Below are positions 1 to 64,000 of a stretch of 64,000 bases of DNA, piece by piece. The notes under the pieces were generated by a model. The model ran no database searches. It was not told the origin of the DNA and worked only from the letters and a program-made list of their open reading frames with translations. Position numbers and translations under genes: made by a program. Position 1 is the stretch's first letter. Each line of letters opens with the position of its first letter. Source of the stretch: Paludisphaera borealis (GTDB lineage: Bacteria > Planctomycetota > Planctomycetia > Isosphaerales > Isosphaeraceae); NCBI RefSeq assembly GCF_001956985.1, contig NZ_CP019082.1:6324001-6388000 (forward strand), given 5' to 3'.

Positions 1-85
1 ACAGGGGCAAGGAGGGAGCGGCGACCTACGCAGGGTCGATGGATCGACCAGCGATCGGCCGCATGTTCGTCGGAGGAGTGGAGTT

Positions 86-1396
86 ATGATCAGCCGCCAG
101 CGCGGCCGCCGCCTCCGTCCGGGGGTCGAGCCCCTTGACGACCGCAGTCTGCCGTCCGGCTTCACACCGTCGCAGATCGCCGCCGCGTACGGGCTTGGGC
201 CGATCACGTTGACCTCGCCGTCGGGCCAGGCCGTGGCGGGAGACGGCTCGGGGCAGACGATCGCCATCATCGGCGCGTTCCACAATCCGAATCTCCCGGC
301 CGATCTCGGGGTATTCAGCCGGACGTTCGGCCTGCCCGACCCCAAGCTCACCGTCGTCAACCTGGCGGGTTCGCAAACCAACGCGGCGTGGGCGTCCGAG
401 TCGGCGCTGGACGCCGAGTGGGCGCACGCTCTGGCACCGGGCGCGTCGATCCTCATGGTCGAAGCGAAATCCGATACCCAGACCGACCTGATGGAGGCCG
501 TGAACGTCGCCCGGAATACGCCGGGGGTCGTCGCGGTCTCAATGAGCTGGGGCCTGCCGGAATCGGCCAGCCAGAAGTCCCTGGATCACCTGTTCACGAC
601 CCCGGCCGGACACACCGGGATCACGTTCGTCGCGGCCAGCGGCGACGGCGGGGCCGGGAAAGGCGCGGTCTACCCGGCCAGCTCGCCGAACGTCCTGGGC
701 GTGGGAGGAACCACGCTGACCCTCGACGCCTCGGGCGGGTATCAGTCGGAAGCGATCTGGGCCGACAGCGGCACCGGCGTCAGCCGGATCACCGCCGAGC
801 CGAGCTATCAACGGTCGCTCCAGAAGACCGGCGGCAAGAGCGTCCCCGACGTCTCGTTCCTCAGCGATCCCGAGACCGGCGTCCAGGTCTACTCGACGCC
901 TCCTGGCGCGACGACGGGCTCGTGGCAGGTCGTCGCCGGCACGAGCCTCGGCACGCCGGCGTGGGCGGCGATCGTCGCGATCGTCGCGCAGGGACGCGCC
1001 CTCGACGGCAAACCGGGCCTCGACGGCGGCTCGCAGACTTTGCCCTTGCTGTACGGCCTGCCAAGTTCCAGCTTCAACCAGGTCGCGTCGGGACGCGTCG
1101 GGAGCCTGGCGGCCGGCCTGGGGACGCCTCGGGGGGATGCGGTGATTCGCGGGCTGATCTCGATCGCCTCGGTGAGCACCGACCTGACATCGACGACGCA
1201 GACGCCGCAGACGCAGACGCAGACGCCTCCCGTCGCACCCGCCCGCCCCGTCCTCGCCGCGAAGGGCCCGAAGAAGGTCGTGATTGTTCGGCGCAAGGCG
1301 GCGAGCCAGCCGCGGCCCCATCTGGCGGCCGCGCGCTGGAGCCGGCTGATCGCCCAGACGACGGCTCGAAAAGCGGCGGCGGCCGCCTCGCGATAG
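86..1396 (+). CDS. Sedolisin-like (S53) serine-carboxyl peptidase, secreted
   Basis: Predicted acid-type endopeptidase of the sedolisin family. The catalytic set is visible: Glu105 and Asp109 (ESALD), oxyanion Asp187 (SGDGG) and Ser287 in GTSLGTP, at the spacing known from kumamolisin. Residues 1-26 are basic and contain VEPLDDRSLPSGF, resembling the planctomycete LE-x-R-x-LP N-terminal motif, so export is likely although no classic signal peptide is seen. There is no long pro-domain, unlike most S53 enzymes. The C-terminal calcium loop usually found after the Ser motif is not obvious; about 30 Pro/Gln/Thr-rich residues (near 365-395) and a basic Ala-rich tail follow instead. The start has a good ribosome site (ggaggag, eight bases upstream). 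Fold and catalytic residues are seen; substrate and pH optimum are unknown. Confidence 0.88.
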   Translation: MISRQRGRRLRPGVEPLDDRSLPSGFTPSQIAAAYGLGPITLTSPSGQAVAGDGSGQTIAIIGAFHNPNLPADLGVFSRTFGLPDPKLTVVNLAGSQTNAAWASESALDAEWAHALAPGASILMVEAKSDTQTDLMEAVNVARNTPGVVAVSMSWGLPESASQKSLDHLFTTPAGHTGITFVAASGDGGAGKGAVYPASSPNVLGVGGTTLTLDASGGYQSEAIWADSGTGVSRITAEPSYQRSLQKTGGKSVPDVSFLSDPETGVQVYSTPPGATTGSWQVVAGTSLGTPAWAAIVAIVAQGRALDGKPGLDGGSQTLPLLYGLPSSSFNQVASGRVGSLAAGLGTPRGDAVIRGLISIASVSTDLTSTTQTPQTQTQTPPVAPARPVLAAKGPKKVVIVRRKAASQPRPHLAAARWSRLIAQTTARKAAAAASR

Positions 1397-1478
1397 CCTC
1401 GCTCGGTGCTTGCGACGACTTGCAGCGACGGCTACAGTGGGGGAATTGAATTCCTGTCCGTTGTTTCGGTGAAGATCC

Positions 1479-2210
1479 ATGCAAGTTATCCCGGCCATCG
1501 ATCTGCGGGGAGGCCTGTGCGTGCGTCTCCGCCAGGGTGATTACGATCGCGAGACCGTGTTCGGCGACGACCCCGCGGCAATGGCGGCCCGCTGGGAATC
1601 GGAAGGCGCGACCCGCATCCACCTGGTCGATCTCGACGGCGCGAAGGCCGGCAGTCCCGTCAACGTCGATTCCGTCCGCGCGATCATCCGCGCCGTGTCA
1701 GTCCCCTGTCAGCTCGGCGGCGGCGTCCGCGACGAGCGCACCATCGCCGCATGGCTCGACGCCGGCATCGAACGGGTGATCGTTGGCACGCAGGCGCTCC
1801 GCGATCCCGAATGGTTCCGGACCATGGCCGAGACCTTTCCCGGCCGCCTGATCCTGGGCCTCGACGCGCGCGACGGCCGGGTCGCGACCGACGGCTGGCT
1901 GGAGACGTCGAACGTCACGGCGCCGCTGCTGGCGGAGCAGTTCGACGACCTGCCGCTGGCGGCCATCATCTACACCGACATCGCGCGCGACGGCACGCTC
2001 GAAGGGCCGAATCTGGAGTCGACCGGCGCGCTTTGCCGGCACGTGAAGACGCCGGTCATCGCCTCGGGAGGCGTGGGCGGACTCGTCGACATCGAGCGCC
2101 TGGCGACGCTGCCGGTGGTCGGTTGCATCGTCGGCCGGGCTCTGTACGAGGGCAATTTCTCGCTGACGGAAGCCGTGGCGAGGGCGGGCGGCTCGCCTTC
2201 CCGTTCCTGA
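1479..2210 (+). CDS. hisA: HisA, ProFAR isomerase (histidine biosynthesis)
   Basis: Phosphoribosylformimino-5-aminoimidazole carboxamide ribotide isomerase, the Amadori-rearrangement step of histidine synthesis, cytosolic. It is a 243-residue TIM barrel of the usual length. The catalytic pair is present: Asp8 in PAIDLRGG and Asp129 in LGLDARDG. Phosphate-binding loops QLGGGVRD (residues 78-85) and ASGGVGG near the C-terminus are intact. No other his gene lies next to it; the upstream protease gene ends about 80 bases earlier on the same strand and the downstream gene starts about 170 bases later, so it is probably transcribed alone. The short Gly/Ser/Arg tail after EAVARAGG is not conserved in the family. 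Confidence 0.96.
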   Translation: MQVIPAIDLRGGLCVRLRQGDYDRETVFGDDPAAMAARWESEGATRIHLVDLDGAKAGSPVNVDSVRAIIRAVSVPCQLGGGVRDERTIAAWLDAGIERVIVGTQALRDPEWFRTMAETFPGRLILGLDARDGRVATDGWLETSNVTAPLLAEQFDDLPLAAIIYTDIARDGTLEGPNLESTGALCRHVKTPVIASGGVGGLVDIERLATLPVVGCIVGRALYEGNFSLTEAVARAGGSPSRS

Positions 2211-2378
2211 TCAGTCCGTCCGGATCGTCGAGTCGTTCTTCTCATCTCGCTCCGCGGTTCCGCTCAAATCTCGATCTCCTTCGTCGCTTCCCCGTCTCCG
2301 AACCGGGAAAGGAGGACCTTCCGCGCTTGTTCGTGCCTTCGTGCGTACACATGAACCTCAATCACGAGGATAACATCC

Positions 2379-4457
2379 ATGACCACGACGTATCATATTG
2401 CGGACATCCGGAACGTCGCCCTCGCTGGACATGGGGCGTCGGGGAAGACCAGCCTCGCCGACGCCCTTTTATTCGCCGCAGGCGCCACGCAGCGCAAAGG
2501 ATCGGTCGACGACGGAACGAGCACGCTGGATTACGACGACGAAGAAAAACGCAGACATTTCACGATCGACTGCCACCTCGGCCACCTCGCCTGGAACGAC
2601 AAGCAAGTCCACCTGATCGACTCCCCCGGCTACCCCGACTTCATCGGCAACGCCCTGAGCGCTCTGGCCGCCGTTGAGAACGTCGTGCTGGCGGTCTCGG
2701 GACCGGCCGGCATCGAGGTCAACACCCGGCGGCTGTTCAACGAGGCTCGGCGGCTGAGCCTCGGCCGATTCATCGCCATCACCAAGATGGACGCCGACAA
2801 CGTCGACTACCGCTCCGACCTGGAAGCGATCCGCGAAACCTTCGGTAATTCGTGCGTGCCGTTCAACGTGCCGATCGGCCAGGGGGCGAGCTTCTCAGGC
2901 GTGATCGACGTCCTCCAGACCCACGACGACGACCCGGCCGACTGCCCCTTGGCCCCCAGCGAAGCCTACCAGATGCTCGTCGAGCAGATCGTCGAGACCG
3001 ACGAAGACCTCATGACGCGCTATCTCGAAGGCGAATCGATCGACGTCGAAGAGCTGCGCAAGGCCGCGCACGACGCCATCGCCGCGGGCAAGCTGGTGCC
3101 GATCCTCTGCGTCTGCACTCGCAAGGATCTCGGCGTGAAGGAGCTGCTCGACCTGATCACGACCTGTGGCCTGAGCCCCAGCGACGTCCATCGGTTCGGT
3201 ACGCGCGGCGACGACGGCGACGCCTCCGACGAGGAGATCCTCCCCGCCGAGGACGGCACCCTGGTGGCCCAGGTGTTCAAGACCTCCAACGACCAGTTCA
3301 TGGGCAAGCTCAGCTTTCTGCGCATCCTCTCCGGCCGGATCACGCCCGACACCAACCTCGTCAACCTCCGCAGCGGCAAGACCGGCAAGGCGGGGCACGT
3401 CTACGTTCTGCAAGGCAAGGCCCAGGAAGAGGTCTCCGAAGCGATCGCCGGCGACATCGTGGCGATCGCCAAGTTCGACGACCTCCACGTTTCCGACACG
3501 GTCAGCAACGTCGGCGGCAACACGTCTGTCCGCCAGCTCAAGGTTTCGCCGATCAAGTTCCCCGCCCCCATGGTCCCCCGCGCCGTCGTGCCGAAGGCCC
3601 GCGAGGACGAGTCCAAGATCTCCGCGGGACTGGCCAAGATCGCCGACGAGGACCCGACCTTCACCATCCGTCGCGACGCCCAGACGCACGAGCTGGTGAT
3701 CTCGGGGATGAGCGACCTGCACCTCGACGTCATCCAGCAGCGACTCAAGAACCGCTACAAATTGGAGATGACGACGCACATCCCGCACGTGCCCTACCTC
3801 GAAACGATCACGACGCCGGCCGAGGCCGACTACCGCCACAAGAAGCAGACCGGCGGTCGCGGCCAGTTCGCCGAGGTCCACCTCCGCGTCCGCCCGGTCG
3901 AGCGCGGCAAGGGCTTCACGTTCACCGACGCGGTCAAGGGGGGAACGATTCCCAACCAGTACATCCCGGCCGTCGAGAAGGGGGTCCGCGAACGGCTCGA
4001 CCGGGGGGCGGTTTCGGGCAACCAGGTCGTCGACGTCGAGGTCGAGGTCTACTTCGGCAAGGACCACCCGGTCGACAGTTCGGAACAAGCCTTCAAGACG
4101 GCCGCCGACCACGCGTTCCGCCGGGCGTTCGAGAAGGCGAATCCCGTCTTGCTCGAACCGATCGTGTCGGTCGAGGTCACTGTTCCGTCGGCCCATTTCG
4201 GCGACATCTCGGCCGACATGTCGACCCGCCGGGGACACATCACCGGGATGGAAACCCTGTCCGCCGGCCAGCAGACCATCCAGGCGGTCGTCCCGCTGGC
4301 CGAAATGCTCTCGTACGCGTCCACCCTCAAGAGCATGACCTCGGGACACGGCTCGTACACCATGGAGATGCACGGCTACGAGGCCGTTCCGCCCAACATC
4401 CAGCAGCAAATCGTCGACCGCTATCAGCGAAGCCGCGCGGGCGTCGAGGAAGAATGA
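2379..4457 (+). CDS. Elongation factor G-like GTPase (EF-G paralogue)
   Basis: Translation-factor GTPase of 692 residues with the full EF-G layout: G domain (about 8-270), domain II (about 280-380), and domains III-V ending near 690. The P-loop is GHGASGKT (17-24), where canonical EF-G has AHIDAGKT; G3 is DSPG (81-84) and G4 is TKMD (135-138) instead of NKMD. These changes are typical of the EF-G2/EF-G-like branch rather than of the main translocase. The domain IV segment (KKQTGGRGQFAEV) is conserved. It is a single gene, not next to the str operon, with gaggata as a weak ribosome site. The role may be ribosome translocation or recycling under special conditions; this cannot be settled from sequence. 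Confidence 0.93.
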   Translation: MTTTYHIADIRNVALAGHGASGKTSLADALLFAAGATQRKGSVDDGTSTLDYDDEEKRRHFTIDCHLGHLAWNDKQVHLIDSPGYPDFIGNALSALAAVENVVLAVSGPAGIEVNTRRLFNEARRLSLGRFIAITKMDADNVDYRSDLEAIRETFGNSCVPFNVPIGQGASFSGVIDVLQTHDDDPADCPLAPSEAYQMLVEQIVETDEDLMTRYLEGESIDVEELRKAAHDAIAAGKLVPILCVCTRKDLGVKELLDLITTCGLSPSDVHRFGTRGDDGDASDEEILPAEDGTLVAQVFKTSNDQFMGKLSFLRILSGRITPDTNLVNLRSGKTGKAGHVYVLQGKAQEEVSEAIAGDIVAIAKFDDLHVSDTVSNVGGNTSVRQLKVSPIKFPAPMVPRAVVPKAREDESKISAGLAKIADEDPTFTIRRDAQTHELVISGMSDLHLDVIQQRLKNRYKLEMTTHIPHVPYLETITTPAEADYRHKKQTGGRGQFAEVHLRVRPVERGKGFTFTDAVKGGTIPNQYIPAVEKGVRERLDRGAVSGNQVVDVEVEVYFGKDHPVDSSEQAFKTAADHAFRRAFEKANPVLLEPIVSVEVTVPSAHFGDISADMSTRRGHITGMETLSAGQQTIQAVVPLAEMLSYASTLKSMTSGHGSYTMEMHGYEAVPPNIQQQIVDRYQRSRAGVEEE

Positions 4458-4463
4458 GCCGAC

Positions 4464-4499
4464 ACGACGGGCCGCATGGCAGCCAGCGCGGCCCGTCGT
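4464..4499. terminator. Bidirectional hairpin between convergent genes
   Basis: A perfect 12-bp inverted repeat (acgacgggccgc / gcggcccgtcgt) with a 12-base loop starts seven bases after the EF-G-like stop and lies just past the stop of the convergent 77-residue gene. There is no U-tract, so it would act as a structural barrier or a factor-assisted terminator. Confidence 0.55.
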
Positions 4500-4508
4500 C
4501 CCTCCAGC

Positions 4509-4742
4509 TCAAATGCGGATTTGTCTTTTCAGCGCATCCACTTCGTCCTGATTCTCGGCGATGGACCAATCGTCCAGGAGCGCCAGATACCGGTATCGCA
4601 CGGCTTGGAAGACGTGGAAGAAGCCGGACAGGTGGAGCTTACGGCAGTCTGAGCTGTCGCAGGAGCAAGACCATTCCCATTCGGTGTCGACGTCCCGACG
4701 CCGAGGCAATGCCGCGGCCGCAATGCGGACCGCGCCGGTCAT
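4509..4742 (-). CDS. Small cysteine-cluster protein, coupled to HxlR regulator
   Basis: A 77-residue protein of unknown function. Its ATG overlaps the stop of the HxlR gene as ATGA, which suggests translational coupling and argues that it is really translated. The middle contains WSCSCDSSDC, a C-x-C-x4-C cluster that could bind zinc, followed by an aromatic segment (FFHVFQAVRYRYLALLDDW) and an acidic/basic tail. The cysteine pattern loosely recalls the post-SET tail of bacterial SET-domain proteins, but the rest of such a domain is missing, so it may be a remnant. I do not recognise a family. Confidence 0.5.
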   Translation of the reverse strand: MTGAVRIAAAALPRRRDVDTEWEWSCSCDSSDCRKLHLSGFFHVFQAVRYRYLALLDDWSIAENQDEVDALKRQIRI

Positions 4743-5194
4743 GTCGAGTCCGCTGCTTTCTTCACGATGGTATCGGCTGGACCAAGGAGTCGTCCATCTT
4801 CCGACCGAAGCTCCAACCTGCGGACGGGCAGCCCCCCCTCGCGGTCAACCAGCACCGAGTGGGTCTCGCCAGGCTCGTAAAAGGACTCTTCGCCCCACTG
4901 CCTCAGTCCGACCACCACATGGAAGAGCCCGCGCCCTCGCGGCGTCAGAACGTACTCCTGGTACACGCTACCGTCGGACGCAGGCGCAAGCTCCAGGATT
5001 CCGTGGGCGGTCAACGCGCGCAAACGGGCTGTTAGAATGTTCTTCGCGACGCCCAAACTCTTCTGAAACTCGCCAAAACGGCGCAAGCCGTCGAATGCGT
5101 CGCGGATGATCAAGAGCGACCACCAATCGCCAATCGCGTCCAGAGACCTGGCGACGGGGCACTCCGCTCCTTCAAGACTCGTCCGCTTAACCAT
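4739..5194 (-). CDS. HxlR-family winged-helix transcriptional regulator
   Basis: A 151-residue DNA-binding regulator. The HxlR signature is clear: CPVARSLDAIGDWWSLLIIR at residues 12-31, then the recognition region RRFGEFQKSLGVAKNILTARL and the wing ELAPASDGSVYQEYVLTPRG. The single Cys12 is the residue that senses electrophiles or oxidants in studied HxlR proteins; here that role is only inferred. The start is supported by aggaggg seven bases upstream. The gene is divergent from an MFS exporter, and the space between them holds two copies of a near-palindrome, the usual layout for a local repressor controlling itself and the transporter. Confidence 0.93.
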   Translation of the reverse strand: MVKRTSLEGAECPVARSLDAIGDWWSLLIIRDAFDGLRRFGEFQKSLGVAKNILTARLRALTAHGILELAPASDGSVYQEYVLTPRGRGLFHVVVGLRQWGEESFYEPGETHSVLVDREGGLPVRRLELRSEDGRLLGPADTIVKKAADST

Positions 5195-5276
5195 TTCGCC
5201 CTCCTATGAACGGCCAGGCCACACGTGACCGCCGTCACGACGCCATAGGGCCGCCGCCCGACTGCCCGACAATTCT

Positions 5277-5330
5277 GGTTGCATTATAAAACCAAATTCG
5301 CTAGAGTTCAAGCGGTTTCATTATGCAACC
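5277..5330. promoter_or_regulatory. Twin inverted-repeat operator, HxlR/MFS intergenic region
   Basis: Two 17-bp sites, ggttgcattataaaacc (5277-5293) and ggtttcattatgcaacc (5314-5330), match 15 of 17 bases as inverted copies of each other; each is also nearly palindromic (GGTT...AACC). Centres are 37 bp apart. This is the AT-richest stretch in the region. HxlR family proteins bind such dyads as dimers. The second site covers an in-frame ATG at 5323, which argues for the exporter starting at 5350. Confidence 0.75.
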
Positions 5331-5349
5331 ATTTTGCAGAGGAGAGCCG

Positions 5350-6675
5350 ATGATGTCGGTCGAGAACGTTCAGAGGTTGACCACCGGCGGGGATGTCGGG
5401 GAGCCTGTGCAATCGGCGTGCGGGAGGAGCGACAGGGCTGAATCCGCCGCGGCTCCATCGGTGCCAGGTCCGTTGGTGTTTCTCTTTGCGATCGCCGCCG
5501 GGTTGAGCGTCGCCAACGTCTACTATGCGCATCAGTTGTTAGACGCCGTCGCGCGCGAATTCCGGATCAGTGATGGTTCCGTAGGGATCGTCGTGACCGC
5601 CGCACAGTCAGGATATGCGTTGGGATTGCTCTTGCTGACGCCGTTGGGTGATCTGCTGAACCGCCGCCGACTGATCATCGGTCAGTTGCTGGCGTCCGTG
5701 CTGGCGCTCGTCGCAGTGGCCTTCGCTCCGAATATCGGGGTGCTGCTGGCGGGTATGGCGACGGTCGGGTTTCTCGCCGTCGTGGTGCAGACGCTGGTTG
5801 CGTTCGCGGCGACCTTGGCTGCCAGCGAAGAGCGCGGACGCGTGGTCGGCTCGGTAACGAGCGGCGTGGTGCTCGGCATTCTGCTGGCGCGAGTCGTGGC
5901 CGGGTTTTTGGTGGATCTCGCCGGCTGGCGAGCGGTCTACCTCACTTCCGCGATCTTCACGTTGATCATGGCCGGTGCGCTGTTCCGGGTTCTGCCGGAA
6001 CATGAACGCGTGGGCCTGTCGCCGTCGTATCCACGTCTGCTGCGTTCGGTGTTCGTCCTGTTCGTCGAGGAGCCGATTCTGCGCATCCGCGCCGGGATCG
6101 CGATGCTGATTTTCGCTGCGTTCAGCGCCTTCTGGACTTCCCTGGTGCTCCACCTCAGCGCGCCGCCGTTGTCACTCTCGCATACCACGACCGGGATGTT
6201 CGGCCTCGCGGGGGTGGCGGGAGCGCTCGCGGCGGGAAGGGCGGGTCGCCTTGCCGACCGTGGGTTGGCGAACTGGACGACCGGCGTCGGTCTGACCTTG
6301 TTGCTAGCGTCGTGGATGCTGATCGGCCTCACGCAACAGTGGATCTCCGCGCTGATCGTCGGCGTAATCCTCCTGGATCTGGCGATTCAGGCGGTGCACG
6401 TCACGAACCAGAGCCTGATCTTCACCGTCCGACCGGACGCGCGCAGTCGGCTCGTCGCCGGTTACATGGTCTTTTATTCCATCGGCAGCGGTCTGGGTTC
6501 GATCAGCTCGACCGCCGCGTATGCGTGGGCGGGCTGGACTGGCGTGTGCCTGCTCGGAGCGTTCTACAGCGCCCTCGCTCTCGCATTCTGGGCGCTCACC
6601 ATGCGATGGGCACCTGGAGCGTCGACGTCGGACTCCAGCTCTCGCCTCATGCTCGGCGCTTGCCTTGAGGGGTGA
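5350..6675 (+). CDS. MFS efflux transporter
   Basis: Major facilitator superfamily protein of about 441 residues with roughly 12 hydrophobic helices. The conserved loop between helices 2 and 3 reads GDLLNRRRLI, a variant of the G-D-R-x-G-R-R motif of drug/proton antiporters. An ATG at 5323 would add nine residues but lies inside the proposed operator; the start at 5350 (or 5353) follows agaggaga at a normal distance. It is transcribed divergently from the HxlR regulator, so induction by the compound it exports is likely. The substrate is unknown; sugar or multidrug efflux are the usual roles of this branch. Confidence 0.9.
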   Translation: MMSVENVQRLTTGGDVGEPVQSACGRSDRAESAAAPSVPGPLVFLFAIAAGLSVANVYYAHQLLDAVAREFRISDGSVGIVVTAAQSGYALGLLLLTPLGDLLNRRRLIIGQLLASVLALVAVAFAPNIGVLLAGMATVGFLAVVVQTLVAFAATLAASEERGRVVGSVTSGVVLGILLARVVAGFLVDLAGWRAVYLTSAIFTLIMAGALFRVLPEHERVGLSPSYPRLLRSVFVLFVEEPILRIRAGIAMLIFAAFSAFWTSLVLHLSAPPLSLSHTTTGMFGLAGVAGALAAGRAGRLADRGLANWTTGVGLTLLLASWMLIGLTQQWISALIVGVILLDLAIQAVHVTNQSLIFTVRPDARSRLVAGYMVFYSIGSGLGSISSTAAYAWAGWTGVCLLGAFYSALALAFWALTMRWAPGASTSDSSSRLMLGACLEG

Positions 6676-6730
6676 AGGGCATGGGCCGGCGGAGGCAATA
6701 CTCGTCCAAGCCTCCGTTGGGTGGAGCAAG

Positions 6731-7162
6731 TCAGAACCACGACATCAGGTGCTTTTCGAGGAACGGCGGCGGGGTGGACTTGAGAACGAGCAGGATGCCG
6801 ATGACCGTCATGATAAACTGAAGGGCCGCCGCGATCCACGCGATGAGCTGGTTCGTCTTGCGGAAGTAATAGTTCCCGCGCGTCTCCTGTTCCCCGTTGA
6901 TGATATGCTGACCGCGGCCGATGGTCGCCCCGCCGACCGCGAAATGCACCACGGCGCAGAGCAAGACGCTGAACAGCAGCATGCCGCATCCGAAATGCTG
7001 GTGCGGCAGTCCCTCGCCTTTCAGCTCTTGAAAGGCGATCGCGCCAAAGGCGACGAGAGTTCCCGTGTCCGAGCCTCGGATGATCTCCTCATTGCCGTAA
7101 CGGAGCAGGTCGTAGCCCCAGTTGTCCGGCAGTTCTTGCTTATTGCGAGGAAAGCTATTCAT
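6731..7162 (-). CDS. Hypothetical two-helix membrane protein
   Basis: A protein of about 143 residues (169 if a GTG at 7240 is used). Two membrane helices are evident: FGCGMLLFSVLLCAVVHFAV and QLIAWIAAALQFIMTVIGIL, joined by a polar loop with NYYFRKTNQ. The N-terminal part (GYDLLRYGNEEIIRGSDTG) is soluble. The ATG at 7162 is preferred because the preceding Ser-rich residues look non-coding, but no strong ribosome site supports either start. It lies convergent to the MFS gene and immediately downstream of the PKD-repeat gene on the same strand. No family was recognised. Confidence 0.6.
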   Translation of the reverse strand: MNSFPRNKQELPDNWGYDLLRYGNEEIIRGSDTGTLVAFGAIAFQELKGEGLPHQHFGCGMLLFSVLLCAVVHFAVGGATIGRGQHIINGEQETRGNYYFRKTNQLIAWIAAALQFIMTVIGILLVLKSTPPPFLEKHLMSWF

Positions 7163-7244
7163 GATGGAGCACGAACCGAACGAGGATCGGGAGGACGACG
7201 AAAAGTCTACGCGGCCCGCAGAACCACACCAGTCTATCACTTGC

Positions 7245-10200
7245 CTACGACGGCTGCCCGGCGGGCTTCGCTTTTTCGGGACTGAATCGGCCTGAGCGCT
7301 TCGTAAAGCTCGATCCCCGCTGATTGCGCAGGCTGACCGTCCAGGCGACCACCAGGATCATCACCCGCGTCGCCTTGCCACGCGCGCGCTTTGAACGCGA
7401 CAGCGGCGAACCCAGCGCCTCGGGCCCGACCAGGCCGACGGCGGCGGCGAGTTCCGGCGACTTCGGTCCGGCGGTCGCAACCAGCGCCCTCAGATCGCCC
7501 GCGACTTCAACGCCCGCCCCGCGCGCCGCGGCGGCCACCTGGATCGGGGCCTTCCGACCCGAGAGCAAGATCGCCAGAATCTCCTCCAGGCTCCGACCGC
7601 CGTTCGCTCCGGTCTTGCCAGCCATCTTCGAGAACGACCCGTTCTTCCCGATTCCCTGCCCGAGAGCCCCGGGGAAATTGGGTATCAAGCCCTTCGGTGG
7701 AGGCGCGGACGACGTTCCTCGGCCCTTGGACGACGACGAACTGAGGAAATCGAGCGCCGTGATCAAGGAACTCGACAGCGGCTGGCTGACCGGCGGCGCG
7801 GCCTGATGCGCCGCCGGCGTGGGCGTCGCCACGATCGGCGGGGCGTTCACCAGCACGCTGAGCCGGGCCGAGGCCGACGCCCCCGCGAGGTCGACGACCG
7901 TGACGACGACCTGATAGGAGCCGGACCTCGCGAACGCGTGGGTGGCGAAGTAGTCGCGGAAGGTCAGCCCGCTTCCGAAGTCCGTCGAGGTCTGATCGCC
8001 CCAGTCGACCGATACGTGGAACCGATCGAGGAATCCCGGGTCGTGGAACGTCGCCAGCAGCAGGCCCGACTGATTGACGTCGATCGTGGCGGGGAACTGA
8101 ACGTCGTCGAATATGGGCGCGACGTCTCCGACGTTCACGAGGAAGCTCGACGTTCCCCGCATGCCCAGCGCGTCGGTCACCTCGACCGTGGCCTGATAGA
8201 CGCCGTGAACGCCGAACACACGCGTCACTGCGCCCAGGTCGCCGGGACGGTCGACGGTAAATGCCTGCTCGTCGGCGCCGTCGCTCCAGGTGACGTGGAC
8301 CGTCCAGGGCGAATCGGCGCCGGGATCGGTGAAGCGACCCAGCGCCAGCGTCGCCTGACTCCCCTCAAGGGCCACCTGATCGCCGGGCGACGTCACGGTG
8401 GGCGCGACGTTCGCGACGTCGACCCCGAACGTGGCCTGATTGAACAAGCCGCCGCTGTCGGCGACCTGAATCGAGACCGCGTACCGACCCGGAACGGCGT
8501 AAGTATGCGTCAGGTTTCCCAGCGAGCCTTGCCGGCTCGTCTGGTAGACCTGGGATTCGGCAACGTCTCCCCAGTTCACGACGAACGTCCAGGGGGTGTC
8601 TTGCCCGGGGTCGGTGAAGCTCCCCAATGCGAAGCTCGCGGTGGTCCCCTCGACGGCCTTCTGATCGCCGGGCGACGTCACGGTCGGGGCGATGTTCGCC
8701 ACATCGACGAGGAACAAAACCGAGTCGGCCAGGCCGTTCGCGGCGGTCACGCGGACGTTGACCGTGAACACCCCCGCGCGGGGAAAGGCGTGGCCGAGCG
8801 AATTCAGAAGGCCAGGCTGCGAGGTCGTGAACGTCTGCGCGGCCGAGTCGTCGCCCCAATCGACCTGAACCGTCCAGGACGCGTTCCGGCTCGCATCGCT
8901 GAAACTCCCCAGAGCGATCGGAGTGGATTGGCCCTCGACGGCCTTCTGATCGCCGGGCGACGCCAGCGTCGGGGCCACGCTCTGCGCGACGACCTGGAAC
9001 CAGGCCGCGCCACTCAGTCCCAGGCCGTTCAGGTCGACGACCGACACGGCGACGGAATACGTCCCGGCCTGAGCGTAGAGGTGGGAGAGCGAGCCGAGAT
9101 CGCCCGTCTGATCGACGCTGAAGGTCTGGATCGCCGAGCCGTCGCCCCAGCTCACGTGAACCAGCCAGGGGTCGTCCCGCCCGGGGTCGGTGAAGGCGCC
9201 AAGCCGTAAGTCGGCGGCGACGCCCTCGACGGCCGTTTGATCGCCGGGCGACGTCACGGTGGGCGCGACGTTCGCAACGGCGGTCGTGAAGGACGCATCG
9301 GCCGACAGACCGACAGCGTCGGTGACATGGACGCCGACCGCGTACGCGCCGGGCCTGACGTAAAGATGATCGAGCGTTCCGAGGTCGCCGGCATGCGCGA
9401 CGTTGAAGGTTTGCGGCGACGAGCCGTCGCCCCAATCGACCACGACGGTCCACGGCGAGTCGCGGCCCGGGTCGGTGAAACTCCCCAGATCGAGACGGGC
9501 GGTCGCACCCTCGACGGCCGTTTGATCGCCGGGCGACGTCACGGTGGGCGCGACGTTGCGAACCACGATCACGGCCTGCGCGTCGGCCCGGGCGCCTTCG
9601 GGATTGTAGACCCGGATCGGCACCACGTAGGTCCCCGGATGGCCGAAGCTTAGCGACGCAGCGCCGGTGGTGTTCGAGATCGGAAACGTACCGTCGTTGT
9701 TGGGATCGAACTGGTAGGTCAGGTTCTGACCCGACGCGGGATGGTGGAGGTTGAAGGCCGTCACCACGATCGTCGCGGCCGCGCCTTCGTTAATGGGCGA
9801 GCCGACCTTCACGTCCGTGATGATCGGCGGGTTGATCGCCAGGATCGGGATGCGGCTCGCGTTTTGAAGGTCGCGCGAGAGGCCGCCCACGAAGTCGACC
9901 GAGCTTTCAGATCGGGCCGTCGACTGCAATCCGTAGATGACGCGTCCCGTCCGCTCGATCGATGCGTAAATCTGCGACAGCAGTCCGCCGTCGGTCGAGT
10001 AGAAGAACCCGGTGTCGAGCGAATCCGAACGGAAGCCGCCGGACGTGTTCATCGACAGGCCGGACTGGCCGTCAGGGCTGGTCTGCTGGGTGGTCACGCT
10101 GCTGAAGTCGCCCATCGACGCGCCGTTGACGAGCAGCACGTCCTGGTTCCGGCCCGCGTCGCCAGGCCCCGTCCCGCCACTGTTCATCGTCACGCGGACG

Positions 10201-10601
10201 GAGATCGCGGAGAGGCCGCCGCCCAGGGTGTCCAGGACCGACGGTGTGAACCCGGATCTGGTGCCGAGGAGCACCGGTGTTCCCGAACCGAACACTCCGC
10301 TGAACAGCTCCCCAGGGCCGAGCTGGGCCTCGATCCGGCCGCCGGACGCGCCGAACAGGTCGATCACGATGCCGCCGACCGGCGTGATCGGACTCAGAAG
10401 CGGGCCGGGCGAGGTGGGCGAGAGCATCGAGAACGAGGTCGGCACCGCCCGCTCTTCGAGCAGGTCCAGCTCCGGCGAGACGCCACGCCGCGGTCGTCGC
10501 CAGCCGTCTCGAACCGCGTCGCGCCCGTGCCGCCGCCGCCGAACGCGCCGCTCGAACGGCCATGAGGATGGGCGCGAAGAGTGTACTGTCGCAAGGAGCA
10601 T
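7245..10601 (-). CDS. Large PKD-repeat surface/secreted protein
   Basis: An 1118-residue protein with a basic N-terminus and LDLLEERAVPTSF at about residues 46-58, matching the planctomycete LE-x-R-x-VP targeting-type motif. Residues about 60-260 form a unique domain. Then comes a region with NEGAAATIVV, followed by six PKD-like Ig-fold modules of about 92 residues, most opening with APTVTSPGDQ and containing a W-G-D-G or W-G-D-D-type core. A Ser/Pro/Lys-rich segment and a low-complexity basic tail end the protein. PKD modules mediate protein-protein or polysaccharide contacts outside the cell; adhesion or matrix function is inferred. The modules are repeated at the DNA level. Confidence 0.85.
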   Translation of the reverse strand: MLLATVHSSRPSSWPFERRVRRRRHGRDAVRDGWRRPRRGVSPELDLLEERAVPTSFSMLSPTSPGPLLSPITPVGGIVIDLFGASGGRIEAQLGPGELFSGVFGSGTPVLLGTRSGFTPSVLDTLGGGLSAISVRVTMNSGGTGPGDAGRNQDVLLVNGASMGDFSSVTTQQTSPDGQSGLSMNTSGGFRSDSLDTGFFYSTDGGLLSQIYASIERTGRVIYGLQSTARSESSVDFVGGLSRDLQNASRIPILAINPPIITDVKVGSPINEGAAATIVVTAFNLHHPASGQNLTYQFDPNNDGTFPISNTTGAASLSFGHPGTYVVPIRVYNPEGARADAQAVIVVRNVAPTVTSPGDQTAVEGATARLDLGSFTDPGRDSPWTVVVDWGDGSSPQTFNVAHAGDLGTLDHLYVRPGAYAVGVHVTDAVGLSADASFTTAVANVAPTVTSPGDQTAVEGVAADLRLGAFTDPGRDDPWLVHVSWGDGSAIQTFSVDQTGDLGSLSHLYAQAGTYSVAVSVVDLNGLGLSGAAWFQVVAQSVAPTLASPGDQKAVEGQSTPIALGSFSDASRNASWTVQVDWGDDSAAQTFTTSQPGLLNSLGHAFPRAGVFTVNVRVTAANGLADSVLFLVDVANIAPTVTSPGDQKAVEGTTASFALGSFTDPGQDTPWTFVVNWGDVAESQVYQTSRQGSLGNLTHTYAVPGRYAVSIQVADSGGLFNQATFGVDVANVAPTVTSPGDQVALEGSQATLALGRFTDPGADSPWTVHVTWSDGADEQAFTVDRPGDLGAVTRVFGVHGVYQATVEVTDALGMRGTSSFLVNVGDVAPIFDDVQFPATIDVNQSGLLLATFHDPGFLDRFHVSVDWGDQTSTDFGSGLTFRDYFATHAFARSGSYQVVVTVVDLAGASASARLSVLVNAPPIVATPTPAAHQAAPPVSQPLSSSLITALDFLSSSSSKGRGTSSAPPPKGLIPNFPGALGQGIGKNGSFSKMAGKTGANGGRSLEEILAILLSGRKAPIQVAAAARGAGVEVAGDLRALVATAGPKSPELAAAVGLVGPEALGSPLSRSKRARGKATRVMILVVAWTVSLRNQRGSSFTKRSGRFSPEKAKPAGQPS
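8040..9560 (-). repeat. Tandem PKD-module DNA repeats
   Basis: Five or six tandem units of about 285 bp inside the PKD gene. The most constant stretch, gatcgccgggcgacgtcac, recurs near 8380, 8664, 8949, 9239 and 9525. The near-identity of these stretches points to recent duplication or gene conversion. Confidence 0.85.
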
Positions 10602-10982
10602 GAGGATGCCGAGCCTGCGGCCTGGGGTTCGGTGAACGGTCTGGTGAGGACTTCACGACGAGCGAACGATTCGAGTCTGGGCGAAGCGCCGATCCCAATC
10701 ACGTATTCGCGCGGCGCGAAAACGAAAGGGGCGGCTTGACGGCACGCCAAGTCGGCTTCGTCCAGGCCGGGGTCGTGACAGTCAGGGGAGCGTCGTCTCT
10801 CGTCGAGGAAGTCACCCCCGAATAATGCTCCACGGGATGCGAACCGTAAAGGGTCGGCCGGACGGATTGTGGAAAAACCACGAGACGGGGAGGGGATTGG
10901 GAGGTTTTGCGGGGCGAGCCCCGCGTCGACGATCAGGCCCGCCTTCGCTCGAAGGTCGGGCCCGGTGGTCGTCGCGACCGGC
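10602..10982. other. Intergenic region upstream of PKD gene
   Basis: About 380 bases without a gene that I can support. It should hold the promoter of the PKD-repeat gene (read leftward) and the end of the leftward secreted-protein gene. No convincing -35/-10 pair, RNA or repeat was seen. Confidence 0.5.
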
Positions 10983-11510
10983 TCACCAGAATCCGCCGAA
11001 GCCGCCGACGCCGAAGCCGTAGCCGAAGGCGGGTCGGGCGTAGTTGTCGATATGCCCCTGGATGGAGTTGCCGCGCTGGATGCCGATCTGCTCGGCGGCG
11101 AGCTGTTCCGAGCGGTCCGGCGCGCCGCCCCCCTGATCGAACCTGGCGGTGCGGACCGGGTCGTTCTCGACCTGAAAGCGGTCGCCGGCCGGATAGTATT
11201 CCGCATAACGACCGGCGCCGCTCGGGTTGCGGAAGCCGGCGGTCTCGTCGCCGTGATAGTAGCCGGGATACGGATAGGGGTAGTGCTGGACCACGCTTCT
11301 TCTGTGCTGCTGGTAGTGGGCCTGCGGCCTCACGTACGAAGGATACACGTTCGGATTCTTGGTCGTCCCCGTCGAAGCGAGCGGCGACTCGCCGGCGATC
11401 GGCGGCGGCGGGGGAGGGGCGGTCTGGCCGAAGGCCGCCGGCGCGGCCCAGAGGGCCGCCGCGACCGCCACGGCGGGAAGCCATCGGATTCGGAGACGTG
11501 CGAGCGTCAT
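10983..11510 (-). CDS. Small secreted Pro/Tyr/Gly-rich protein
   Basis: A 175-residue exported protein of unknown function. The start at 11510 is chosen because it gives a clear signal peptide (MTLARLRIRWLPAV, then an Ala-rich core and cleavage near AAFGQ), whereas upstream codons encode an unlikely basic leader. After a run of seven prolines come a His/Tyr-rich segment (VVQHYPYPYPGYYHGD) and a C-terminus of aromatic-glycine repeats (FGYGFGVGGFGGFW). The composition suggests a structural or envelope-associated protein. It ends the strand group formed with metH, about 150 bases downstream of it. Confidence 0.65.
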   Translation of the reverse strand: MTLARLRIRWLPAVAVAAALWAAPAAFGQTAPPPPPPIAGESPLASTGTTKNPNVYPSYVRPQAHYQQHRRSVVQHYPYPYPGYYHGDETAGFRNPSGAGRYAEYYPAGDRFQVENDPVRTARFDQGGGAPDRSEQLAAEQIGIQRGNSIQGHIDNYARPAFGYGFGVGGFGGFW

Positions 11511-11656
11511 GGAAGGTCGTTCCCTGGTGGTCTCGGATTCAAAGGCGATCGTGAACGGTCGCGAGTGCCAATTCAAGTTTAGTCGATCGCCGCGTCGAGC
11601 GACGAGCGACTTCGAGATTTTCCAGGAACGAGTCGGAACGAATCGACGTTTCGGCG

Positions 11657-15382
<3,726 letters not shown>

Positions 15383-15386
15383 GCGT

Positions 15387-15422
15387 CCATTTAATGGGAT
15401 GTGCGACCAGCTCTCAGGTCGC
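15387..15422 (-). promoter_or_regulatory. Hairpin leader of metH
   Basis: Read on the minus strand, the metH leader contains gcgacc-tgagagct-ggtcgc (15403-15422), a perfect 6-bp stem, and then ccat-taa-atgg (15387-15397) four bases before the start codon. The second element could mask initiation. I do not find the conserved cores of cobalamin, SAM-I or SAH riboswitches, so the function is open. Confidence 0.4.
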
Positions 15423-15488
15423 GCGACACGACGTAACAGGCCAAGCGGCGAGGCGGCGGGTTCTGACCGGGAGCGGCGTCGTGGTTGA

Positions 15489-15518
15489 ATTATCTGTGCG
15501 GATGCGCACGGATGTCAA
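15489..15518 (-). promoter_or_regulatory. Sigma-70-type promoter of metH
   Basis: On the minus strand a TTGACA box (15513-15518) is followed by an 18-base spacer and GATAAT (15489-15494). The spacer contains a short dyad, gtgcg-catc-cgcac, a possible operator. Initiation near 15480 would give a leader of about 100 bases. Confidence 0.6.
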
Positions 15519-15651
15519 GCGAACTTGGTCCGACAGCCGTCGTGGAACAGCAAGCGTCGCCGAGATCCCACAAGGGGCTTGAACTCGCCGGTCGCGCCGC
15601 GAACGATACCAGGAACGGCTCACGACGTCGTCACGACCGCGAAGGTCTCTT

Positions 15652-16074
15652 ATGCCCACGTTCGACCCGGATCTCGACATCCCTCGCGCCAGCGCCCAGA
15701 ACCCGTACGGCGAGAGCGTCGCCGAGTACCAGAGAGTGCTCGCCAACCCGCTGCCGGCCGTCGTGGGACTGGTTGGAGCCTGGGCGGTTCTTTGCTATTC
15801 CCTGCGAGTCCGGAACCTGCCGCTGTTCCTGATCGCGTTGATCCTGACGGCCCTCTGCCCGTTCTTGATCCAGTACCACTGCCTTGACTGCGGCCGCACG
15901 GACTTCGCCTTCCGCTCGCGTCGGCACGCCTGCGCCGAGACGCTCAGGCGGTGGCGGCTGGGAGAGCCCGCCACGCGCAAGCCTCCCCGGCTGCGAACCC
16001 AGGTCAAGGCGTGGATCTGGTCGCTTTTCGTCGCGGTATTGATCTATGCCATTCTCGCCGGCGGCGGCCGTTGA
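15652..16074 (+). CDS. Hypothetical membrane protein
   Basis: A 140-residue protein with three hydrophobic segments: about residues 33-50 (PAVVGLVGAWAVLCYSL), 56-72 (PLFLIALILTALCPFLI), and the C-terminus (VKAWIWSLFVAVLIYAIL). Between the second and third is a short cysteine pair (YHCLDCGRTDF) that could bind a metal, followed by a basic region. It lies between metH (divergent) and the lactonase-like gene (same strand, about 110 bases later). Family not recognised. Confidence 0.7.
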   Translation: MPTFDPDLDIPRASAQNPYGESVAEYQRVLANPLPAVVGLVGAWAVLCYSLRVRNLPLFLIALILTALCPFLIQYHCLDCGRTDFAFRSRRHACAETLRRWRLGEPATRKPPRLRTQVKAWIWSLFVAVLIYAILAGGGR

Positions 16075-16185
16075 CCCGTTCACCGCCTCGTTGCGATCGC
16101 CCGCCGCGCCCGCTAACCTCGTACTCGTGACGACCCGCATCGGCGGTCGATTTCGACGGTACGCTTTTGGGAGCTCTCCCCACCC

Positions 16186-17220
16186 ATGAAGACTCGACAT
16201 TTTGCGGCGATGGCCTTCTCGGCCGGCCTCCTGTTCACGGGCGCCGATGAGGCGCGGGCCAAGGACACCCCGACCCTGGGGAAGATCGAACGACTCGACC
16301 CGAAACTCGACGCGATCGTCCCGACCGACGGCCGCATCGAGCGCGTCGCCGAGGGCTTCGACTGGTCGGAAGGAACAGTCTGGGACGCCGTCGGCTCGCA
16401 GCTGCTGTTCTCCGACGTGCCGCTGAACGTCGTCCACAGATGGACGAAGGGACAGGGAACCGGCGTCCTCCTCAAGCCGAGCGGGTACACCGGATCGAAG
16501 CCGCGCGGCGGCGAACCCGGATCGAACGGCCTGACGTTCGACCACAAGGGGCGGCTCGTCCTCTGCCAGCACGGCGACCGCCGAATCGCACGGTTGGTGT
16601 CCGATGGAAGCTTCGCCACTCTGGCCGATCGCTACGACGGCAAGCGGTTCAACAGCCCCAATGATGGCGTTTTCAAATCGAACGGCGACTACTATTTCAC
16701 CGACCCCCCGTACGGCCTGCTCAAGCTGAACGACGACCCGGCCAAGGAGATCCCGTTCAACGGCGTCTACCGGGTGACCCCCGACGGCTCGGTCACGCTC
16801 CTGACCAAGGAGCTGACGTTCCCCAACGGAATCGCGTTCTCGCCCGATGAGAAGACGCTGTACGTCGCCAATTCCGATCCCAAGCGGGCGGTCTGGACGG
16901 CCTATCCGGTCAAGGAAGACGGCACGATCGGCGAGGGCCGCGTGTTCGCCGACGTGACCTCGAAGGTCGGCAAGGAAAACCCTGGATTGCCTGACGGAAT
17001 GAAGGTCGACGTGAACGGCAACGTCTTCGCGACCGGTCCCGGCGGCGTCTTCATCTTCTCATCCGACGGCACGCACCTGGGGACGCTCAACTCCGGCGAG
17101 GCCACCGGCAACTGTGCGTTCGGCGAGGATGGGTCGGTGCTGTACATCGCGTCCGACATGTACATCGGCCGGGTGCAGCTCAAGACCAAAGGGCTGATCC
17201 CCGGCGTCCGCAAGCCTTGA
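16186..17220 (+). CDS. SMP-30/gluconolactonase-family protein, exported
   Basis: A 344-residue six-bladed beta-propeller of the SMP-30/gluconolactonase/LRE group. A signal peptide is seen (MKTRHFAAMAFSAGLLFTGA, cleavage after the ARA region), so it should act in the periplasm. Conserved metal ligands of the family are present: Glu in FDWSEGTVWD, Asn-Asp in NSPNDGVF and Asp in LPDGMKVD. Lactone hydrolysis (gluconolactone or similar) is the known activity of the family; the exact substrate is not shown. The following pterin-dehydratase-like gene begins about 30 bases later and may be cotranscribed. Confidence 0.9.
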   Translation: MKTRHFAAMAFSAGLLFTGADEARAKDTPTLGKIERLDPKLDAIVPTDGRIERVAEGFDWSEGTVWDAVGSQLLFSDVPLNVVHRWTKGQGTGVLLKPSGYTGSKPRGGEPGSNGLTFDHKGRLVLCQHGDRRIARLVSDGSFATLADRYDGKRFNSPNDGVFKSNGDYYFTDPPYGLLKLNDDPAKEIPFNGVYRVTPDGSVTLLTKELTFPNGIAFSPDEKTLYVANSDPKRAVWTAYPVKEDGTIGEGRVFADVTSKVGKENPGLPDGMKVDVNGNVFATGPGGVFIFSSDGTHLGTLNSGEATGNCAFGEDGSVLYIASDMYIGRVQLKTKGLIPGVRKP

Positions 17221-17248
17221 CGATCGTTTATCCGAGAGGATGCCCACG

Positions 17249-17608
17249 ATGAGCGACGAGAAGGTCTACAAGGACGACGAGATCGCCGCCAGGACGGCCG
17301 AGCTTGGTCTGGACGCCTGGTACATGGAGGATGGCTGGCTGCGCCGGAAGGTGAGCACCGACGGCTGGCAGACGACGCTTCAGGTCGTGAACCTCGTGGG
17401 CTTCCTCTGCGAGGCGGCGTATCATCACGCCGACCTGTCGGTGACCTGGGGCAAGGTCTGGATCAAGTTCAAGACCCACTCGGCCGGCGGGATCACCGAC
17501 AAGGATTTCGCCCTGGCCCGCAAGATCGAAGACAGCGTCTTCTGGCGGCCCGAGGCCGGCGGCCCGCTGGAAGGCACGCCCAACAAATTCGTCATCAACA
17601 AGAAGTGA
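17249..17608 (+). CDS. Pterin-4a-carbinolamine dehydratase-like protein
   Basis: A 119-residue protein of the PCD/DCoH family. The dehydratase signature is recognisable: EAAYHHADLSVTWGKVWIKF, with the paired histidines, followed by the later Thr-His and DKDF. The ATG at 17249 fits the gagagg ribosome site (nine-base spacer); an ATG at 17240 is too close. In bacteria with H4MPT-linked C1 metabolism a pcd gene belongs to the pathway's gene set, and here it is convergent with the methylene-H4MPT dehydrogenase and fae. It is more divergent than the second PCD gene in this window, so a pterin role other than phenylalanine hydroxylation is plausible; this is inference from context. Confidence 0.88.
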   Translation: MSDEKVYKDDEIAARTAELGLDAWYMEDGWLRRKVSTDGWQTTLQVVNLVGFLCEAAYHHADLSVTWGKVWIKFKTHSAGGITDKDFALARKIEDSVFWRPEAGGPLEGTPNKFVINKK

Positions 17609-17639
17609 GAAGTAACGACGCGCGTTCAACGCCGACGGC

Positions 17640-18515
17640 TCAGACGAGATCCCGGCCCAGTTCGAGGACTTCCTCGGCGTCCAGGATCGTGTCGTTGGCG
17701 TTGAACAGCGCTTTCACGGCCTTCTTGTGGATCTTCATCTTGAGCCCGCCGACGCCCAGCGCGCCCCAGGCGCGGGCGCCGTGGCGCTCGACGTTCTTGT
17801 CGGTCGCCTCGATTCCCTCGACGCCCAGCGGCGGGACGGCGTTGAGATCGACGACCACGCGAAGGTCCGATCGGCCCTGCCAGAGCGCGGCGGAGAGCAC
17901 CTGCGCCCCCTCGGGACCGGCGGCTACGACGACCGACGCCTTCGCGATCGTGGCGTTGAGTTGCGCCGGGTCGCCGCCCGTGAACGCCTCGAAGCGTCCG
18001 CCCGTCGTATTTCGAAGCCGCTCGGCGAGGGATTGCGCGCGGCCGAGATCGCGCGAGCCGATCGACACGGAAGCCCCGAGCCGGCTCAAGAGCCGAGCCA
18101 CCCGCTGGCCGACCGGGCCGGTCGCGGGGAGCACGACGGCGTGCGCGCCGTCGAGCGAGCCTCCCACGCTCGTGAGCGCGGCGAGCGCCGCGGCGGCGGC
18201 CGTGGTGTTCGCGCCGTTGGCGTCGAACAGGACCGAGACCCGGAACGGGCCGAAGAACGTCTCCTTGATCGTCTCCAGGACGGCTTCCCCGGCGGCGACG
18301 TTCGACCCGCCGACGAACAGGGCCGTCTGGCGCAGGTCGGCCGGGCCTCGGGTGAACAGCGCGCCGTAGACCAGGTCGCGGACGTTGTCGGGCGTCACGC
18401 TCGCGTGCCGGAACAGGTGGTCGACCCCCGCGTCGACGGCGACCACGCCGTCGAAGACGCTGGGCTGGGCGTCGGTGTCAAGCTGAACCAGGATGGTCGG
18501 TTTCGAGTTGGACAT
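17640..18515 (-). CDS. mtdB: NAD(P)-dependent methylene-H4MPT dehydrogenase (MtdB/MtdC type)
   Basis: Oxidises methylene-tetrahydromethanopterin to methenyl-H4MPT with a nicotinamide cofactor, the step after Fae in formaldehyde oxidation. It has 291 residues from the ATG at 18515; an upstream extension would be Arg-rich and unlikely. Recognisable parts are the N-terminal ILVQLDTD, GANTTAAAAALAAL, and the Rossmann motif TGPVGQRVARLLSRLG. The end GVGGLKMKIHKKAVKALF is typical of the MtdB family. Planctomycetes also have a variant called MtdC, and the two cannot be separated here. The gene follows fae by about 120 bases on the same strand and is probably cotranscribed with it. Confidence 0.9.
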   Translation of the reverse strand: MSNSKPTILVQLDTDAQPSVFDGVVAVDAGVDHLFRHASVTPDNVRDLVYGALFTRGPADLRQTALFVGGSNVAAGEAVLETIKETFFGPFRVSVLFDANGANTTAAAAALAALTSVGGSLDGAHAVVLPATGPVGQRVARLLSRLGASVSIGSRDLGRAQSLAERLRNTTGGRFEAFTGGDPAQLNATIAKASVVVAAGPEGAQVLSAALWQGRSDLRVVVDLNAVPPLGVEGIEATDKNVERHGARAWGALGVGGLKMKIHKKAVKALFNANDTILDAEEVLELGRDLV

Positions 18516-18633
18516 GGCGCGACCCCATAACATAAGCGGAAGGGGGTTCATGTGCGGGTGATTGCGAACCGGGCTCCGGCGCGACCTTGGCCGCGCCGAA
18601 GCCCGTCGAATTCCATCGATCAAGTTCGGTTCG

Positions 18634-19140
18634 TCACTTGGCGAACGGGTGCTCGACCGAATCCTTCTTGGCGGTGATCTCGCTGATCGGCGGCTCGTTC
18701 TTCATCGCGCGCTGGATGGAGAGCTTGGTCGCCTCGTAGTTGTACTTGAGGATCTTGGCGTTGTCTTCGGCGGCGGGGTGGATGAACACGCCGCAGACGA
18801 TGACGAGGTCTTCGGCGGCGTCGGCCGGGATCACGCCCTCGGCGACGCTGTCTGCGACCGCCTTGGCGACGGCGGCCTGAGCCGGGCCGAACATCTGCAC
18901 GGCCTGCTTCATCCCCTTGATCGTCACCTTGGTGACCATCACGGTCGCCGGCTTGGCGACTAGGTTGGGCGTGAGCACCGCCAGCAGGTTCGTGTGCCCG
19001 GCCGACTGGTTGGCCAGCGCGTTGGCGAAAGCGAGCCCGACCGGGCCGTCCTTCTTGCCGATCAAGAGGTCGATGTGGGCGATTTCGTTGCCCTCGCCGA
19101 CGAGCGCTTCGCCGACGTTCATCAGAATATTCGTGGCCAT
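18634..19140 (-). CDS. fae: Fae, formaldehyde-activating enzyme
   Basis: Catalyses condensation of formaldehyde with H4MPT; cytosolic. At 168 residues it has the family's usual length. The catalytic histidine is His22 in [10 protein letters not shown]. The Gly/Ala-rich core [20 protein letters not shown] and the tail [20 protein letters not shown] are strongly conserved. It is first in a leftward pair with the methylene-H4MPT dehydrogenase. Its presence shows that the organism carries at least part of the H4MPT C1 route, used by planctomycetes for formaldehyde handling rather than growth on methanol. Confidence 0.96.
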
Positions 19141-19437
19141 GCTTCCCTATCTCCCTGTGAGACGCGCATCGACTTTCGCGGGAAAGTCGACGGCGTCGAG
19201 CCTCGCGCCGTCGCCGCGCGCCACCTCCGGCGCACGACCAAGACACGCATGATAGACGGCCGAGCCTCTCGGGGCAACCCCGTGAAACGACCTCCGGATC
19301 GCGGGGAAGGAGATTGTTTCAACGCGAGGAAACTGGTTCAATACTTGTCAAGCAGGCGGGGGACTAACCAGTCGAGGAGTGTTTCTCGCGCGTTCCCGAG
19401 CCTGCGTCCGCCGACCTTTTTCCGACGGAGTTGAACG

Positions 19438-19791
19438 ATGCGCAAACTCTTGACGCTCGTAGCCTGCGGCGTTCTGTTCGCGGGCGTGAGCGCCCTCCAC
19501 GCTGACGACAAGGGCAAGAAGGTCACCATTGAAGGTGAAGGCCTCTGCGCCAAGTGCGCCCTCAAAGAGGCCAAGGAGTGCCAGAACGCCGTCATCGTCA
19601 CCAAGGACGGCAAGAAGACGACCTACTACCTTGAGAAGAACGAGTTCTTCAAGGACGCCCACCAGGGCCTGGGCATTTGCCAAGCCAAGAAGGACTCGCC
19701 GGTCAAGGTGAAGGTCACCGGGACCGTGGTTGAGAAGGAAGGCAAGAAGCTTCTCACCCCGACCGAGAAGATCACCAAGAACGACGACTGA
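19438..19791 (+). CDS. Small secreted CxxC protein
   Basis: A 117-residue exported protein. It has a signal peptide (MRKLLTLVACGVLFAGVSAL, cleavage near HADD), then a Lys-rich small domain with LCAKCALKEAKEC (a C-x2-C plus C) and a second cysteine in LGICQAKK, so it could bind a metal or form disulfides. Length and composition match small planctomycete proteins of unknown function. A strong terminator follows 40 bases after the stop. Confidence 0.8.
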   Translation: MRKLLTLVACGVLFAGVSALHADDKGKKVTIEGEGLCAKCALKEAKECQNAVIVTKDGKKTTYYLEKNEFFKDAHQGLGICQAKKDSPVKVKVTGTVVEKEGKKLLTPTEKITKNDD

Positions 19792-19830
19792 CCGATTCCC
19801 CACAGAATCGCTCTTGAGCCATGCCAGGAC

Positions 19831-19866
19831 CCTCGTCTCGCTCCTCCGACCGAGACGGGGTTTTTT
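19831..19866 (+). terminator. Intrinsic terminator abutting the ATP-grasp start codon
   Basis: Stem cctcgtctcg / cgagacgggg (10 bp, one G-U pair), 10-base loop, then six T. This is the strongest intrinsic terminator seen in the window. Its U-tract ends one base before the ATG of the next gene, so the hairpin occupies the place where that gene's ribosome site should be. Confidence 0.85.
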
Positions 19867-19867
19867 C

Positions 19868-21007
19868 ATGCCTACGACCGCGGACGTCTTGATCGTCGGT
19901 GCCAGCACCCGAGCCGCGGCCTTCTCCGCCGCCCGCGCCGGACTGCGTCCGCGCTGCCTCGACCAGTACGCCGACGCCGACCTTACGGACCTCTGTCCGA
20001 CGTCGCGCTTCGACCCCCTTGAAGACGAAGCTCGCCTCGACCAGATGGCGGCGGCTCACGACTGCCCCTCCTGGTTCTACACCGGACCGCTTGAAAACCA
20101 TCCCGGGCTGATTGAACGGCTGAAACCCGCCGGCCCACTTCTCGGCAATGGTCCGGAGACGCTCCGCGCGATTCGCGACCCCTGGCGGGTGGCCGCATCA
20201 CTGGCTCGCAACGGCCTGGCCGGGCCGTCGCTGGCGCGCGTCTCGGAACGACCGCCCGCGCCCGGACGCTGGCTCCTCAAGCCGTTGGCCTCGGCCGGCG
20301 GCCGGTCGATCTTCCGGGCCGAAGAGTCGGCCGCCCGCGCTGACGCATCATTCTATTATCAAGAGTTCGTCGACGGCCCGACGCTCTCCGCGCTGTACGT
20401 CGCGGCGGAGGGACGCGCGCGATTACTCGGTGTCGCCCGGCAGTTTCAAGGAGCGCCGGAGGCTCCGTTCCTGTATCGCGGCGGGATCGGTCCGTGGCCC
20501 GTCTCGAATGCGACCACCACGCGGCTTCGCCTGCTCGGTGAGGTGCTGGCGGCCGAGTTCGCGCTCATCGGGCTGTTCGGCGTCGATTTCATTCTGAACG
20601 ACGACGAGCCCTGGCCGATCGAGGTCAACCCGCGCTACACCGCGTCGGTCGAGATCCTCGAACTCGCCATGGGCCGCGCGCTGCTCCGCGATCACGTCCT
20701 CGCGTGCGCCGAGGGGCGATTGCCCGAAGCTTTCGAGTCTTCCGCTTCGCGAATCGTCGGCAAGCGCATCCTTTATGCAAGACAAAGGCTCGTCACGCCG
20801 CCGATCGCCGTACCGGGCCGATCGGCCGACCTGTTCGCCGTTCCTTCGATCGCTGACGTTCCCTGGCCGGGAACCACGATCGACACGCTCGAACCGATCA
20901 TGACCGTCTTCGCCACGGCGACGACCGCCGAGATCTGCGCGGCACGGCTTGACCAGATCGAGGCCGAATGGATGGAACGGCTCGAACGAGCCGGCGAGCG
21001 ACGATGA
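19868..21007 (+). CDS. ATP-grasp enzyme, probably linked to H4MPT metabolism
   Basis: A 379-residue ATP-grasp fold protein. It opens with a Rossmann-like ADVLIVGASTRAAAFSAARA, followed by the ATP-binding domain (RWLLKPLASAGGRSIF, YQEFVDGPTLSALY) and the metal-binding strand FGVDFILNDDEPWPIEVNPR, which carries the conserved Asp, Glu and Asn. Bacterial H4MPT gene sets include an uncharacterised ATP-grasp protein, often called Orf17, and this protein with its neighbours fae, the dehydrogenase and PCD fits that; I infer the link from context and fold. The start at 19868 is clear from the fold, but a terminator hairpin directly precedes it. The stop abuts the stop of convergent eutC with no gap. 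Confidence 0.85.
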   Translation: MPTTADVLIVGASTRAAAFSAARAGLRPRCLDQYADADLTDLCPTSRFDPLEDEARLDQMAAAHDCPSWFYTGPLENHPGLIERLKPAGPLLGNGPETLRAIRDPWRVAASLARNGLAGPSLARVSERPPAPGRWLLKPLASAGGRSIFRAEESAARADASFYYQEFVDGPTLSALYVAAEGRARLLGVARQFQGAPEAPFLYRGGIGPWPVSNATTTRLRLLGEVLAAEFALIGLFGVDFILNDDEPWPIEVNPRYTASVEILELAMGRALLRDHVLACAEGRLPEAFESSASRIVGKRILYARQRLVTPPIAVPGRSADLFAVPSIADVPWPGTTIDTLEPIMTVFATATTAEICAARLDQIEAEWMERLERAGERR

Positions 21008-21817
21008 TCAGGGCGTTTCGGGCAGCGATCGCGGGAGGTCGGAATCGTCGCCGAGCGAGGGCGTCCAGGTTTCCTTGACGCTCACACCGCTCGTCGCCAG
21101 CTCGATCATCCGGCCGGCGAGGTGAATGATCCGCCGCGCCGCCTGATCGCGGGGAACGCCCCGGGCGTGGATGTTCGAGATCAAATTCCGGCGCGAGTCG
21201 TCGTGTCCGTTCCGCGGCCGATAAGCCAGGTAGGCCGAAAGGCTTTCGGCCGTCGCCAGGCCGGGCCGCTCGCCGATCAAGAGGACGACGACGGCCGGAT
21301 CGAGTATTTCGCCGACGTCGTTGAGCACGCCGACCCGACAGCGACGGACGAAGAACGGCCGCCCCAGACTCCAGCCGGCGCGGGTCGCGAGATCGCCGAG
21401 CCGAGGAAGCAGCCCCGGCGCCTGGGCGACGATCGCCCGGGCGGAGAGGCCGTCGCCAAGCACGATCTGAAGATCAACGCCCGACGGACACCGGCCCGCG
21501 ACTTCGTCACGTGCCGAAACGCAGAGGGATCGGCCGAGGTCGGGCCGCAGCAGGTATTCGTCTTTACTGGTCGCAAGGGTCGAGACTTCGAACAGTCCCC
21601 AACGATCGATGAAGTCACGGCCGAGGTCGGCTTCGAGGTCGATCTCGTCGCGGACGGCGTCGCGGGCCGCCGCGTGGTCGGCCCGAAGTTCGAGCCACGT
21701 CCGCGTCGTGTACGACCCGCCGACGCGGCCGGTCAAGATCCGCGCCGGAGTCCGTGCCTGGACCTGTTCGAGAAAGCGGGAGGCGTCGGTTTCGATCTTC
21801 GGTTCGAGGTCGTCCAT
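21008..21817 (-). CDS. eutC: EutC, ethanolamine ammonia-lyase small subunit
   Basis: Small subunit of adenosylcobalamin-dependent ethanolamine ammonia-lyase, which converts ethanolamine to acetaldehyde and ammonia with EutB. It has 269 residues. Conserved segments include DLQIVLGDGLSARAIVAQAP, PFFVRRCRVGVLNDVGE and LIGERPGLATAESLSAYLAY, then the Cys-less ending SNIHARGVP. Ribosome site aggag lies nine bases upstream of the ATG. It is the third gene of a leftward operon eutB-permease-eutC, 21 bases after the permease stop. Confidence 0.96.
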   Translation of the reverse strand: MDDLEPKIETDASRFLEQVQARTPARILTGRVGGSYTTRTWLELRADHAAARDAVRDEIDLEADLGRDFIDRWGLFEVSTLATSKDEYLLRPDLGRSLCVSARDEVAGRCPSGVDLQIVLGDGLSARAIVAQAPGLLPRLGDLATRAGWSLGRPFFVRRCRVGVLNDVGEILDPAVVVLLIGERPGLATAESLSAYLAYRPRNGHDDSRRNLISNIHARGVPRDQAARRIIHLAGRMIELATSGVSVKETWTPSLGDDSDLPRSLPETP

Positions 21818-21838
21818 CGCGGTCGGCTCCTGGAGACT

Positions 21839-23374
21839 TCAGGACGTCGCGTTCGCCGGAATTTCGATCCGGGGGGCCTCGGCGTGGGTCCGCAGCGAGA
21901 CGGGCGGCCCGGGGAAGCGATTGCGTTCGCCAGCGAACCACACGACGGCCAGGATCGCCGCCATGCCGCCGACCACCCAGAGCGAACGCTCGTTGGGCTG
22001 CTGCATGCCGATCACGATCAAGCCGCCGCAGCCGGCGGCGCTCAGCCAGGCGAGCGGGCGATACCAGCGGCCGAGCCGCCATGGCCCCATCACCGTCCAC
22101 GTTCGCCCGTAGGCGAGCGCTCCGAGCACGCTCGGCAAGACGTAGGAGAGGTAGAGCAGGATCGTGCAGACGGCCGTGATCGTCGAGTAGACCGGAGTGT
22201 AGACCGTGAACAAGACGGCGGCCGACGACACCAGCCAGATCGCGACGGCCGGCGACCGTCGTTTCGGGCAGACCCAGCGGACGGCCGTCGAGAACGGCAG
22301 GCCGCCGTCGCGGGCGAAGGCGAAAGCCATCCGAGAGGCCGAAGTCACCGTGGCCAGGCCGCAAAGGTATTGCGATACGACGATCCCGGCCGACAGACCG
22401 AGAGCGAGCCAGCCCGGCAGCGCGGATCGCAGAATCCAGAGGAACGCCCCTTCGCCCTGATTCGCGGCCTCGACGACGCTCGGGGCCGCGAGCACGACGG
22501 CCGACAGCAACGCCCAGCCGGCGATTCCCGAGATCAAAACCGACCGCACGATGCCGCGCGGCACCATCTCGGTCGCGCCGACGGTCTCCTCGGAGGCGTG
22601 GGCCGAGGCGTCGAAACCGGTGATCGTATAAGCCGGCAAGAGTGCGCCGAGCGCGAACAGCATGGCCATCTGATCGGTGCGCGGCCAGACGCCGCCCCCC
22701 GCCTCGCCGCTGAAGTTCTGGAACGTGATCAGCCGCGCGAATTCCAGGCCGGGCGCGAACCAGAGCAGGCAGCCGACGAGCACCGCCGAGACCAGGAGAA
22801 TCCAGTAGCCGCTGAAGTCGGTGAGCTTCGCCGTTACGCCGATGCCCAGGTGATTGATCGCCGCTTGCGAGCCCGTGATCCCGATCACGACGAGCGACTG
22901 AACCAGGTGCTCGCCCCAGGAATCGGCGTCGCCGTGGCCGACCCCGAGGGCCGTCGCGGCGAATCGGTAGGTGCCGACGTTGATGGCGGCGAGCACCGTC
23001 ACGAGGCCCGCCAGGTTGAACCAGGCCGTCGCCCATCCCCAGCCGCGACCGCCGAGGATCGCCGCCCAATGGTAGAGACCGCCGGCCGTCGGGAAAGCCG
23101 ACGCGAGCTGACCCATCGTCGCGGCGACCGCCATCGAAAAGAGCGCGACCAGCGGCCAGCCCAGGCCGATCGACGCCCCCCCGACGCTGGAAAGGCCGAG
23201 GTGGAACGAACTCACCCCGCCGGCCAAAATGCAGATGATCGAGAACGAGATCGCGAAGTTCGAGAACCCGCTCAGCCGACGGGAAAGCTCTTGCTTGTAA
23301 CCGAGCCCTCGCAAGACCCGAGCGTCGTCGATCGCGGTCTGGCTGGATTCATCGTTCTCGGTCGCGTCAGGCAC
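21839..23374 (-). CDS. APC-superfamily permease of the eut operon (probable ethanolamine importer)
   Basis: A 511-residue amino-acid/polyamine/organocation transporter with about 12 helices. The N-terminal LGYKQELSRRLSGFSNFAI and the motif GFDASAHASEETVGA are characteristic of the APC family's GABA/choline-type branch. A GTG start at 23374 is chosen: it follows the eutB stop by five bases and has the ribosome site gagggga-tagg; a longer reading would overlap eutB. Its position between eutB and eutC makes ethanolamine uptake the likely role. Known eat-type permeases are APC members, which supports this. Confidence 0.88.
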   Translation of the reverse strand: MPDATENDESSQTAIDDARVLRGLGYKQELSRRLSGFSNFAISFSIICILAGGVSSFHLGLSSVGGASIGLGWPLVALFSMAVAATMGQLASAFPTAGGLYHWAAILGGRGWGWATAWFNLAGLVTVLAAINVGTYRFAATALGVGHGDADSWGEHLVQSLVVIGITGSQAAINHLGIGVTAKLTDFSGYWILLVSAVLVGCLLWFAPGLEFARLITFQNFSGEAGGGVWPRTDQMAMLFALGALLPAYTITGFDASAHASEETVGATEMVPRGIVRSVLISGIAGWALLSAVVLAAPSVVEAANQGEGAFLWILRSALPGWLALGLSAGIVVSQYLCGLATVTSASRMAFAFARDGGLPFSTAVRWVCPKRRSPAVAIWLVSSAAVLFTVYTPVYSTITAVCTILLYLSYVLPSVLGALAYGRTWTVMGPWRLGRWYRPLAWLSAAGCGGLIVIGMQQPNERSLWVVGGMAAILAVVWFAGERNRFPGPPVSLRTHAEAPRIEIPANATS

Positions 23375-23379
23375 GTTCC

Positions 23380-24780
23380 CTATCCCCTCAACACGGTTTC
23401 CAACTGCCGCAAGACCCGGTCGCGCGCCTCGGCCCACTCGACCGCCCGGGCCGCTCCAAATCCCCGCGCGGTGAGCCACGCTTCGAACTCGGGCGCCGGG
23501 CGAAGGCTCAACAGCGAGCGAACGGCGACCGCGTCGTGATAGCTCGTCGACTGATAGTTGAGCATGACGTCGTCGGAGCAGGGAACCCCCATGAAGAAAT
23601 TGCAGCCGGCCGCCGCCAGTAGGAGTTGGAGGTTGTCGGCCGAATTCTGGTCGGCCGCCGCATGGTTCGTATAGCAGACGTCGACCCCCATCGGCAGCCC
23701 CAGCAGCTTGCCCACAAAGTGATCCTCAAGCCCCGCGCGGATGATCTGCCGCTCGTCGAACAAGTATTCGGGCCCGATGAAGCCGACGACGCTGTTGACC
23801 AGGAACGGGTCGAAAGCGCGCGCCACGCCGTGCGCCCGGGCCTCCAGCGTCAACTGATCCACCCCGTGGTGAGCGGCGGCCGAAAGCGCGCTCCCCTGGC
23901 CGGTCTCGAAATACATCGCCTGTCGGCCGACCCACACGACGTCGCGGCGGTCGTGGCTTTCGAGCACGCGCTCACGCCCTTCGCGGAGCAGCGTGAGGTC
24001 GACGCCAAAGCTGCGATTCGCCGACTCGGTCCCGGCGACCGACTGAAACAGCAGGTCGACCGGCGCGCCTCGCTCCAGGCAGGCGAGCTGAGTCGTGATG
24101 TGCGCCAGGCAACACGCCTGGGTCGGAATCGCGAAGGCGTCGATCAGACGATCGAGCCCGCGCAGGATGTTCTCGACCACATCGACCGACTCGGTCGCCG
24201 GGTTGACGCCGATCACCGCGTCGCCACATCCGTAGGTAAGTCCGTCGGCCGCCGAGAGCAGGATACCCCCGAGGTCGTCGCTGGGGTGATTCGGCTGGAC
24301 CCGAATTCCCAGCACCCCGCGCACGCCCATCGTATTGCGACACCGGGTGACGACCCGGATCTTGGCGGCGGCGACCACGAGGTCCTTGTTGCTCATCAGC
24401 TTGGCGACGGCCGCCGCAATCTCCGGCGTGATCCCCTGGCGGACGGCCGCAAGCTGCTCGCCGGTCGTCGCGTCGTCGAGAATCCATTCGCGGAACGCGC
24501 CGACGGTCAGGCCGCGCAACGGGCGGAAAGCCGCGGCGTCGAGTTGGTCGAGGATCAGCCGGCTGACCTCGTCGTGGTCGGGATCGATGACCGGGTTGTC
24601 GACGATTTCGCCCAACGTCAGCTCGGACAGGACGATCTTGGCCGCGACCCGCTCGCGCTCGGTCCGGGCGGCGACGCCCGCGAGCTGGTCGCCCGACTTC
24701 TCCTCGTTGGCCTTGGCCAACACCTCGACCAGGCCGGCGAAGGTGAATCGTTCTCCGCGGATCGTCGTGGCAAGGTTCAC
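23380..24780 (-). CDS. eutB: EutB, ethanolamine ammonia-lyase large subunit
   Basis: Catalytic TIM-barrel subunit of ethanolamine ammonia-lyase, binding adenosylcobalamin and substrate. It has 466 residues starting with GTG. Family landmarks are TRCRNTMGVRGVLGIRVQPN, GLTYGCGDAVIGVNPATES and the substrate/cofactor region near GVDVCYTNHAAADQNSADN, followed by FFMGVPCSDDVMLNYQSTSY. It is first in the operon with the permease and eutC. No microcompartment shell, reactivase (eutA) or aldehyde dehydrogenase gene is in the window, so ethanolamine may serve mainly as a nitrogen source. Confidence 0.97.
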   Translation of the reverse strand: MNLATTIRGERFTFAGLVEVLAKANEEKSGDQLAGVAARTERERVAAKIVLSELTLGEIVDNPVIDPDHDEVSRLILDQLDAAAFRPLRGLTVGAFREWILDDATTGEQLAAVRQGITPEIAAAVAKLMSNKDLVVAAAKIRVVTRCRNTMGVRGVLGIRVQPNHPSDDLGGILLSAADGLTYGCGDAVIGVNPATESVDVVENILRGLDRLIDAFAIPTQACCLAHITTQLACLERGAPVDLLFQSVAGTESANRSFGVDLTLLREGRERVLESHDRRDVVWVGRQAMYFETGQGSALSAAAHHGVDQLTLEARAHGVARAFDPFLVNSVVGFIGPEYLFDERQIIRAGLEDHFVGKLLGLPMGVDVCYTNHAAADQNSADNLQLLLAAAGCNFFMGVPCSDDVMLNYQSTSYHDAVAVRSLLSLRPAPEFEAWLTARGFGAARAVEWAEARDRVLRQLETVLRG

Positions 24781-24816
24781 GCGTCGGGACTCCGAAAGCG
24801 ACTCGACTCGCGGTGG

Positions 24817-26688
24817 TCAGAGCGTTTTCAGATACGCGATCAGATCCGACAGCTCTTGCTCGGTGAGCGCGCCGCCCCCGGTGATCTCGGCGCTGTGGGG
24901 GCCGGTGAGGGCGTCGCGGAGCGTCGGCGACCGGGCGTCGTGGAGATAGGGATACTTGTCGTAAACGCCCCGGAGCGACGGGGGGTTGTATCCTTCATAA
25001 GCGTCGTCTGGTTCTTCGAGACCCGTCGAGTGGATTTTGCCGTCGGTCAACTCGGGACCGCCGTGGCAGGTGTTGCAGGCGGCCTTGGCCGATCGGTAGA
25101 CGGCCTTGCCACGCTCGACTTTGGCCGAAGCGATTCCGTCGGCGGCCCGGTACGGGTTCTTGGGATACTCAAGAGTTTCGAGATACGCCACGACCGCGCG
25201 CGTCTCGTCATGCGTCGGCTTCGGGCCTTGCATGCTCTTGGTGAACGACTCGACGCAGGCTTCTTCAAGGCTCGTCTGCCAGCCGTGCCACGTCCAGGGG
25301 GCCGTCTTCGCCACGCCTCTCAGAGTGGGCGACTTTTTGCGGCTTCGCTCATGGACGTTCCGCAAATCCTGCCTGCCATCGTTGAGCGTGTCGTAGTGAA
25401 GGCCGTTGGTGTGGCCGTCGCTGTGGCAGGTGTTGCAACTGTACCACTGGTTGAACGACCGCGCGGCGTCGTGGAAGAGGATCTCCCCCTGGCGCGCCAG
25501 CGACACCGTCTCCGGGGCCCCCAGGGCGATGGTCTCGACCAGGCGGGCCGATTCGGCATCGACGACCTGGACGGAATCGGCCAGGTAGTTGGCGACGTAG
25601 AGCGTCTTGCCGTCGGGAGCGAAAGCCAGCTCGGTCGGCCGGCCGCCGAGCGTCACGCGACGGAACCGACCGTCGCCGTTGAGAAGTTCCTGGGGAATCA
25701 GGTCGCGCGAGCCGTCGATGCGCCACGGCAGTCGGCGGCGATCGGTCCGGAAGAGCATGACTTCATGTGATCCGCCGAGACCGACGGCCAGCAGCTTGCC
25801 GTCGGGACTGATCGCGACGCCGTGGGCGTCGGCCGCGGCCTTGCCCTGGGCGTCGAGAGAGATCGTCGCGAACGGCTCGGCTTCCTTGAGGTCGACGCGC
25901 GTCAGCCGCTGGCCGAGCACCCAGCCGAGGTCGATGTTGTTCTTCGTGACCGCGAATCCGCGAGCCCTCATGTTGGCGAGGTAGGCGAACCGGCCGTCGG
26001 GCGCGACGGCGACCTGCCGCAGGTTGTCGCCCTCGACGGAGACCGTCTTCTTGACCGTGAAGCTCGCCGCGTCGATCACCGTGACGTTCTGCGACCGCGC
26101 GTTGTCGACCACCAGCAGCGACTCGTCCGGCGACAGGGCCAGACTGCGCGGCTCTTTGCCCACGGCGAGCCGGCCGGTGACGGCGAGCTTGTCGAGATCC
26201 ACCCGCGCGACCTCGTCGGCCACGCCGACCGCCACGAAGGCGGTCTTGCCGTCGCGGCTGAGGGCCACCCCCCTGGGCTCGGGTCCGACTTCGAGCCGGC
26301 CCACCACGCGAAGTTTGTCGTTCTGAATTTCGAGGACGGCCAGGTCGTAGCCGTACCAGTGCGCGACGGCCCCGCGGCGGCCGTCGGCCGAGATCGCCAC
26401 GCCGGCGGGACGGTCTCCCGTGGCGATCTCGTCGAGCACCTTGGCCGACCCGGCGTCGACCAGGCTGACCGTGCCGGCCGTCTGGTTGGCGGTGAGCAGC
26501 CGACGGCCGTCAGCGGAAAGGGCCAGGGCGACCGGCGAGCGGTGGACTTCCGCCTGGACCTTGGCCCTCGAGTCGGGCGATTCCGGCCCGCCGGCGCTTG
26601 ACCGACGGCCGCCGATCGCCAGCGTCGCGACCACCGCGACGATTCCCAATGCCAGACTGATCCAGGTCGAACGGCCGTGGTCTTTCAT
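24817..26688 (-). CDS. YVTN beta-propeller fused to di-heme cytochrome c domain
   Basis: A 623-residue protein with an N-terminal signal anchor (about residues 8-27), seven or more YVTN/YncE-type propeller repeats (about 45-390, e.g. PAGVAISADG, LYVANYLADSVQVVD) and a C-terminal MauG/peroxidase-like region with two c-type heme sites, CNTCH at 418-422 and CNTCH at 538-542. It should reside on the periplasmic side. Fusions like this are common in planctomycetes and are thought to be redox sensors or peroxidase-type enzymes; the function is unproven. It is 36 bases upstream of eutB on the same strand and may be cotranscribed. Confidence 0.88.
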   Translation of the reverse strand: MKDHGRSTWISLALGIVAVVATLAIGGRRSSAGGPESPDSRAKVQAEVHRSPVALALSADGRRLLTANQTAGTVSLVDAGSAKVLDEIATGDRPAGVAISADGRRGAVAHWYGYDLAVLEIQNDKLRVVGRLEVGPEPRGVALSRDGKTAFVAVGVADEVARVDLDKLAVTGRLAVGKEPRSLALSPDESLLVVDNARSQNVTVIDAASFTVKKTVSVEGDNLRQVAVAPDGRFAYLANMRARGFAVTKNNIDLGWVLGQRLTRVDLKEAEPFATISLDAQGKAAADAHGVAISPDGKLLAVGLGGSHEVMLFRTDRRRLPWRIDGSRDLIPQELLNGDGRFRRVTLGGRPTELAFAPDGKTLYVANYLADSVQVVDAESARLVETIALGAPETVSLARQGEILFHDAARSFNQWYSCNTCHSDGHTNGLHYDTLNDGRQDLRNVHERSRKKSPTLRGVAKTAPWTWHGWQTSLEEACVESFTKSMQGPKPTHDETRAVVAYLETLEYPKNPYRAADGIASAKVERGKAVYRSAKAACNTCHGGPELTDGKIHSTGLEEPDDAYEGYNPPSLRGVYDKYPYLHDARSPTLRDALTGPHSAEITGGGALTEQELSDLIAYLKTL

Positions 26689-26731
26689 CGAGAAGGCTCC
26701 AGCCCAGCCCGCCGCGAACGGGGGGAGGGGT

Positions 26732-28450
26732 TTACATCCGGTCGACGACGTCGATTCCCAGCAGGCTCAGACCAAACTTCAAGGTCTCGGCGGTAAGGTC
26801 GCAGAGGGCCAGGCGGCTGTCGCGCCGCTCGGCCGACTCGGCCTTCAGGACCGGGCATTCCTCGAAAAACGTGCTGAACGCGTTGGCCAGATCGAAGAGG
26901 TAATCGGTGACGATGTTCGGCTTCAGCTCGTTGGCCGCCAGCTCCAGGATTTCCGGCAGCCGCAGAACGCGCACGGCCAGGCCCCGCTCGGCGGCGTGCG
27001 AGAGCAAAATCACCGGCTTGCGCTGGCGGACGTCCTCGGGGCGGATCTCTCCGCGCCGGAAGATGCTCTGGATTCGGGCGTAGGCGTACTGGAGATAGGT
27101 CGCCGTGTTGCCGTTCATGGCGAGCATCTTCTGCCAGTCGAACACGTAGTCGCTGATCCGGTTCTGCGACAGGTCGGCGTACTTGACCGCCCCCAGGCCG
27201 ACGACCTCGGCGACCCGGGCGCGCTCCTCCGGCGCGAGGTCGGGGCTGTTGCCGTCGACCACCTTGCGCGCTTCGGCGACCGCCTCTTCGAGCAGCGATT
27301 CCAGGCCGACGACGTCGCCCTGCCGGGTCTTGAACGGACGCCGGTCAGCACCCAGGATCGTGCCGAACGCCACGTGTTCGAGGTCGACCTTGTCGTACCC
27401 CCACGTCTTGGCGACGGCGAACAGTTGCTTGAAGTGGTCGCCCTGGCGATGGTCGACGACGTAGAGGATCTGGTCGGGGTTCCAGGTCTTCACGCGGTAC
27501 TGGATGGTCGCCAGGTCGGTCGTGCCGTAGTTGGACGCGCCGTCGCTCTTGCGAATGATGAACGGGGCCTTCTTGCGGTCGACGAAGACGACGACGGCGC
27601 CCTCGCTTTCCTCGGCGATTCCGCGCTGGGTGAGATCCTCGACGACGTTCGCGAGCATGGGGTCGTAGAAGCTCTCGCCCAACTCGACGTCGAACCGCAC
27701 GCCGAGGCGCTCGTAGATCGCCTCAAGCGCCTTGAGGCAGTGGGGCATGAACCGCTGCCAGAGTTCGCGGTTCTCGGGGTCGCCGGCGTGGAGCTTGGCG
27801 GTCTCGGCCCGCGCGGCGTCCTCGACGCCTTTCTCGCCAGCCTTGATGCGGTCCTGGGCCAGGCGATAGAGCCGAGCCAGTTCGGTGACGGGATCGGCTT
27901 CGTACGCCGCGTCGTCGCGGGCGTTCTTCCAGCCCCAGAGGATCATGCCGAACTGCGATCCCCAGTCGCCCAGGTGGTTGTCGCGGACGACGCGATGGCC
28001 AAGCGCCTCGAAGATCCGCGCCAGGCTGTCGCCGATGACCGTCGAGCGGAGGTGGCCGACGTGCATCGGCTTGGCGACGTTCGGCGACGAGAAGTCGACG
28101 ACGACCGTCCGCTGCGTCTTGGGGGCGGACAGGCCGTGGGCGTCGTCGCCGAGCAGGCCGGCGAGCGCTTCGGAGAGCCATTCGACGTGGAGCCGGACGT
28201 TGAGAAACCCGGGACCGGCGATCTCGGGCTTGGCCGCCAGCGGCTCGAGGTCGACGACCTCGCGGACCGCCGAGGCCAGTTCGCGCGGATTCTTGCCCAG
28301 GGTCTTGCCGAGCGCCATGCAGCCGTTGGCCTGGTAATCGCCGAACTTGGCATCAGCCGACGCGCGGACGGCCCCCATGAAGGCCTGGCGATCGCCGCCT
28401 TCGGGAGTGGCGTTTCCAAAGGCGGACCTTAACTTGTCGAGGACGTTCAT
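26732..28450 (-). CDS. argS: ArgS, arginyl-tRNA synthetase
   Basis: Class I aminoacyl-tRNA synthetase charging tRNA-Arg; cytosolic. It has 572 residues, typical of the family. The HIGH signature is HVGH (130-133) in SSPNVAKPMHVGHLRST; as in most ArgS proteins the KMSK motif is degenerate (KTRQGDVVGLESLL region). The C-terminal DALR anticodon domain (NTATYLQYAYARIQSIFRR onward) is complete. It follows rsfS by 42 bases on the same strand. A tRNA-Arg(ACG) gene, a substrate, lies elsewhere in this window. Confidence 0.97.
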   Translation of the reverse strand: MNVLDKLRSAFGNATPEGGDRQAFMGAVRASADAKFGDYQANGCMALGKTLGKNPRELASAVREVVDLEPLAAKPEIAGPGFLNVRLHVEWLSEALAGLLGDDAHGLSAPKTQRTVVVDFSSPNVAKPMHVGHLRSTVIGDSLARIFEALGHRVVRDNHLGDWGSQFGMILWGWKNARDDAAYEADPVTELARLYRLAQDRIKAGEKGVEDAARAETAKLHAGDPENRELWQRFMPHCLKALEAIYERLGVRFDVELGESFYDPMLANVVEDLTQRGIAEESEGAVVVFVDRKKAPFIIRKSDGASNYGTTDLATIQYRVKTWNPDQILYVVDHRQGDHFKQLFAVAKTWGYDKVDLEHVAFGTILGADRRPFKTRQGDVVGLESLLEEAVAEARKVVDGNSPDLAPEERARVAEVVGLGAVKYADLSQNRISDYVFDWQKMLAMNGNTATYLQYAYARIQSIFRRGEIRPEDVRQRKPVILLSHAAERGLAVRVLRLPEILELAANELKPNIVTDYLFDLANAFSTFFEECPVLKAESAERRDSRLALCDLTAETLKFGLSLLGIDVVDRM

Positions 28451-28492
28451 GAAACAGCTTCCGCGGGAAATCGCCGGGGGGGGGCGAGACGG

Positions 28493-29095
28493 TCAGTCAG
28501 AGGATTTTTCGGGGGTTTCGGCGGTGGATTCGGCGGGAGTGGACGCATCCGTCGTCGTCATCGTCGGCGGAGGCGGCAGTTCGCCGGCTGGCGCGCCCGG
28601 TTCGTCGCGCCAACTCAACTGCGGCGCGTCTCCCCAGATCTCTTCAAGAGCGTAATACGTGCGGCCGTCTCCCGAAAAGATATGGACGACGAAGTCGCCG
28701 TAGTCGATCAAGATCCATCGCCCTTCCTCCGAGCCCTCCATGCCGAGCTTGAGCTCGCCGATCTTCTTCATCTCGGCGTCAATCTCGCTGGCGATGGCAT
28801 TGGCTTGTCGCCGCGAGTTGGCGGTGGCGATGACGAAGAAGTCGAGCAGGGGGGTGACGCCGCGAAGGTCCAGCAGCAGGATGTCCTTGGCGCGGTTGTC
28901 GTCGGTGATCTTCGCGGCCAGCCGCGCATGAGCGAACGCACGGGTCAGTCGGTCGGGGTTGCGACGGTCGACTGCCCGCGAGACGACATCGTCCTGGGCC
29001 GTCTTGATCGACCGCGTGGCGCGGATCGCCTTGGTGCGAGCCGTCGGCGACGAAGGCTCCGGAGTAGGAGTCGCCGGGTTTTCTTGCTCTGGCAT
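28493..29095 (-). CDS. rsfS: RsfS, ribosomal silencing factor
   Basis: Iojap/RsfS family protein that binds ribosomal protein uL14 and blocks subunit joining under nutrient limitation. Of 200 residues, the conserved core is about 65-160: AKDILLLDLRGVTPLLDFFV, ANSRRQANAIASEID and GRWILIDYGDFVVHIF. Both ends are extended by low-complexity Thr/Pro/Ser-rich tails (residues 1-30 and 175-200) not usual in other phyla. It precedes argS in the same direction. Confidence 0.95.
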   Translation of the reverse strand: MPEQENPATPTPEPSSPTARTKAIRATRSIKTAQDDVVSRAVDRRNPDRLTRAFAHARLAAKITDDNRAKDILLLDLRGVTPLLDFFVIATANSRRQANAIASEIDAEMKKIGELKLGMEGSEEGRWILIDYGDFVVHIFSGDGRTYYALEEIWGDAPQLSWRDEPGAPAGELPPPPTMTTTDASTPAESTAETPEKSSD

Positions 29096-29447
29096 TCCGT
29101 CTTCCTGAAGAAGGTCGAATCTCCGTCGTCTGCCGACCGGAGACCCGCGATTGGCGGCGATACCGCCGCCCGCAATAGTTAAAAGTTCAAGAGCGTCATC
29201 CGTCAGACACCCGCAAGCGAGTCAGGTTCCATCCTCACCTTCCTAGTGTAACCGAACGCCCCCCCTCTCGACCACCTATGCGCTGTGCGCACATGTTCGG
29301 GTCGCACGTCGCCAACAACCGTCCCGAGGCGGCTTTCCGTCATCACTCTTACGCTCCAACCTTGCATTGGACCGAGTCGCGTGTTACAGATTTGTTAAAC
29401 CAGTGCGGAATAGATGGTCGACACTAGACTTCAAAAGGAGGATGTCG
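29096..29447. other. Divergent intergenic region rsfS / DUF1501
   Basis: About 350 bases between genes read apart. It must contain both promoters. Apart from the strong Shine-Dalgarno aaggag at 29435-29440 for the rightward gene, I see no defined motif, repeat or RNA. Confidence 0.5.
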
Positions 29448-30824
29448 ATGCTGACCCTCGGTGGACAGGCGCACGGCAGCTTCTGCGACGGGATGCGCCG
29501 GCGCGACTTTTTGAAGCTTGGCGGGTTGGCACTCGGCGGGCTTTCGCTGCCGCAATTGCTGCGGGCGGAGTCGCAGGCCGGCGTGGGCAAGTCGCACAAG
29601 GCGATCATCATGGTCTTCCTGGCCGGCGGGCCGCCGCACCAGGACATGTTCGACCTCAAGCCGGACGCCCCTTCGGGGATTCGCGGCGACTTCAAGCCGA
29701 TCGCGACCAACGTGCCCGGGTTCGACATCTGCGAGCACATGCCGCGCATGGCCAAGATGATGGACAAATTCGCCGTGATCCGGTCGCTGGTCGGGTCGGG
29801 GCCGGACCATTCGGCGGGTCAGTGCCTTACCGGGTACACCGACCTCGTCAGCAGGGTTCAGGGGGGCAGGCCGAGCCTGGGATCGATCGTCGCGAAGCTC
29901 GAAGGGCCGATCCATTCCGACATCCCGCCGTTCGTGGGGCTTTCCCCGCGCGTCGGGCATCCGCCCTGGGCCAATCCCGGCGACCCGGGGTATCTGGGAC
30001 TCGCCTACGCGCCGTTCGCTCCGTTTCGAGCGGAAGGTAGCGACGGCAAGACGGGTGACAACCCGGACTCGGTGGGCCTGAAGCTCGACGAGAGCGTCAT
30101 CATTCCCGACCGTCTGGCGGGCCGTCGCTCCTTGCTCGGGCAGCTCGACCAATTCCGTCGCGGGCTCGAACAGTCGCCGGCGATTCAAGGGGCGGACTCG
30201 TTCACGACGCGGGCCTTCGACATCCTCGGCTCGCGCAAGGTCTTCGAAGCGCTCGATCTTTCGAAGGAAGACCCACGGCTCCGCGCCCGTTACGGGATCG
30301 GCGACATGAAGCAGGAGTTCGACGGACCTCCGTGCTGCATGGACCATTTCTTGATGGCTCGACGGCTCGTCGAAGCCGGGGTGCGGGTCGTGACCCTCGC
30401 CTTCGGCCGCTGGGACACCCACAGCGACAACTTCAGCACCAACGCCGAGCGCATTCCGAAGCTCGACATGGGTCTATCGGCCCTCGTCGAAGACCTCCAC
30501 AACCGTGGGATGGACAAGGACGTCTCGGTCGTCGTCTGGGGCGAGTTCGGCAGGACTCCGCAGATCAACGCCCAGGCCGGCCGCGACCACTGGCCGCCGG
30601 TCAACTTCGTGGCGCTCGCGGGCGGCGGGATGCGAACCGGCCAGGTGATCGGCTCGACCGACAAGCACGCGGCTTTCGCCAAAGACCGGCCCATCACCTA
30701 CCCAAGCGTCTTCTCGACCCTCTACCACAACCTCGGCATCGAGCCGAGCACCGCCGTGCCCGACCGCGGCGGCCGCCCCATGTTTCTGCTCGACGACCGC
30801 GAGCCGATCCAAGAACTCATCTGA
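29448..30824 (+). CDS. DUF1501 family protein, Tat-exported
   Basis: A 458-residue sulfatase/phosphatase-fold protein of the DUF1501 family, abundant in planctomycetes and usually paired with a DUF1553/DUF1549 cytochrome gene, absent here. The start at 29448 follows aaggag by seven bases. The N-terminus has a twin-arginine signal, MRRRDFLKLGGLALGGLSL, so it is exported folded. Conserved pieces are MVFLAGGPPHQDMFDLKPDA, the metal-site-like GPDHSAGQCLTG, RWDTHSDNF and VVWGEFGRTP. The enzymatic activity of the family is unknown. A very stable terminator follows the stop by about 45 bases. Confidence 0.93.
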   Translation: MLTLGGQAHGSFCDGMRRRDFLKLGGLALGGLSLPQLLRAESQAGVGKSHKAIIMVFLAGGPPHQDMFDLKPDAPSGIRGDFKPIATNVPGFDICEHMPRMAKMMDKFAVIRSLVGSGPDHSAGQCLTGYTDLVSRVQGGRPSLGSIVAKLEGPIHSDIPPFVGLSPRVGHPPWANPGDPGYLGLAYAPFAPFRAEGSDGKTGDNPDSVGLKLDESVIIPDRLAGRRSLLGQLDQFRRGLEQSPAIQGADSFTTRAFDILGSRKVFEALDLSKEDPRLRARYGIGDMKQEFDGPPCCMDHFLMARRLVEAGVRVVTLAFGRWDTHSDNFSTNAERIPKLDMGLSALVEDLHNRGMDKDVSVVVWGEFGRTPQINAQAGRDHWPPVNFVALAGGGMRTGQVIGSTDKHAAFAKDRPITYPSVFSTLYHNLGIEPSTAVPDRGGRPMFLLDDREPIQELI

Positions 30825-30867
30825 GGCAGAAGGTCCTGTTGGTCGCGACGCGACCAACGAACAAGCG

Positions 30868-30911
30868 CGAAAACGGCGAGCCAGGGTTCACACCCTCGCT
30901 CGCCGTTTTCG
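30868..30911. terminator. Long nested terminator hairpin
   Basis: A perfect 14-bp stem (cgaaaacggcgagc / gctcgccgttttcg) encloses a 16-base loop that itself pairs (agggt/accct), followed by T-rich sequence on both strands. It ends the DUF1501 transcript and can also stop leftward transcription from the tRNA side. Confidence 0.85.
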
Positions 30912-30942
30912 TTTTCAAACTTACGGCCGAGCTTGCCGCCGG

Positions 30943-30989
30943 CAAAAACGAAACGCCTGGCCGACCCGACTTGCGGGCGACCAGGCGTT
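30943..30989 (-). terminator. Terminator of tRNA-Glu
   Basis: On the minus strand, about 15 bases after the tRNA 3' end, the stem aacgcctgg / ccaggcgtt encloses 20 bases and is followed by a T-rich tract (tcgttttt). It is a good Rho-independent terminator for the tRNA. Confidence 0.75.
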
Positions 30990-31003
30990 GGTCGTCTCTC
31001 AAA

Positions 31004-31076
31004 TACCCCCACGGGGACTCGAACCCCGGTCGCTTGGCTGAGAACCAAGAATCCTAGGCCGCTAGACGATGGGGGC
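31004..31076 (-). tRNA. tRNA-Glu (CTC)
   Basis: A 73-nt cloverleaf: acceptor GCCCCCA/TGGGGGT, D-arm GTCTAGCGGCCTAGGA, anticodon stem CTTGG/CCAAG with loop TTCTCAG giving anticodon CTC, and T-arm CGGGG-TTCGAGT-CCCCG. The overall pattern is that of bacterial tRNA-Glu. The 3' CCA is not encoded, and pair 1-72 is a G-U wobble. Confidence 0.95.
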
Positions 31077-31277
31077 GACTGAGTTAGTATCTTAATCCAT
31101 AGCTTCACCTAGTCAAGTCTCTGGACCAAATACTTGGCTTGAAAGTCGTCGCCGACGGCTCGGTGCAACGAATTCCGCCTTGATACCGAGGGGAAACGTT
31201 CTAGGCTGGCTTCGACGATTGCGATACGATCGCGACGACGTACGCGGTTCAGCCCAGGCCAGCCCAGAAGAGCGCCG

Positions 31278-32078
31278 ATGCCGACCATCTCCGCCAACGG
31301 ACGCAACCTGTACTACGAAGAAGTCGGAAGCGACGGCGAGCCACTCGTCTTCCTGAGCGGGCTCGGCGGCGACCACAGGGCGTTCAGCATCGCCCAGCGG
31401 CACTTCGGCAAGAGCTATCGGACTTTGGGCGTCGACGCCCGCGACGCGGGACGGAGCGATCGGGCCGACGCTCCTTACACGACGGCCGACATGGCCGACG
31501 ACGTCGCCGGCTTGCTGGACGCGGTCGGAGTCGATTCCGCCCACATCGTCGGCCAGTCGCTCGGCGGCCTGGTCGCCCAGGAGCTGGCGATCCGCCACCC
31601 GCGCCGGGTCAAGAGCCTGGTTCTGGCCTCATCCCACGCCGGGTCGAACGACTGGCGGAAGGCGGTCATCGAGTCGTGGATCCAGCTTCGCGAGGCGGTC
31701 GACGCCGGCCGGTTCACCCGCGCGACGCTCCCCTGGCTGGTCGCTCCTCCATTCTACGCTCACAAAGAGCAGATCGACGGCCTGGTCCGGTTCGCGGAGG
31801 GCAACGCCTGGCCGCAAGATCCGGCCGCCTTCACGCGACAGGCTCGCGCGGCGATGTCTCACGATGCGCGCGACCGCCTCGGGGGGGTGGACGCGCCCTG
31901 CCTGGTGCTGGTCGGCGCGCTCGACCTGGTGAATCCGCCGCGCGTGGCCGAAGATCTGGCGAACCGGTTGCCGAACGCCCGGATGATCGTCTTGCCCAAC
32001 GTCGGCCACATGCCGCATATCGAGAACAAGCTCGATTTCCGAGAAGCGCTGGAACGGTTTCTGCTTTCCCTTTCGTGA
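31278..32078 (+). CDS. Alpha/beta hydrolase
   Basis: A 266-residue alpha/beta-hydrolase fold enzyme. The nucleophile elbow is GQSLGG with Ser94; the acid lies in LVGALDLVNPP and the histidine in NVGHMPHIENK. The oxyanion region is LSGLGGDHRAF. Similarity is to 3-oxoadipate enol-lactonase-like and general ester hydrolases; no catabolic neighbours define a substrate. The malQ gene starts about 75 bases after its stop on the same strand. Confidence 0.9.
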   Translation: MPTISANGRNLYYEEVGSDGEPLVFLSGLGGDHRAFSIAQRHFGKSYRTLGVDARDAGRSDRADAPYTTADMADDVAGLLDAVGVDSAHIVGQSLGGLVAQELAIRHPRRVKSLVLASSHAGSNDWRKAVIESWIQLREAVDAGRFTRATLPWLVAPPFYAHKEQIDGLVRFAEGNAWPQDPAAFTRQARAAMSHDARDRLGGVDAPCLVLVGALDLVNPPRVAEDLANRLPNARMIVLPNVGHMPHIENKLDFREALERFLLSLS

Positions 32079-32154
32079 GGCGTCGGATCGGCCGGATCGC
32101 CTGGCCCGCCGTCCTTTGAATGAACTCCCGCCCCATGTCCGCGCGAGGTCGAGA

Positions 32155-33822
32155 ATGCGATATCCGAGGTCCAGCGGCGTCCTCCTGCACCCGAGCTCGC
32201 TGCCGGGGATGTTCGGCATCGGCGATCTTGGTCCGGAGGCCCACAAGTTCGTGGACTTTCTGGCCGAGGCGGGCCAGCGATGGTGGCAGCTTCTGCCGCT
32301 GGGGCCGACGGGCGCGGGCAACTCGCCCTACCAGTCGCACTCGTCGTTCGCAGGCAACTCATTGCTCATCAGTCCCGAAGCGATGGTCGCGCGCGGTTGG
32401 CTCAAGCCGACCGACCTTCCCGACGATCCCGAGCCCGCAACGGATGAGGTCGACTACCTCAAGGTCATCGAACTCAAGAACGGGCTGATCGGCAAGGCGT
32501 TCGCGCGGTTCTCGCCGAGCGATGCGGGGTTCCAGAAATTCGTCGCCGAGCAGGACCACTGGCTGCACGATTTCGCCCTGTTCATGGCGATCAAGGAGCT
32601 TCGCCAGGGCCTGCCCTGGTTCGCCTGGGAGCCGGAGCTGGTCTCGCGGCAACCCGAGGCGCTGGCCGCGTTCAGCGAATCGGCGGCCGAGGCGATCCGG
32701 TTCCATCAGTTCGTGCAGTATGTCTTCTACACGCAATGGAAAGACCTGCGCACCGCTTGCATGAGACGCCACGTGAAGATGATCGGCGACATCCCGATCT
32801 TCGTGGCTCACGACAGCGCCGACGTGTGGGCTCGGCCGGACTTGTTCTATCTCGACAAGGAAGGCAAGCCGACGGTCGTCGCCGGCGTGCCGCCCGATTA
32901 CTTCAGCGAGACCGGCCAGCTCTGGGGCAACCCGCTCTACCGCTGGGACGCGCACGCCGAGGAAGGCTACGCCTGGTGGATTCACCGGCTGAATGCGTTG
33001 CTCAACCAGGTCGACCTGATCCGGATCGACCACTTCCGGGGCTTCGCTGCCTATTGGGAAGTGCCCGGTGGATCGGAGACGGCGATCCACGGCCGGTGGG
33101 CCCCCGGCCCCGGCGCTGCACTCTTCCACGCCCTCCAGGAGAAGTTCCCCGAACTTCCGTTCATCGCCGAAGATCTCGGGTTGATCACGCCCGACGTCGA
33201 GACCCTCCGCGATGAGTTCCACCTCCCGGGCATGCGCGTGCTTCAGTTCGGCTTCGCCGCCGATCCGGACTGCGAGAAGCACCTGCCGCACCGGTACGAG
33301 ACCAACTGCGTCGCGTATACCGGCACCCACGACAACGACACCAGCATCGGCTGGCTCACCAGCGCGCACGTCGAATCGACCCAGTCGATCGAGGAGATCG
33401 AGGAAGAGCGCGGATTCGCGCTTCGGTACGCGGGAACCCACGGCCGGGAGTTCAACTGGGACATGATCCGCCTGGCATTTTCCTCCGTGGCGGAGATCGC
33501 GGTGATCCCGATGCAGGATGTCTTGGGCCTCGACAGCCGCGCGCGGATGAACGTGCCCGGCAAGAGCGAGGGGAACTGGGGATGGCGAATCACGCCCGGC
33601 GAGCTGACCACCCGGGTCACGAACCGGCTGGCCGACCTCACCGCGCTCTACGGCCGCTGGAACGGCGTGCTCCCCGCGGCCCACGACCTTCACCGCCGCC
33701 CGGCGCGCAGCCTCCACTCGGGCGTGACACCCGAATCGACGCACACCGACGAGTCCGGTTCCAAAGCCGGGCTCGCCGGACCAGCCGGGTCGGCGTCCGT
33801 CGGAGCGTCCCCCCGGGCATGA
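32155..33822 (+). CDS. malQ: MalQ, 4-alpha-glucanotransferase (GH77)
   Basis: Amylomaltase transferring alpha-1,4-glucan segments in glycogen/maltodextrin metabolism. About 555 residues from the ATG at 32155, which has a gagg site upstream; a TTG at 32116 would add 13 residues. GH77 features are SGVLLHPSSLPG, LLPLGPTGAGNSPYQ, the nucleophile Asp in IRIDHFRGF, the acid/base Glu in FIAEDLGLIT and the third Asp in TGTHDNDTSIGW. After the usual end near LYGRWNGVLPA there is a non-conserved basic/Ser-rich tail of about 45 residues, perhaps a readthrough of a short decayed stop region. Confidence 0.95.
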   Translation: MRYPRSSGVLLHPSSLPGMFGIGDLGPEAHKFVDFLAEAGQRWWQLLPLGPTGAGNSPYQSHSSFAGNSLLISPEAMVARGWLKPTDLPDDPEPATDEVDYLKVIELKNGLIGKAFARFSPSDAGFQKFVAEQDHWLHDFALFMAIKELRQGLPWFAWEPELVSRQPEALAAFSESAAEAIRFHQFVQYVFYTQWKDLRTACMRRHVKMIGDIPIFVAHDSADVWARPDLFYLDKEGKPTVVAGVPPDYFSETGQLWGNPLYRWDAHAEEGYAWWIHRLNALLNQVDLIRIDHFRGFAAYWEVPGGSETAIHGRWAPGPGAALFHALQEKFPELPFIAEDLGLITPDVETLRDEFHLPGMRVLQFGFAADPDCEKHLPHRYETNCVAYTGTHDNDTSIGWLTSAHVESTQSIEEIEEERGFALRYAGTHGREFNWDMIRLAFSSVAEIAVIPMQDVLGLDSRARMNVPGKSEGNWGWRITPGELTTRVTNRLADLTALYGRWNGVLPAAHDLHRRPARSLHSGVTPESTHTDESGSKAGLAGPAGSASVGASPRA

Positions 33823-33855
33823 TCGACCGGCAGGGACGACGGCGGACGGCGTCCC

Positions 33856-34290
33856 TCAGATCGCCCCGTGGATGTACGACATGAGATGCTTGTTCTCGGT
33901 CGTGACCTTGTCGAACATGACCTTGATGACGTCGCCGACCGAGATGACGCCGACAAGCTTCAAATCCTCGAGAACCGGCACCTTGGCGATATGACGTTCG
34001 CTCATCAGCCCCATGACCTCGTTGACGTCGTCGAAGATGTCGCACGTCACCGGATCACACGTCATGCACTCAGCGATATGAACGCGTCCGAATCCCTCGC
34101 CCTTATGGTGAAAAAGCCGGAGGACGTCGCGCTCCGAGAAGATGCCGACGAGACGGTTATCATGATCGACGACCGGAAGCGATCCGATGTTGTTTTGCAC
34201 CAGCTTGGCGATCGCTTCGTTGACCGAAGCTTCGGAATCAATCGCCACCACTCGCCGTCCCTTCGCATCGAGAACATCGCGAACAAGCAT
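33856..34290 (-). CDS. CBS-domain pair protein
   Basis: A 144-residue stand-alone Bateman module: two CBS domains (about 8-60, SEASVNEAIAKLVQNNIGSL; and about 73-130, DDVNEVMGLMSERHIAKVPV). Such proteins bind adenosyl nucleotides (AMP, ATP, NAD) and regulate partners. The start at 34290 follows gaggag; the long upstream extension is Arg/Ser-rich and unlikely to be translated. It is convergent with malQ and divergent from the glycosyltransferase gene, with about 240 bases of leader between. Confidence 0.9.
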   Translation of the reverse strand: MLVRDVLDAKGRRVVAIDSEASVNEAIAKLVQNNIGSLPVVDHDNRLVGIFSERDVLRLFHHKGEGFGRVHIAECMTCDPVTCDIFDDVNEVMGLMSERHIAKVPVLEDLKLVGVISVGDVIKVMFDKVTTENKHLMSYIHGAI

Positions 34291-34530
34291 GGTGACTCGC
34301 TCCTCGGATGGAATTAGGGCGCAGCCGATCGACACGAATTTGTGAGTAGGCGACGCCCTGGACCCTGGGAAGGATGTGATCTGATGCCGTATCGTGCCAC
34401 CTTCAACTATAGGTTGCAAACGATTTCTTGAAGATGAAGAAATTTGAATTTCGCGTTGCGGCGACTCGGCAAGGGCTCCACTCCGGGACCGTCGCGCTGA
34501 ACCGAACGAACGCTCCGAACTCCGGGTCTC

Positions 34531-36063
34531 ATGCATTTGTGCAAATCCATATCCGACATAACATCCATTGAATCGTCAACGCGCGATTCGCCGGCCGCCA
34601 TGACCTGGCCGCTAGGGTTGGTGCTGACGTTGGGACTGGTGATTCGCGGGCTCCATCTGGGCCAGCCGATCGTCGAAAACTACGTCGGCCGACAGATTCC
34701 GACGGCCATGGTCGCCAGGAATCTGGACAGAGGGTCGGGCTTCTTGCGACCTCAGCTCGACACCGCGCCCTTTCCCAATTTCTTCGTCGTCGAGCCGCCG
34801 ATTTACCAGGGGCTGGTGGTCGGGCTTCGGAGCCTCTCAGGCTGGCCGCTCGAAGTCTGTGGACGGCTGATCTCGGATCTGGCGACGACCCTCGGCGCGT
34901 GGGGCGTTTTCATCCTCGTCGACCGTCGCGCGGGGCGCACTTCGGCGGTTGCGGCGGCGGCGGCGTTCTCGATGCTTCCCATCACGATCCGCTACGGCCG
35001 TGCGTTTCAGCCCGACGCCCTCATGCTCGGCGCGTGCACGGCGGGCCTGGCCTGCTGGGATCGGGCAACGTCCGGAAACCGCCGCTGGCTGGCGCTCGGC
35101 TGGCTGCTCCTGGCGACCGGCCTGGCCGCCAAGGTGATCGCCGCGTTCCTCCTGCCCGTCGCCCTGCTCGCGGTCTTCCGCAATCGAAACTGGCGGGTCG
35201 TCGCGCTCGTCCTGTCGATGCTCGTTCCGGCCTTGCTCTGGTATCTCTGGGCCGATCATCTCGTGGGCGGCTCAACGGGGTCGAAAGCCTCGGCCGACAA
35301 CCGGGCGATCTGGATGCGTTTGGTCGGTTTGAGTGCATTGGCGAACGGCGAGACGTGGTCGCATATCGTCCGGTTCTTGGCCATCCGCGCGTTCACGCCG
35401 GCGGGCCTGGTCGTCGCGGTGTGGGGACTTTGGCCGCGATCCGATTGCGGGAGAACCGGCTTGATCTGGTGGAGCTGGGCGGCTTTCGCCCTGGCGACGA
35501 TGGCGATGGTCGCGCAGAAACTACATCACGAATACTACTGGCTGTGCCTCGCGCCGGTGGTCGCGGCCGGCCTGGGCTGCGCGTGGTCGCGGATCGCAAC
35601 GCGCGGCGATCGGCTCGCCTGGGGGTCGGCCCTTGTCTTCGGCGTTCTCTGCGTCGGATTTTCGGCGTCGACGTGGCGGACTCCGGAGGAGTGGAAGTCT
35701 CTCGATCGAGCTGGCGAGGCCGCCGCGGCGTCGACCCCGCCGGGCGACTGGATCGTCGCGCCCGAACCGCTTCTCTATCAGGCGAATCGCCGGGGGTGCC
35801 GGCTCGAATTCACGCCGCGCGCCGCCGAACGAGCCGCCGCCGAGTGGGGGACCGGCGCGAAAGTCGGCGATCCACTCGATCTGATCGAATTCTATCGGAC
35901 CCAGGGGGCGCGATGGGTCGCCGACGTCGGGGCCGTCGCTGGCGACGCGCGCCGAATGGCCTTGCACGAAGGAATCCGGCGGCGTTACAAGATCTGGATG
36001 GACCGACCGGACTTCCTCCTCGCCGAACTCATCTCTCCAGAGCCTCGCGGACATGCCGACTGA
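34531..36063 (+). CDS. GT-C fold membrane glycosyltransferase (ArnT/GT39-like)
   Basis: A multi-pass protein of up to 510 residues with about 10-12 helices, resembling the PMT/ArnT family that moves sugars from lipid-linked donors on the outer face of the membrane. The family's first-loop region is recognisable (HLGQPIVENYVGRQIPTAMV), with acidic residues after helix 1. The soluble C-terminal part (about 390-500) is short. Either ATG 34531 or ATG 34600 could start it; no ribosome site decides. Its stop overlaps the panB start by 11 bases, so translation may be coupled although the functions are unrelated. Confidence 0.8.
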   Translation: MHLCKSISDITSIESSTRDSPAAMTWPLGLVLTLGLVIRGLHLGQPIVENYVGRQIPTAMVARNLDRGSGFLRPQLDTAPFPNFFVVEPPIYQGLVVGLRSLSGWPLEVCGRLISDLATTLGAWGVFILVDRRAGRTSAVAAAAAFSMLPITIRYGRAFQPDALMLGACTAGLACWDRATSGNRRWLALGWLLLATGLAAKVIAAFLLPVALLAVFRNRNWRVVALVLSMLVPALLWYLWADHLVGGSTGSKASADNRAIWMRLVGLSALANGETWSHIVRFLAIRAFTPAGLVVAVWGLWPRSDCGRTGLIWWSWAAFALATMAMVAQKLHHEYYWLCLAPVVAAGLGCAWSRIATRGDRLAWGSALVFGVLCVGFSASTWRTPEEWKSLDRAGEAAAASTPPGDWIVAPEPLLYQANRRGCRLEFTPRAAERAAAEWGTGAKVGDPLDLIEFYRTQGARWVADVGAVAGDARRMALHEGIRRRYKIWMDRPDFLLAELISPEPRGHAD

Positions 36064-36853
36064 AAATCGCTCCGTCACGATCCCCGATTTCGCCGCCTGG
36101 AAAACCGAGGGACGCAAGATCTCGGTCCTCACGGCCTACGAGTTCTCGATCGCCAGGCTGCTTGACGACGCCGGCATCGACTGCCTGCTCGTCGGCGACT
36201 CGATGGGCACCGCCGTCCAGGGCCACGACACGACCCTGGGCGTCACCCTCGACCAGATCGTCTACCACGCCGAGATGGTCGCACGCGCGGCGAAGCGTGC
36301 CTTGGTTGTTGCGGACCTGCCGTTTCTCTCGTACCAGGTGTCGCGTCGCCAGGCGATCCGATCGGGGGGGCGGATGCTCAAGGAGACCCGGTGCCAGGCC
36401 GTGAAACTCGAAGGCGGCACCCGCATGGCCGCCACGATCCGGTCGCTCGTCGATGCGGAGATCCCCGTGATGGGCCACGTCGGGCTGACGCCCCAGTCGG
36501 TCCGTAGATTCGGCGGCTACAAGGTCCAGCGCCAGGCGGACGCGATCCGGGCCGACGCGCAGGCCGTCGCCGATTCGGGAGCCTTCGCGATCGTTCTGGA
36601 ATGCGTTCCCGCCGAGCTGGCGGCGACCATCACGGCCGAAATCCCGATCCCCACCATCGGCATCGGCGCGGGAGCTGCATGCGATGGACAGGTGCTCGTC
36701 CTCCACGACATGCTCGGCCTACTCGACGATTTCCGGCCCCGGTTTGCGCGCCGCTACGCCGAACTCGGCGATGTGATCCGCAACGCCGCGGCTCGCTACA
36801 TCAAGGACGTGGAATCGGGCGACTTCCCCACCGAGGGCGAGAGCTTTCGTTGA
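36053..36853 (+). CDS. panB: PanB, ketopantoate hydroxymethyltransferase
   Basis: Adds a hydroxymethyl group from methylene-THF to 2-oxoisovalerate, first step of pantothenate/CoA synthesis. It is a 266-residue TIM barrel, usual length. Magnesium and substrate residues are present in LLVGDSMGTAVQGHDTTLG and VVADLPFLSY, and the catalytic Glu is in ECVPAELA, followed by PTIGIGAGAACDGQVLVLHD. It overlaps the upstream glycosyltransferase gene; panC and panD are not nearby. Confidence 0.97.
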   Translation: MPTENRSVTIPDFAAWKTEGRKISVLTAYEFSIARLLDDAGIDCLLVGDSMGTAVQGHDTTLGVTLDQIVYHAEMVARAAKRALVVADLPFLSYQVSRRQAIRSGGRMLKETRCQAVKLEGGTRMAATIRSLVDAEIPVMGHVGLTPQSVRRFGGYKVQRQADAIRADAQAVADSGAFAIVLECVPAELAATITAEIPIPTIGIGAGAACDGQVLVLHDMLGLLDDFRPRFARRYAELGDVIRNAAARYIKDVESGDFPTEGESFR

Positions 36854-36930
36854 GTTTCGGATCGGTTCGACGCCTACAATTCCAGGATGGCTCTCCGGTT
36901 CCGACTCCTCAACGCTTCGGGAGCATCGCC

Positions 36931-37296
36931 ATGAGCACTCCGACCCTGATCGAATTAACATCCAAGAAGTGCGTGCCGTGCGAGGGCGACGTTCCTCCGC
37001 TCTCGCCGGACGAAGCCAAGGCCCTCCTCGAAGCCGTCGCCGACTGGTCGTTGAGCCACGACGGCCAGCGCATTCGCCGCGAGTGGATCGCCAAGAACTT
37101 CATGGCGGGGATCGACTTCTTCGAGAAGGTCGCCGCCCTGGCCGAGAGCGAAGGCCATCACCCCGATCTCCACCTCGAAGGCTACCGCAACGTGGCGATC
37201 GAGCTCTGGACCCACGCCGCCGGCGGCCTCACCGAGAACGATTTCATCCTCGCGGCCAAGATCAACGAGATCCCGATCCAGCTCAAGCGGCATTAA
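36931..37296 (+). CDS. phhB: Pterin-4a-carbinolamine dehydratase
   Basis: A 121-residue canonical PCD, removing water from 4a-hydroxytetrahydropterin. The active-site motif is complete: EGHHPDLHLEGYRNVAIELW followed by THAAGGLTENDFILAAKI. The start at 36931 follows ggagcatcgcc; a longer upstream reading would overlap panB. It is the second PCD in this window and closer to the textbook signature than the one beside the H4MPT genes. No phenylalanine hydroxylase gene is in view. Confidence 0.93.
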   Translation: MSTPTLIELTSKKCVPCEGDVPPLSPDEAKALLEAVADWSLSHDGQRIRREWIAKNFMAGIDFFEKVAALAESEGHHPDLHLEGYRNVAIELWTHAAGGLTENDFILAAKINEIPIQLKRH

Positions 37297-37466
37297 GACG
37301 GGTGAACAGATTCCGCCATCCTGGCGTCCACATCAATTCATCGAACACGCCGAACGGATCGGCGCGTCGTTTGCTGATGTTCCTGGTGTTGGAACGAGGC
37401 GTCCGCGTGGCGTTCGACTCGACGTCGTGAGACGCACGTTGAGCATCTTGCAACCAGGACACCGTC

Positions 37467-38087
37467 ATGCAATCACGTCAGAATTACACTGTCATCGGCG
37501 TTTTCGAGAACGAAGCCGACGCCGATCGCGCCGTCGCAGAACTGTACAGAGACGGCTTCCGGGACGATCAGATCGGGGTCGCTCGAAAGCACGTCGAGGC
37601 CGTCGTGGGCGAGACGATCGAAGGGGGGACCGAGGCCGGCCCCGGGGCTGTCACGGGCGCGGTCGCCGGCTTGGGCCTGGGCGCCCTGGCGGGGCTCGGG
37701 GTGCTTTCCGGCGTCATCCCCGTGATCGGTCCGGCCATCGCCGGGGGGACGCTCGGCGTCATCCTCTCCAACGCCGCGGCCGGCGCGGGAATCGCCGGGC
37801 TGATCGGCGCGCTGGTGGGGGCGGGCGTCCCCGAGCACGAGGCCCGCTACTATCATGACGAGTTCGCGGCCGGCCGAACGATCGTCACGGTCAATACGAT
37901 GGACAAGTCCAACGAGGCCAAGGAGATCCTCCGGCGCAACAGGGCATATGACATGAGCAGCCGAGCCACTCCAGTCGACGAGCCGAAGCGCGTCGATGTG
38001 GCCGTTCATCGCGACGACGTGGGGGGAAAGTCGGAGAAAGCCTCCACGCGTCTGGATACGGACGACTTCGAGGATGATTTCAGTTGA
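37467..38087 (+). CDS. Stress-type glycine-zipper protein (YflT/17M-like N-terminus)
   Basis: A 206-residue protein. Residues 8-45 (YTVIGVFENEADADRAVAEL) match the start of general-stress-protein-17M/YflT-type proteins. A long glycine/alanine-rich hydrophobic stretch (about 65-120, glycine-zipper) could insert in or span a membrane, and the last 60 residues are charged (RVDVAVHRDDVGGKSEK). These proteins are induced by heat, salt or oxidative stress in other bacteria; the function is unknown. It stands alone on the plus strand. Confidence 0.82.
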   Translation: MQSRQNYTVIGVFENEADADRAVAELYRDGFRDDQIGVARKHVEAVVGETIEGGTEAGPGAVTGAVAGLGLGALAGLGVLSGVIPVIGPAIAGGTLGVILSNAAAGAGIAGLIGALVGAGVPEHEARYYHDEFAAGRTIVTVNTMDKSNEAKEILRRNRAYDMSSRATPVDEPKRVDVAVHRDDVGGKSEKASTRLDTDDFEDDFS

Positions 38088-38138
38088 TCCGGCCAAGCGA
38101 GCCGACCGCGCCCGGAAGGAGGCGTCGGCTTGCACTCA

Positions 38139-39131
38139 TCACAGCCCGAGCAGGCCCGCGAGTCGACGGAACAGACCGGGTCGCGGAGGCGGGGCGGCAG
38201 ACCGGGAAGAGTCGAGAGGTCGATCCTGAAGGCGGATGAGCGGTTCGTGACCGGGTTCAAATGCGCCCGGCTTCTGAACGACGCTCTGGGGCGGACCGGC
38301 TTCAAGATGAGCGATCAACGTCAAGGCGTCCGTCCCCTTGGCGGCGAGGATCTTCGACAACGGATCGGGATGGACGGCGTCCCGCCCGTGCTGGAGATGG
38401 TCGACGAGGATCGCCGACCCGGACCGAGAGTCCCCGAGCAGCAGGTCGACCCACGCCCACGACTCGCGGTAATCGCGAGGGGTCATCTGATGGATGTCCG
38501 CCAGCGACTCCAGGCGCGTCATGCTCGGGCTCCAGCCTGACTGCCGATCGTCGGCGATCCGCGTCAGCCGCGCGTTCCGGTCCGCCAGATCGTTCGGACC
38601 CGCCTCGAAGTATTCGGCCAGGCCCTCGTCGAGCCAGAGCGGAATGTCCCCGAACCGTCCGCGCAAGAGAGCGTGAGTCGCCTCGTGGCGAAGGTCTTCC
38701 TCCAGTTTCGGCCCCAGGTACGTATAGACGACGCGCTGGTTTCCCTGCGCCATGAAAAACGCCCGGCGCGGCGGCAGTTCGGGGAAGTAGAACCGCAGGA
38801 GGTGGAGGAACGCGTTGCGGTCGTCGAGGACGTACACTTCTATGGGTTCAGCGATGGGGTCCTCGCGGCAGTCGAGCTTGGCCGCCAGGTCGTCCTTGAG
38901 GTCGCCGAGCGCGAGGACCGCGGGCGAATCGGCTTCGACGGGGCTGTTCGAGTAAATGACGAACGGGCCCGTCTTGACCTGATGCTGGGTCGGCAGCAGG
39001 CTCGAACCGCGCTTGCCGGTCGTGGCGCAGCCGGCCGACAAGAGGCCGGCCAGCAGAGCCGCCCAGAGGGCCGCGCGGGCCGATGCGTCTCGAAGAGTCG
39101 TGCTGGACCTGTTCAAGACCGATCCCTCCAT
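38139..39131 (-). CDS. Lipoprotein zinc metallopeptidase-like (DUF1570-type)
   Basis: A 330-residue exported lipoprotein: the signal ends in the lipobox LLSAGC (near residue 34). The gluzincin motif HEATH (HExxH) is in EDLRHEATHALL, and the downstream EGLAEYFE supplies the third ligand Glu, so zinc-dependent hydrolysis is likely. Planctomycete DUF1570 proteins share this layout. The listed start is ATG 39131; a TTG at 39116 fits the internal ggagg site better and would shorten it by five residues. It begins directly after the kinase gene's stop and is probably last in the leftward cluster. The C-terminus is Pro/Arg-rich. Confidence 0.85.
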   Translation of the reverse strand: MEGSVLNRSSTTLRDASARAALWAALLAGLLSAGCATTGKRGSSLLPTQHQVKTGPFVIYSNSPVEADSPAVLALGDLKDDLAAKLDCREDPIAEPIEVYVLDDRNAFLHLLRFYFPELPPRRAFFMAQGNQRVVYTYLGPKLEEDLRHEATHALLRGRFGDIPLWLDEGLAEYFEAGPNDLADRNARLTRIADDRQSGWSPSMTRLESLADIHQMTPRDYRESWAWVDLLLGDSRSGSAILVDHLQHGRDAVHPDPLSKILAAKGTDALTLIAHLEAGPPQSVVQKPGAFEPGHEPLIRLQDRPLDSSRSAAPPPRPGLFRRLAGLLGL

Positions 39132-39134
39132 GAA

Positions 39135-40910
39135 TCAGGACAGCGGTCGACCGCGACGATGATTTCGGGCCTGCTTGGTCCGAGTCGCCTTGTCGATCGC
39201 ACGCCACAGGTCTTTCCACCCGCTCGACGGGGCGAGCCCTCGCGGTAAGTAAGCGCGGAGAAAGCGAAGCGATTCGGTGCGAGTCCGACCGGGGGCGTCG
39301 GACAGGCTGACGCTGAGCCTCGCCAGGTTCTGCACGCGGCGATTCATCGGCACGGGGTTCTGGAGCCGGACGCCCACCAGGTCGATGAGGCTGAGAAATC
39401 CATCGCGCACGCTGCGGTCGTGGCAGATCAGGATGTTCGAGGCCTTCAAATCGCGATGCGACAGCGACCGTTCGTGAAGCGATCGGACGAGCGACGCCAG
39501 CGCCAGGGTGGTTCGACGCACTTCCGAATGCAAGGTCGCCGGATCGAGCTGCGGGAGCACCTCGAGCACATGATCCAGCAGGGTCGTCGCATGCTCCTGC
39601 TTGATCGTGATCTGGTAGGTTTCGTGAGGCAGCATGCCCTCGAAAGGCGAGAACCAAGGCTTGCGACGGCGCGAAACGAACGCCAGGTTTTGAGGGGTCG
39701 GGATGCCCCGGCTGGCGAGATGCTGCCCGGCCTGCCACGATCGCCAGGCTCGCGACGGTCGGAAGACGGCTAGGACCGGATCGATCCACTTCTTGCGATT
39801 GAACCGCTTGTAGATGACGGGCGTCGGCACGCCGTTGACGCGCATCGTCGTCTCGGCCAGCCGGGTCGTCCGCGAGTCCTTGATGAGCCGCGCGTTCGGA
39901 CTGTCGAAAGGCGCGTCCGGGTCGGTCAGCAAGGGCTCGATGTCGGCCGGATCGAGGTCGCGCGAGGCGACGCACCAGGCGTTCGGAGACTGATAGACCT
40001 GAAAATACTTATTCGTCGACCGACAGCGCTTGCCCCACCGCCGCCAGAGCCGTTCGGCCCACCGTCGGGTCGATTCCTCGACTCCCTTGGCGAAGCTCCG
40101 AACCGGCGGGTGCGCGTCGTTGCGAAAGGCCAGGTACGCCTTGAGGAACCGGTGCCGGTCGGCCCGGCTGCTCCGCAGCCAGAAATAATGGTCGAGCAAG
40201 GCGAGGTTCTGCTGCGCCTTGACCCAGCTCAGCTTCTTGACCGTGCGGAGCGCGTCCAGGTCGATCATCATCAGGACCGGGGTGTCGTCGGAGTCGAGCC
40301 GGACCAGAACGTTGCCAGGGTGGAAGTCGATGTGCAAGAGGCCCGCGTTGTGTAGCCTCGCCGTGAACACCCCAACCGCCGTCGCCAGTCGCCGACGGAC
40401 CCGCGACCGCCTGGGCTCGGACAGTTGTTCGAGGTTCCGTTCCACGAACGCGTCGAGCGGCGTGGAATCGGGAATCTCCCGAGTGATCAGGTAATTGTCG
40501 AACAGAAACCCATGCTTGCGGCGCTCGCCCAGCGCGATCGGCGAGATGGTCGGAACGCCGATCGAGGCGAGGCTCTCGGAGCGCTTGCCCTCATTGCGGC
40601 CCTTGCCTCGGCGAAACCACTGCCGGTACTTGGCGCGCCGGTCCGGCACGAGATAGTGCTTGATATAGACCGCGAAATCAGGGAGCTGAACCCGGTAGAC
40701 GACCCGGTGCGGCCCCGATTTGACGGTCGTCACCCGCCCTTCGGCCCGCCATTGGTCGAGCCGGAGCCCGATCGAGTCCAGCAGCAGGTCGCGCCACGGT
40801 TCGTGTACCCACCATCCGACGTCGCCCGCCTGGACGAACCGCCAGTCGGGCGGTTTGAACATGCGTTTCGAGGCCGTCTGCGAGCGTCTTGTCGGAAGCG
40901 TAGAGTTCAT
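39135..40910 (-). CDS. Tandem Kdo/WaaP-type kinase protein (two kinase domains)
   Basis: A 591-residue protein (start ATG 40910, ribosome site caggaa) with two lipopolysaccharide-kinase-like domains in tandem. Domain 1 (about 20-280) has the catalytic loop LLHIDFHPGNVLVR and the metal Asp in MMIDLDALRT. Domain 2 (about 325-575) has LSHRDLKASNILI and LSLIDLVGVRL. Both keep the Asp-x-x-x-x-Asn pattern, so both may be active. WaaP/KdkA kinases phosphorylate sugars of the LPS core on the inner membrane face. It is preceded by a glycosyltransferase gene by 13 bases, supporting a cell-envelope glycan role. Confidence 0.85.
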   Translation of the reverse strand: MNSTLPTRRSQTASKRMFKPPDWRFVQAGDVGWWVHEPWRDLLLDSIGLRLDQWRAEGRVTTVKSGPHRVVYRVQLPDFAVYIKHYLVPDRRAKYRQWFRRGKGRNEGKRSESLASIGVPTISPIALGERRKHGFLFDNYLITREIPDSTPLDAFVERNLEQLSEPRRSRVRRRLATAVGVFTARLHNAGLLHIDFHPGNVLVRLDSDDTPVLMMIDLDALRTVKKLSWVKAQQNLALLDHYFWLRSSRADRHRFLKAYLAFRNDAHPPVRSFAKGVEESTRRWAERLWRRWGKRCRSTNKYFQVYQSPNAWCVASRDLDPADIEPLLTDPDAPFDSPNARLIKDSRTTRLAETTMRVNGVPTPVIYKRFNRKKWIDPVLAVFRPSRAWRSWQAGQHLASRGIPTPQNLAFVSRRRKPWFSPFEGMLPHETYQITIKQEHATTLLDHVLEVLPQLDPATLHSEVRRTTLALASLVRSLHERSLSHRDLKASNILICHDRSVRDGFLSLIDLVGVRLQNPVPMNRRVQNLARLSVSLSDAPGRTRTESLRFLRAYLPRGLAPSSGWKDLWRAIDKATRTKQARNHRRGRPLS

Positions 40911-40923
40911 GAGCATTTCCTGA

Positions 40924-42075
40924 TCAGTCCTGCTCCCGGCGTGGCTGCTCGGGCGAAACCGCCCTCGCGGGCGGCTCCGGCTCGTGGTTGGCTCGTCTCC
41001 TGAAGACGAACGGCGTGGGCGCGGCGGGTCGAGCGTCCGACCAGCCGCAACGTAGACTCGAAGACCCCTGGTGATCAACGCCGGTCGCGGAGGCGACGAA
41101 CGTCGGCGCCCAGGCCGCGATGGAATAGTGCGTCTCGACGCGACTCCGAGCGGCTCGTCCCATCTCGGCGCGGAACGCGGGGTCGGCCGCCGCGCGCACG
41201 GCCTCGATCCACTGGTCCGGGGTCGAGGCTAAAAACCCGGTCGCGCCAGGCTCGATCATCTCGACGTGGGCGCCGACCGGATTGGCGATCGTCGGCAGGC
41301 CCGCGGCCTGGTACTGGAGGATTTTGAGCCCGCATTTCCCCCGGCTCCAGTCGTCGTCGGGCAGCCAGCTCACACCGAGATCGCCCCGCGCGAGTTCCGC
41401 GGCTTCGTTCGACTCGGTCCAGGGCACGGGCACGACCTCAACGCCCTGGAAGTCGGGAAAACGGTCGCAAACGACCCGGAGCCGCAGCCCTGGAATCGCC
41501 CCTCCCAGCCGTTCCCAGAGCGTTCGTTGCGATTCGAGGCCCTTGAGTGTGCTCGACGAGCCGATCCAGACGAGTTCGATCGGCCGTTCGCCGCGCTCCG
41601 TCGGCCGCTCCGTCCTGGGGAGGTAACGAATCGGATCGACGCACGTCGGGATGGTTCGAACGCTCTCCGCGGCCGCCCCCGCGCGGAGGGCGCAGTCGGC
41701 CAGAAAATCGTTGCCCGCGATCACCGTGTCGGCCAGCCGGACGGTCGCCGCAAACCGTCGCTCGCGACGAGCCGAGTGCGGACCGCGACGGTCGTACGAA
41801 TCGCGGTAGAGCACCGCGTCGTCGAAGTCGAAGATCAGGTGCCGCGCGTGACGACGGAGCAGGGCGAGCTGCCAGCTCGGCAACAACTTGCGCTGCAAGA
41901 TCACGGCGTGATACCGCGAAGCGTCTCGAAGCTGCGTCAGGCGAGGGAGGAAGTACCGTTCGAGCGGCTGGCAGACCAGCGAGCAGCCCGCGTCGCGCAA
42001 CGCCGGTTCGAACGCCCGGATTCGATATCGGCAACAGACGTGGTCTGGCGAATCAACCAGGGCGAGGAGTCTCAT
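40924..42075 (-). CDS. Glycosyltransferase, GT-B fold (GT4-like)
   Basis: A 383-residue enzyme starting MRLLALVDSPDH at ATG 42075 with a ggagg site. The donor-binding half contains ELVWIGSSSTLKGLESQRTL and the family-typical KCGLKILQYQAAGLPTIANP then HVEMIEPGATGFL, where the Glu residues bind the nucleotide sugar. About 50 basic/Pro-rich residues at the C-terminus are extra. With the double kinase and the divergent MsbA-like exporter it forms a surface-glycan or lipid-A-core cluster. The sugar donor is unknown. Confidence 0.88.
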   Translation of the reverse strand: MRLLALVDSPDHVCCRYRIRAFEPALRDAGCSLVCQPLERYFLPRLTQLRDASRYHAVILQRKLLPSWQLALLRRHARHLIFDFDDAVLYRDSYDRRGPHSARRERRFAATVRLADTVIAGNDFLADCALRAGAAAESVRTIPTCVDPIRYLPRTERPTERGERPIELVWIGSSSTLKGLESQRTLWERLGGAIPGLRLRVVCDRFPDFQGVEVVPVPWTESNEAAELARGDLGVSWLPDDDWSRGKCGLKILQYQAAGLPTIANPVGAHVEMIEPGATGFLASTPDQWIEAVRAAADPAFRAEMGRAARSRVETHYSIAAWAPTFVASATGVDHQGSSSLRCGWSDARPAAPTPFVFRRRANHEPEPPARAVSPEQPRREQD

Positions 42076-42366
42076 CCCGTCCTCCATGACGGTTCGGGCA
42101 AGCATCATCATCGTACGTGGAGTCCGTTCCGCGATCGAGACGGACGGATCTTAAACCGAAACCGAAATTAAACCAAGGCCGAGTCCCATCCCAACTTTGA
42201 GATCGTCCCCGGCGCGGTTCGCCTTCGACCGCGACTTCCGCAACTCGGATTGTCCACCTTCGCCGATCATGGTAGAGATACCCCGCCCAACGGTTTCGAG
42301 ACCACGACGCGGTCTCGTTTTGCATGGATGCTCGTTGGCGCCCCTTTCTTTTTGGCGCTGGTCGAT

Positions 42367-44613
42367 ATGAACAATTTCGTACGTCTGGTGCGATTCGCCT
42401 GGCCCTATCGCGTTCGATTCGGACTGTCCGTCGGCTGTGCGTTGATGGTGGCGCTCTTCTATTTCACGGAGCTGGGCGCCGTCCTTCCGCTTCTGAAGAT
42501 CCTCATCAACAACGAGAATCCTCAGCGCTGGATCACGCTCAAGCTCGACTCGATCGACGAGAACCTCGAACGCCTCGACGCCCAGAGGGAAGAGCTGAAG
42601 CGAGTCCAGGCCGCGCTCGAAGCCGACGGCCCGAGCGGAACGGGTCTGAGCGAGCACTTCCTCAAGCTGAAAGGGGAGTTCCTCAAGCACGGCACCGAGG
42701 TGAAAGAACTCGAACATCAAGTCAACCTGCCCGGCCTCAACGGACAGCCGTTGAAGCCCGCCGAGCTGGCGCGGCGCGACATCGAACTTCTGGAGCGCAA
42801 GTACAAGATCGCCGAAGCGCGGATGAAGGAGATCGAACAGGACAGCGAGTTGCTCCGCAAGGGCGACCGTCTCGCGCTGACCAAGCGGTCCGAAGTGATC
42901 GCCGAGGAGCGGAGCAATGCAGAGTGGTGGCAGCGCTTCTACCTACGCATGAAGCCCGCCATCTATACGTATTTGCCTTCCGATCAGTTCCGCGCCCTCG
43001 TGCTGCTGATGGCCTTGGTGCTCGTGGGCGTGGTCATCAAGGGATGTTTCACGTTCCTTCAGGAAGTCCTGGTGGCGAACGTCATGCAGCTCACGCTGTT
43101 CGACGTCCGCAACCTGTTCTTCCGCCGAACGATGAACCTCGACCTCGCCAGCTTCTCGGACCAGGGGTCGGCGGAGTTGATGGCTCGGTTCACGAACGAC
43201 ATGGACTCGTTCGGCCAGGGCCTCAATACGCTTCTCAGCAAGCTGATCCGCGAGCCGCTCCGAGCCGTGATCTGCATTTCCGGCGCATTCTGGTTCAACT
43301 GGCGGCTGACCTGCCTGACGCTCGTCGTGGTGCCGATCTCCGCTTACACCACCTACCGCGTCGGCCGCGTCATGAAGCGCGCCGTGCGCCGCTCGCTTGA
43401 GAGCATGTCCTCGATCTACAAGATCCTCCAGGAGACCTTGCAGGGGGTCAAGGTCGTCAAGGCCTTCGGCATGGAGCGGATCGAGCGACGGCGATTCTTC
43501 CTCGAAACCAAGAACCTCTATCGCAAGAGCATTCGGGTCGCGATGATCGACTCGATGTCCGACCCGGTCCTCGAGATGCTGACGTTGATCACCGTCACGA
43601 TCGCGCTGTTGGCCGGATCGTACTTGGTGCTCAAGCAGCGGATCTTCCTGGACCTCGGCCCGTTCAAGCTCCAGCTCGCGTCCGAGGTCATGAAGATCGA
43701 AGACCTGCTGACGCTCTACGCGATCATGGCCGGTGTGTCGGACCCGATCCGCAAGCTGTCCAACGTCCACTCGAAGCTCCAGCGCGCCGCAGCCGCGGCC
43801 GACCGGATCTGCGCCCTGATGGACCGTGAGCCCCAGGTCGCCGAACGCGCCGGCGCCGCTGACCTGCCGAGACACTGCCACTCGATCGAGTTCGACGAGG
43901 TCCAATTCGGCTATCATGGTCGACATACCGTGTTGAAGGGGCTGAGCCTGACCGTGAAACACGGCGAGACGATCGCCCTGGTCGGCCCCAACGGCTGCGG
44001 CAAGACGACGCTGATGAACCTCTTGCCCCGCTTCTGGGACGTCGACTCGGGAACCATCCGGATCGACGGCCGCGACATCCGCGAGTACCGCGGCCGCAGC
44101 CTCCGCCGTCAGATCGGCATCGTGCCCCAGGAGACGATCCTGTTCCAGGACTCGATCGCCAAAAACATCGCCTACGGCGACCCCAGCGCTAGCCGCGAAT
44201 CGATCGTCGAGGCCGCCAAACGCTCGTACGCCCACCAGTTCATCACGACGCTTCCCGAAGGTTACGACACCGTGATCGGCGAGCGCGGCCACGGCCTCTC
44301 CGGCGGCCAGCGCCAGCGGATCGCCCTGGCCCGAGCGATGCTCCGCGATCCAGCGATCCTGATCCTCGACGAAGCCACCAGCGCGGTGGACATCCAGGAC
44401 GAGGCCCTGATCCGTAAGGCGATCGAAGAGTTCTCGAAGGGTCGAACCACGTTCTTGATCTCCCACAGCATGGGGACGATCCAGTTCGCCGACCGCATCG
44501 TACTGATCGACGACGGCCGGATCGAAGCCGTGGGCACGGACAACGAACTGAAGCGCTCTAGCCCGCTCTATCGGCGGCTCTACGAGATCCACTACCACCG
44601 CGAGACCGCCTGA
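42367..44613 (+). CDS. MsbA-like ABC exporter with coiled-coil insertion
   Basis: A 748-residue half-transporter: transmembrane domain followed by an ATPase with Walker A GPNGCGKTT, Q-loop GIVPQETILF, signature LSGGQRQR and Walker B ILILDEATSA. Between the first and second membrane helices (about residues 45-205) is a roughly 160-residue charged segment with heptad-like stretches (ENLERLDAQREELKRVQAAL), which would lie on the periplasmic side; standard MsbA lacks it. Lipid or lipid-linked glycan flipping is the likely role. The 290 bases upstream, shared with the divergent glycosyltransferase, contain an AT-rich run of aaaccg-type repeats. The start at 42367 is chosen by alignment with family N-termini. 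Confidence 0.9.
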   Translation: MNNFVRLVRFAWPYRVRFGLSVGCALMVALFYFTELGAVLPLLKILINNENPQRWITLKLDSIDENLERLDAQREELKRVQAALEADGPSGTGLSEHFLKLKGEFLKHGTEVKELEHQVNLPGLNGQPLKPAELARRDIELLERKYKIAEARMKEIEQDSELLRKGDRLALTKRSEVIAEERSNAEWWQRFYLRMKPAIYTYLPSDQFRALVLLMALVLVGVVIKGCFTFLQEVLVANVMQLTLFDVRNLFFRRTMNLDLASFSDQGSAELMARFTNDMDSFGQGLNTLLSKLIREPLRAVICISGAFWFNWRLTCLTLVVVPISAYTTYRVGRVMKRAVRRSLESMSSIYKILQETLQGVKVVKAFGMERIERRRFFLETKNLYRKSIRVAMIDSMSDPVLEMLTLITVTIALLAGSYLVLKQRIFLDLGPFKLQLASEVMKIEDLLTLYAIMAGVSDPIRKLSNVHSKLQRAAAAADRICALMDREPQVAERAGAADLPRHCHSIEFDEVQFGYHGRHTVLKGLSLTVKHGETIALVGPNGCGKTTLMNLLPRFWDVDSGTIRIDGRDIREYRGRSLRRQIGIVPQETILFQDSIAKNIAYGDPSASRESIVEAAKRSYAHQFITTLPEGYDTVIGERGHGLSGGQRQRIALARAMLRDPAILILDEATSAVDIQDEALIRKAIEEFSKGRTTFLISHSMGTIQFADRIVLIDDGRIEAVGTDNELKRSSPLYRRLYEIHYHRETA

Positions 44614-44710
44614 ACCGATTATGCGGCCTCGACTTCGGCCCATGCCGCGAACTCGCGCCGTCTCAGCCTTGCCAATCGCCTGGCTCTCCGGTACCATATT
44701 CCTGTCAGTC

Positions 44711-44784
<74 letters not shown>

Positions 44785-44851
44785 CTCAGAAGTGCCGACA
44801 GACTCAGGAGTTGCGGCGATCTCGTGAAATTGGGTTTCTTGCCCCGAGGAA

Positions 44852-45066
44852 CCTTTCACAGGATTTCACAGACCCAACACCCGGCCGGGTCTCGACCGAT
44901 TCGACGAAAGACAGAAGAGGGGCGAGCCACAATCCCATGTGGCTCGCCCCTCTTGTCGTTTCGGCGGAGCGAGACGGAAGCCCCGGTTCACGGTCCTTAC
45001 GGTCGTCCGCCAAGTCGAGGGCGGATCGAGCCGCCCCCCCTCGCCGGCCTTTCACAGGATTTCACA
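44852..45066. repeat. 19-bp direct repeat flanking the integrase 3' end
   Basis: The sequence cctttcacaggatttcaca occurs at 44852-44870 and again at 45048-45066, where it covers the last codons and stop of the integrase. On the minus strand both copies can encode Cys-Glu-Ile-Leu-stop. It may be an attachment-type duplication or the tail of an earlier integrase copy. Confidence 0.7.
44916..44953. terminator. 15-bp perfect hairpin after tRNA-Arg
   Basis: The arms agaggggcgagccac / gtggctcgcccctct enclose an 8-base loop and are followed by ttgtcgttt. It is the likely terminator of the tRNA-Arg transcript and may also isolate the integrase. Confidence 0.75.
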
Positions 45067-46486
45067 AGGACGGCCCGGCTCTCCACGGTGCTGAAGGTCC
45101 GCCGTGAGCCGGGCGACGAGCCCCCAGTCCTGGCGGGCGACGGCCTCCTGGAGACGCTCGACCAGGAGGTCGATCTCCACCTCCTCGTACCCGTAGCGCC
45201 GGGCCACTTCCGGCGGGAGGCTGGCGGCGATCCGCCGGTACGTCCGGTTGCTCTTCGCCCGCATCTCCTCGTCCGACTCCTTCACGTAGCTCGTCAGCAT
45301 CACCGACACCCCCAGCCGGGCATCGGCGGCCACCTGCCGGTTCAGATCCTCCCCCGTCCGGGCGTACTGGAGGCTCGTCTTGCGGAAGACGTGGAGGTAG
45401 GCCCGCCCGCCCGGAGCGTCCTTGGACCAGTCCTGGATGCGCTCGTAGAACCAGTCGCCGAGTTGGTCGGGGTCGAACTCGCCGGAGACCTTGGCCGCCA
45501 GCCAGGGGCGAAGCCCCCGCTGGTGGAATCGCCTGAGCTGATCCTTGTAGATCCCGAAGACGTAGGGGCTATCGGTCTTCAAAGCGAGGAGTTCCCGGTA
45601 CAGGCCCTCCGGGATGCGGAACCACTTGTCGATGCCCCACTTGCCGACGATCTCGAAGTGGCGCTCCTCGCCCACGGGCTTCAACTGGTCCCACCTCAGC
45701 CCCATCACCTCGCTCTTGCGCCCCCCAGGACCAGAGGCAGACCTTGGCGATGGCCGGGGCGACCGTCATGCCGGGCCACCTCCGCCCCAGGTGATCCAGC
45801 AGCGAGATCAGCTCCTCGCCGCTGAATTGGCGGATCTTGCGGTCGAAACCCCTGATCCAGGTGAACTGACGCCAGGGGTTCTCCGAGAGCAGGCGGTCCT
45901 CGGAGACGACGCCCCGGACGCACTTCTTCCCGGCGTTCCGATTGGCCCGCTCGAACGCCGCCTGGAGGGCCACCGACCACTTGATGACCGTGTTGGCGCT
46001 GAGCGGCTCGACCTCCTTCCTGCTGTTCGGGTACTGGGACCGCCAGTTCTTCGGCCGCTTCAGGGCCTCGTGCTGGAATCGCTCGCAGTCCTCGGGCGTG
46101 GCGGCGGCGATCGGCTCCAGGCCGCTGATCTGCCGGAAGGCCGAGATCGCTTCGAGGCAGGCGACGAGCGACTTCTCCGCCCTCCGCCGCTCCTCCGGCG
46201 ACTGCTTCTTGGAGAAGTGCCGACGCTGGATCTCCTCGAATTCCTCGTCGGTCGGTATGGCGCAGGTTTGGCTGCGACGATGGCCACCGTTGCGGATCAT
46301 CTCCTCGGCGACGAGGACGGCCTCGCTCGGGTCGGTCACCCCGGTGGACTTGCTTGCGACCAGGCCCGGCCAGTAGACGTACCAGGATCGCCTCGTCCCG
46401 GTCGGCGGGGTGAGCGTGACGGTGATCGGCGAGCCGTCGATGACGACCGTGACCTTCTGTTTCTTCAGCAGCGGCTTGCGTGGCAT
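45052..46486 (-). pseudogene. Tyrosine recombinase/integrase, frameshifted
   Basis: Site-specific integrase of about 477 residues if one base is removed. The N-terminal half (from MPRKPLLKKQ at 46486) has the arm/core-binding regions and reads to KVCLWSWG. A run of six G (plus-strand C at 45721-45726) then throws it out of frame; with five G it continues GRKSEVMGLRWDQL, where the first Arg is the catalytic Arg I. The other half holds HVFRKTSLQYA (His and Arg II region) and LTSYVKES with the likely nucleophile Tyr. All key residues are intact, so the damage is a single indel. It could be a recent mutation, slippage-based control, or a sequencing error. Confidence 0.88.
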
Positions 46487-46552
46487 CCCTCGTCCCCCCC
46501 ATCGATCCGGCGTCATTTCGCCCGGCGAATCGTATCCGCACGTCCAGTCGTC

Positions 46553-47356
46553 TCATCGGGACTCGATCCACTCGTCGATCGATTCCCGGTGGAACTTCCA
46601 CGGTTTGCCCCGACCGGTCCCGGCCACGATGCACCGCCGGGGGATGTCGCCGTTGCGGGCCTGGTCGGCGATCCAGGTCGTCGTGCAGCCGAGCCGGCGG
46701 GCGACGTAAACGGAATCCACGACGCCGGGTGGCGGCGGGGCGAGGGCGTCGGCGATCCGGGCGATGCTCCGGGCCATCGCTTCCCACGCCGTCGTGGGGG
46801 TGGGGGACCGTCCGGCGGCCTCTTCAAGGGCATCGAGTCGTTGGAGCATTGCCGCCACCGTCCCCTCATAAGCCGGGGCCGTGCCGACGACTCCGCCGAT
46901 CACCAGGCCGGCCTCGGGCACGGACCGACCCATTCCTTCCCATTCGGACCGGGCCGCCGATGCCAGGATGACTTCCGCCAGGGCGTCGGCGACCGCCCCG
47001 AACGAGTGGTCGTCCATGAGGTCTCGGAGGTCATCGCACTCGTAACGCCCCAGGGTGGCCCGGACGGCTCGGTACTCGTGCCCCCGGCGGACGAGTTCGC
47101 CCTCCAGGACGCCCCGAGCCAGGATCGCCCGTTCGTCGTCGTTCCCGGCGAGGCGGTACACGGCCTCGGTCAGGCCGCCCTCGGGTCGGTACGAACGCTC
47201 GGAGTCGCCCTTCTCGGCACAGACTTCGAACGCCGAGGCGTGGGTGATGATCGCCCCGGATTCGATATACGCCGCAAACCGGTCCAGCTCGGACTCGGCG
47301 GGGACGGGCTTCCCGAGCTTGGCCAGTCCGGCGAGCCCTCCTGCGACTTCGGTCAT
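46553..47356 (-). CDS. Helix-turn-helix (excisionase-like) protein
   Basis: A 267-residue protein starting at ATG 47356 (ribosome site ggagg). The last 55 residues form a MerR/excisionase-like DNA-binding fold: DSVYVARRLGCTTTWIADQA, then GRGKPWKFHRESIDEWI. The N-terminal 180 residues are Glu/Ala-rich and unrecognised. It sits about 65 bases upstream of the integrase on the same strand, the usual place for a recombination directionality factor, but the size is larger than typical excisionases, so it may also be a regulator. Confidence 0.7.
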   Translation of the reverse strand: MTEVAGGLAGLAKLGKPVPAESELDRFAAYIESGAIITHASAFEVCAEKGDSERSYRPEGGLTEAVYRLAGNDDERAILARGVLEGELVRRGHEYRAVRATLGRYECDDLRDLMDDHSFGAVADALAEVILASAARSEWEGMGRSVPEAGLVIGGVVGTAPAYEGTVAAMLQRLDALEEAAGRSPTPTTAWEAMARSIARIADALAPPPPGVVDSVYVARRLGCTTTWIADQARNGDIPRRCIVAGTGRGKPWKFHRESIDEWIESR

Positions 47357-47518
47357 GGTGTCCTCCGATCCTTGTTCGGCCGCCCGAGCGGGCGGCATAT
47401 CCCTTTACGCCTGGTCTGCGATTTGTAAAGTCGCCGACGGGGGACGGCGTTCGCCGTGAAGGAGCGGGCATCGCCGGCCGTGCCCCGTCGGGATGAGCGG
47501 TGCCATCGGCATGTGCGG

Positions 47519-47974
47519 TTACAGCGATTCCCAGAACCGCCGCCTGTCCTCGGCCTCCCGGCGTCGAGCCCGCACGTAGGCGTCGTGCTCGGGCGACCCG
47601 AGGGAGAAGGAGAAGACCTTCCCCGAGCCGTCGATCTCGGCGGGCGTCGGCGGGGCGACATGCCTCCGGGCCTCCCAGTACCGGCGGCACTTCTCCAGCT
47701 GCGCCTCCGTCAGCGAGCGGGAGTGCCCGTTGGCGTCCACCTTCACGAAGAAGTACGGCCCGTAGAGCCCGCACCCGTTCGGCCGGTCATCGAGGCCGTG
47801 GTAGTCGTCGGCGCACACGATGAAGACGCCGGGGCCGACGCCGACCATATCGAACGACCGGCTGCCGATCGCCTCCTGCCATCCGTCGCAGCCGTCCTTG
47901 ATCTCCGCCGGGTAGGGCTCTCCGCCCACCGGGACGATCAGGACCACGATTCGCTTGATGCTCTTCTTGCCCAT
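47519..47974 (-). CDS. DUF3846-like mobile-element protein
   Basis: A 151-residue protein starting at ATG 47974 (gaggag upstream). Residues 6-100 resemble DUF3846, a small domain common in phage and plasmid genes: VVLIVPVGGEPYPAEIKDG, GVGPGVFIVCADDY, and the typical end SRSLTEAQLEKC. Function unknown. A charged Arg-rich helix ends the protein. It lies between the HTH gene and the acidic protein gene, all read leftward. Confidence 0.6.
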   Translation of the reverse strand: MGKKSIKRIVVLIVPVGGEPYPAEIKDGCDGWQEAIGSRSFDMVGVGPGVFIVCADDYHGLDDRPNGCGLYGPYFFVKVDANGHSRSLTEAQLEKCRRYWEARRHVAPPTPAEIDGSGKVFSFSLGSPEHDAYVRARRREAEDRRRFWESL

Positions 47975-48238
47975 AATCATGTCTCCTCGGCACGTACCTT
48001 CATCGCCAGGCGGGGTGGCCAAAGACCCCGCCGGGGCGGACCGGGCTCGAATAAGGCTGGGGAGGGACATACCTCCCCCGCCCGCCCGGATGCACGGCTC
48101 CGGGACGCCTCGGGTGTCGTTGCTGCCTTGCCGACTCGGCGGCCCCTATCACCGCCGGTGCGGGTCAGTCCTTGGCCCCGGCCCTGGGGAGATCGCCGGC
48201 CCCGGCGGTCCGGTCGTCCTCCGAGATGATCGGGTCGA

Positions 48239-48679
48239 TCAGAACTCGTCGAACCAGCTCATCGCCTCGGCGAGGGCCTCGCCGAACTCGCCGTCCTCAC
48301 GGTCCCCGATCGCCTCCTGGATGGCCTCCACGAGATCGCCGACCGACTTCACCCGGCACCGGAGGTACTCCCAGTCCAGCCTGGGGCACTTGACGGGGAG
48401 GTGGGCCAGGTGGGCGGGGGCCGGGGACAGGTCCAGGACGGCCTCCAGGGCGGCGACGGCGTTAGGGTTGTCCCCCTCGTACTCGAAGTCGTCCCCCCGG
48501 TCCTCGATGTCCTCGTCGCTGTACTCGACCTCCTCCAGGAGGCCGGGGACCATCCCCAGGAGGAGTTCGACCTGTCCCCCGATCGTCGGGGCGTCCGCCC
48601 CCCGGCCGTCCTTGCGGCGACCCGCCTCGGGCTCGGGCGGCTTGGGAGAATCGACGAGCGAGATCTTGTTCTTGGGCAT
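48239..48679 (-). CDS. Small acidic protein of the element
   Basis: A 146-residue, strongly acidic protein (MPKNKISLVDSPKPPEPEAG, then EEVEYSDEDIEDRGDDFEYE) with a C-terminal helix region (VGDLVEAIQEAIGDREDGEF). Acidic composition could mimic DNA, a feature of some phage-encoded inhibitors, but this is only a composition-based idea. It lies about 240 bases downstream of the methylase; the space between holds a palindrome and hairpin. Confidence 0.6.
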   Translation of the reverse strand: MPKNKISLVDSPKPPEPEAGRRKDGRGADAPTIGGQVELLLGMVPGLLEEVEYSDEDIEDRGDDFEYEGDNPNAVAALEAVLDLSPAPAHLAHLPVKCPRLDWEYLRCRVKSVGDLVEAIQEAIGDREDGEFGEALAEAMSWFDEF

Positions 48680-48740
48680 GTTGCGCCTTCTGTCGTTCGG
48701 ACGGTTGGGTCGGGGAAAGTTGGTCGAGGACTTCACGATC

Positions 48741-48780
48741 GTCCTCGATCGAGGACGGGCGGGGATGGTCGTCCCCGCCC
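48741..48780. promoter_or_regulatory. Palindrome plus GC hairpin
   Basis: A 16-bp perfect palindrome, gtcctcgatcgaggac (48741-48756), is followed directly by a 9-bp stem gggcgggga / tccccgccc (48757-48780). It lies in the gap between the methylase and the acidic protein gene. Similar palindromic sequence recurs inside the large HTH-repeat gene (about 50890 and 51652). Confidence 0.55.
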
Positions 48781-48915
48781 GCTTGATGGACTCAAGGCAG
48801 GCGTGCCGATTCGGCGTCGGCGGGCTCCGCTCCGTCTGGAGTTGGTCAGCCCTCGGACTTGGCGTCCTCGGTCGGCGTCCAATCGGCCCGATCGCCAGGC
48901 GGCACGCTCGATGGG

Positions 48916-49677
48916 TCAGAAATTGAGCCAGAGGCACTCGACACGCTCTACCCGGCCGACCCCCTTCATGCGGATCGACACCGGGCGGGAGACGACCCGC
49001 CAGTCGGACAGCCAGCGGGCGTAGATGGGGTTGGCGTAGCCCGAGAGGGCGACCTTGCCCCGGAGCTGGAGGATGTGGCGGCACAGCTCGACGTGCTGCT
49101 CGTCGGACAGGCCGAAGCGGCCGTAGATCTTGCGGCCGACGCCGACGTAGGGCGGGTCCAGGTAGAAGCAGGTCTCGGGCGAGTCGAGGTCGTGCAGGTG
49201 GTCCAGGCAGTCGCCCGAGACGATCCTCACCCCCTGGAGGCGGAGGTGGACATCGGAGAGCTTCACGATCCCCCGGTCCCACCAACCCTGCTGGTCCTTC
49301 GTCGAGCTGCTGTCGGAGTACCCGCCGCACCCGCCGTGGCCCATCCGGCGGAGGATGTACGTCAGGGCGGCCAGCTCCAAGCCGGAGCCCCAATCCCCGG
49401 CCCGCAGGCGATCCCTGGCGTCCCGCCAAGTCTCGTAACGCCAACGGAGGGGGGCGAGCCTCCGGGCGAGGGCGTCCGCCTTGTCCCGCACCGCACGCAG
49501 CAAGGCGGCCTGGCCGGGGTTCCGCTCGATCAGCACCTCCTCGGACGACCGGGACTTGGCCAGCAGGACGTTGGCGGCCCCGGCGAACGCCTCCACGTAG
49601 CGGCCGTGCGGCGGGAGCTGGGCGACGATCCACCGCCGGATCGTCGCCTTGCCGCCGGGATGCCGTGTCAGGATCAT
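48916..49677 (-). CDS. D12-class N6-adenine DNA methyltransferase
   Basis: A 253-residue Dam/MboI-type methylase. Motif I is VEAFAGAANVLLAK and the catalytic motif IV is DPPY in CFYLDPPYVGVG; GGKATIRRWIVAQLP is the usual N-terminal region. The target is probably GATC-like but is not certain. The ATG overlaps the upstream stop as ATGA, so it is translationally coupled to the 258-residue gene. No partner restriction nuclease was recognised, so it may be an orphan methylase of the element, acting in protection or in replication timing. Confidence 0.92.
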   Translation of the reverse strand: MILTRHPGGKATIRRWIVAQLPPHGRYVEAFAGAANVLLAKSRSSEEVLIERNPGQAALLRAVRDKADALARRLAPLRWRYETWRDARDRLRAGDWGSGLELAALTYILRRMGHGGCGGYSDSSSTKDQQGWWDRGIVKLSDVHLRLQGVRIVSGDCLDHLHDLDSPETCFYLDPPYVGVGRKIYGRFGLSDEQHVELCRHILQLRGKVALSGYANPIYARWLSDWRVVSRPVSIRMKGVGRVERVECLWLNF

Positions 49678-50450
49678 CCCGCCACCTCCGTCGCCGAGGG
49701 CTGCGTGTCGATCCGGGCCATCTCGCCGTTGCGGAGCCAGTAGTCCCGGACGGCCCGAGCGATCACCTCGCCGTGCCCGGCCTCCTCCTGGGCGGCCAGG
49801 TGGTCGAGCAGCTTCCAGCTCACCAGGGGCAGGGCGACGGGCAGCGCCTCGGCGGCGTCGGCGTAGAGGTCTTCCAGGCCCCGCAGGAAGGTCTCCCTGG
49901 GGCGATCGTCCACGGGCTCTCCCTTGTCTCCGCCGTCGGCCGGGCCGGTGGCGGCGATCGTGCGAGGAGCCGGGGGCTCTGCACCGGCGGCGGAGTGGGT
50001 CGGCTTGACGACGCCCTCCGCCGGCCCCGAGTCGTCGGGGGTGGCGGGCGACCCGGCATCCTGGGCGGCGAGATCCTCGAACTTGGGCCGGGGGTAGATG
50101 CCCAGGTCGTAGTACGCCTCCATCTTGCCGGGGTAATTGTCGAGGGCCTCGATGCCCCCGGCCCGGACGAACAGGAGCCGGCGGCGTCGGAACGCCTCCT
50201 TCGGGTAGCCCTGGTCCTTCGCCCACTGGGTCCACTTGCCGCCGAGTTGCTCGTACTTGAGCTGGGCCGCCGCCCCGAAGCAGTACTCGTGCTGGAGGCT
50301 CGTCCGCTCCAAGCCGCCGATGGCCCGGTCGTGTTGCCGCATGTAGTCGAGGAGGCGGCCCTCGTCCCACGAGGCGTGCGGCATGTCGAGGCCAGGCGTG
50401 GTCGCCCCGGCGTCGTCCCGGTTGATCATGCTGTCGTTGTCGCTGCCCAT
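49674..50450 (-). CDS. Element protein coupled to the methylase
   Basis: A 258-residue protein starting at ATG 50450. Residues 35-110 (EYCFGAAAQLKYEQLGGKWT, then AFRRRRLLFVRAGGIEALDN) look like a helical phage/plasmid DNA-associated domain, loosely recalling DUF3102, followed by a Pro/Ala/Asp-rich linker and a helical C-terminus (LPLVSWKLLDHLAAQEEAGH). Its stop overlaps the methylase start by four bases. It is divergent from the 897-residue gene, with about 190 bases of promoter region between containing two copies of a 16-base motif. Confidence 0.6.
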   Translation of the reverse strand: MGSDNDSMINRDDAGATTPGLDMPHASWDEGRLLDYMRQHDRAIGGLERTSLQHEYCFGAAAQLKYEQLGGKWTQWAKDQGYPKEAFRRRRLLFVRAGGIEALDNYPGKMEAYYDLGIYPRPKFEDLAAQDAGSPATPDDSGPAEGVVKPTHSAAGAEPPAPRTIAATGPADGGDKGEPVDDRPRETFLRGLEDLYADAAEALPVALPLVSWKLLDHLAAQEEAGHGEVIARAVRDYWLRNGEMARIDTQPSATEVAG

Positions 50451-50542
50451 GACTCTCGGCCCTCCATCAGGTTCGTCCCGGCGACTTGCCGTGACGGATC
50501 GTCCCGATGGTGTAAGTCCCGGCGGCATCCTCGAAGGCATAT

Positions 50543-50624
50543 ATCGCTACCGAAGTTGCAGTTTGCCTGAATCATCCTTGAAAACCGGTGCCTTCTCGTC
50601 GAGGATAAATCGCTACAGAAGTTG
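50543..50624. repeat. Two copies of a 16-base motif in the divergent promoter region
   Basis: The motif atcgctaccgaagttg at 50543-50558 and atcgctacagaagttg at 50609-50624 differ at one base and are 66 bp apart, in the gap between two divergent genes. They may be operators for the HTH protein encoded just downstream. Confidence 0.65.
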
Positions 50625-50642
50625 GTTTTCGAGGCTCGATCC

Positions 50643-53336
50643 GTGGATCGATATCGCAAGCGACGGTTCGCCAGGAACCTTGACGCCCTCCTCACGGCCC
50701 GGTGCGTGACCCGCAAGGAGGCGGCGGCCGAGGCCGGGGTTCCGTACCAGTGGCTCCGTCGGGCCGTGGCCGACGGGATCTCCCGGCCGGACAAGCGGAG
50801 CCGGGGGCATCTGGAGGCCCTGGCCAACTACCTGGGCCTGACCGGCATCGACGGCTTCTGGGAGCGAGACCTGTACGTCCCCCCGCCGCCGTCCTCGATC
50901 AAGGACGAGGCCGATCGCCTGGCGGAGTTGATGCGGGAGTACGCCCTGGACGCCGGGGCCGACGACCCGCTGCTGGGAGCGATCGTCGCCCGGATGGAGC
51001 AGGTCGTGGGGGAGCGGCGAGCGAGGCGGAAGAAGCTCGCCGAAGAGGAGGAGGGCCGGAGGCAGGCGGAAGAAGAAGCGAAGGCGAGGCGGAGGAACGC
51101 CGAGGAGCTGGACGACCGGCTTGCCGCCGCCTGGATGACGACGGGCGGCCCGAAGGGGCTGGCCGCCTGGGAGGAGCGGCGGGAACGGATGCGGCTGGAG
51201 GAAGAAGAGCGTCGTCGGGTGCGGGACGAGCAGGTCCGGTCCTTTCGTGACGATTGCGAGCGGATGCGGGCGGCGGGCCAAGTACTCGACTTCTTCCGCC
51301 TGGAGGTCTTGGCGAGATGGAAGGCCGTCGGGCTCCCCCGACTGGAGGAGGTGGAGGTCACGGTCGCCGAGGTCGCCTCGCTCGCCGAGCGACTCGGCCT
51401 GAAGACGATCCGGGGGATCGCCCCCCACGCCTCGGACCTCTGGCTGGCGAAGTACGCCCAGGCCCTCGGGACGACCCCCGATCGGGCACGTCGCTCCATC
51501 CAGCAGGCCGTCTCGGACGCATTCGGGGTCGGGTGGGACTCGCCCGGAGAGGTCCACGACGCAGCCTCGGTCGGCGACTCGGCCTCACATGCCGCAGCAT
51601 CCGATGTGGTCCACGGCCCGCCCCCCTGGTGGCGGGACGGGTACGTGCCCCCGTCCTCGATCGAGGACGGGGCGGGGAAGCTCGGCGAGGAGATGCGCCG
51701 GTACGTGCTCCTCGTGGGGGAGGAGGACGCCGCCCTCAAGGGGATCGTCGAGCAGGTCCGGGCCGCCGTGCGGTCGCATCATGGCCCCACCGCCCCGGAG
51801 AGGGAGGCGGAGCCAGGCGTTCAACCGCCGGTCCGACCGCAAGGGGCGGGCGAAGTGAGGATGAGCGTGGCCGAAAGGGTTGCGGCGGCCAAGCGGGCGA
51901 TCGCACGGGGCGGGTCGATCGATCCCGGAAGGGAGGGCCGAGGCGGGCCGACGCCGACCGGGGAGGCGGCGGTGCGACCTCCCTCGCCGTGGCCGGAGCG
52001 GATCGGCGTGGAAGTCGCCCGCCAGGCCCTCGGCGAGATGGAGGCCAGGTGCCTCGGGCCGTGGCGGACCTACGGCCTGCCCCGGATCGATGAGGTCGTG
52101 GTCACGCCGGGAGAGGTGGCCGATCATGCCGGCCTCCTCCGCATCCCGGCGGAGGATGTCGGGGGCTTCGCATTCCGGGTGATCTGGCTGCCCAGGTACG
52201 CCCGCCTCCTGGGCAAGAACAACGACGAGGCGATCGATTTCATCAGAGACCATATCGCCGCCTGTGTGCCTGGGAGCCGGGTGGAGACGGCACCGCCTCA
52301 AGCCGGGCCAGGCGGGGATGGGGTCAAGCCGGGGCCGAGCGAGGAGGAGGCACGAGCCCGAGAGGAAGCGAGGCCGCTGGTCGCCCGTGTGGTGGCGATC
52401 CTCTCCCCCGAGCAGGCGGAGCACTTCTTCCGGGGCTATCCTTCGCCCGCACGGGCCGAATCCGACCTGGAGAACGAGCTGCTCAATCGCCTATCCGGCG
52501 GCCGGTTCATCGGGGACGACAAAACCCCGCAATCGCCGGACGAGGCGGTCCGTGGGCTCGTCGCCGAGATCGTCGAGGACTTCGAGAAGTCACGTCACGG
52601 CGAGGTCGGCGATGACCTCTTGCAGCCGTTCAGCGATCCCGAGGCGGTGATCGCCCCCCGCAAGTCGCTCGATCACCGCCACGGCGACGACCCCTCGACG
52701 GACGACGACCACGATGAGCGACCTCCGGTCGGGATCGCCCTGGAGGCGGAGATCGCCCGGTCCGTCGCCGAGGATCGGGAGTCGCTGGAGCGGAGGGTCA
52801 ACGACTTCTGGGAGATGCTGGGCGACACCCCGCTGCCCGGCGGCTCGGGCACCTACCGGGACCGCAGCGAGGGGCTCGGCGACCGGATGACGATCGGCTC
52901 GGCCGCCCTTCGTGCCTGCGGCGACGACCTCGGCAAGGCGCTGAGATGGCTGACCGACCGGGTGGACAGGGCGATCAAGGATGAGGAGTCGGCGGCGAGG
53001 CGGCACTCTACGCCCAGGGCCGAAGAGAAGGCCCCGCCGCCTGCGAAGCGTCCCGTGCGGAAGAAGGGGCCGGTCGTGACGGACCCGGAGGACATCCGGG
53101 AGGCCGTGGTGGAGGCACATCGGATCGGCATGCCCACGGACGAGATCATCGCCGACCTGCGAGGGCGTCCCGACCTTCCCGATTGGGTCCGGCGGGCCAA
53201 GGGCTCGGTCCTCCGGGGCGAGATCGGGAAGATCGTCGCCCGTTATGAATCGGAGTTGGAGGACGAGGCCGCCCCGGACGAGTTCGACGCCCAGGCCGGC
53301 GACGACAGGCGGAATTGGGAGCGGGAAGACGATTGA
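50643..53336 (+). CDS. Large HTH protein with duplicated modules
   Basis: An 897-residue protein (numbering below counts from a TTG at 50622; the GTG at 50643, with gaggc upstream, is preferred because the TTG lies in a repeat). Residues 14-80 form a helix-turn-helix domain (RKEAAAEAGVPYQWLRRAVA). A module of about 45 residues opening with YVPP-SSI occurs at 85-129 and 341-384. A second of about 72 residues (LARWKAVGLPRLEEVEVTVA versus GPWRTYGLPRIDEVVVTPGE) occurs at 227-297 and 470-545. A highly charged coiled coil (130-205) separates the first pair. The rest is acidic and Pro-rich. I recognise no family; it may be a DNA-binding regulator or partition-type protein of the element. Confidence 0.75.
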   Translation: MDRYRKRRFARNLDALLTARCVTRKEAAAEAGVPYQWLRRAVADGISRPDKRSRGHLEALANYLGLTGIDGFWERDLYVPPPPSSIKDEADRLAELMREYALDAGADDPLLGAIVARMEQVVGERRARRKKLAEEEEGRRQAEEEAKARRRNAEELDDRLAAAWMTTGGPKGLAAWEERRERMRLEEEERRRVRDEQVRSFRDDCERMRAAGQVLDFFRLEVLARWKAVGLPRLEEVEVTVAEVASLAERLGLKTIRGIAPHASDLWLAKYAQALGTTPDRARRSIQQAVSDAFGVGWDSPGEVHDAASVGDSASHAAASDVVHGPPPWWRDGYVPPSSIEDGAGKLGEEMRRYVLLVGEEDAALKGIVEQVRAAVRSHHGPTAPEREAEPGVQPPVRPQGAGEVRMSVAERVAAAKRAIARGGSIDPGREGRGGPTPTGEAAVRPPSPWPERIGVEVARQALGEMEARCLGPWRTYGLPRIDEVVVTPGEVADHAGLLRIPAEDVGGFAFRVIWLPRYARLLGKNNDEAIDFIRDHIAACVPGSRVETAPPQAGPGGDGVKPGPSEEEARAREEARPLVARVVAILSPEQAEHFFRGYPSPARAESDLENELLNRLSGGRFIGDDKTPQSPDEAVRGLVAEIVEDFEKSRHGEVGDDLLQPFSDPEAVIAPRKSLDHRHGDDPSTDDDHDERPPVGIALEAEIARSVAEDRESLERRVNDFWEMLGDTPLPGGSGTYRDRSEGLGDRMTIGSAALRACGDDLGKALRWLTDRVDRAIKDEESAARRHSTPRAEEKAPPPAKRPVRKKGPVVTDPEDIREAVVEAHRIGMPTDEIIADLRGRPDLPDWVRRAKGSVLRGEIGKIVARYESELEDEAAPDEFDAQAGDDRRNWEREDD

Positions 53337-53841
53337 ATCGCCCGCCGTCGAGAGGAAGCAGCAGCGCCGTCAGGCCAGCGAAGGGATCGAGGCGAGGCCC
53401 GCCGCCGGGAGGACGTGGCGTGATGGCATGGCACGCCCGGCGGCCAGTCCCGTCCCAGGTTTATTAGCCGACGGGACATCCGAGTACAAAAGTGGTACGG
53501 GAGAGGGCCTTCACCTTGGTGGGCCTCGGCCGATCGGGAAATCGTTATCAGCGGCCGGGGCAACGGGATGGGGGCCTGGGCGAAACCCTGGGGAAAGCCG
53601 GCGAGGGGAGTGGTCCTGGACCGAGGACGGGTGGTCCCTCATGAAGCCGTCGGTCCCCGCTCGGAAGGCGGATCTCCGCCACGACGCAGCTCATTCCCGT
53701 GCTGAAGGATCGAGAACCTTCGCCCATGCGTCTTCGTCTTTCCTTGCCGCAGGCAAGGCTTCCCTTCCAGTCCCCTGCGAGGGGCATCGGGGTCTTGAAG
53801 GGAAGTCCTGAGCGAAGTCATAAGAGTAGTCTTAATTGTGG
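53337..53841. other. Non-coding stretch of the element
   Basis: About 500 bases between the large HTH gene and the iteron-like repeats. The open frames across it lack protein-like composition. I see an AT-richer region near 53805-53840 (gtcataagagtagtcttaat) immediately beside the repeats, as expected for a melting region, and nothing else definite. Confidence 0.5.
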
Positions 53842-53920
53842 CAAACAAGACGCATCGGGCGTCAAACAAGCCGCATGCCGTGCCAAGGAAGCCGCATCGG
53901 GAGCGTCAAACAAGCCGCAC
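53842..53920. repeat. Four iteron-like direct repeats
   Basis: Copies of the 14-base motif caaacaagccgcat occur at 53842-53855, 53863-53876, 53884-53897 and 53907-53920, with at most two changes each, at periods of 21, 21 and 23 bp (about two helix turns). An AT-richer segment lies at their left and a replication-initiator-like gene ends 40 bases to their right. This is the layout of an iteron origin. Confidence 0.7.
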
Positions 53921-53935
53921 GGGCCGGTGCGGCTT
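53912..53935. terminator. Hairpin formed with the last iteron-like repeat
   Basis: The stem aagccgcac / gtgcggctt (9 bp, 6-base loop) uses part of the fourth repeat as its left arm and is followed by cctttac on the plus strand. It lies just past the stop of the leftward initiator-like gene and may end that transcript. Confidence 0.6.
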
Positions 53936-53960
53936 CCTTTACACGTCAGCTTGCCGAACA

Positions 53961-54956
53961 TCAGCACCGGACCTGCCTGGCGACCTCCCTGACCTTATAG
54001 ATGAGCAGGTCCACGGAGGGGCGTCCGGGCAGCTTCGCATTGGCCCTGTGCTCGGCCTCGGCCCTGGTGAAGGCGTCGAGGAATCCCCCGGTCTGGAAGT
54101 AGAACCAGATCTCGTGGGGGCCGGGGAAAAGCGGCAGGGTGCCGATCAGCAACTTGGTGATGTCCTCGTCCGTGTACCTCGCATTCGCCAGGGTCTGCCG
54201 GTGGGCCAGGATGGCGGGGATGGCGACCTCGATGTCGTCCTTGCGGCCACGCCCTTCAAGGCTCTGCCGGACGATCTCCGCCAGGTCGTACACCGGCTCG
54301 CTGGCGGCGGGCCGAGCCCCGCCCCTCGGCCCCTTCCGGGCCGTGGTCGCCTTGCGGTCCCGCCAGAGTTCGAGCGTCTCGACGGACGAGTAGCCGAGGG
54401 CGAAGCCGTGGCCCGTCGGGTTCACGAGGTCGAGCTTCTGGAGCAGGGCGAGCCCGGCCGCAACCGTCGGGCGGCTCACGCCGAGCAAGACGGCCAGGCC
54501 CGCCCGAGTCTGGCCGTGGAGCTTTCCCTCCCAGCGGGCGAGCGAAGCCATCAGGAAGTACAGGTCGCTGGCCGATTGGGTCAGTCGGACCGCCTCGCCC
54601 GCCGCCTTGCGCCTGACCCCCGGTGCGATCGTGTAGATCCTGTAGGTGGCGAGCCGCCGGTGCCAGTCCCCGTCCTTGCCCTGCTTCCAGGCGAACCACT
54701 CCCGCCGATCGCCGGTCGGTTCGATCGCCTCGTAGCCGCCCTCCGCCTTCCGGGCGAGCCCCTCGGCGATCAGCGCCTCCAGGTGCCTGGGGACGCCCCG
54801 AGCCCTGCCGGTCCGCTCCCCGGACCGGCCCCGCTCCAGCCCGGTCCTCCTGGAGATCAAGGCCGGGCGGACCGGCCTCCCGTCTCGGGCCTTGTAGGCC
54901 AGGAACGAATAGACCTTGACGACATCGTTGGAGAGCGGGCACTTCTTCCCGGTCAC
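53961..54956 (-). CDS. Replication-initiator-like winged-helix protein, 5' end cut by IS
   Basis: 331 residues from a GTG at 54956, but the frame stays open and protein-like further up (KENQGFFKGKRFVPRVV) to the IS boundary at 55014, so the true start may be lost. Residues 10-60 (LSNDVVKVYSFLAYKARDGR) and 130-190 (SASDLYFLMASLARWEG, then GVSRPTVAAGLALLQKLDLV) look like two winged-helix units, as in plasmid and phage replication initiators. The C-terminus contains YTDEDITKLLIGTLPLF. The role is supported by the iteron-like repeats directly downstream. It could instead be a plain transcription regulator. Confidence 0.65.
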   Translation of the reverse strand: MTGKKCPLSNDVVKVYSFLAYKARDGRPVRPALISRRTGLERGRSGERTGRARGVPRHLEALIAEGLARKAEGGYEAIEPTGDRREWFAWKQGKDGDWHRRLATYRIYTIAPGVRRKAAGEAVRLTQSASDLYFLMASLARWEGKLHGQTRAGLAVLLGVSRPTVAAGLALLQKLDLVNPTGHGFALGYSSVETLELWRDRKATTARKGPRGGARPAASEPVYDLAEIVRQSLEGRGRKDDIEVAIPAILAHRQTLANARYTDEDITKLLIGTLPLFPGPHEIWFYFQTGGFLDAFTRAEAEHRANAKLPGRPSVDLLIYKVREVARQVRC

Positions 54957-55013
54957 GACCCTCGGGACGAATCGCTTCCCCTTGAAGAAGCCCTGATTCT
55001 CCTTCGGGCCTAG

Positions 55014-55891
55014 GTCGTGTGGACAGCAGATAGGCGTTGTGGGCTAATGACGGCGACGCTTCACCATCACGGAGGGCCTGTCATGCGCCGCCGCCACGAG
55101 ATCTCCGACGCCGATTGGGACCGGATCAAGGACCTCCTGCCGGGGCTTCCCGGGGGGCACGGCGGGGGCGCCCAGGACAACCGCCGGTTCGTCGACGCCG
55201 TGCTCTGGATCGCCAAGACCGGCGCGCCGTGGCGCGACCTCCCCGAGCGGTTCGGCAACTGGAACAGCACCTGGCGGCGGTTCGACCGCTGGTGTTCCAA
55301 GGGGGTCTGGGCCCGGGTCATGACCGCGTTGCAGGACGAGGACCTCGAATGGCTGATCCTCGACTCCACGGTGATCCGCGCGCATCCGGCGGCGGCCGGC
55401 TCGAAAAAAAGTGGGACGGCTCCGGCGGACACGCCGAGCAGGCCCTCGGCCGCAGCCGAGGCGGATTCGGGACCAAGATCCACGTGGCGGTCAGCGGGCT
55501 CGGACTCCCCACGCGACTGATCCTGACGCCGGGCCAGGCCGCCGACTCGCCCCAGGCCGAGGCGCTGATCGACGGCCTGGCGACGGAAGTGGTCGTCGCC
55601 GACAAGGGGTACGACAGCCGTGCCGTGGTCGAGGCGATCGAATCGCGCGGGGCCAAGGCGGTGATCCCCTCGCTTCGCAACCGCAAGATCCAGCGGCCTT
55701 ACGATCGGGATCGCTACCGCGACCGAAACCTGGTCGAGCGGTTCTGGCACAAGGCCAAGCAGTACCGCCGCGTGGCGACGCGGTACGACAAGACGGCCAA
55801 GAACTTCCTCGGATTCGTTCATGTGGCTTCGATCATGATCCTCTTGCGATAGCCCAGAACGCCGCGGTTCACCAGCTGCTGTCCACACGAC
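55014..55891 (+). mobile_element. IS5-family insertion sequence (complete)
   Basis: An 878-bp element with perfect terminal inverted repeats gtcgtgtggacagcag (55014-55029) and ctgctgtccacacgac (55876-55891), flanked on both sides by CTAG (55010-55013 and 55892-55895). Since CTAG is a palindrome, the duplication may be CTAG (IS5 group) or TA with 17-bp repeats (IS427 group). Matching flanks mean a simple, fairly recent insertion. Confidence 0.92.
55083..55852 (+). CDS. IS5-family transposase made by -1 frameshift
   Basis: DDE transposase of about 256 residues in two frames. The first part (MRRRHEISDADWDRIKDLLP to ILDSTVIRAHPAAAGSKK) carries the first catalytic Asp in LDSTV. At seven A (55404-55410) a -1 slip continues in the second frame as KKWDGSGGHAEQALGRSRGG, then VVVADKGYDS (second Asp) and RNLVERFWHKAKQYRRVATR with the catalytic Glu. 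Programmed -1 slippage at an A-run is known in this family, so the element is probably active rather than broken. Confidence 0.9.
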
Positions 55892-56108
55892 CTAGCAGCA
55901 CCGTATGGAGTTTCACGCTGTCCCGCATGGGGATCATCACCTCCCGTCTGACGTGGTCGAAGCCGTCGTTCGTCGGCTCGAACTTCGCGGGGGTCTCACT
56001 CGGCAGGTCTTTATAAGTTGCGGGCGGCTTGGCCTCATCCTGCGCCGAGGCCGTCCCGGCCAGCGCGGCCAACCCGAGCAGGAACGCGCGAGAACAGGCG
56101 CCCGCCAT
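55892..56108 (-). pseudogene. CocE/NonD-type hydrolase, N-terminal stump
   Basis: Only about 70 codons remain, from ATG 56108 (gagaggg upstream): a signal peptide (MAGACSRAFLLGLAALAGTA, cleavage near SAQ) and GFDHVRREVMIPMRDSVKLH, the start of an X-Pro dipeptidyl-peptidase-like alpha/beta hydrolase (CocE/NonD family). The gene is cut at the IS at residues HTVLL; the remaining 500 or so residues are absent on the other side. This marks the chromosome side of the element's right boundary. Confidence 0.8.
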
Positions 56109-56254
56109 GAACCGATCCCTCTCGGACCTCATGGTCTTGCCGTTCCGACCTCTCATGGGGGCACACTCCATCCGGGTAAGCTGGACCAGACGTCTGGGCG
56201 TCACGGGGACCTCTTGCCGTCGTCTCGGAGCATGGTACGGCGGGCGCCAACGGA

Positions 56255-57649
56255 CTACCTGTCGGATTCACCGGCTGTTGCGACCGGCCTGTGCCGGGGG
56301 ATCTCGGCCTTGAAATCGCCGAGGCTGACCCACTTCAGGCGCCTGTCCAGGTCCACCTCGGCGACCGCGACGGTGCCCCAGTCCTTCGCCTGAGCGATGA
56401 TCTCGCCGGTGTGGTCGAAAACGGCCGAGATCATCCAGTTGTGCGAGACGTCCTCGTACGTGCTGCTGACGACGTAGACGTGGTTCTCGCACGCGCGGGC
56501 GCGGGCGAGCAACGGGTTGCAACCCCAGACCGGCCAGGCGATCACCTCGGCGCCGTGGTTGGTCAGCTCGCGGGCGACCTCGGGGAAGAAGCCGTCGTAG
56601 CAGACCATCATCCCGACCTTGCCGAAGCGGGTCGAGAAGACGGGATAGCTGGAGCCCGGCGCGATGCCCCCTTCGACCTCGCCGCGCGGGAGGCAGACCT
56701 TGCGGTACTTGCCGACGATCGCGCCATCGGGGCCGATGAGCACCGCGACGTTGTACACGAGGTTCCCGTCTCGCTCCAGCAGGCCGGCCACGATGTGGAG
56801 GTCGTGCCGCTTCGCGAGCCGGCCGAAGTACTCGGTGGACGGGCCGGGGATGGGCTCGGCCACCTCCTGGTACTTCTTGCCCAGGCCCAGGTAGGTCAGC
56901 GTCTCGCCGAGCACCACGAGATCGGCCTTCCGCCGGGCGGCCTCAGCGATGAACGGCTCGTACAGCCGGCGGTTCTCCTCCGGCGTGTTGCCGCCCGACG
57001 GCTTGAAGTGGACGGTGGCGAGCCGCACCGTGCGCGGCGAAGGCGCCGTCGTTTCGCTCAGGGAAACGCCGCGCCATCGCACCTCGCCGTCCCGGGCCCA
57101 TCGCAAGTGCAGTTCGACGACTGCCTGGGTGGCGTGCGCAGGGGCTCGGTAGGTGTCGGAAACTTCGGCCCAGCCCCGGCCGTCGTCCCCCCGCGTCGTG
57201 GGGAATTCCGTCTCGGCCATCGGCGTCGCCCCCTGGAGGTAGCCGCTGACGGCCGGCTCGTCGAGCGGGACGTGCTGGCCGTTCGCGTCTCTCCAGTGGA
57301 GTTCGGCCACGACGCTGCGTCGGGGGACCTCCACGCCCTTCGCCTGGTAGCGCGCGTCGAAGCGGTAATGGCGGCCCCCTGTCACCGGAAAAGCCTTCGT
57401 CCAGCAGCCGTCCACACCGTCGCGCGGCCCGGCCTTGATGATCAGCACTGCTGGACGGCCCGGCTCGTCGCCGGGCTCGCATGCGAATTCGGGCCGGATC
57501 TCGTCGCGCGGCGCGCCGGTCGACCAACCCGCGTCGTCCGGGACCTCGACAGCCGCGCTCGGCGGCGGCGCTGCGGCAACGCACGCGCCCACCAGCGCCG
57601 CCGCGAACAGGCGACCAGGAAGTCGGCCGCGCGTCATCGATCTCATCAT
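56255..57649 (-). CDS. Exported nitrilase-superfamily amidohydrolase
   Basis: A 464-residue carbon-nitrogen hydrolase. The catalytic triad is Glu249 (LGETLTYLG), Lys317 (YRKVCLP) and Cys350 ([10 protein letters not shown]). A signal peptide occupies residues 1-33, and residues 38-200 form an extra beta-rich domain ([20 protein letters not shown]) resembling carbohydrate-binding or jelly-roll modules, before the hydrolase domain at 207-440. Planctomycetes carry many of these fusions; the amide or nitrile substrate is unknown. It stands between the truncated CocE gene and decayed DNA. Confidence 0.92.
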
Positions 57650-57864
57650 TCACCCCGCTGCTGATCGAGTGTTCGGTCGGGCTCCGATTCTCACCCCCTC
57701 CTACTCTATCAGCCGGAGCGATCCAAGGTAGACGCTGCTCGACCCGCTTTGGGATGGGGCGATGGCACCAAGGTCCCGCCCCTGGAAGCACCGAACGGTT
57801 GCCGACGCGCCGCAACCAGCCCGAGTCGATCCGGGATCCCGAGAGGGCCGGTTTCCGATCAGCG

Positions 57865-58151
57865 GCATGCCTCGACGTATACCCACTCCTGTTTCCCGGC
57901 GGCGGGTGACCGACGAGATGTTCGAGGACGCCGCCAGAGCGGTGGCCGACCAGGTGACTTAGGCCGAACGGGACTCGAAGCTGCCGTCCCCCCCCGCAGA
58001 GCAACATCCTGCAGACGGAGATCGCGGTCGCGGTCAAGGTGGCCGAGACCATCTTCGCCAGGGGGGCTTGGCCGGCGCCGAGGCGCCCGCCGGCGTGCGG
58101 GGATTCGTCGAAGGCCAAGTCTACAAGCCGGAGTACCCCAAGCACGTGTAA
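57865..58151 (+). pseudogene. Malic enzyme, C-terminal remnant
   Basis: Fragments in shifting frames reproduce the end of an NAD(P)-dependent malic enzyme: VYPLLFPGG (near 57876), VTDEMFEDAARAVADQVT (57906-57959, then a TAG stop), SNILQTEIAVAVKVAETIF (about 58001-58060) and GLAGAEAPAGVRGFVEGQVY to the stop at 58151. The frame breaks fall in a run of eight C (57988-57995) and a run of six G (58061-58066). The N-terminal 80 percent is missing. Recognition is from family knowledge, without an alignment. Confidence 0.75.
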
Positions 58152-58263
58152 GGAATCCTCGGACGTTGACAGCGCGGCTCAAACCCCTTCGCGCCGGCTC
58201 GCTGGCTGTCGGTCGTCCTCGCCACGCTCGCCGTCCTACCGGGCGAGTCGGGGAGTGACGGCC

Positions 58264-58363
58264 ATGCCGCGCCTCGTAGGCGCGCACGACCTCCTCGTAG
58301 CGTGGGGGCTTGGCAACGCCAGTTGACCAATGCCGCGCCTCGTAGGCGCGCACGACCTCCTCG
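58264..58363. repeat. 34-bp direct repeat, 66-bp period
   Basis: The unit beginning atgccgcgcctcgtaggcgc occurs at 58264-58297 and identically at 58330-58363. Read on the minus strand in one frame, each copy encodes EEVVRAYEARH. It looks like a local duplication in decayed DNA, not an array. Confidence 0.8.
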
Positions 58364-58535
58364 ACCAGGTGCGCAACAACGGGTTATGGGTCGAAGCCGG
58401 CACGCAGACGGATTGAACGAGCGGTTCGCAGAGGGATCGCGACGAGAGGATTTCGGTGGATCGGCCTGACGGGCGGCTTTCTCAAACGGATGGAACGGGA
58501 CGAAAGGCGGGCCCTGCCGGGTCGATTAACTTTGA

Positions 58536-58836
58536 TCGACCTTGGTTCGGCCCTCTCCGCAGATCGCCAGGCTCTTGATCGAGCATGTGAGTTTAGTCGT
58601 CGACAAGGCCGTCGAGCACGTGGACGTCGAGCCTCACTGCATCGGCGGACATGTGGAATCGCACGTCCTGGCCCGGTCGGTGAGGCGTTACGACTCCGCG
58701 CCGACTACCCCGTACTGATTTCGAGGCTCCAGGCCCTGTTCGCCGAGGGCTTGATCGCCGCGGCGATCGCCGAGCGGCTGAACGAGCAGGGCTTCCGGCC
58801 CCGAAGCACGTCGATCGCTTCAACCGGGTCATGGTG
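58536..58836 (+). pseudogene. Site-specific recombinase, C-terminal remnant
   Basis: One frame gives LLIEHVSLVVDKAVEHVDVE then GGHVESHVLARSVRRYDS; after a shift near 58695 another gives DYPVLISRLQALFAEGLIAA then AIAERLNEQGFRPRS. Together they match the C-terminal region common in large 'recombinase family' proteins, where VRRY is followed by a helical A-x-x-L-N-x-x-G-x-R-P segment. The catalytic N-terminal domain is absent. A flanking mobile-element origin is likely. Confidence 0.6.
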
Positions 58837-58963
58837 TAAGGGCTGCTGGGCCGCCTGGAACCGGCCCCACGCGAACCCAGCCCTTTCAACATGCACTATA
58901 TGAATTTGTTAAACTGCCGCGATGCAAGGAGTTGTCAGCATTGTAGGTAGGGAGGCCGCCCCG

Positions 58964-60288
58964 ATGATCCACAGCGAAGTCTTCGAACGATTCACCCAGG
59001 GGGACACCATCTCCGTCATGGCTCAGGCTGTGATGGAGAACGCTCTCAGCCCTCGAATCCTCGACCAACTCTTCGAGGACGTCGCCGAGCGGCAGTATAC
59101 TCGCGAGCTCTTGTTCTCTTCGATCGTCGAGTTGATGAGCGTCGTCGTCTGCGGCGTCCGGCCCTCCATCAACGCGGCCTACGCCAAGAACGCCGTGCGC
59201 ATCAACGCCTCGCTCACCGCCCTCTACCGCAAGATCGAACGCATCGAGCCCGCGATCGCCGCCGCCTTGGTTCAAACCTCGGCGGAGCGGCTCGCCCCGG
59301 TCGTCAAGGCCATGGGGGGCGGCCTGACGCCGTTCTTGGCGGGCTATCGCGCCAAGATCCTCGACGGCAACCACCTGGCCAAGACCGAGCACCGGATCAA
59401 GGAACTGCGGACGATCCTCGCCGGGGTCTTGCCCGGCCACGCCTTGGTCGTCTTCGATCCCAAACTGGCTCTGGTAGTCGACGTGGTCCTCTGCGAGGAC
59501 GGCCACGCCCAGAAACGGTCGCTGTTGGATCAGGTGGTGGAGACCGTCGCGGCCCGGGACCTCTGGATCGCGGACCGCAACTTCTGCACGACCGACTTCC
59601 TCTTCGGGATCGCCCGCCGCGATGGTTGTTTCGTGATCCGCCAGCACAGTTCGACGCTGTACTGCACCCTGGAGGGCGAGCGGGAAGCCCGGGAGCCGAC
59701 GGCCACCGGCGCGGTCTTCGAGCAAGCCCTGCGGGCCACGAACTCCGTCGGCCAGGAACTCCTGATGAGGCGGGTGACGGTGGTCCTGGACCAGCCGACT
59801 CGCGACGGGGACGACGAGATCCATTTGCTGACGAATCTGCCGGCCGAGGCCGCGGACGCCCGAAAGGTCGCGGAAATCTACCGGCGTCGATGGACCATCG
59901 AGACCGCGTTACAGGAGATGGAGAAGACCCTCAAGGGGGAGATCAAGGAACTGGGCTACCCGCGGGCGGCCCTGTTCAGCTTCTGCGTGGCGTTGCTGTC
60001 GTACAACGTGATGAACACGGTCAAGTCGGCCCTCCGCGCGGCCCACGGCGAGGAGGAAGCCGCGGGATGATGCGGGCGATCCCCAAGGACGAATGGGTGG
60101 AATTCCAGGAGATGCCGCCGGAGGAGTTGGCCGCGACGCTGGTCGGCTGAGCGCGAACCGTGCCCCTGTCGGAGTACCGCAAGAGCACGCGCGGCCCGAA
60201 GAAGCCGAAGCCCAAGAAACAAAGCGGGGCGAAGATCAGCCATGTCGCCACGTCGAAGATATTGAAAGCTCGAAAACCATGTACATAG
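58964..60288 (+). pseudogene. IS4-family transposase, damaged C-terminus
   Basis: The main frame (58964-60070, ribosome site ggagg; 58922 is an alternative start) encodes most of an IS4 DDE transposase: Asp in ILDGNHLAKTEH, Asp in LWIADRNFCT and the YREK-like YRRRWTIETALQEMEKTL with the catalytic Glu. The C-terminus is broken twice: a missing base near 60067 (the frame would continue MMRAIPKDEWVEFQEMPPEE) and a TGA at 60148 in LAATLVG-stop, after which VPLSEYRKSTRGPKKPKPKK runs on to 60288. Clear terminal inverted repeats were not found. Confidence 0.8.
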
Positions 60289-60294
60289 CTCACG

Positions 60295-60385
60295 TTTAGA
60301 GGGCTGCCGGCGCTACGCCCACCCGTTCGAGTGGACGTGGACCAACCAGAAGATGAGAAAGTGGTTCGCTCGACACGCCCCTTGA
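60295..60385 (+). pseudogene. IS630-type transposase tail
   Basis: About 30 codons ending at TGA 60383-60385 read RRYAHPFEWTWTNQKMRKWF, matching the C-terminal end typical of IS630-family transposases (HPFEWT motif). Nothing of the DDE core is present. It lies directly after the IS4 remnant, showing that several elements have landed and decayed here. Confidence 0.6.
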
Positions 60386-60414
60386 ATTCCTTGCATTACT
60401 TGTGGCCAGAGACA

Positions 60415-61413
60415 CTAGAACTCTTCTCCGAAGACGACGTCGCCGGTCACCCCGACCTGATAGGCCGAGACGCGCCGCTCGAAGAAGTTCGCCAACTCCT
60501 GGACGTCCTGGAGTTCCATGAAGGCGAACGGGTTGCGTGAACCGAAGATCGGCTCGATGTCGAGGGATTCCAGGCGACGGTCGGCCACGTACTCGAGATA
60601 CTTCCTCAGGTCTTGGGGGCTCATCCCAGCGACGCCGAGAGACAAGACGTCTCCTGCGAAGGCCGCCTCGCAATCGACCGCCTCCCGCATCATAGCAACG
60701 ACGTCCGCCTCCACGCCGGCGTCGAAGAGGTCCGGTTCTTCCCGGCGGGCTGTTGCGATCACGTTGAAGGCGAAGGCGATGTGCGCGCTCTCGTCGCGGA
60801 AGACCCAGTTCGTCCCGGTCGCCAGACCGTGGAGCAGCCCCTTCGAGCGCAGGAAGTACACGTAGGCGAACGCCCCGAAGAAGAACAGCCCCTCGATGCA
60901 GGCGGCGAAGCAGATCAGGTTCAGCAGGAACTGCCTGCGATGCTCGCGGGTCTCCAGTCGGTCGAGGCCCTCGATCGAGTCGATCCAGCGGAAACAGAAG
61001 TCCGCCTTGGCCTTGATCGAGGGGATGTTGTTGATCGCCGCGAACGCTTGCTCCCTCCCGGCCATGTCCGGCAGGTAGTTGTCGAGCAGGGTCAGATAGA
61101 ACTGAACGTGCACCGCCTCTTCGTAGAGCTGGCGCGAGAGATACATTCTCGCCTCGGGCGAGTTGATGTGCTGATACAAGTTCAGCACGAGGTTGTTGCC
61201 GACGATCGAGTCGCCCGTGGCGAAGAAGGCCACCAGCCGCTGGATCAGGTGGCGCTCGGCGGGAGTCACACGCCGATCGAGGTCGGCGAGATCGGTGGAA
61301 AAGTCGACCTCGTCCACCGCCCAGGAGTTCTTGAGCGCCGCCTTGTACATGTCGAAGAAGACCGGATAACGCATCGGCCTGAGCGTCAGGTCCATCCCTG
61401 GGTCGAGCAGCAT
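60415..61413 (-). CDS. nrdB: NrdB, class Ia ribonucleotide reductase beta subunit
   Basis: Di-iron subunit generating the tyrosyl radical for NrdA. It has 332 residues. Ligand helices are visible: Glu in VAFFATGDSIV region, EEAVHVQFY (Glu and His), IEGLFFFGAF and RDESAHIAF (Glu, His). The C-terminus ends GVTGDVVFGEEF, carrying the acidic tail that docks to NrdA. It is 56 bases downstream of nrdA on the same strand and forms an operon with it. Confidence 0.95.
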   Translation of the reverse strand: MLLDPGMDLTLRPMRYPVFFDMYKAALKNSWAVDEVDFSTDLADLDRRVTPAERHLIQRLVAFFATGDSIVGNNLVLNLYQHINSPEARMYLSRQLYEEAVHVQFYLTLLDNYLPDMAGREQAFAAINNIPSIKAKADFCFRWIDSIEGLDRLETREHRRQFLLNLICFAACIEGLFFFGAFAYVYFLRSKGLLHGLATGTNWVFRDESAHIAFAFNVIATARREEPDLFDAGVEADVVAMMREAVDCEAAFAGDVLSLGVAGMSPQDLRKYLEYVADRRLESLDIEPIFGSRNPFAFMELQDVQELANFFERRVSAYQVGVTGDVVFGEEF

Positions 61414-61469
61414 CAGAGTGTTCCTTTCGGGTTTCGAGGAGTCGAGCGATCATTCACGATCGGCTCGGA

Positions 61470-63871
61470 TTACTGGCAGGCTTCGCAAGTCTCGGGGTTC
61501 TCGAGCGAGCACGCGACGTCCTTCGAGGCCTCGACGACTCGCGTCGTGGTCGTCTTCGCAATGCCTGTCGCGGGTCGCGAGCGCAGGTAATAGCTCGTCT
61601 TGAGGCCCTTCTTCCAGGCGTACATGTACATTGATGAGAGCTTGCCGATAGTCGGGCTCTCGATGAACAGGTTCAGCGATTGGCTCTGGTCGATGAACGG
61701 GGCACGCTCGGCGGCCATGTCGATGAGCGACCGCATCGGGACCTCCCAGATGGTGCGGAAGATGCTCTTCAGCTCCTGCGGGATCTCGGCGACGCTCTGG
61801 ATGGACCCTTCGGCGAGCTTGATCCGGTTGCGGACATCCTCGGTCCAGAGGCCGAGCCCCTTCAACTCGCGGACGAGGTAGCGGTTGACCTGGAGGAATT
61901 CCCCGGAGAGCGTCTCGCGCTTGAAGAGGTTCGAGATCTGCGGCTCGATGCATTCGAAGGCCCCGACGATCGACGCGATCGTCGCCGTCGGGGCGATGGC
62001 CACGACGAGGGAGTTCCGTAGACCGAACAGCCGGATGCGATCGCGAAGCGCCTCCCAACGCGCAGGCTCGCGCGGAGTCGTCCTCCAGAGGTCGAACTGG
62101 AAGACTCCCTCGGCGGCCCTGGTTTCGGCGAACGAGGGATGCGGGCCGTGGACCTGCGCGAGTTCGCACGAGGTGCTGAGCGCCTGGAAGTAGATCTCCT
62201 CCTGGATGCGGACGGACAGCTCCCTCGCTTCCGGGCGGTCGAAGGGCAATCGCAACTGGAAGAAGACGTCCTGGAGCCCCATGAGGCCGAGGCCGACCGG
62301 CCGCCATCGCTTGTTGGACGCAGCCGACTCCGGAGTCGGATAGAAATTGATGTCCACGACCGCGTCGAGGAACTTCACGGCGGTCCGCGCGGTCTCCGCG
62401 AGGCCCTCGAAGTCGAACCCCGCGTCGCCGACATGCCGGGCCAGGTTGATCGAGCCCAGGTTGCACACCGCCGTCTCGCCCGCCGAGGTCACCTCGACGA
62501 TCTCGGTGCACAGGTTCGAGGAGTGGACGATGTTCGATGGGAGCAGCGTCTGGTTCGACTTCCGGTTGCAGGCGTCCTTGAAGTTCATCCAGCCGTTGCC
62601 CGTCTCCGCGAGCGTCTTCATCATCCGGGCGTAGAGGTCCCGGGCTGCGACCTGCTTCATGGCGTGCCCCTCGGCCTCGGCCCGCGAGTACGCCGCGTCG
62701 AAGTCGTCGCCGTGGAGATCCGAGAGGTGGGGGACGACCTTGGGGTCGAACAGCGACCAGCGTTCGCCGCTCTCGACCCGCCTCATGAAGAGATCCGGGA
62801 CCCAGTTCGCCAGGTTGAGGTTGTAGGTCCGCCGGGCTTCGTCGCCCGCGTTGTCCTTCAGTTCGAGGAACTCCTCGATGTCGGCGTGCCAGGTCTCCAG
62901 GTAGACAGCACACGCCCCTTTCCTCCGCCCCCCTGATTGACTGCGGCGACGGAGGAATCAAGCGTCTTCAACCAGGGGACGATGCCGTTGCTGTGCCCGT
63001 TCGTCCCGCGAATGAGCGAACCTCGCGAGCGGATTCGGTGATAAGCCAGCCCGATCCCTCCCGCGTATTTCGAGAGTCGGGCGACGTCGGCGTATCGGGC
63101 GTAGATGTCTTCGAGGTCGTCGCCCGGCGAGTCGAGCAGGTAACAGGAGGACATCTGCGATCGGGGCGTCCCCGAGTTGAACAAGGTCGGAGAGCTGGGC
63201 AGGTAGCGGTGAGCCGCCATGAGTTCGAAGAGGCTGAGAGCGTCGTTGACGCTCGTCGAGAGGCCGCAGGCGACCCGCAGGAAGAAGTAGGAGGGCGTCT
63301 CGGTCACGTCGCGGGCGACCGGATGGCGTAGCAAGTAGCGGTCGTAGACCGTGCGGAGCCCGAAGTACTCGAAGAGGTCGCACGATCGGTCTGCGGCCGA
63401 GTTCAGCTTCCGGGCGTTCGAGGCGACGAAACGAGCCGTCTCGGTAGAGACGAGGCCGAGGCGATGACCCACCGCGACCGACTGGGAGAAGGAATGGATG
63501 TCCTGGTTCCTTACCTCCTTGTCGATGTAGCGGTCCAAGAGCCGCGCCGCCAATTGAGAGTATTCGGGCTCCTCGGCGATAAGGGACGCGGCGGTCTGGA
63601 TCGAGAGCCGGTCGAGCTCGCGCGTCGTGGCCCCGTCGAAGAGGCCGCCGATCGTCTTCACCGCAATCCGCATGATGTCCACATGAGGGAGACCGCCTAC
63701 CGAGCGCTGCACCGCCCGGACGATCTTGTTGACGTCGACCGGTTCGAGCCCGCCGTTGCGCTTTCGCACGTGCATGCCCGACTCGGCGACCGCCGCCGAT
63801 TGCGCAGGCGGTTTCACCGTGTGAGGCGATGTGCCGTTCTCGGGAGCGACGACCAGAGGTTCTACGGACAT
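61470..63871 (-). pseudogene. nrdA: NrdA, class Ia ribonucleotide reductase alpha, frameshifted
   Basis: Catalytic subunit reducing ribonucleotides, about 800 residues if one base is restored. The first part (62858-63871) has the ATP-cone (RKRNGGLEPVDVNKIVRAVQ) and runs to SVAAVNQGG. A run of six G (plus-strand C at 62928-62933) breaks the frame; with seven G it continues as RRKGACAVYLETWH in the frame that reaches 61470. Key residues remain: Cys in MSSCYLLD, NLCTEI (Cys/Glu), TAVCNLGSINL, the Tyr pair in TSYYLRSR and the C-terminal CEAC. Since everything else is intact, a sequencing error or a very recent mutation is more likely than an old pseudogene. Confidence 0.9.
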
Positions 63872-64000
63872 GATATCTAAAGCCCCGTGCGATTGAGCGT
63901 CAGGAATAGGAACGACTACGACTCGCGCTTCGCTTCAGGGCAAGCCGGCAGACGATCGTGCAGCGGCGTACGAACGGATCGAGTCGCCGGCCCGTTGGGC

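Follow-up and report, generated by a model that had tools for sequence, protein, structure and literature searches.

An iteron-like repeat array beside a candidate winged-helix initiator gene, in a decayed element probably inserted at a tRNA-Arg gene of Paludisphaera borealis

Initiators of the Rep_3 type have a double winged-helix layout, and Rep_3 iteron plasmids (pSK639, R6K and RK2 type) carry 22-bp repeats, as does the locus described here. In pSK639, five 22-bp repeats are reported upstream of rep (PMC5703833). The HTH_36 (PF13730) initiators include pPR9 Rep and phage replication proteins; pPR9 Rep is described as joining a PF13730 N-terminus to a pSK41-type C-terminus and as supporting replication (PMC5703833). 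The RepA_N initiators of pSK41 and pTZ2162, together with the RepA of PLE, combine a winged-helix DNA-binding domain with a small helical C-terminal domain and use iterons, an organization like that predicted for the protein examined below. PLE of Vibrio cholerae is described as integrated into the chromosome and as having a RepA_N initiator and an iteron origin of its own (PMC7145576, PMC5703833). The pSK41 origin is reported to lie inside the rep gene (PMC5703833), whereas the candidate origins considered here lie outside the gene, either 3' or 5' of it. PLE is also reported to use a large serine recombinase (PMC7145576), a point on which the present element appears to differ.

A comparable arrangement was found in the window, which is the whole 64-kb stretch of P. 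borealis DNA that was analysed. An earlier note on this DNA had proposed an iteron-like array next to an initiator-like gene, and the following features are involved:

53780 to 53839, no strand assigned: AT-richer 60 bp on the gene-distal side of the array, a candidate unwinding region.
53838 to 53924, minus strand: four direct iteron-like repeats with a 22-nt unit and spacing of 21/21/23, from repeat comparison and a periodicity scan.
53924 to 53942, plus strand: a fifth repeat copy in inverted orientation, placed between array and stop codon, from repeat comparison and folding.
53961 to 54956, minus strand: the candidate replication initiator, with 331 aa when read from the first listed start, from the open reading frame, family scans and predicted models.

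The direct copies of the 22-nt unit start at 53838, 53859, 53880 and 53903 and show 73-82% identity to the first copy. The 14-base cores fall within 53842-53920, and the core TGCGGCTTGTTTGAC is the array repeat read in the direction of gene 53961-54956. In a scan for four 16-mers spaced 20-24 bp apart, the array scores 79, the top 20-24-bp periodicity of the window, with the runner-up at 61; in 60 dinucleotide shuffles of the whole window the best score was also 61. The four 14-base repeats at 21-23 bp described in the earlier note were confirmed, as were their distance of 40 bp from the gene (last scored 16-mer to the stop of the minus-strand gene at 53961) and the AT-richer stretch beside them, whose GC content is 0.48 over 60 bp compared with 0.66 in the next 240 bp. 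The count of four holds for the direct copies, while the inverted fifth copy had been missed. That copy and the adjacent direct copy pair as a hairpin just 3' of the gene, with a z of -2.1 that was equalled in 8 of 200 shuffles. Occurrence of the repeats in unrelated intergenic regions, which the note had named as a refutation of its proposal, was not found: a 121-bp query spanning the array has a single match in the 7.65-Mb genome, and the core AAACAAGCCGCA occurs three times in the genome, twice inside the array.

The product of the neighbouring gene lacks a full-length family match and matches MarR_2 at E=0.0077, below the cut-off. AlphaFold2 gave a model of the whole protein with pLDDT 78.9 and pTM 0.48, which was read as two winged helices and a helical C-terminal domain; the C-terminal part modelled alone gave pLDDT 86.3 and pTM 0.75. 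From the weak family matches and the predicted structure we read the product as winged-helix-like with two such domains, in agreement with the winged-helix gene that had been proposed.

Structural comparison of the second winged helix returned 4pql, 4pt7, 5kbj and 4ro3 at Z 7.9-8.4 (rmsd 3.4-4.2, 92-101 aligned), which are the four longest alignments among the best 50 rows, with Z values tied with those of CRP and MarR regulators. For the C-terminal domain, 4pqk came first (Z 7.3, rmsd 3.5, 95 aligned), tied in Z with seven other rows comprising AAA ATPases, Rubisco activases and a designed protein, and such Z values are common for helical models. We take 4pql and 4pqk to be domains of a RepA_N-type plasmid initiator. 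In the published description, 4pt7 and 5kbj are RepA_N plasmid initiators and 4ro3 is the RepA of the PLE satellite (PMC7145576). Solved RepA_N and PLE domains thus appear among the structural matches of both window models, with Z values that do not stand out, and both domain models point weakly to a RepA_N-type initiator with its domains in the right order. A known initiator fold was not established: Foldseek with the protein and domain models returned no match at E<=0.001, and the structural matches are tied with unrelated folds.

At the sequence level, the profile of the C-terminal domain gave nothing convincing against the PDB, and the family scans of the window protein gave no match to any replication family. 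RepA_N (PF06970) is absent from its families at E<=1, Rep_3 (PF01051) has no match at E<=1, and RPA (PF10134) has no Pfam match. The protein differs from RepA_N initiators in lacking PF06970 and in having two predicted winged helices, and from HTH_36 initiators in lacking an HTH_36 match.

Homologues were sought at several taxonomic levels. The window protein has one match in its own genome and matches in 4 of 148 relatives, itself included, and a single-protein scan of genome contigs found no relatives. With a profile of four members, matches came from 15 of the 397 genomes of the class at E<=1e-8, from 2 of the 45 of the taxonomic family and, at E<=0.001, from 14 of the 392 of the phylum, 11 of these being weak partial matches; each count includes the genome of the window. 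With a 16-member profile, 20 of 397 class genomes were matched at E<=1e-6 in 23 places, again self included. Identity between the window protein and the other 15 aligned members is 19-26%. No homologues were found on plasmid records or viral contigs, and the four contigs tested for circularity have no terminal overlap.

The relatives bring family matches that the window protein lacks. At E<=0.05, HTH_Crp_2 is matched by 11 of the 16 aligned members, MarR_2 by 9 and HTH_36 by 8 (best 2.6e-9); RepA_N (PF06970) is absent among the best 25 of 30 families matching these members. At the same threshold, PHROG families named 'replication initiation' match 6, 6, 4 and 2 of the 16 (the window protein none), O-like families 5 and 2, and DnaD-like families 4 and 1, all of them sitting among 24 matching families that include regulators. 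The homologue of the same genus, L097, reaches 25.2 bits with HTH_36, for which the cut-off is 25.

Arrays of the same kind were then sought in the 400-bp flanks of each homologue, as four phased copies. Among the first 16 loci, 10 have an array that beats all 200 flank shuffles and is the top place of its own locus; among the loci found after the scan was written, the top array adjoins the gene in 4 of 7. A score of at least 58, a cut-off picked after the scores were seen, was reached at 14 of 23 homologue loci compared with 17 of 1607 background windows of the same loci, and a score of at least 60 at 12 of 23 compared with 8 of 1607. The corresponding binomial probabilities are 2e-18 for all 23 loci, 1e-12 when the four loci known before the scan was written are left out, and 7e-6 for the seven found later, values that treat the loci as independent although L038, L039 and L041, and likewise L098 and L099, have related repeats. 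The flank test gave no array at nine of the 23 loci (L037, L043, L044, L047, L049, L050, L101, L102 and L103); L050 has an array ~550 bp upstream of the gene, outside the 400-bp flank.

The repeat sequence itself varies by locus, being TGCGGCTTGTTTGAC in the window, GGTGGATAACTG in L036, GTGATGCATTTTTTCC in L038 and GTGACAAAAGTTTTCCC in L040, while the period and the proximity to the gene persist. Such similarly spaced but different repeats beside many distant relatives point to a family of replication modules. The proposal of an iteron-like array next to an initiator-like gene is therefore strengthened by arrays of the same period beside diverged relatives, several of which match phage replication-initiation families. 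L097, in genome G004, is the only homologue among five genus mates. It has four copies like TGCGGCTATGGCCCAC located 21 bp past the stop, with the TGCGGCT core, the orientation and the position as in the window, and yet the two proteins are barely alike in pairwise comparison (E=0.022). The hairpin arrangement seen in the window recurs in L036, with a z of -5.6 and 0 of 200 shuffles as good, and no such hairpin was found at L097 when folding was compared with shuffles (z -0.3).

In the window, L036 and L097, which all belong to one taxonomic family, the array lies 3' of the gene, and in the other 11 of 14 it lies 5'. At all 14 loci with arrays, AT content is higher in the 60 bp on the distal side of the array than in the 240 bp that follow (mean GC 0.42 and 0.55), a comparison of composition only in which the next 240 bp may include coding DNA. 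The orientation of the repeat relative to the gene-to-flank direction is also kept: only 12 of 2000 random assignments were as good, and 59 of 91 pairs compare better in the same orientation, a statistic to which related locus pairs contribute. By eye, the L036 repeats contain TTATCCACC, noted in connection with DnaA boxes.

Clusters of neighbouring genes shared among the first 16 loci include an AAA-like cluster near 8 loci (weak Pfam match in 2 of 4 members scanned), a methylase cluster near 5 loci (weak ParB_N match in the one member scanned) and an integrase cluster near 4 loci (Pfam matches above the cut-off in two, below it in one and absent in one). L097 and L036 carry ArdC-type genes, and L097 also has a methylase and a weak AAA match. 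Two further repeat sets were observed near homologues. At L003:904-1102 there are five 32-nt repeats at 41-42-bp spacing (~2x21), ~120 bp beyond the iterons of that homologue. At L090:2551-2670 four CCGCCAGGCGAGC-like repeats at ~35-bp spacing start past the AT-richer flank, ~140 bp from the array.

Judged from sequence comparison, the array probably supplies the iterons of a replication origin whose initiator is, or once was, the winged-helix protein encoded next to it, and both probably belong to an element inserted at tRNA-Arg and now decayed. The main rival is a regulatory operator, with the winged-helix protein as a transcription factor controlling itself or a neighbour. The winged-helix domains do match the HTH_Crp_2, MarR_2 and GntR families and CRP, MarR and GntR structures, the 5' position of 11 of the 14 arrays is where an operator would also sit, and iteron arrays can themselves autoregulate, as reported for pSK639 (PMC5703833). 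This explanation is nevertheless unlikely, since the arrays of the window, L036 and L097 lie 3' of the gene, ~1 kb from the promoter, the order of gene, array and AT-richer flank is kept on either side of the gene, and the extra C-terminal domain and the relatives' replication-family matches misfit a simple regulator.

Partition sites, too, can consist of short phased arrays next to the gene of a DNA-binding protein. A centromere-like site bound by the neighbouring protein would suit the methylase family near 5 of the first 16 loci, with its weak ParB_N match in one member scanned, but no ParA- or TubZ-type partner was found among the window proteins scanned, and the AT-richer flank and the replication-family matches of the relatives point to an origin, which makes partition a very improbable function. 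Chance or local duplication combined with a terminator hairpin, with no protein-binding function, would account for the terminator-like hairpin that the inverted copy forms with the direct copy next to it, just past the stop codon, but is hardly credible when 60 whole-window shuffles stay at or below 61 against 79 and the same layout recurs at homologous loci where the repeats differ in sequence.

The reading as a replication origin places the array in an element with the following further features:

44711 to 44785, plus strand: tRNA-Arg (acg), probably both the integration site and the element's left end.
45052 to 46516, minus strand: a recombinase-like gene, recognized by eye, over two overlapping frames (45569-46516 and 45052-45708).
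46553 to 47398, minus strand: an HTH_17 protein, excisionase-like (phrog_66, E=0.0013).
47519 to 48070, minus strand: a DUF3846 protein, by family match.
48916 to 49710, minus strand: a D12-class adenine DNA methyltransferase of the element, by family match.
50622 to 53336, plus strand: a large protein, 904 aa from the first TTG, upstream of the array (AbiEi_4, E=0.01, below the cut-off).

Rightward of the tRNA-Arg gene, the recombinase-like gene is thus followed by the HTH_17, DUF3846 and D12 methyltransferase genes, by uncharacterised proteins, and by the array and its gene. By eye, the recombinase-like gene appears to encode a putative tyrosine recombinase. In Pfam and the other family scans, no family, integrases included, matched either half or the joined frames, and the joined frames have no PDB relative. 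The C-terminal half compared with four integrase-like proteins near the relatives gave a probability of 0.3%, and neither half had a match in plasmid records. Among planctomycete metagenome assemblies, one has a gene 78% identical to the C-terminal half, and another has a gene 82% identical over residues 87-214. For both of these relatives (L127 and L128, with only the last part in L128), the alignment continues unbroken into this same tRNA-Arg(acg) gene, in keeping with site-specific insertion at that point. Insertion of the element at tRNA-Arg(acg) is probable.

The DNA from the gene to the end of the window yielded neither a right-hand attachment site nor a second tRNA end. A 52-bp, 94% fragment of tRNA-Arg(acg) lies at window-equivalent 70364-70415 (L063), to the right of nrdAB- and metE-like genes; these labels, like those of the ABC and CocE-like hydrolase genes below, are our own reading of the translations. 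The fragment was rejected as the partner site, as nrdA and nrdB lie between and occur in the same order at another place in G002. With this order kept elsewhere in G002, nrdB and nrdA look like host genes. Partial tRNA-Arg(acg) copies are also present in G004 and G005, and the tRNA gene looks like an insertion hot spot. The ABC gene to the left of the tRNA is found in all five genus mates, and in the matches of three of them tRNA-Arg is directly behind it. Within the genus-mate stretches, DNA from beyond the tRNA has no match at E<=1e-8 except tRNA copies, and for this reason no clean boundary of the element could be drawn. At the protein level, the element proteins match only a distant transposase in these stretches, and initiator homologues outside the genus.

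The copy in the window is damaged on its right-hand side by one further feature:

55010 to 55895, plus strand: an insertion sequence, presumably of IS5 type, with a DDE transposase and CTAG at both ends, abutting the 5' end of the initiator gene.

This insertion sequence has two further copies in the genome at 99.7% identity. The initiator frame stays open through LGPKENQGFFKGKRFVPRVV up to the insertion sequence, and residues 18-57 of the L036 protein match the extended frame (45%, E=2e-8). These data suggest that the original N-terminus, with its start, was probably lost to the insertion sequence. On the other side of the insertion a hydrolase frame is cut, and a related hydrolase copy that is open through the cut point lies ~190 kb away (L074). 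When 1500 bp on each side of the other two insertion-sequence copies were compared by BLAST, neither the missing initiator start nor the remainder of the hydrolase was found. A segmental duplication was also observed, in which window 55896-57649, to the right of the insertion, shares 96.6% DNA identity over 1534 bp with L074; the duplicated segment comprises the 5' part of the CocE-like hydrolase gene and a carbon-nitrogen-hydrolase-like gene.

The element in this genome is a decayed remnant, with a frameshifted recombinase-like gene and an insertion sequence at the initiator start. The further suggestion of the earlier note, that the element can replicate after excision, finds no support for this copy, given the split recombinase frames, the insertion sequence at the 5' end and a right-hand attachment site that was not found. 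Replication after excision may hold for its relatives.

P. borealis itself offers a native comparison. The genome of strain PX4 is reported to consist of a 7.498 Mb chromosome and the plasmids PALBO1 and PALBO2 (PMC5352709), and the assembly used here has replicons of 7,497,544, 111,833 and 42,519 bp. In PALBO2, the same scan gave a score of 93 to an array of GTACCCCAAAGTGCC lying ~140 bp upstream of a gene that matches RPA weakly (E=0.0068). At L112:18369-18580 of this plasmid, upstream of a weak-RPA gene, TACCCCAAAGTGCC is present in six exact copies and in variant forms, at ~22-bp and wider spacing. These repeats are likely the iteron origin of a native planctomycete plasmid. The PALBO2 array resembles the present one in its 20-24-bp period and lies upstream of its gene. 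The RPA (PF10134) initiators of Isosphaeraceae plasmids are a different protein family; profile comparison of the window protein with the PALBO2 protein gave a probability of 0.2%. The rep gene of PALBO1 matches RPA clearly; in the two 20-kb pieces of this plasmid that were scanned, scores peaked at 59-60, all away from that gene, next to which nothing was found. One of the two plasmid rep genes therefore has such an array, and the PALBO1 result slightly lowers our confidence in the origin reading. Apart from the plasmids, a chromosomal gene with a strong match to RPA plasmid initiators (PF10134) was observed near the end of the chromosome contig (L117, G000:C1:7490402-7491091).

If the origin reading is correct, the initiator would bind the four helically phased copies, and its C-terminal helical domain, which may resemble that of RepA_N-type initiators, would help to open the AT-richer flank and load the host replisome, recruiting helicase or primase. 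The inverted copy may cap the rep transcript or serve as a further binding site. The module would work like HTH_36- or RepA_N-type replicons inside an element inserted at tRNA-Arg(acg), which may have excised in the past, before the insertion sequence replaced the start of the initiator and whatever lay beyond it.

A literature search, with most subscription journals outside its reach, found no account of iteron origins in integrated planctomycete elements. Model planctomycete strains are described as lacking a replicative plasmid in a 2025 methods paper, which also reports that common E. coli or broader-host-range replication machineries fail in Planctopirus limnophila (PMC11958385); a ColE1-type plasmid is reported to be replicative in Blastopirellula marina (PMC4910669). 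The less damaged relatives, in which gene and array fit within ~1.5 kb, are candidate native origins; in L097 and L036 the initiator start is free of an insertion sequence. Should initiators and their binding sites be diverging in step, as the loci suggest, the rules of iteron recognition would be testable over many natural pairs.

More broadly, we would give an even chance to the view that planctomycetes carry a so far unnamed family of integrative elements that bring their own iteron replicons, and that such islands exist, or existed until recently, as excised and replicating plasmids or phage satellites. Such elements would share a fast-diverging, HTH_36/RepA_N-like double winged-helix initiator, with the origin on either side of the gene and often with an AAA-like ATPase, methylase, integrase or ArdC gene nearby. 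If this is true, planctomycete chromosomes hold islands with replicons that are unnamed in the family databases used here.
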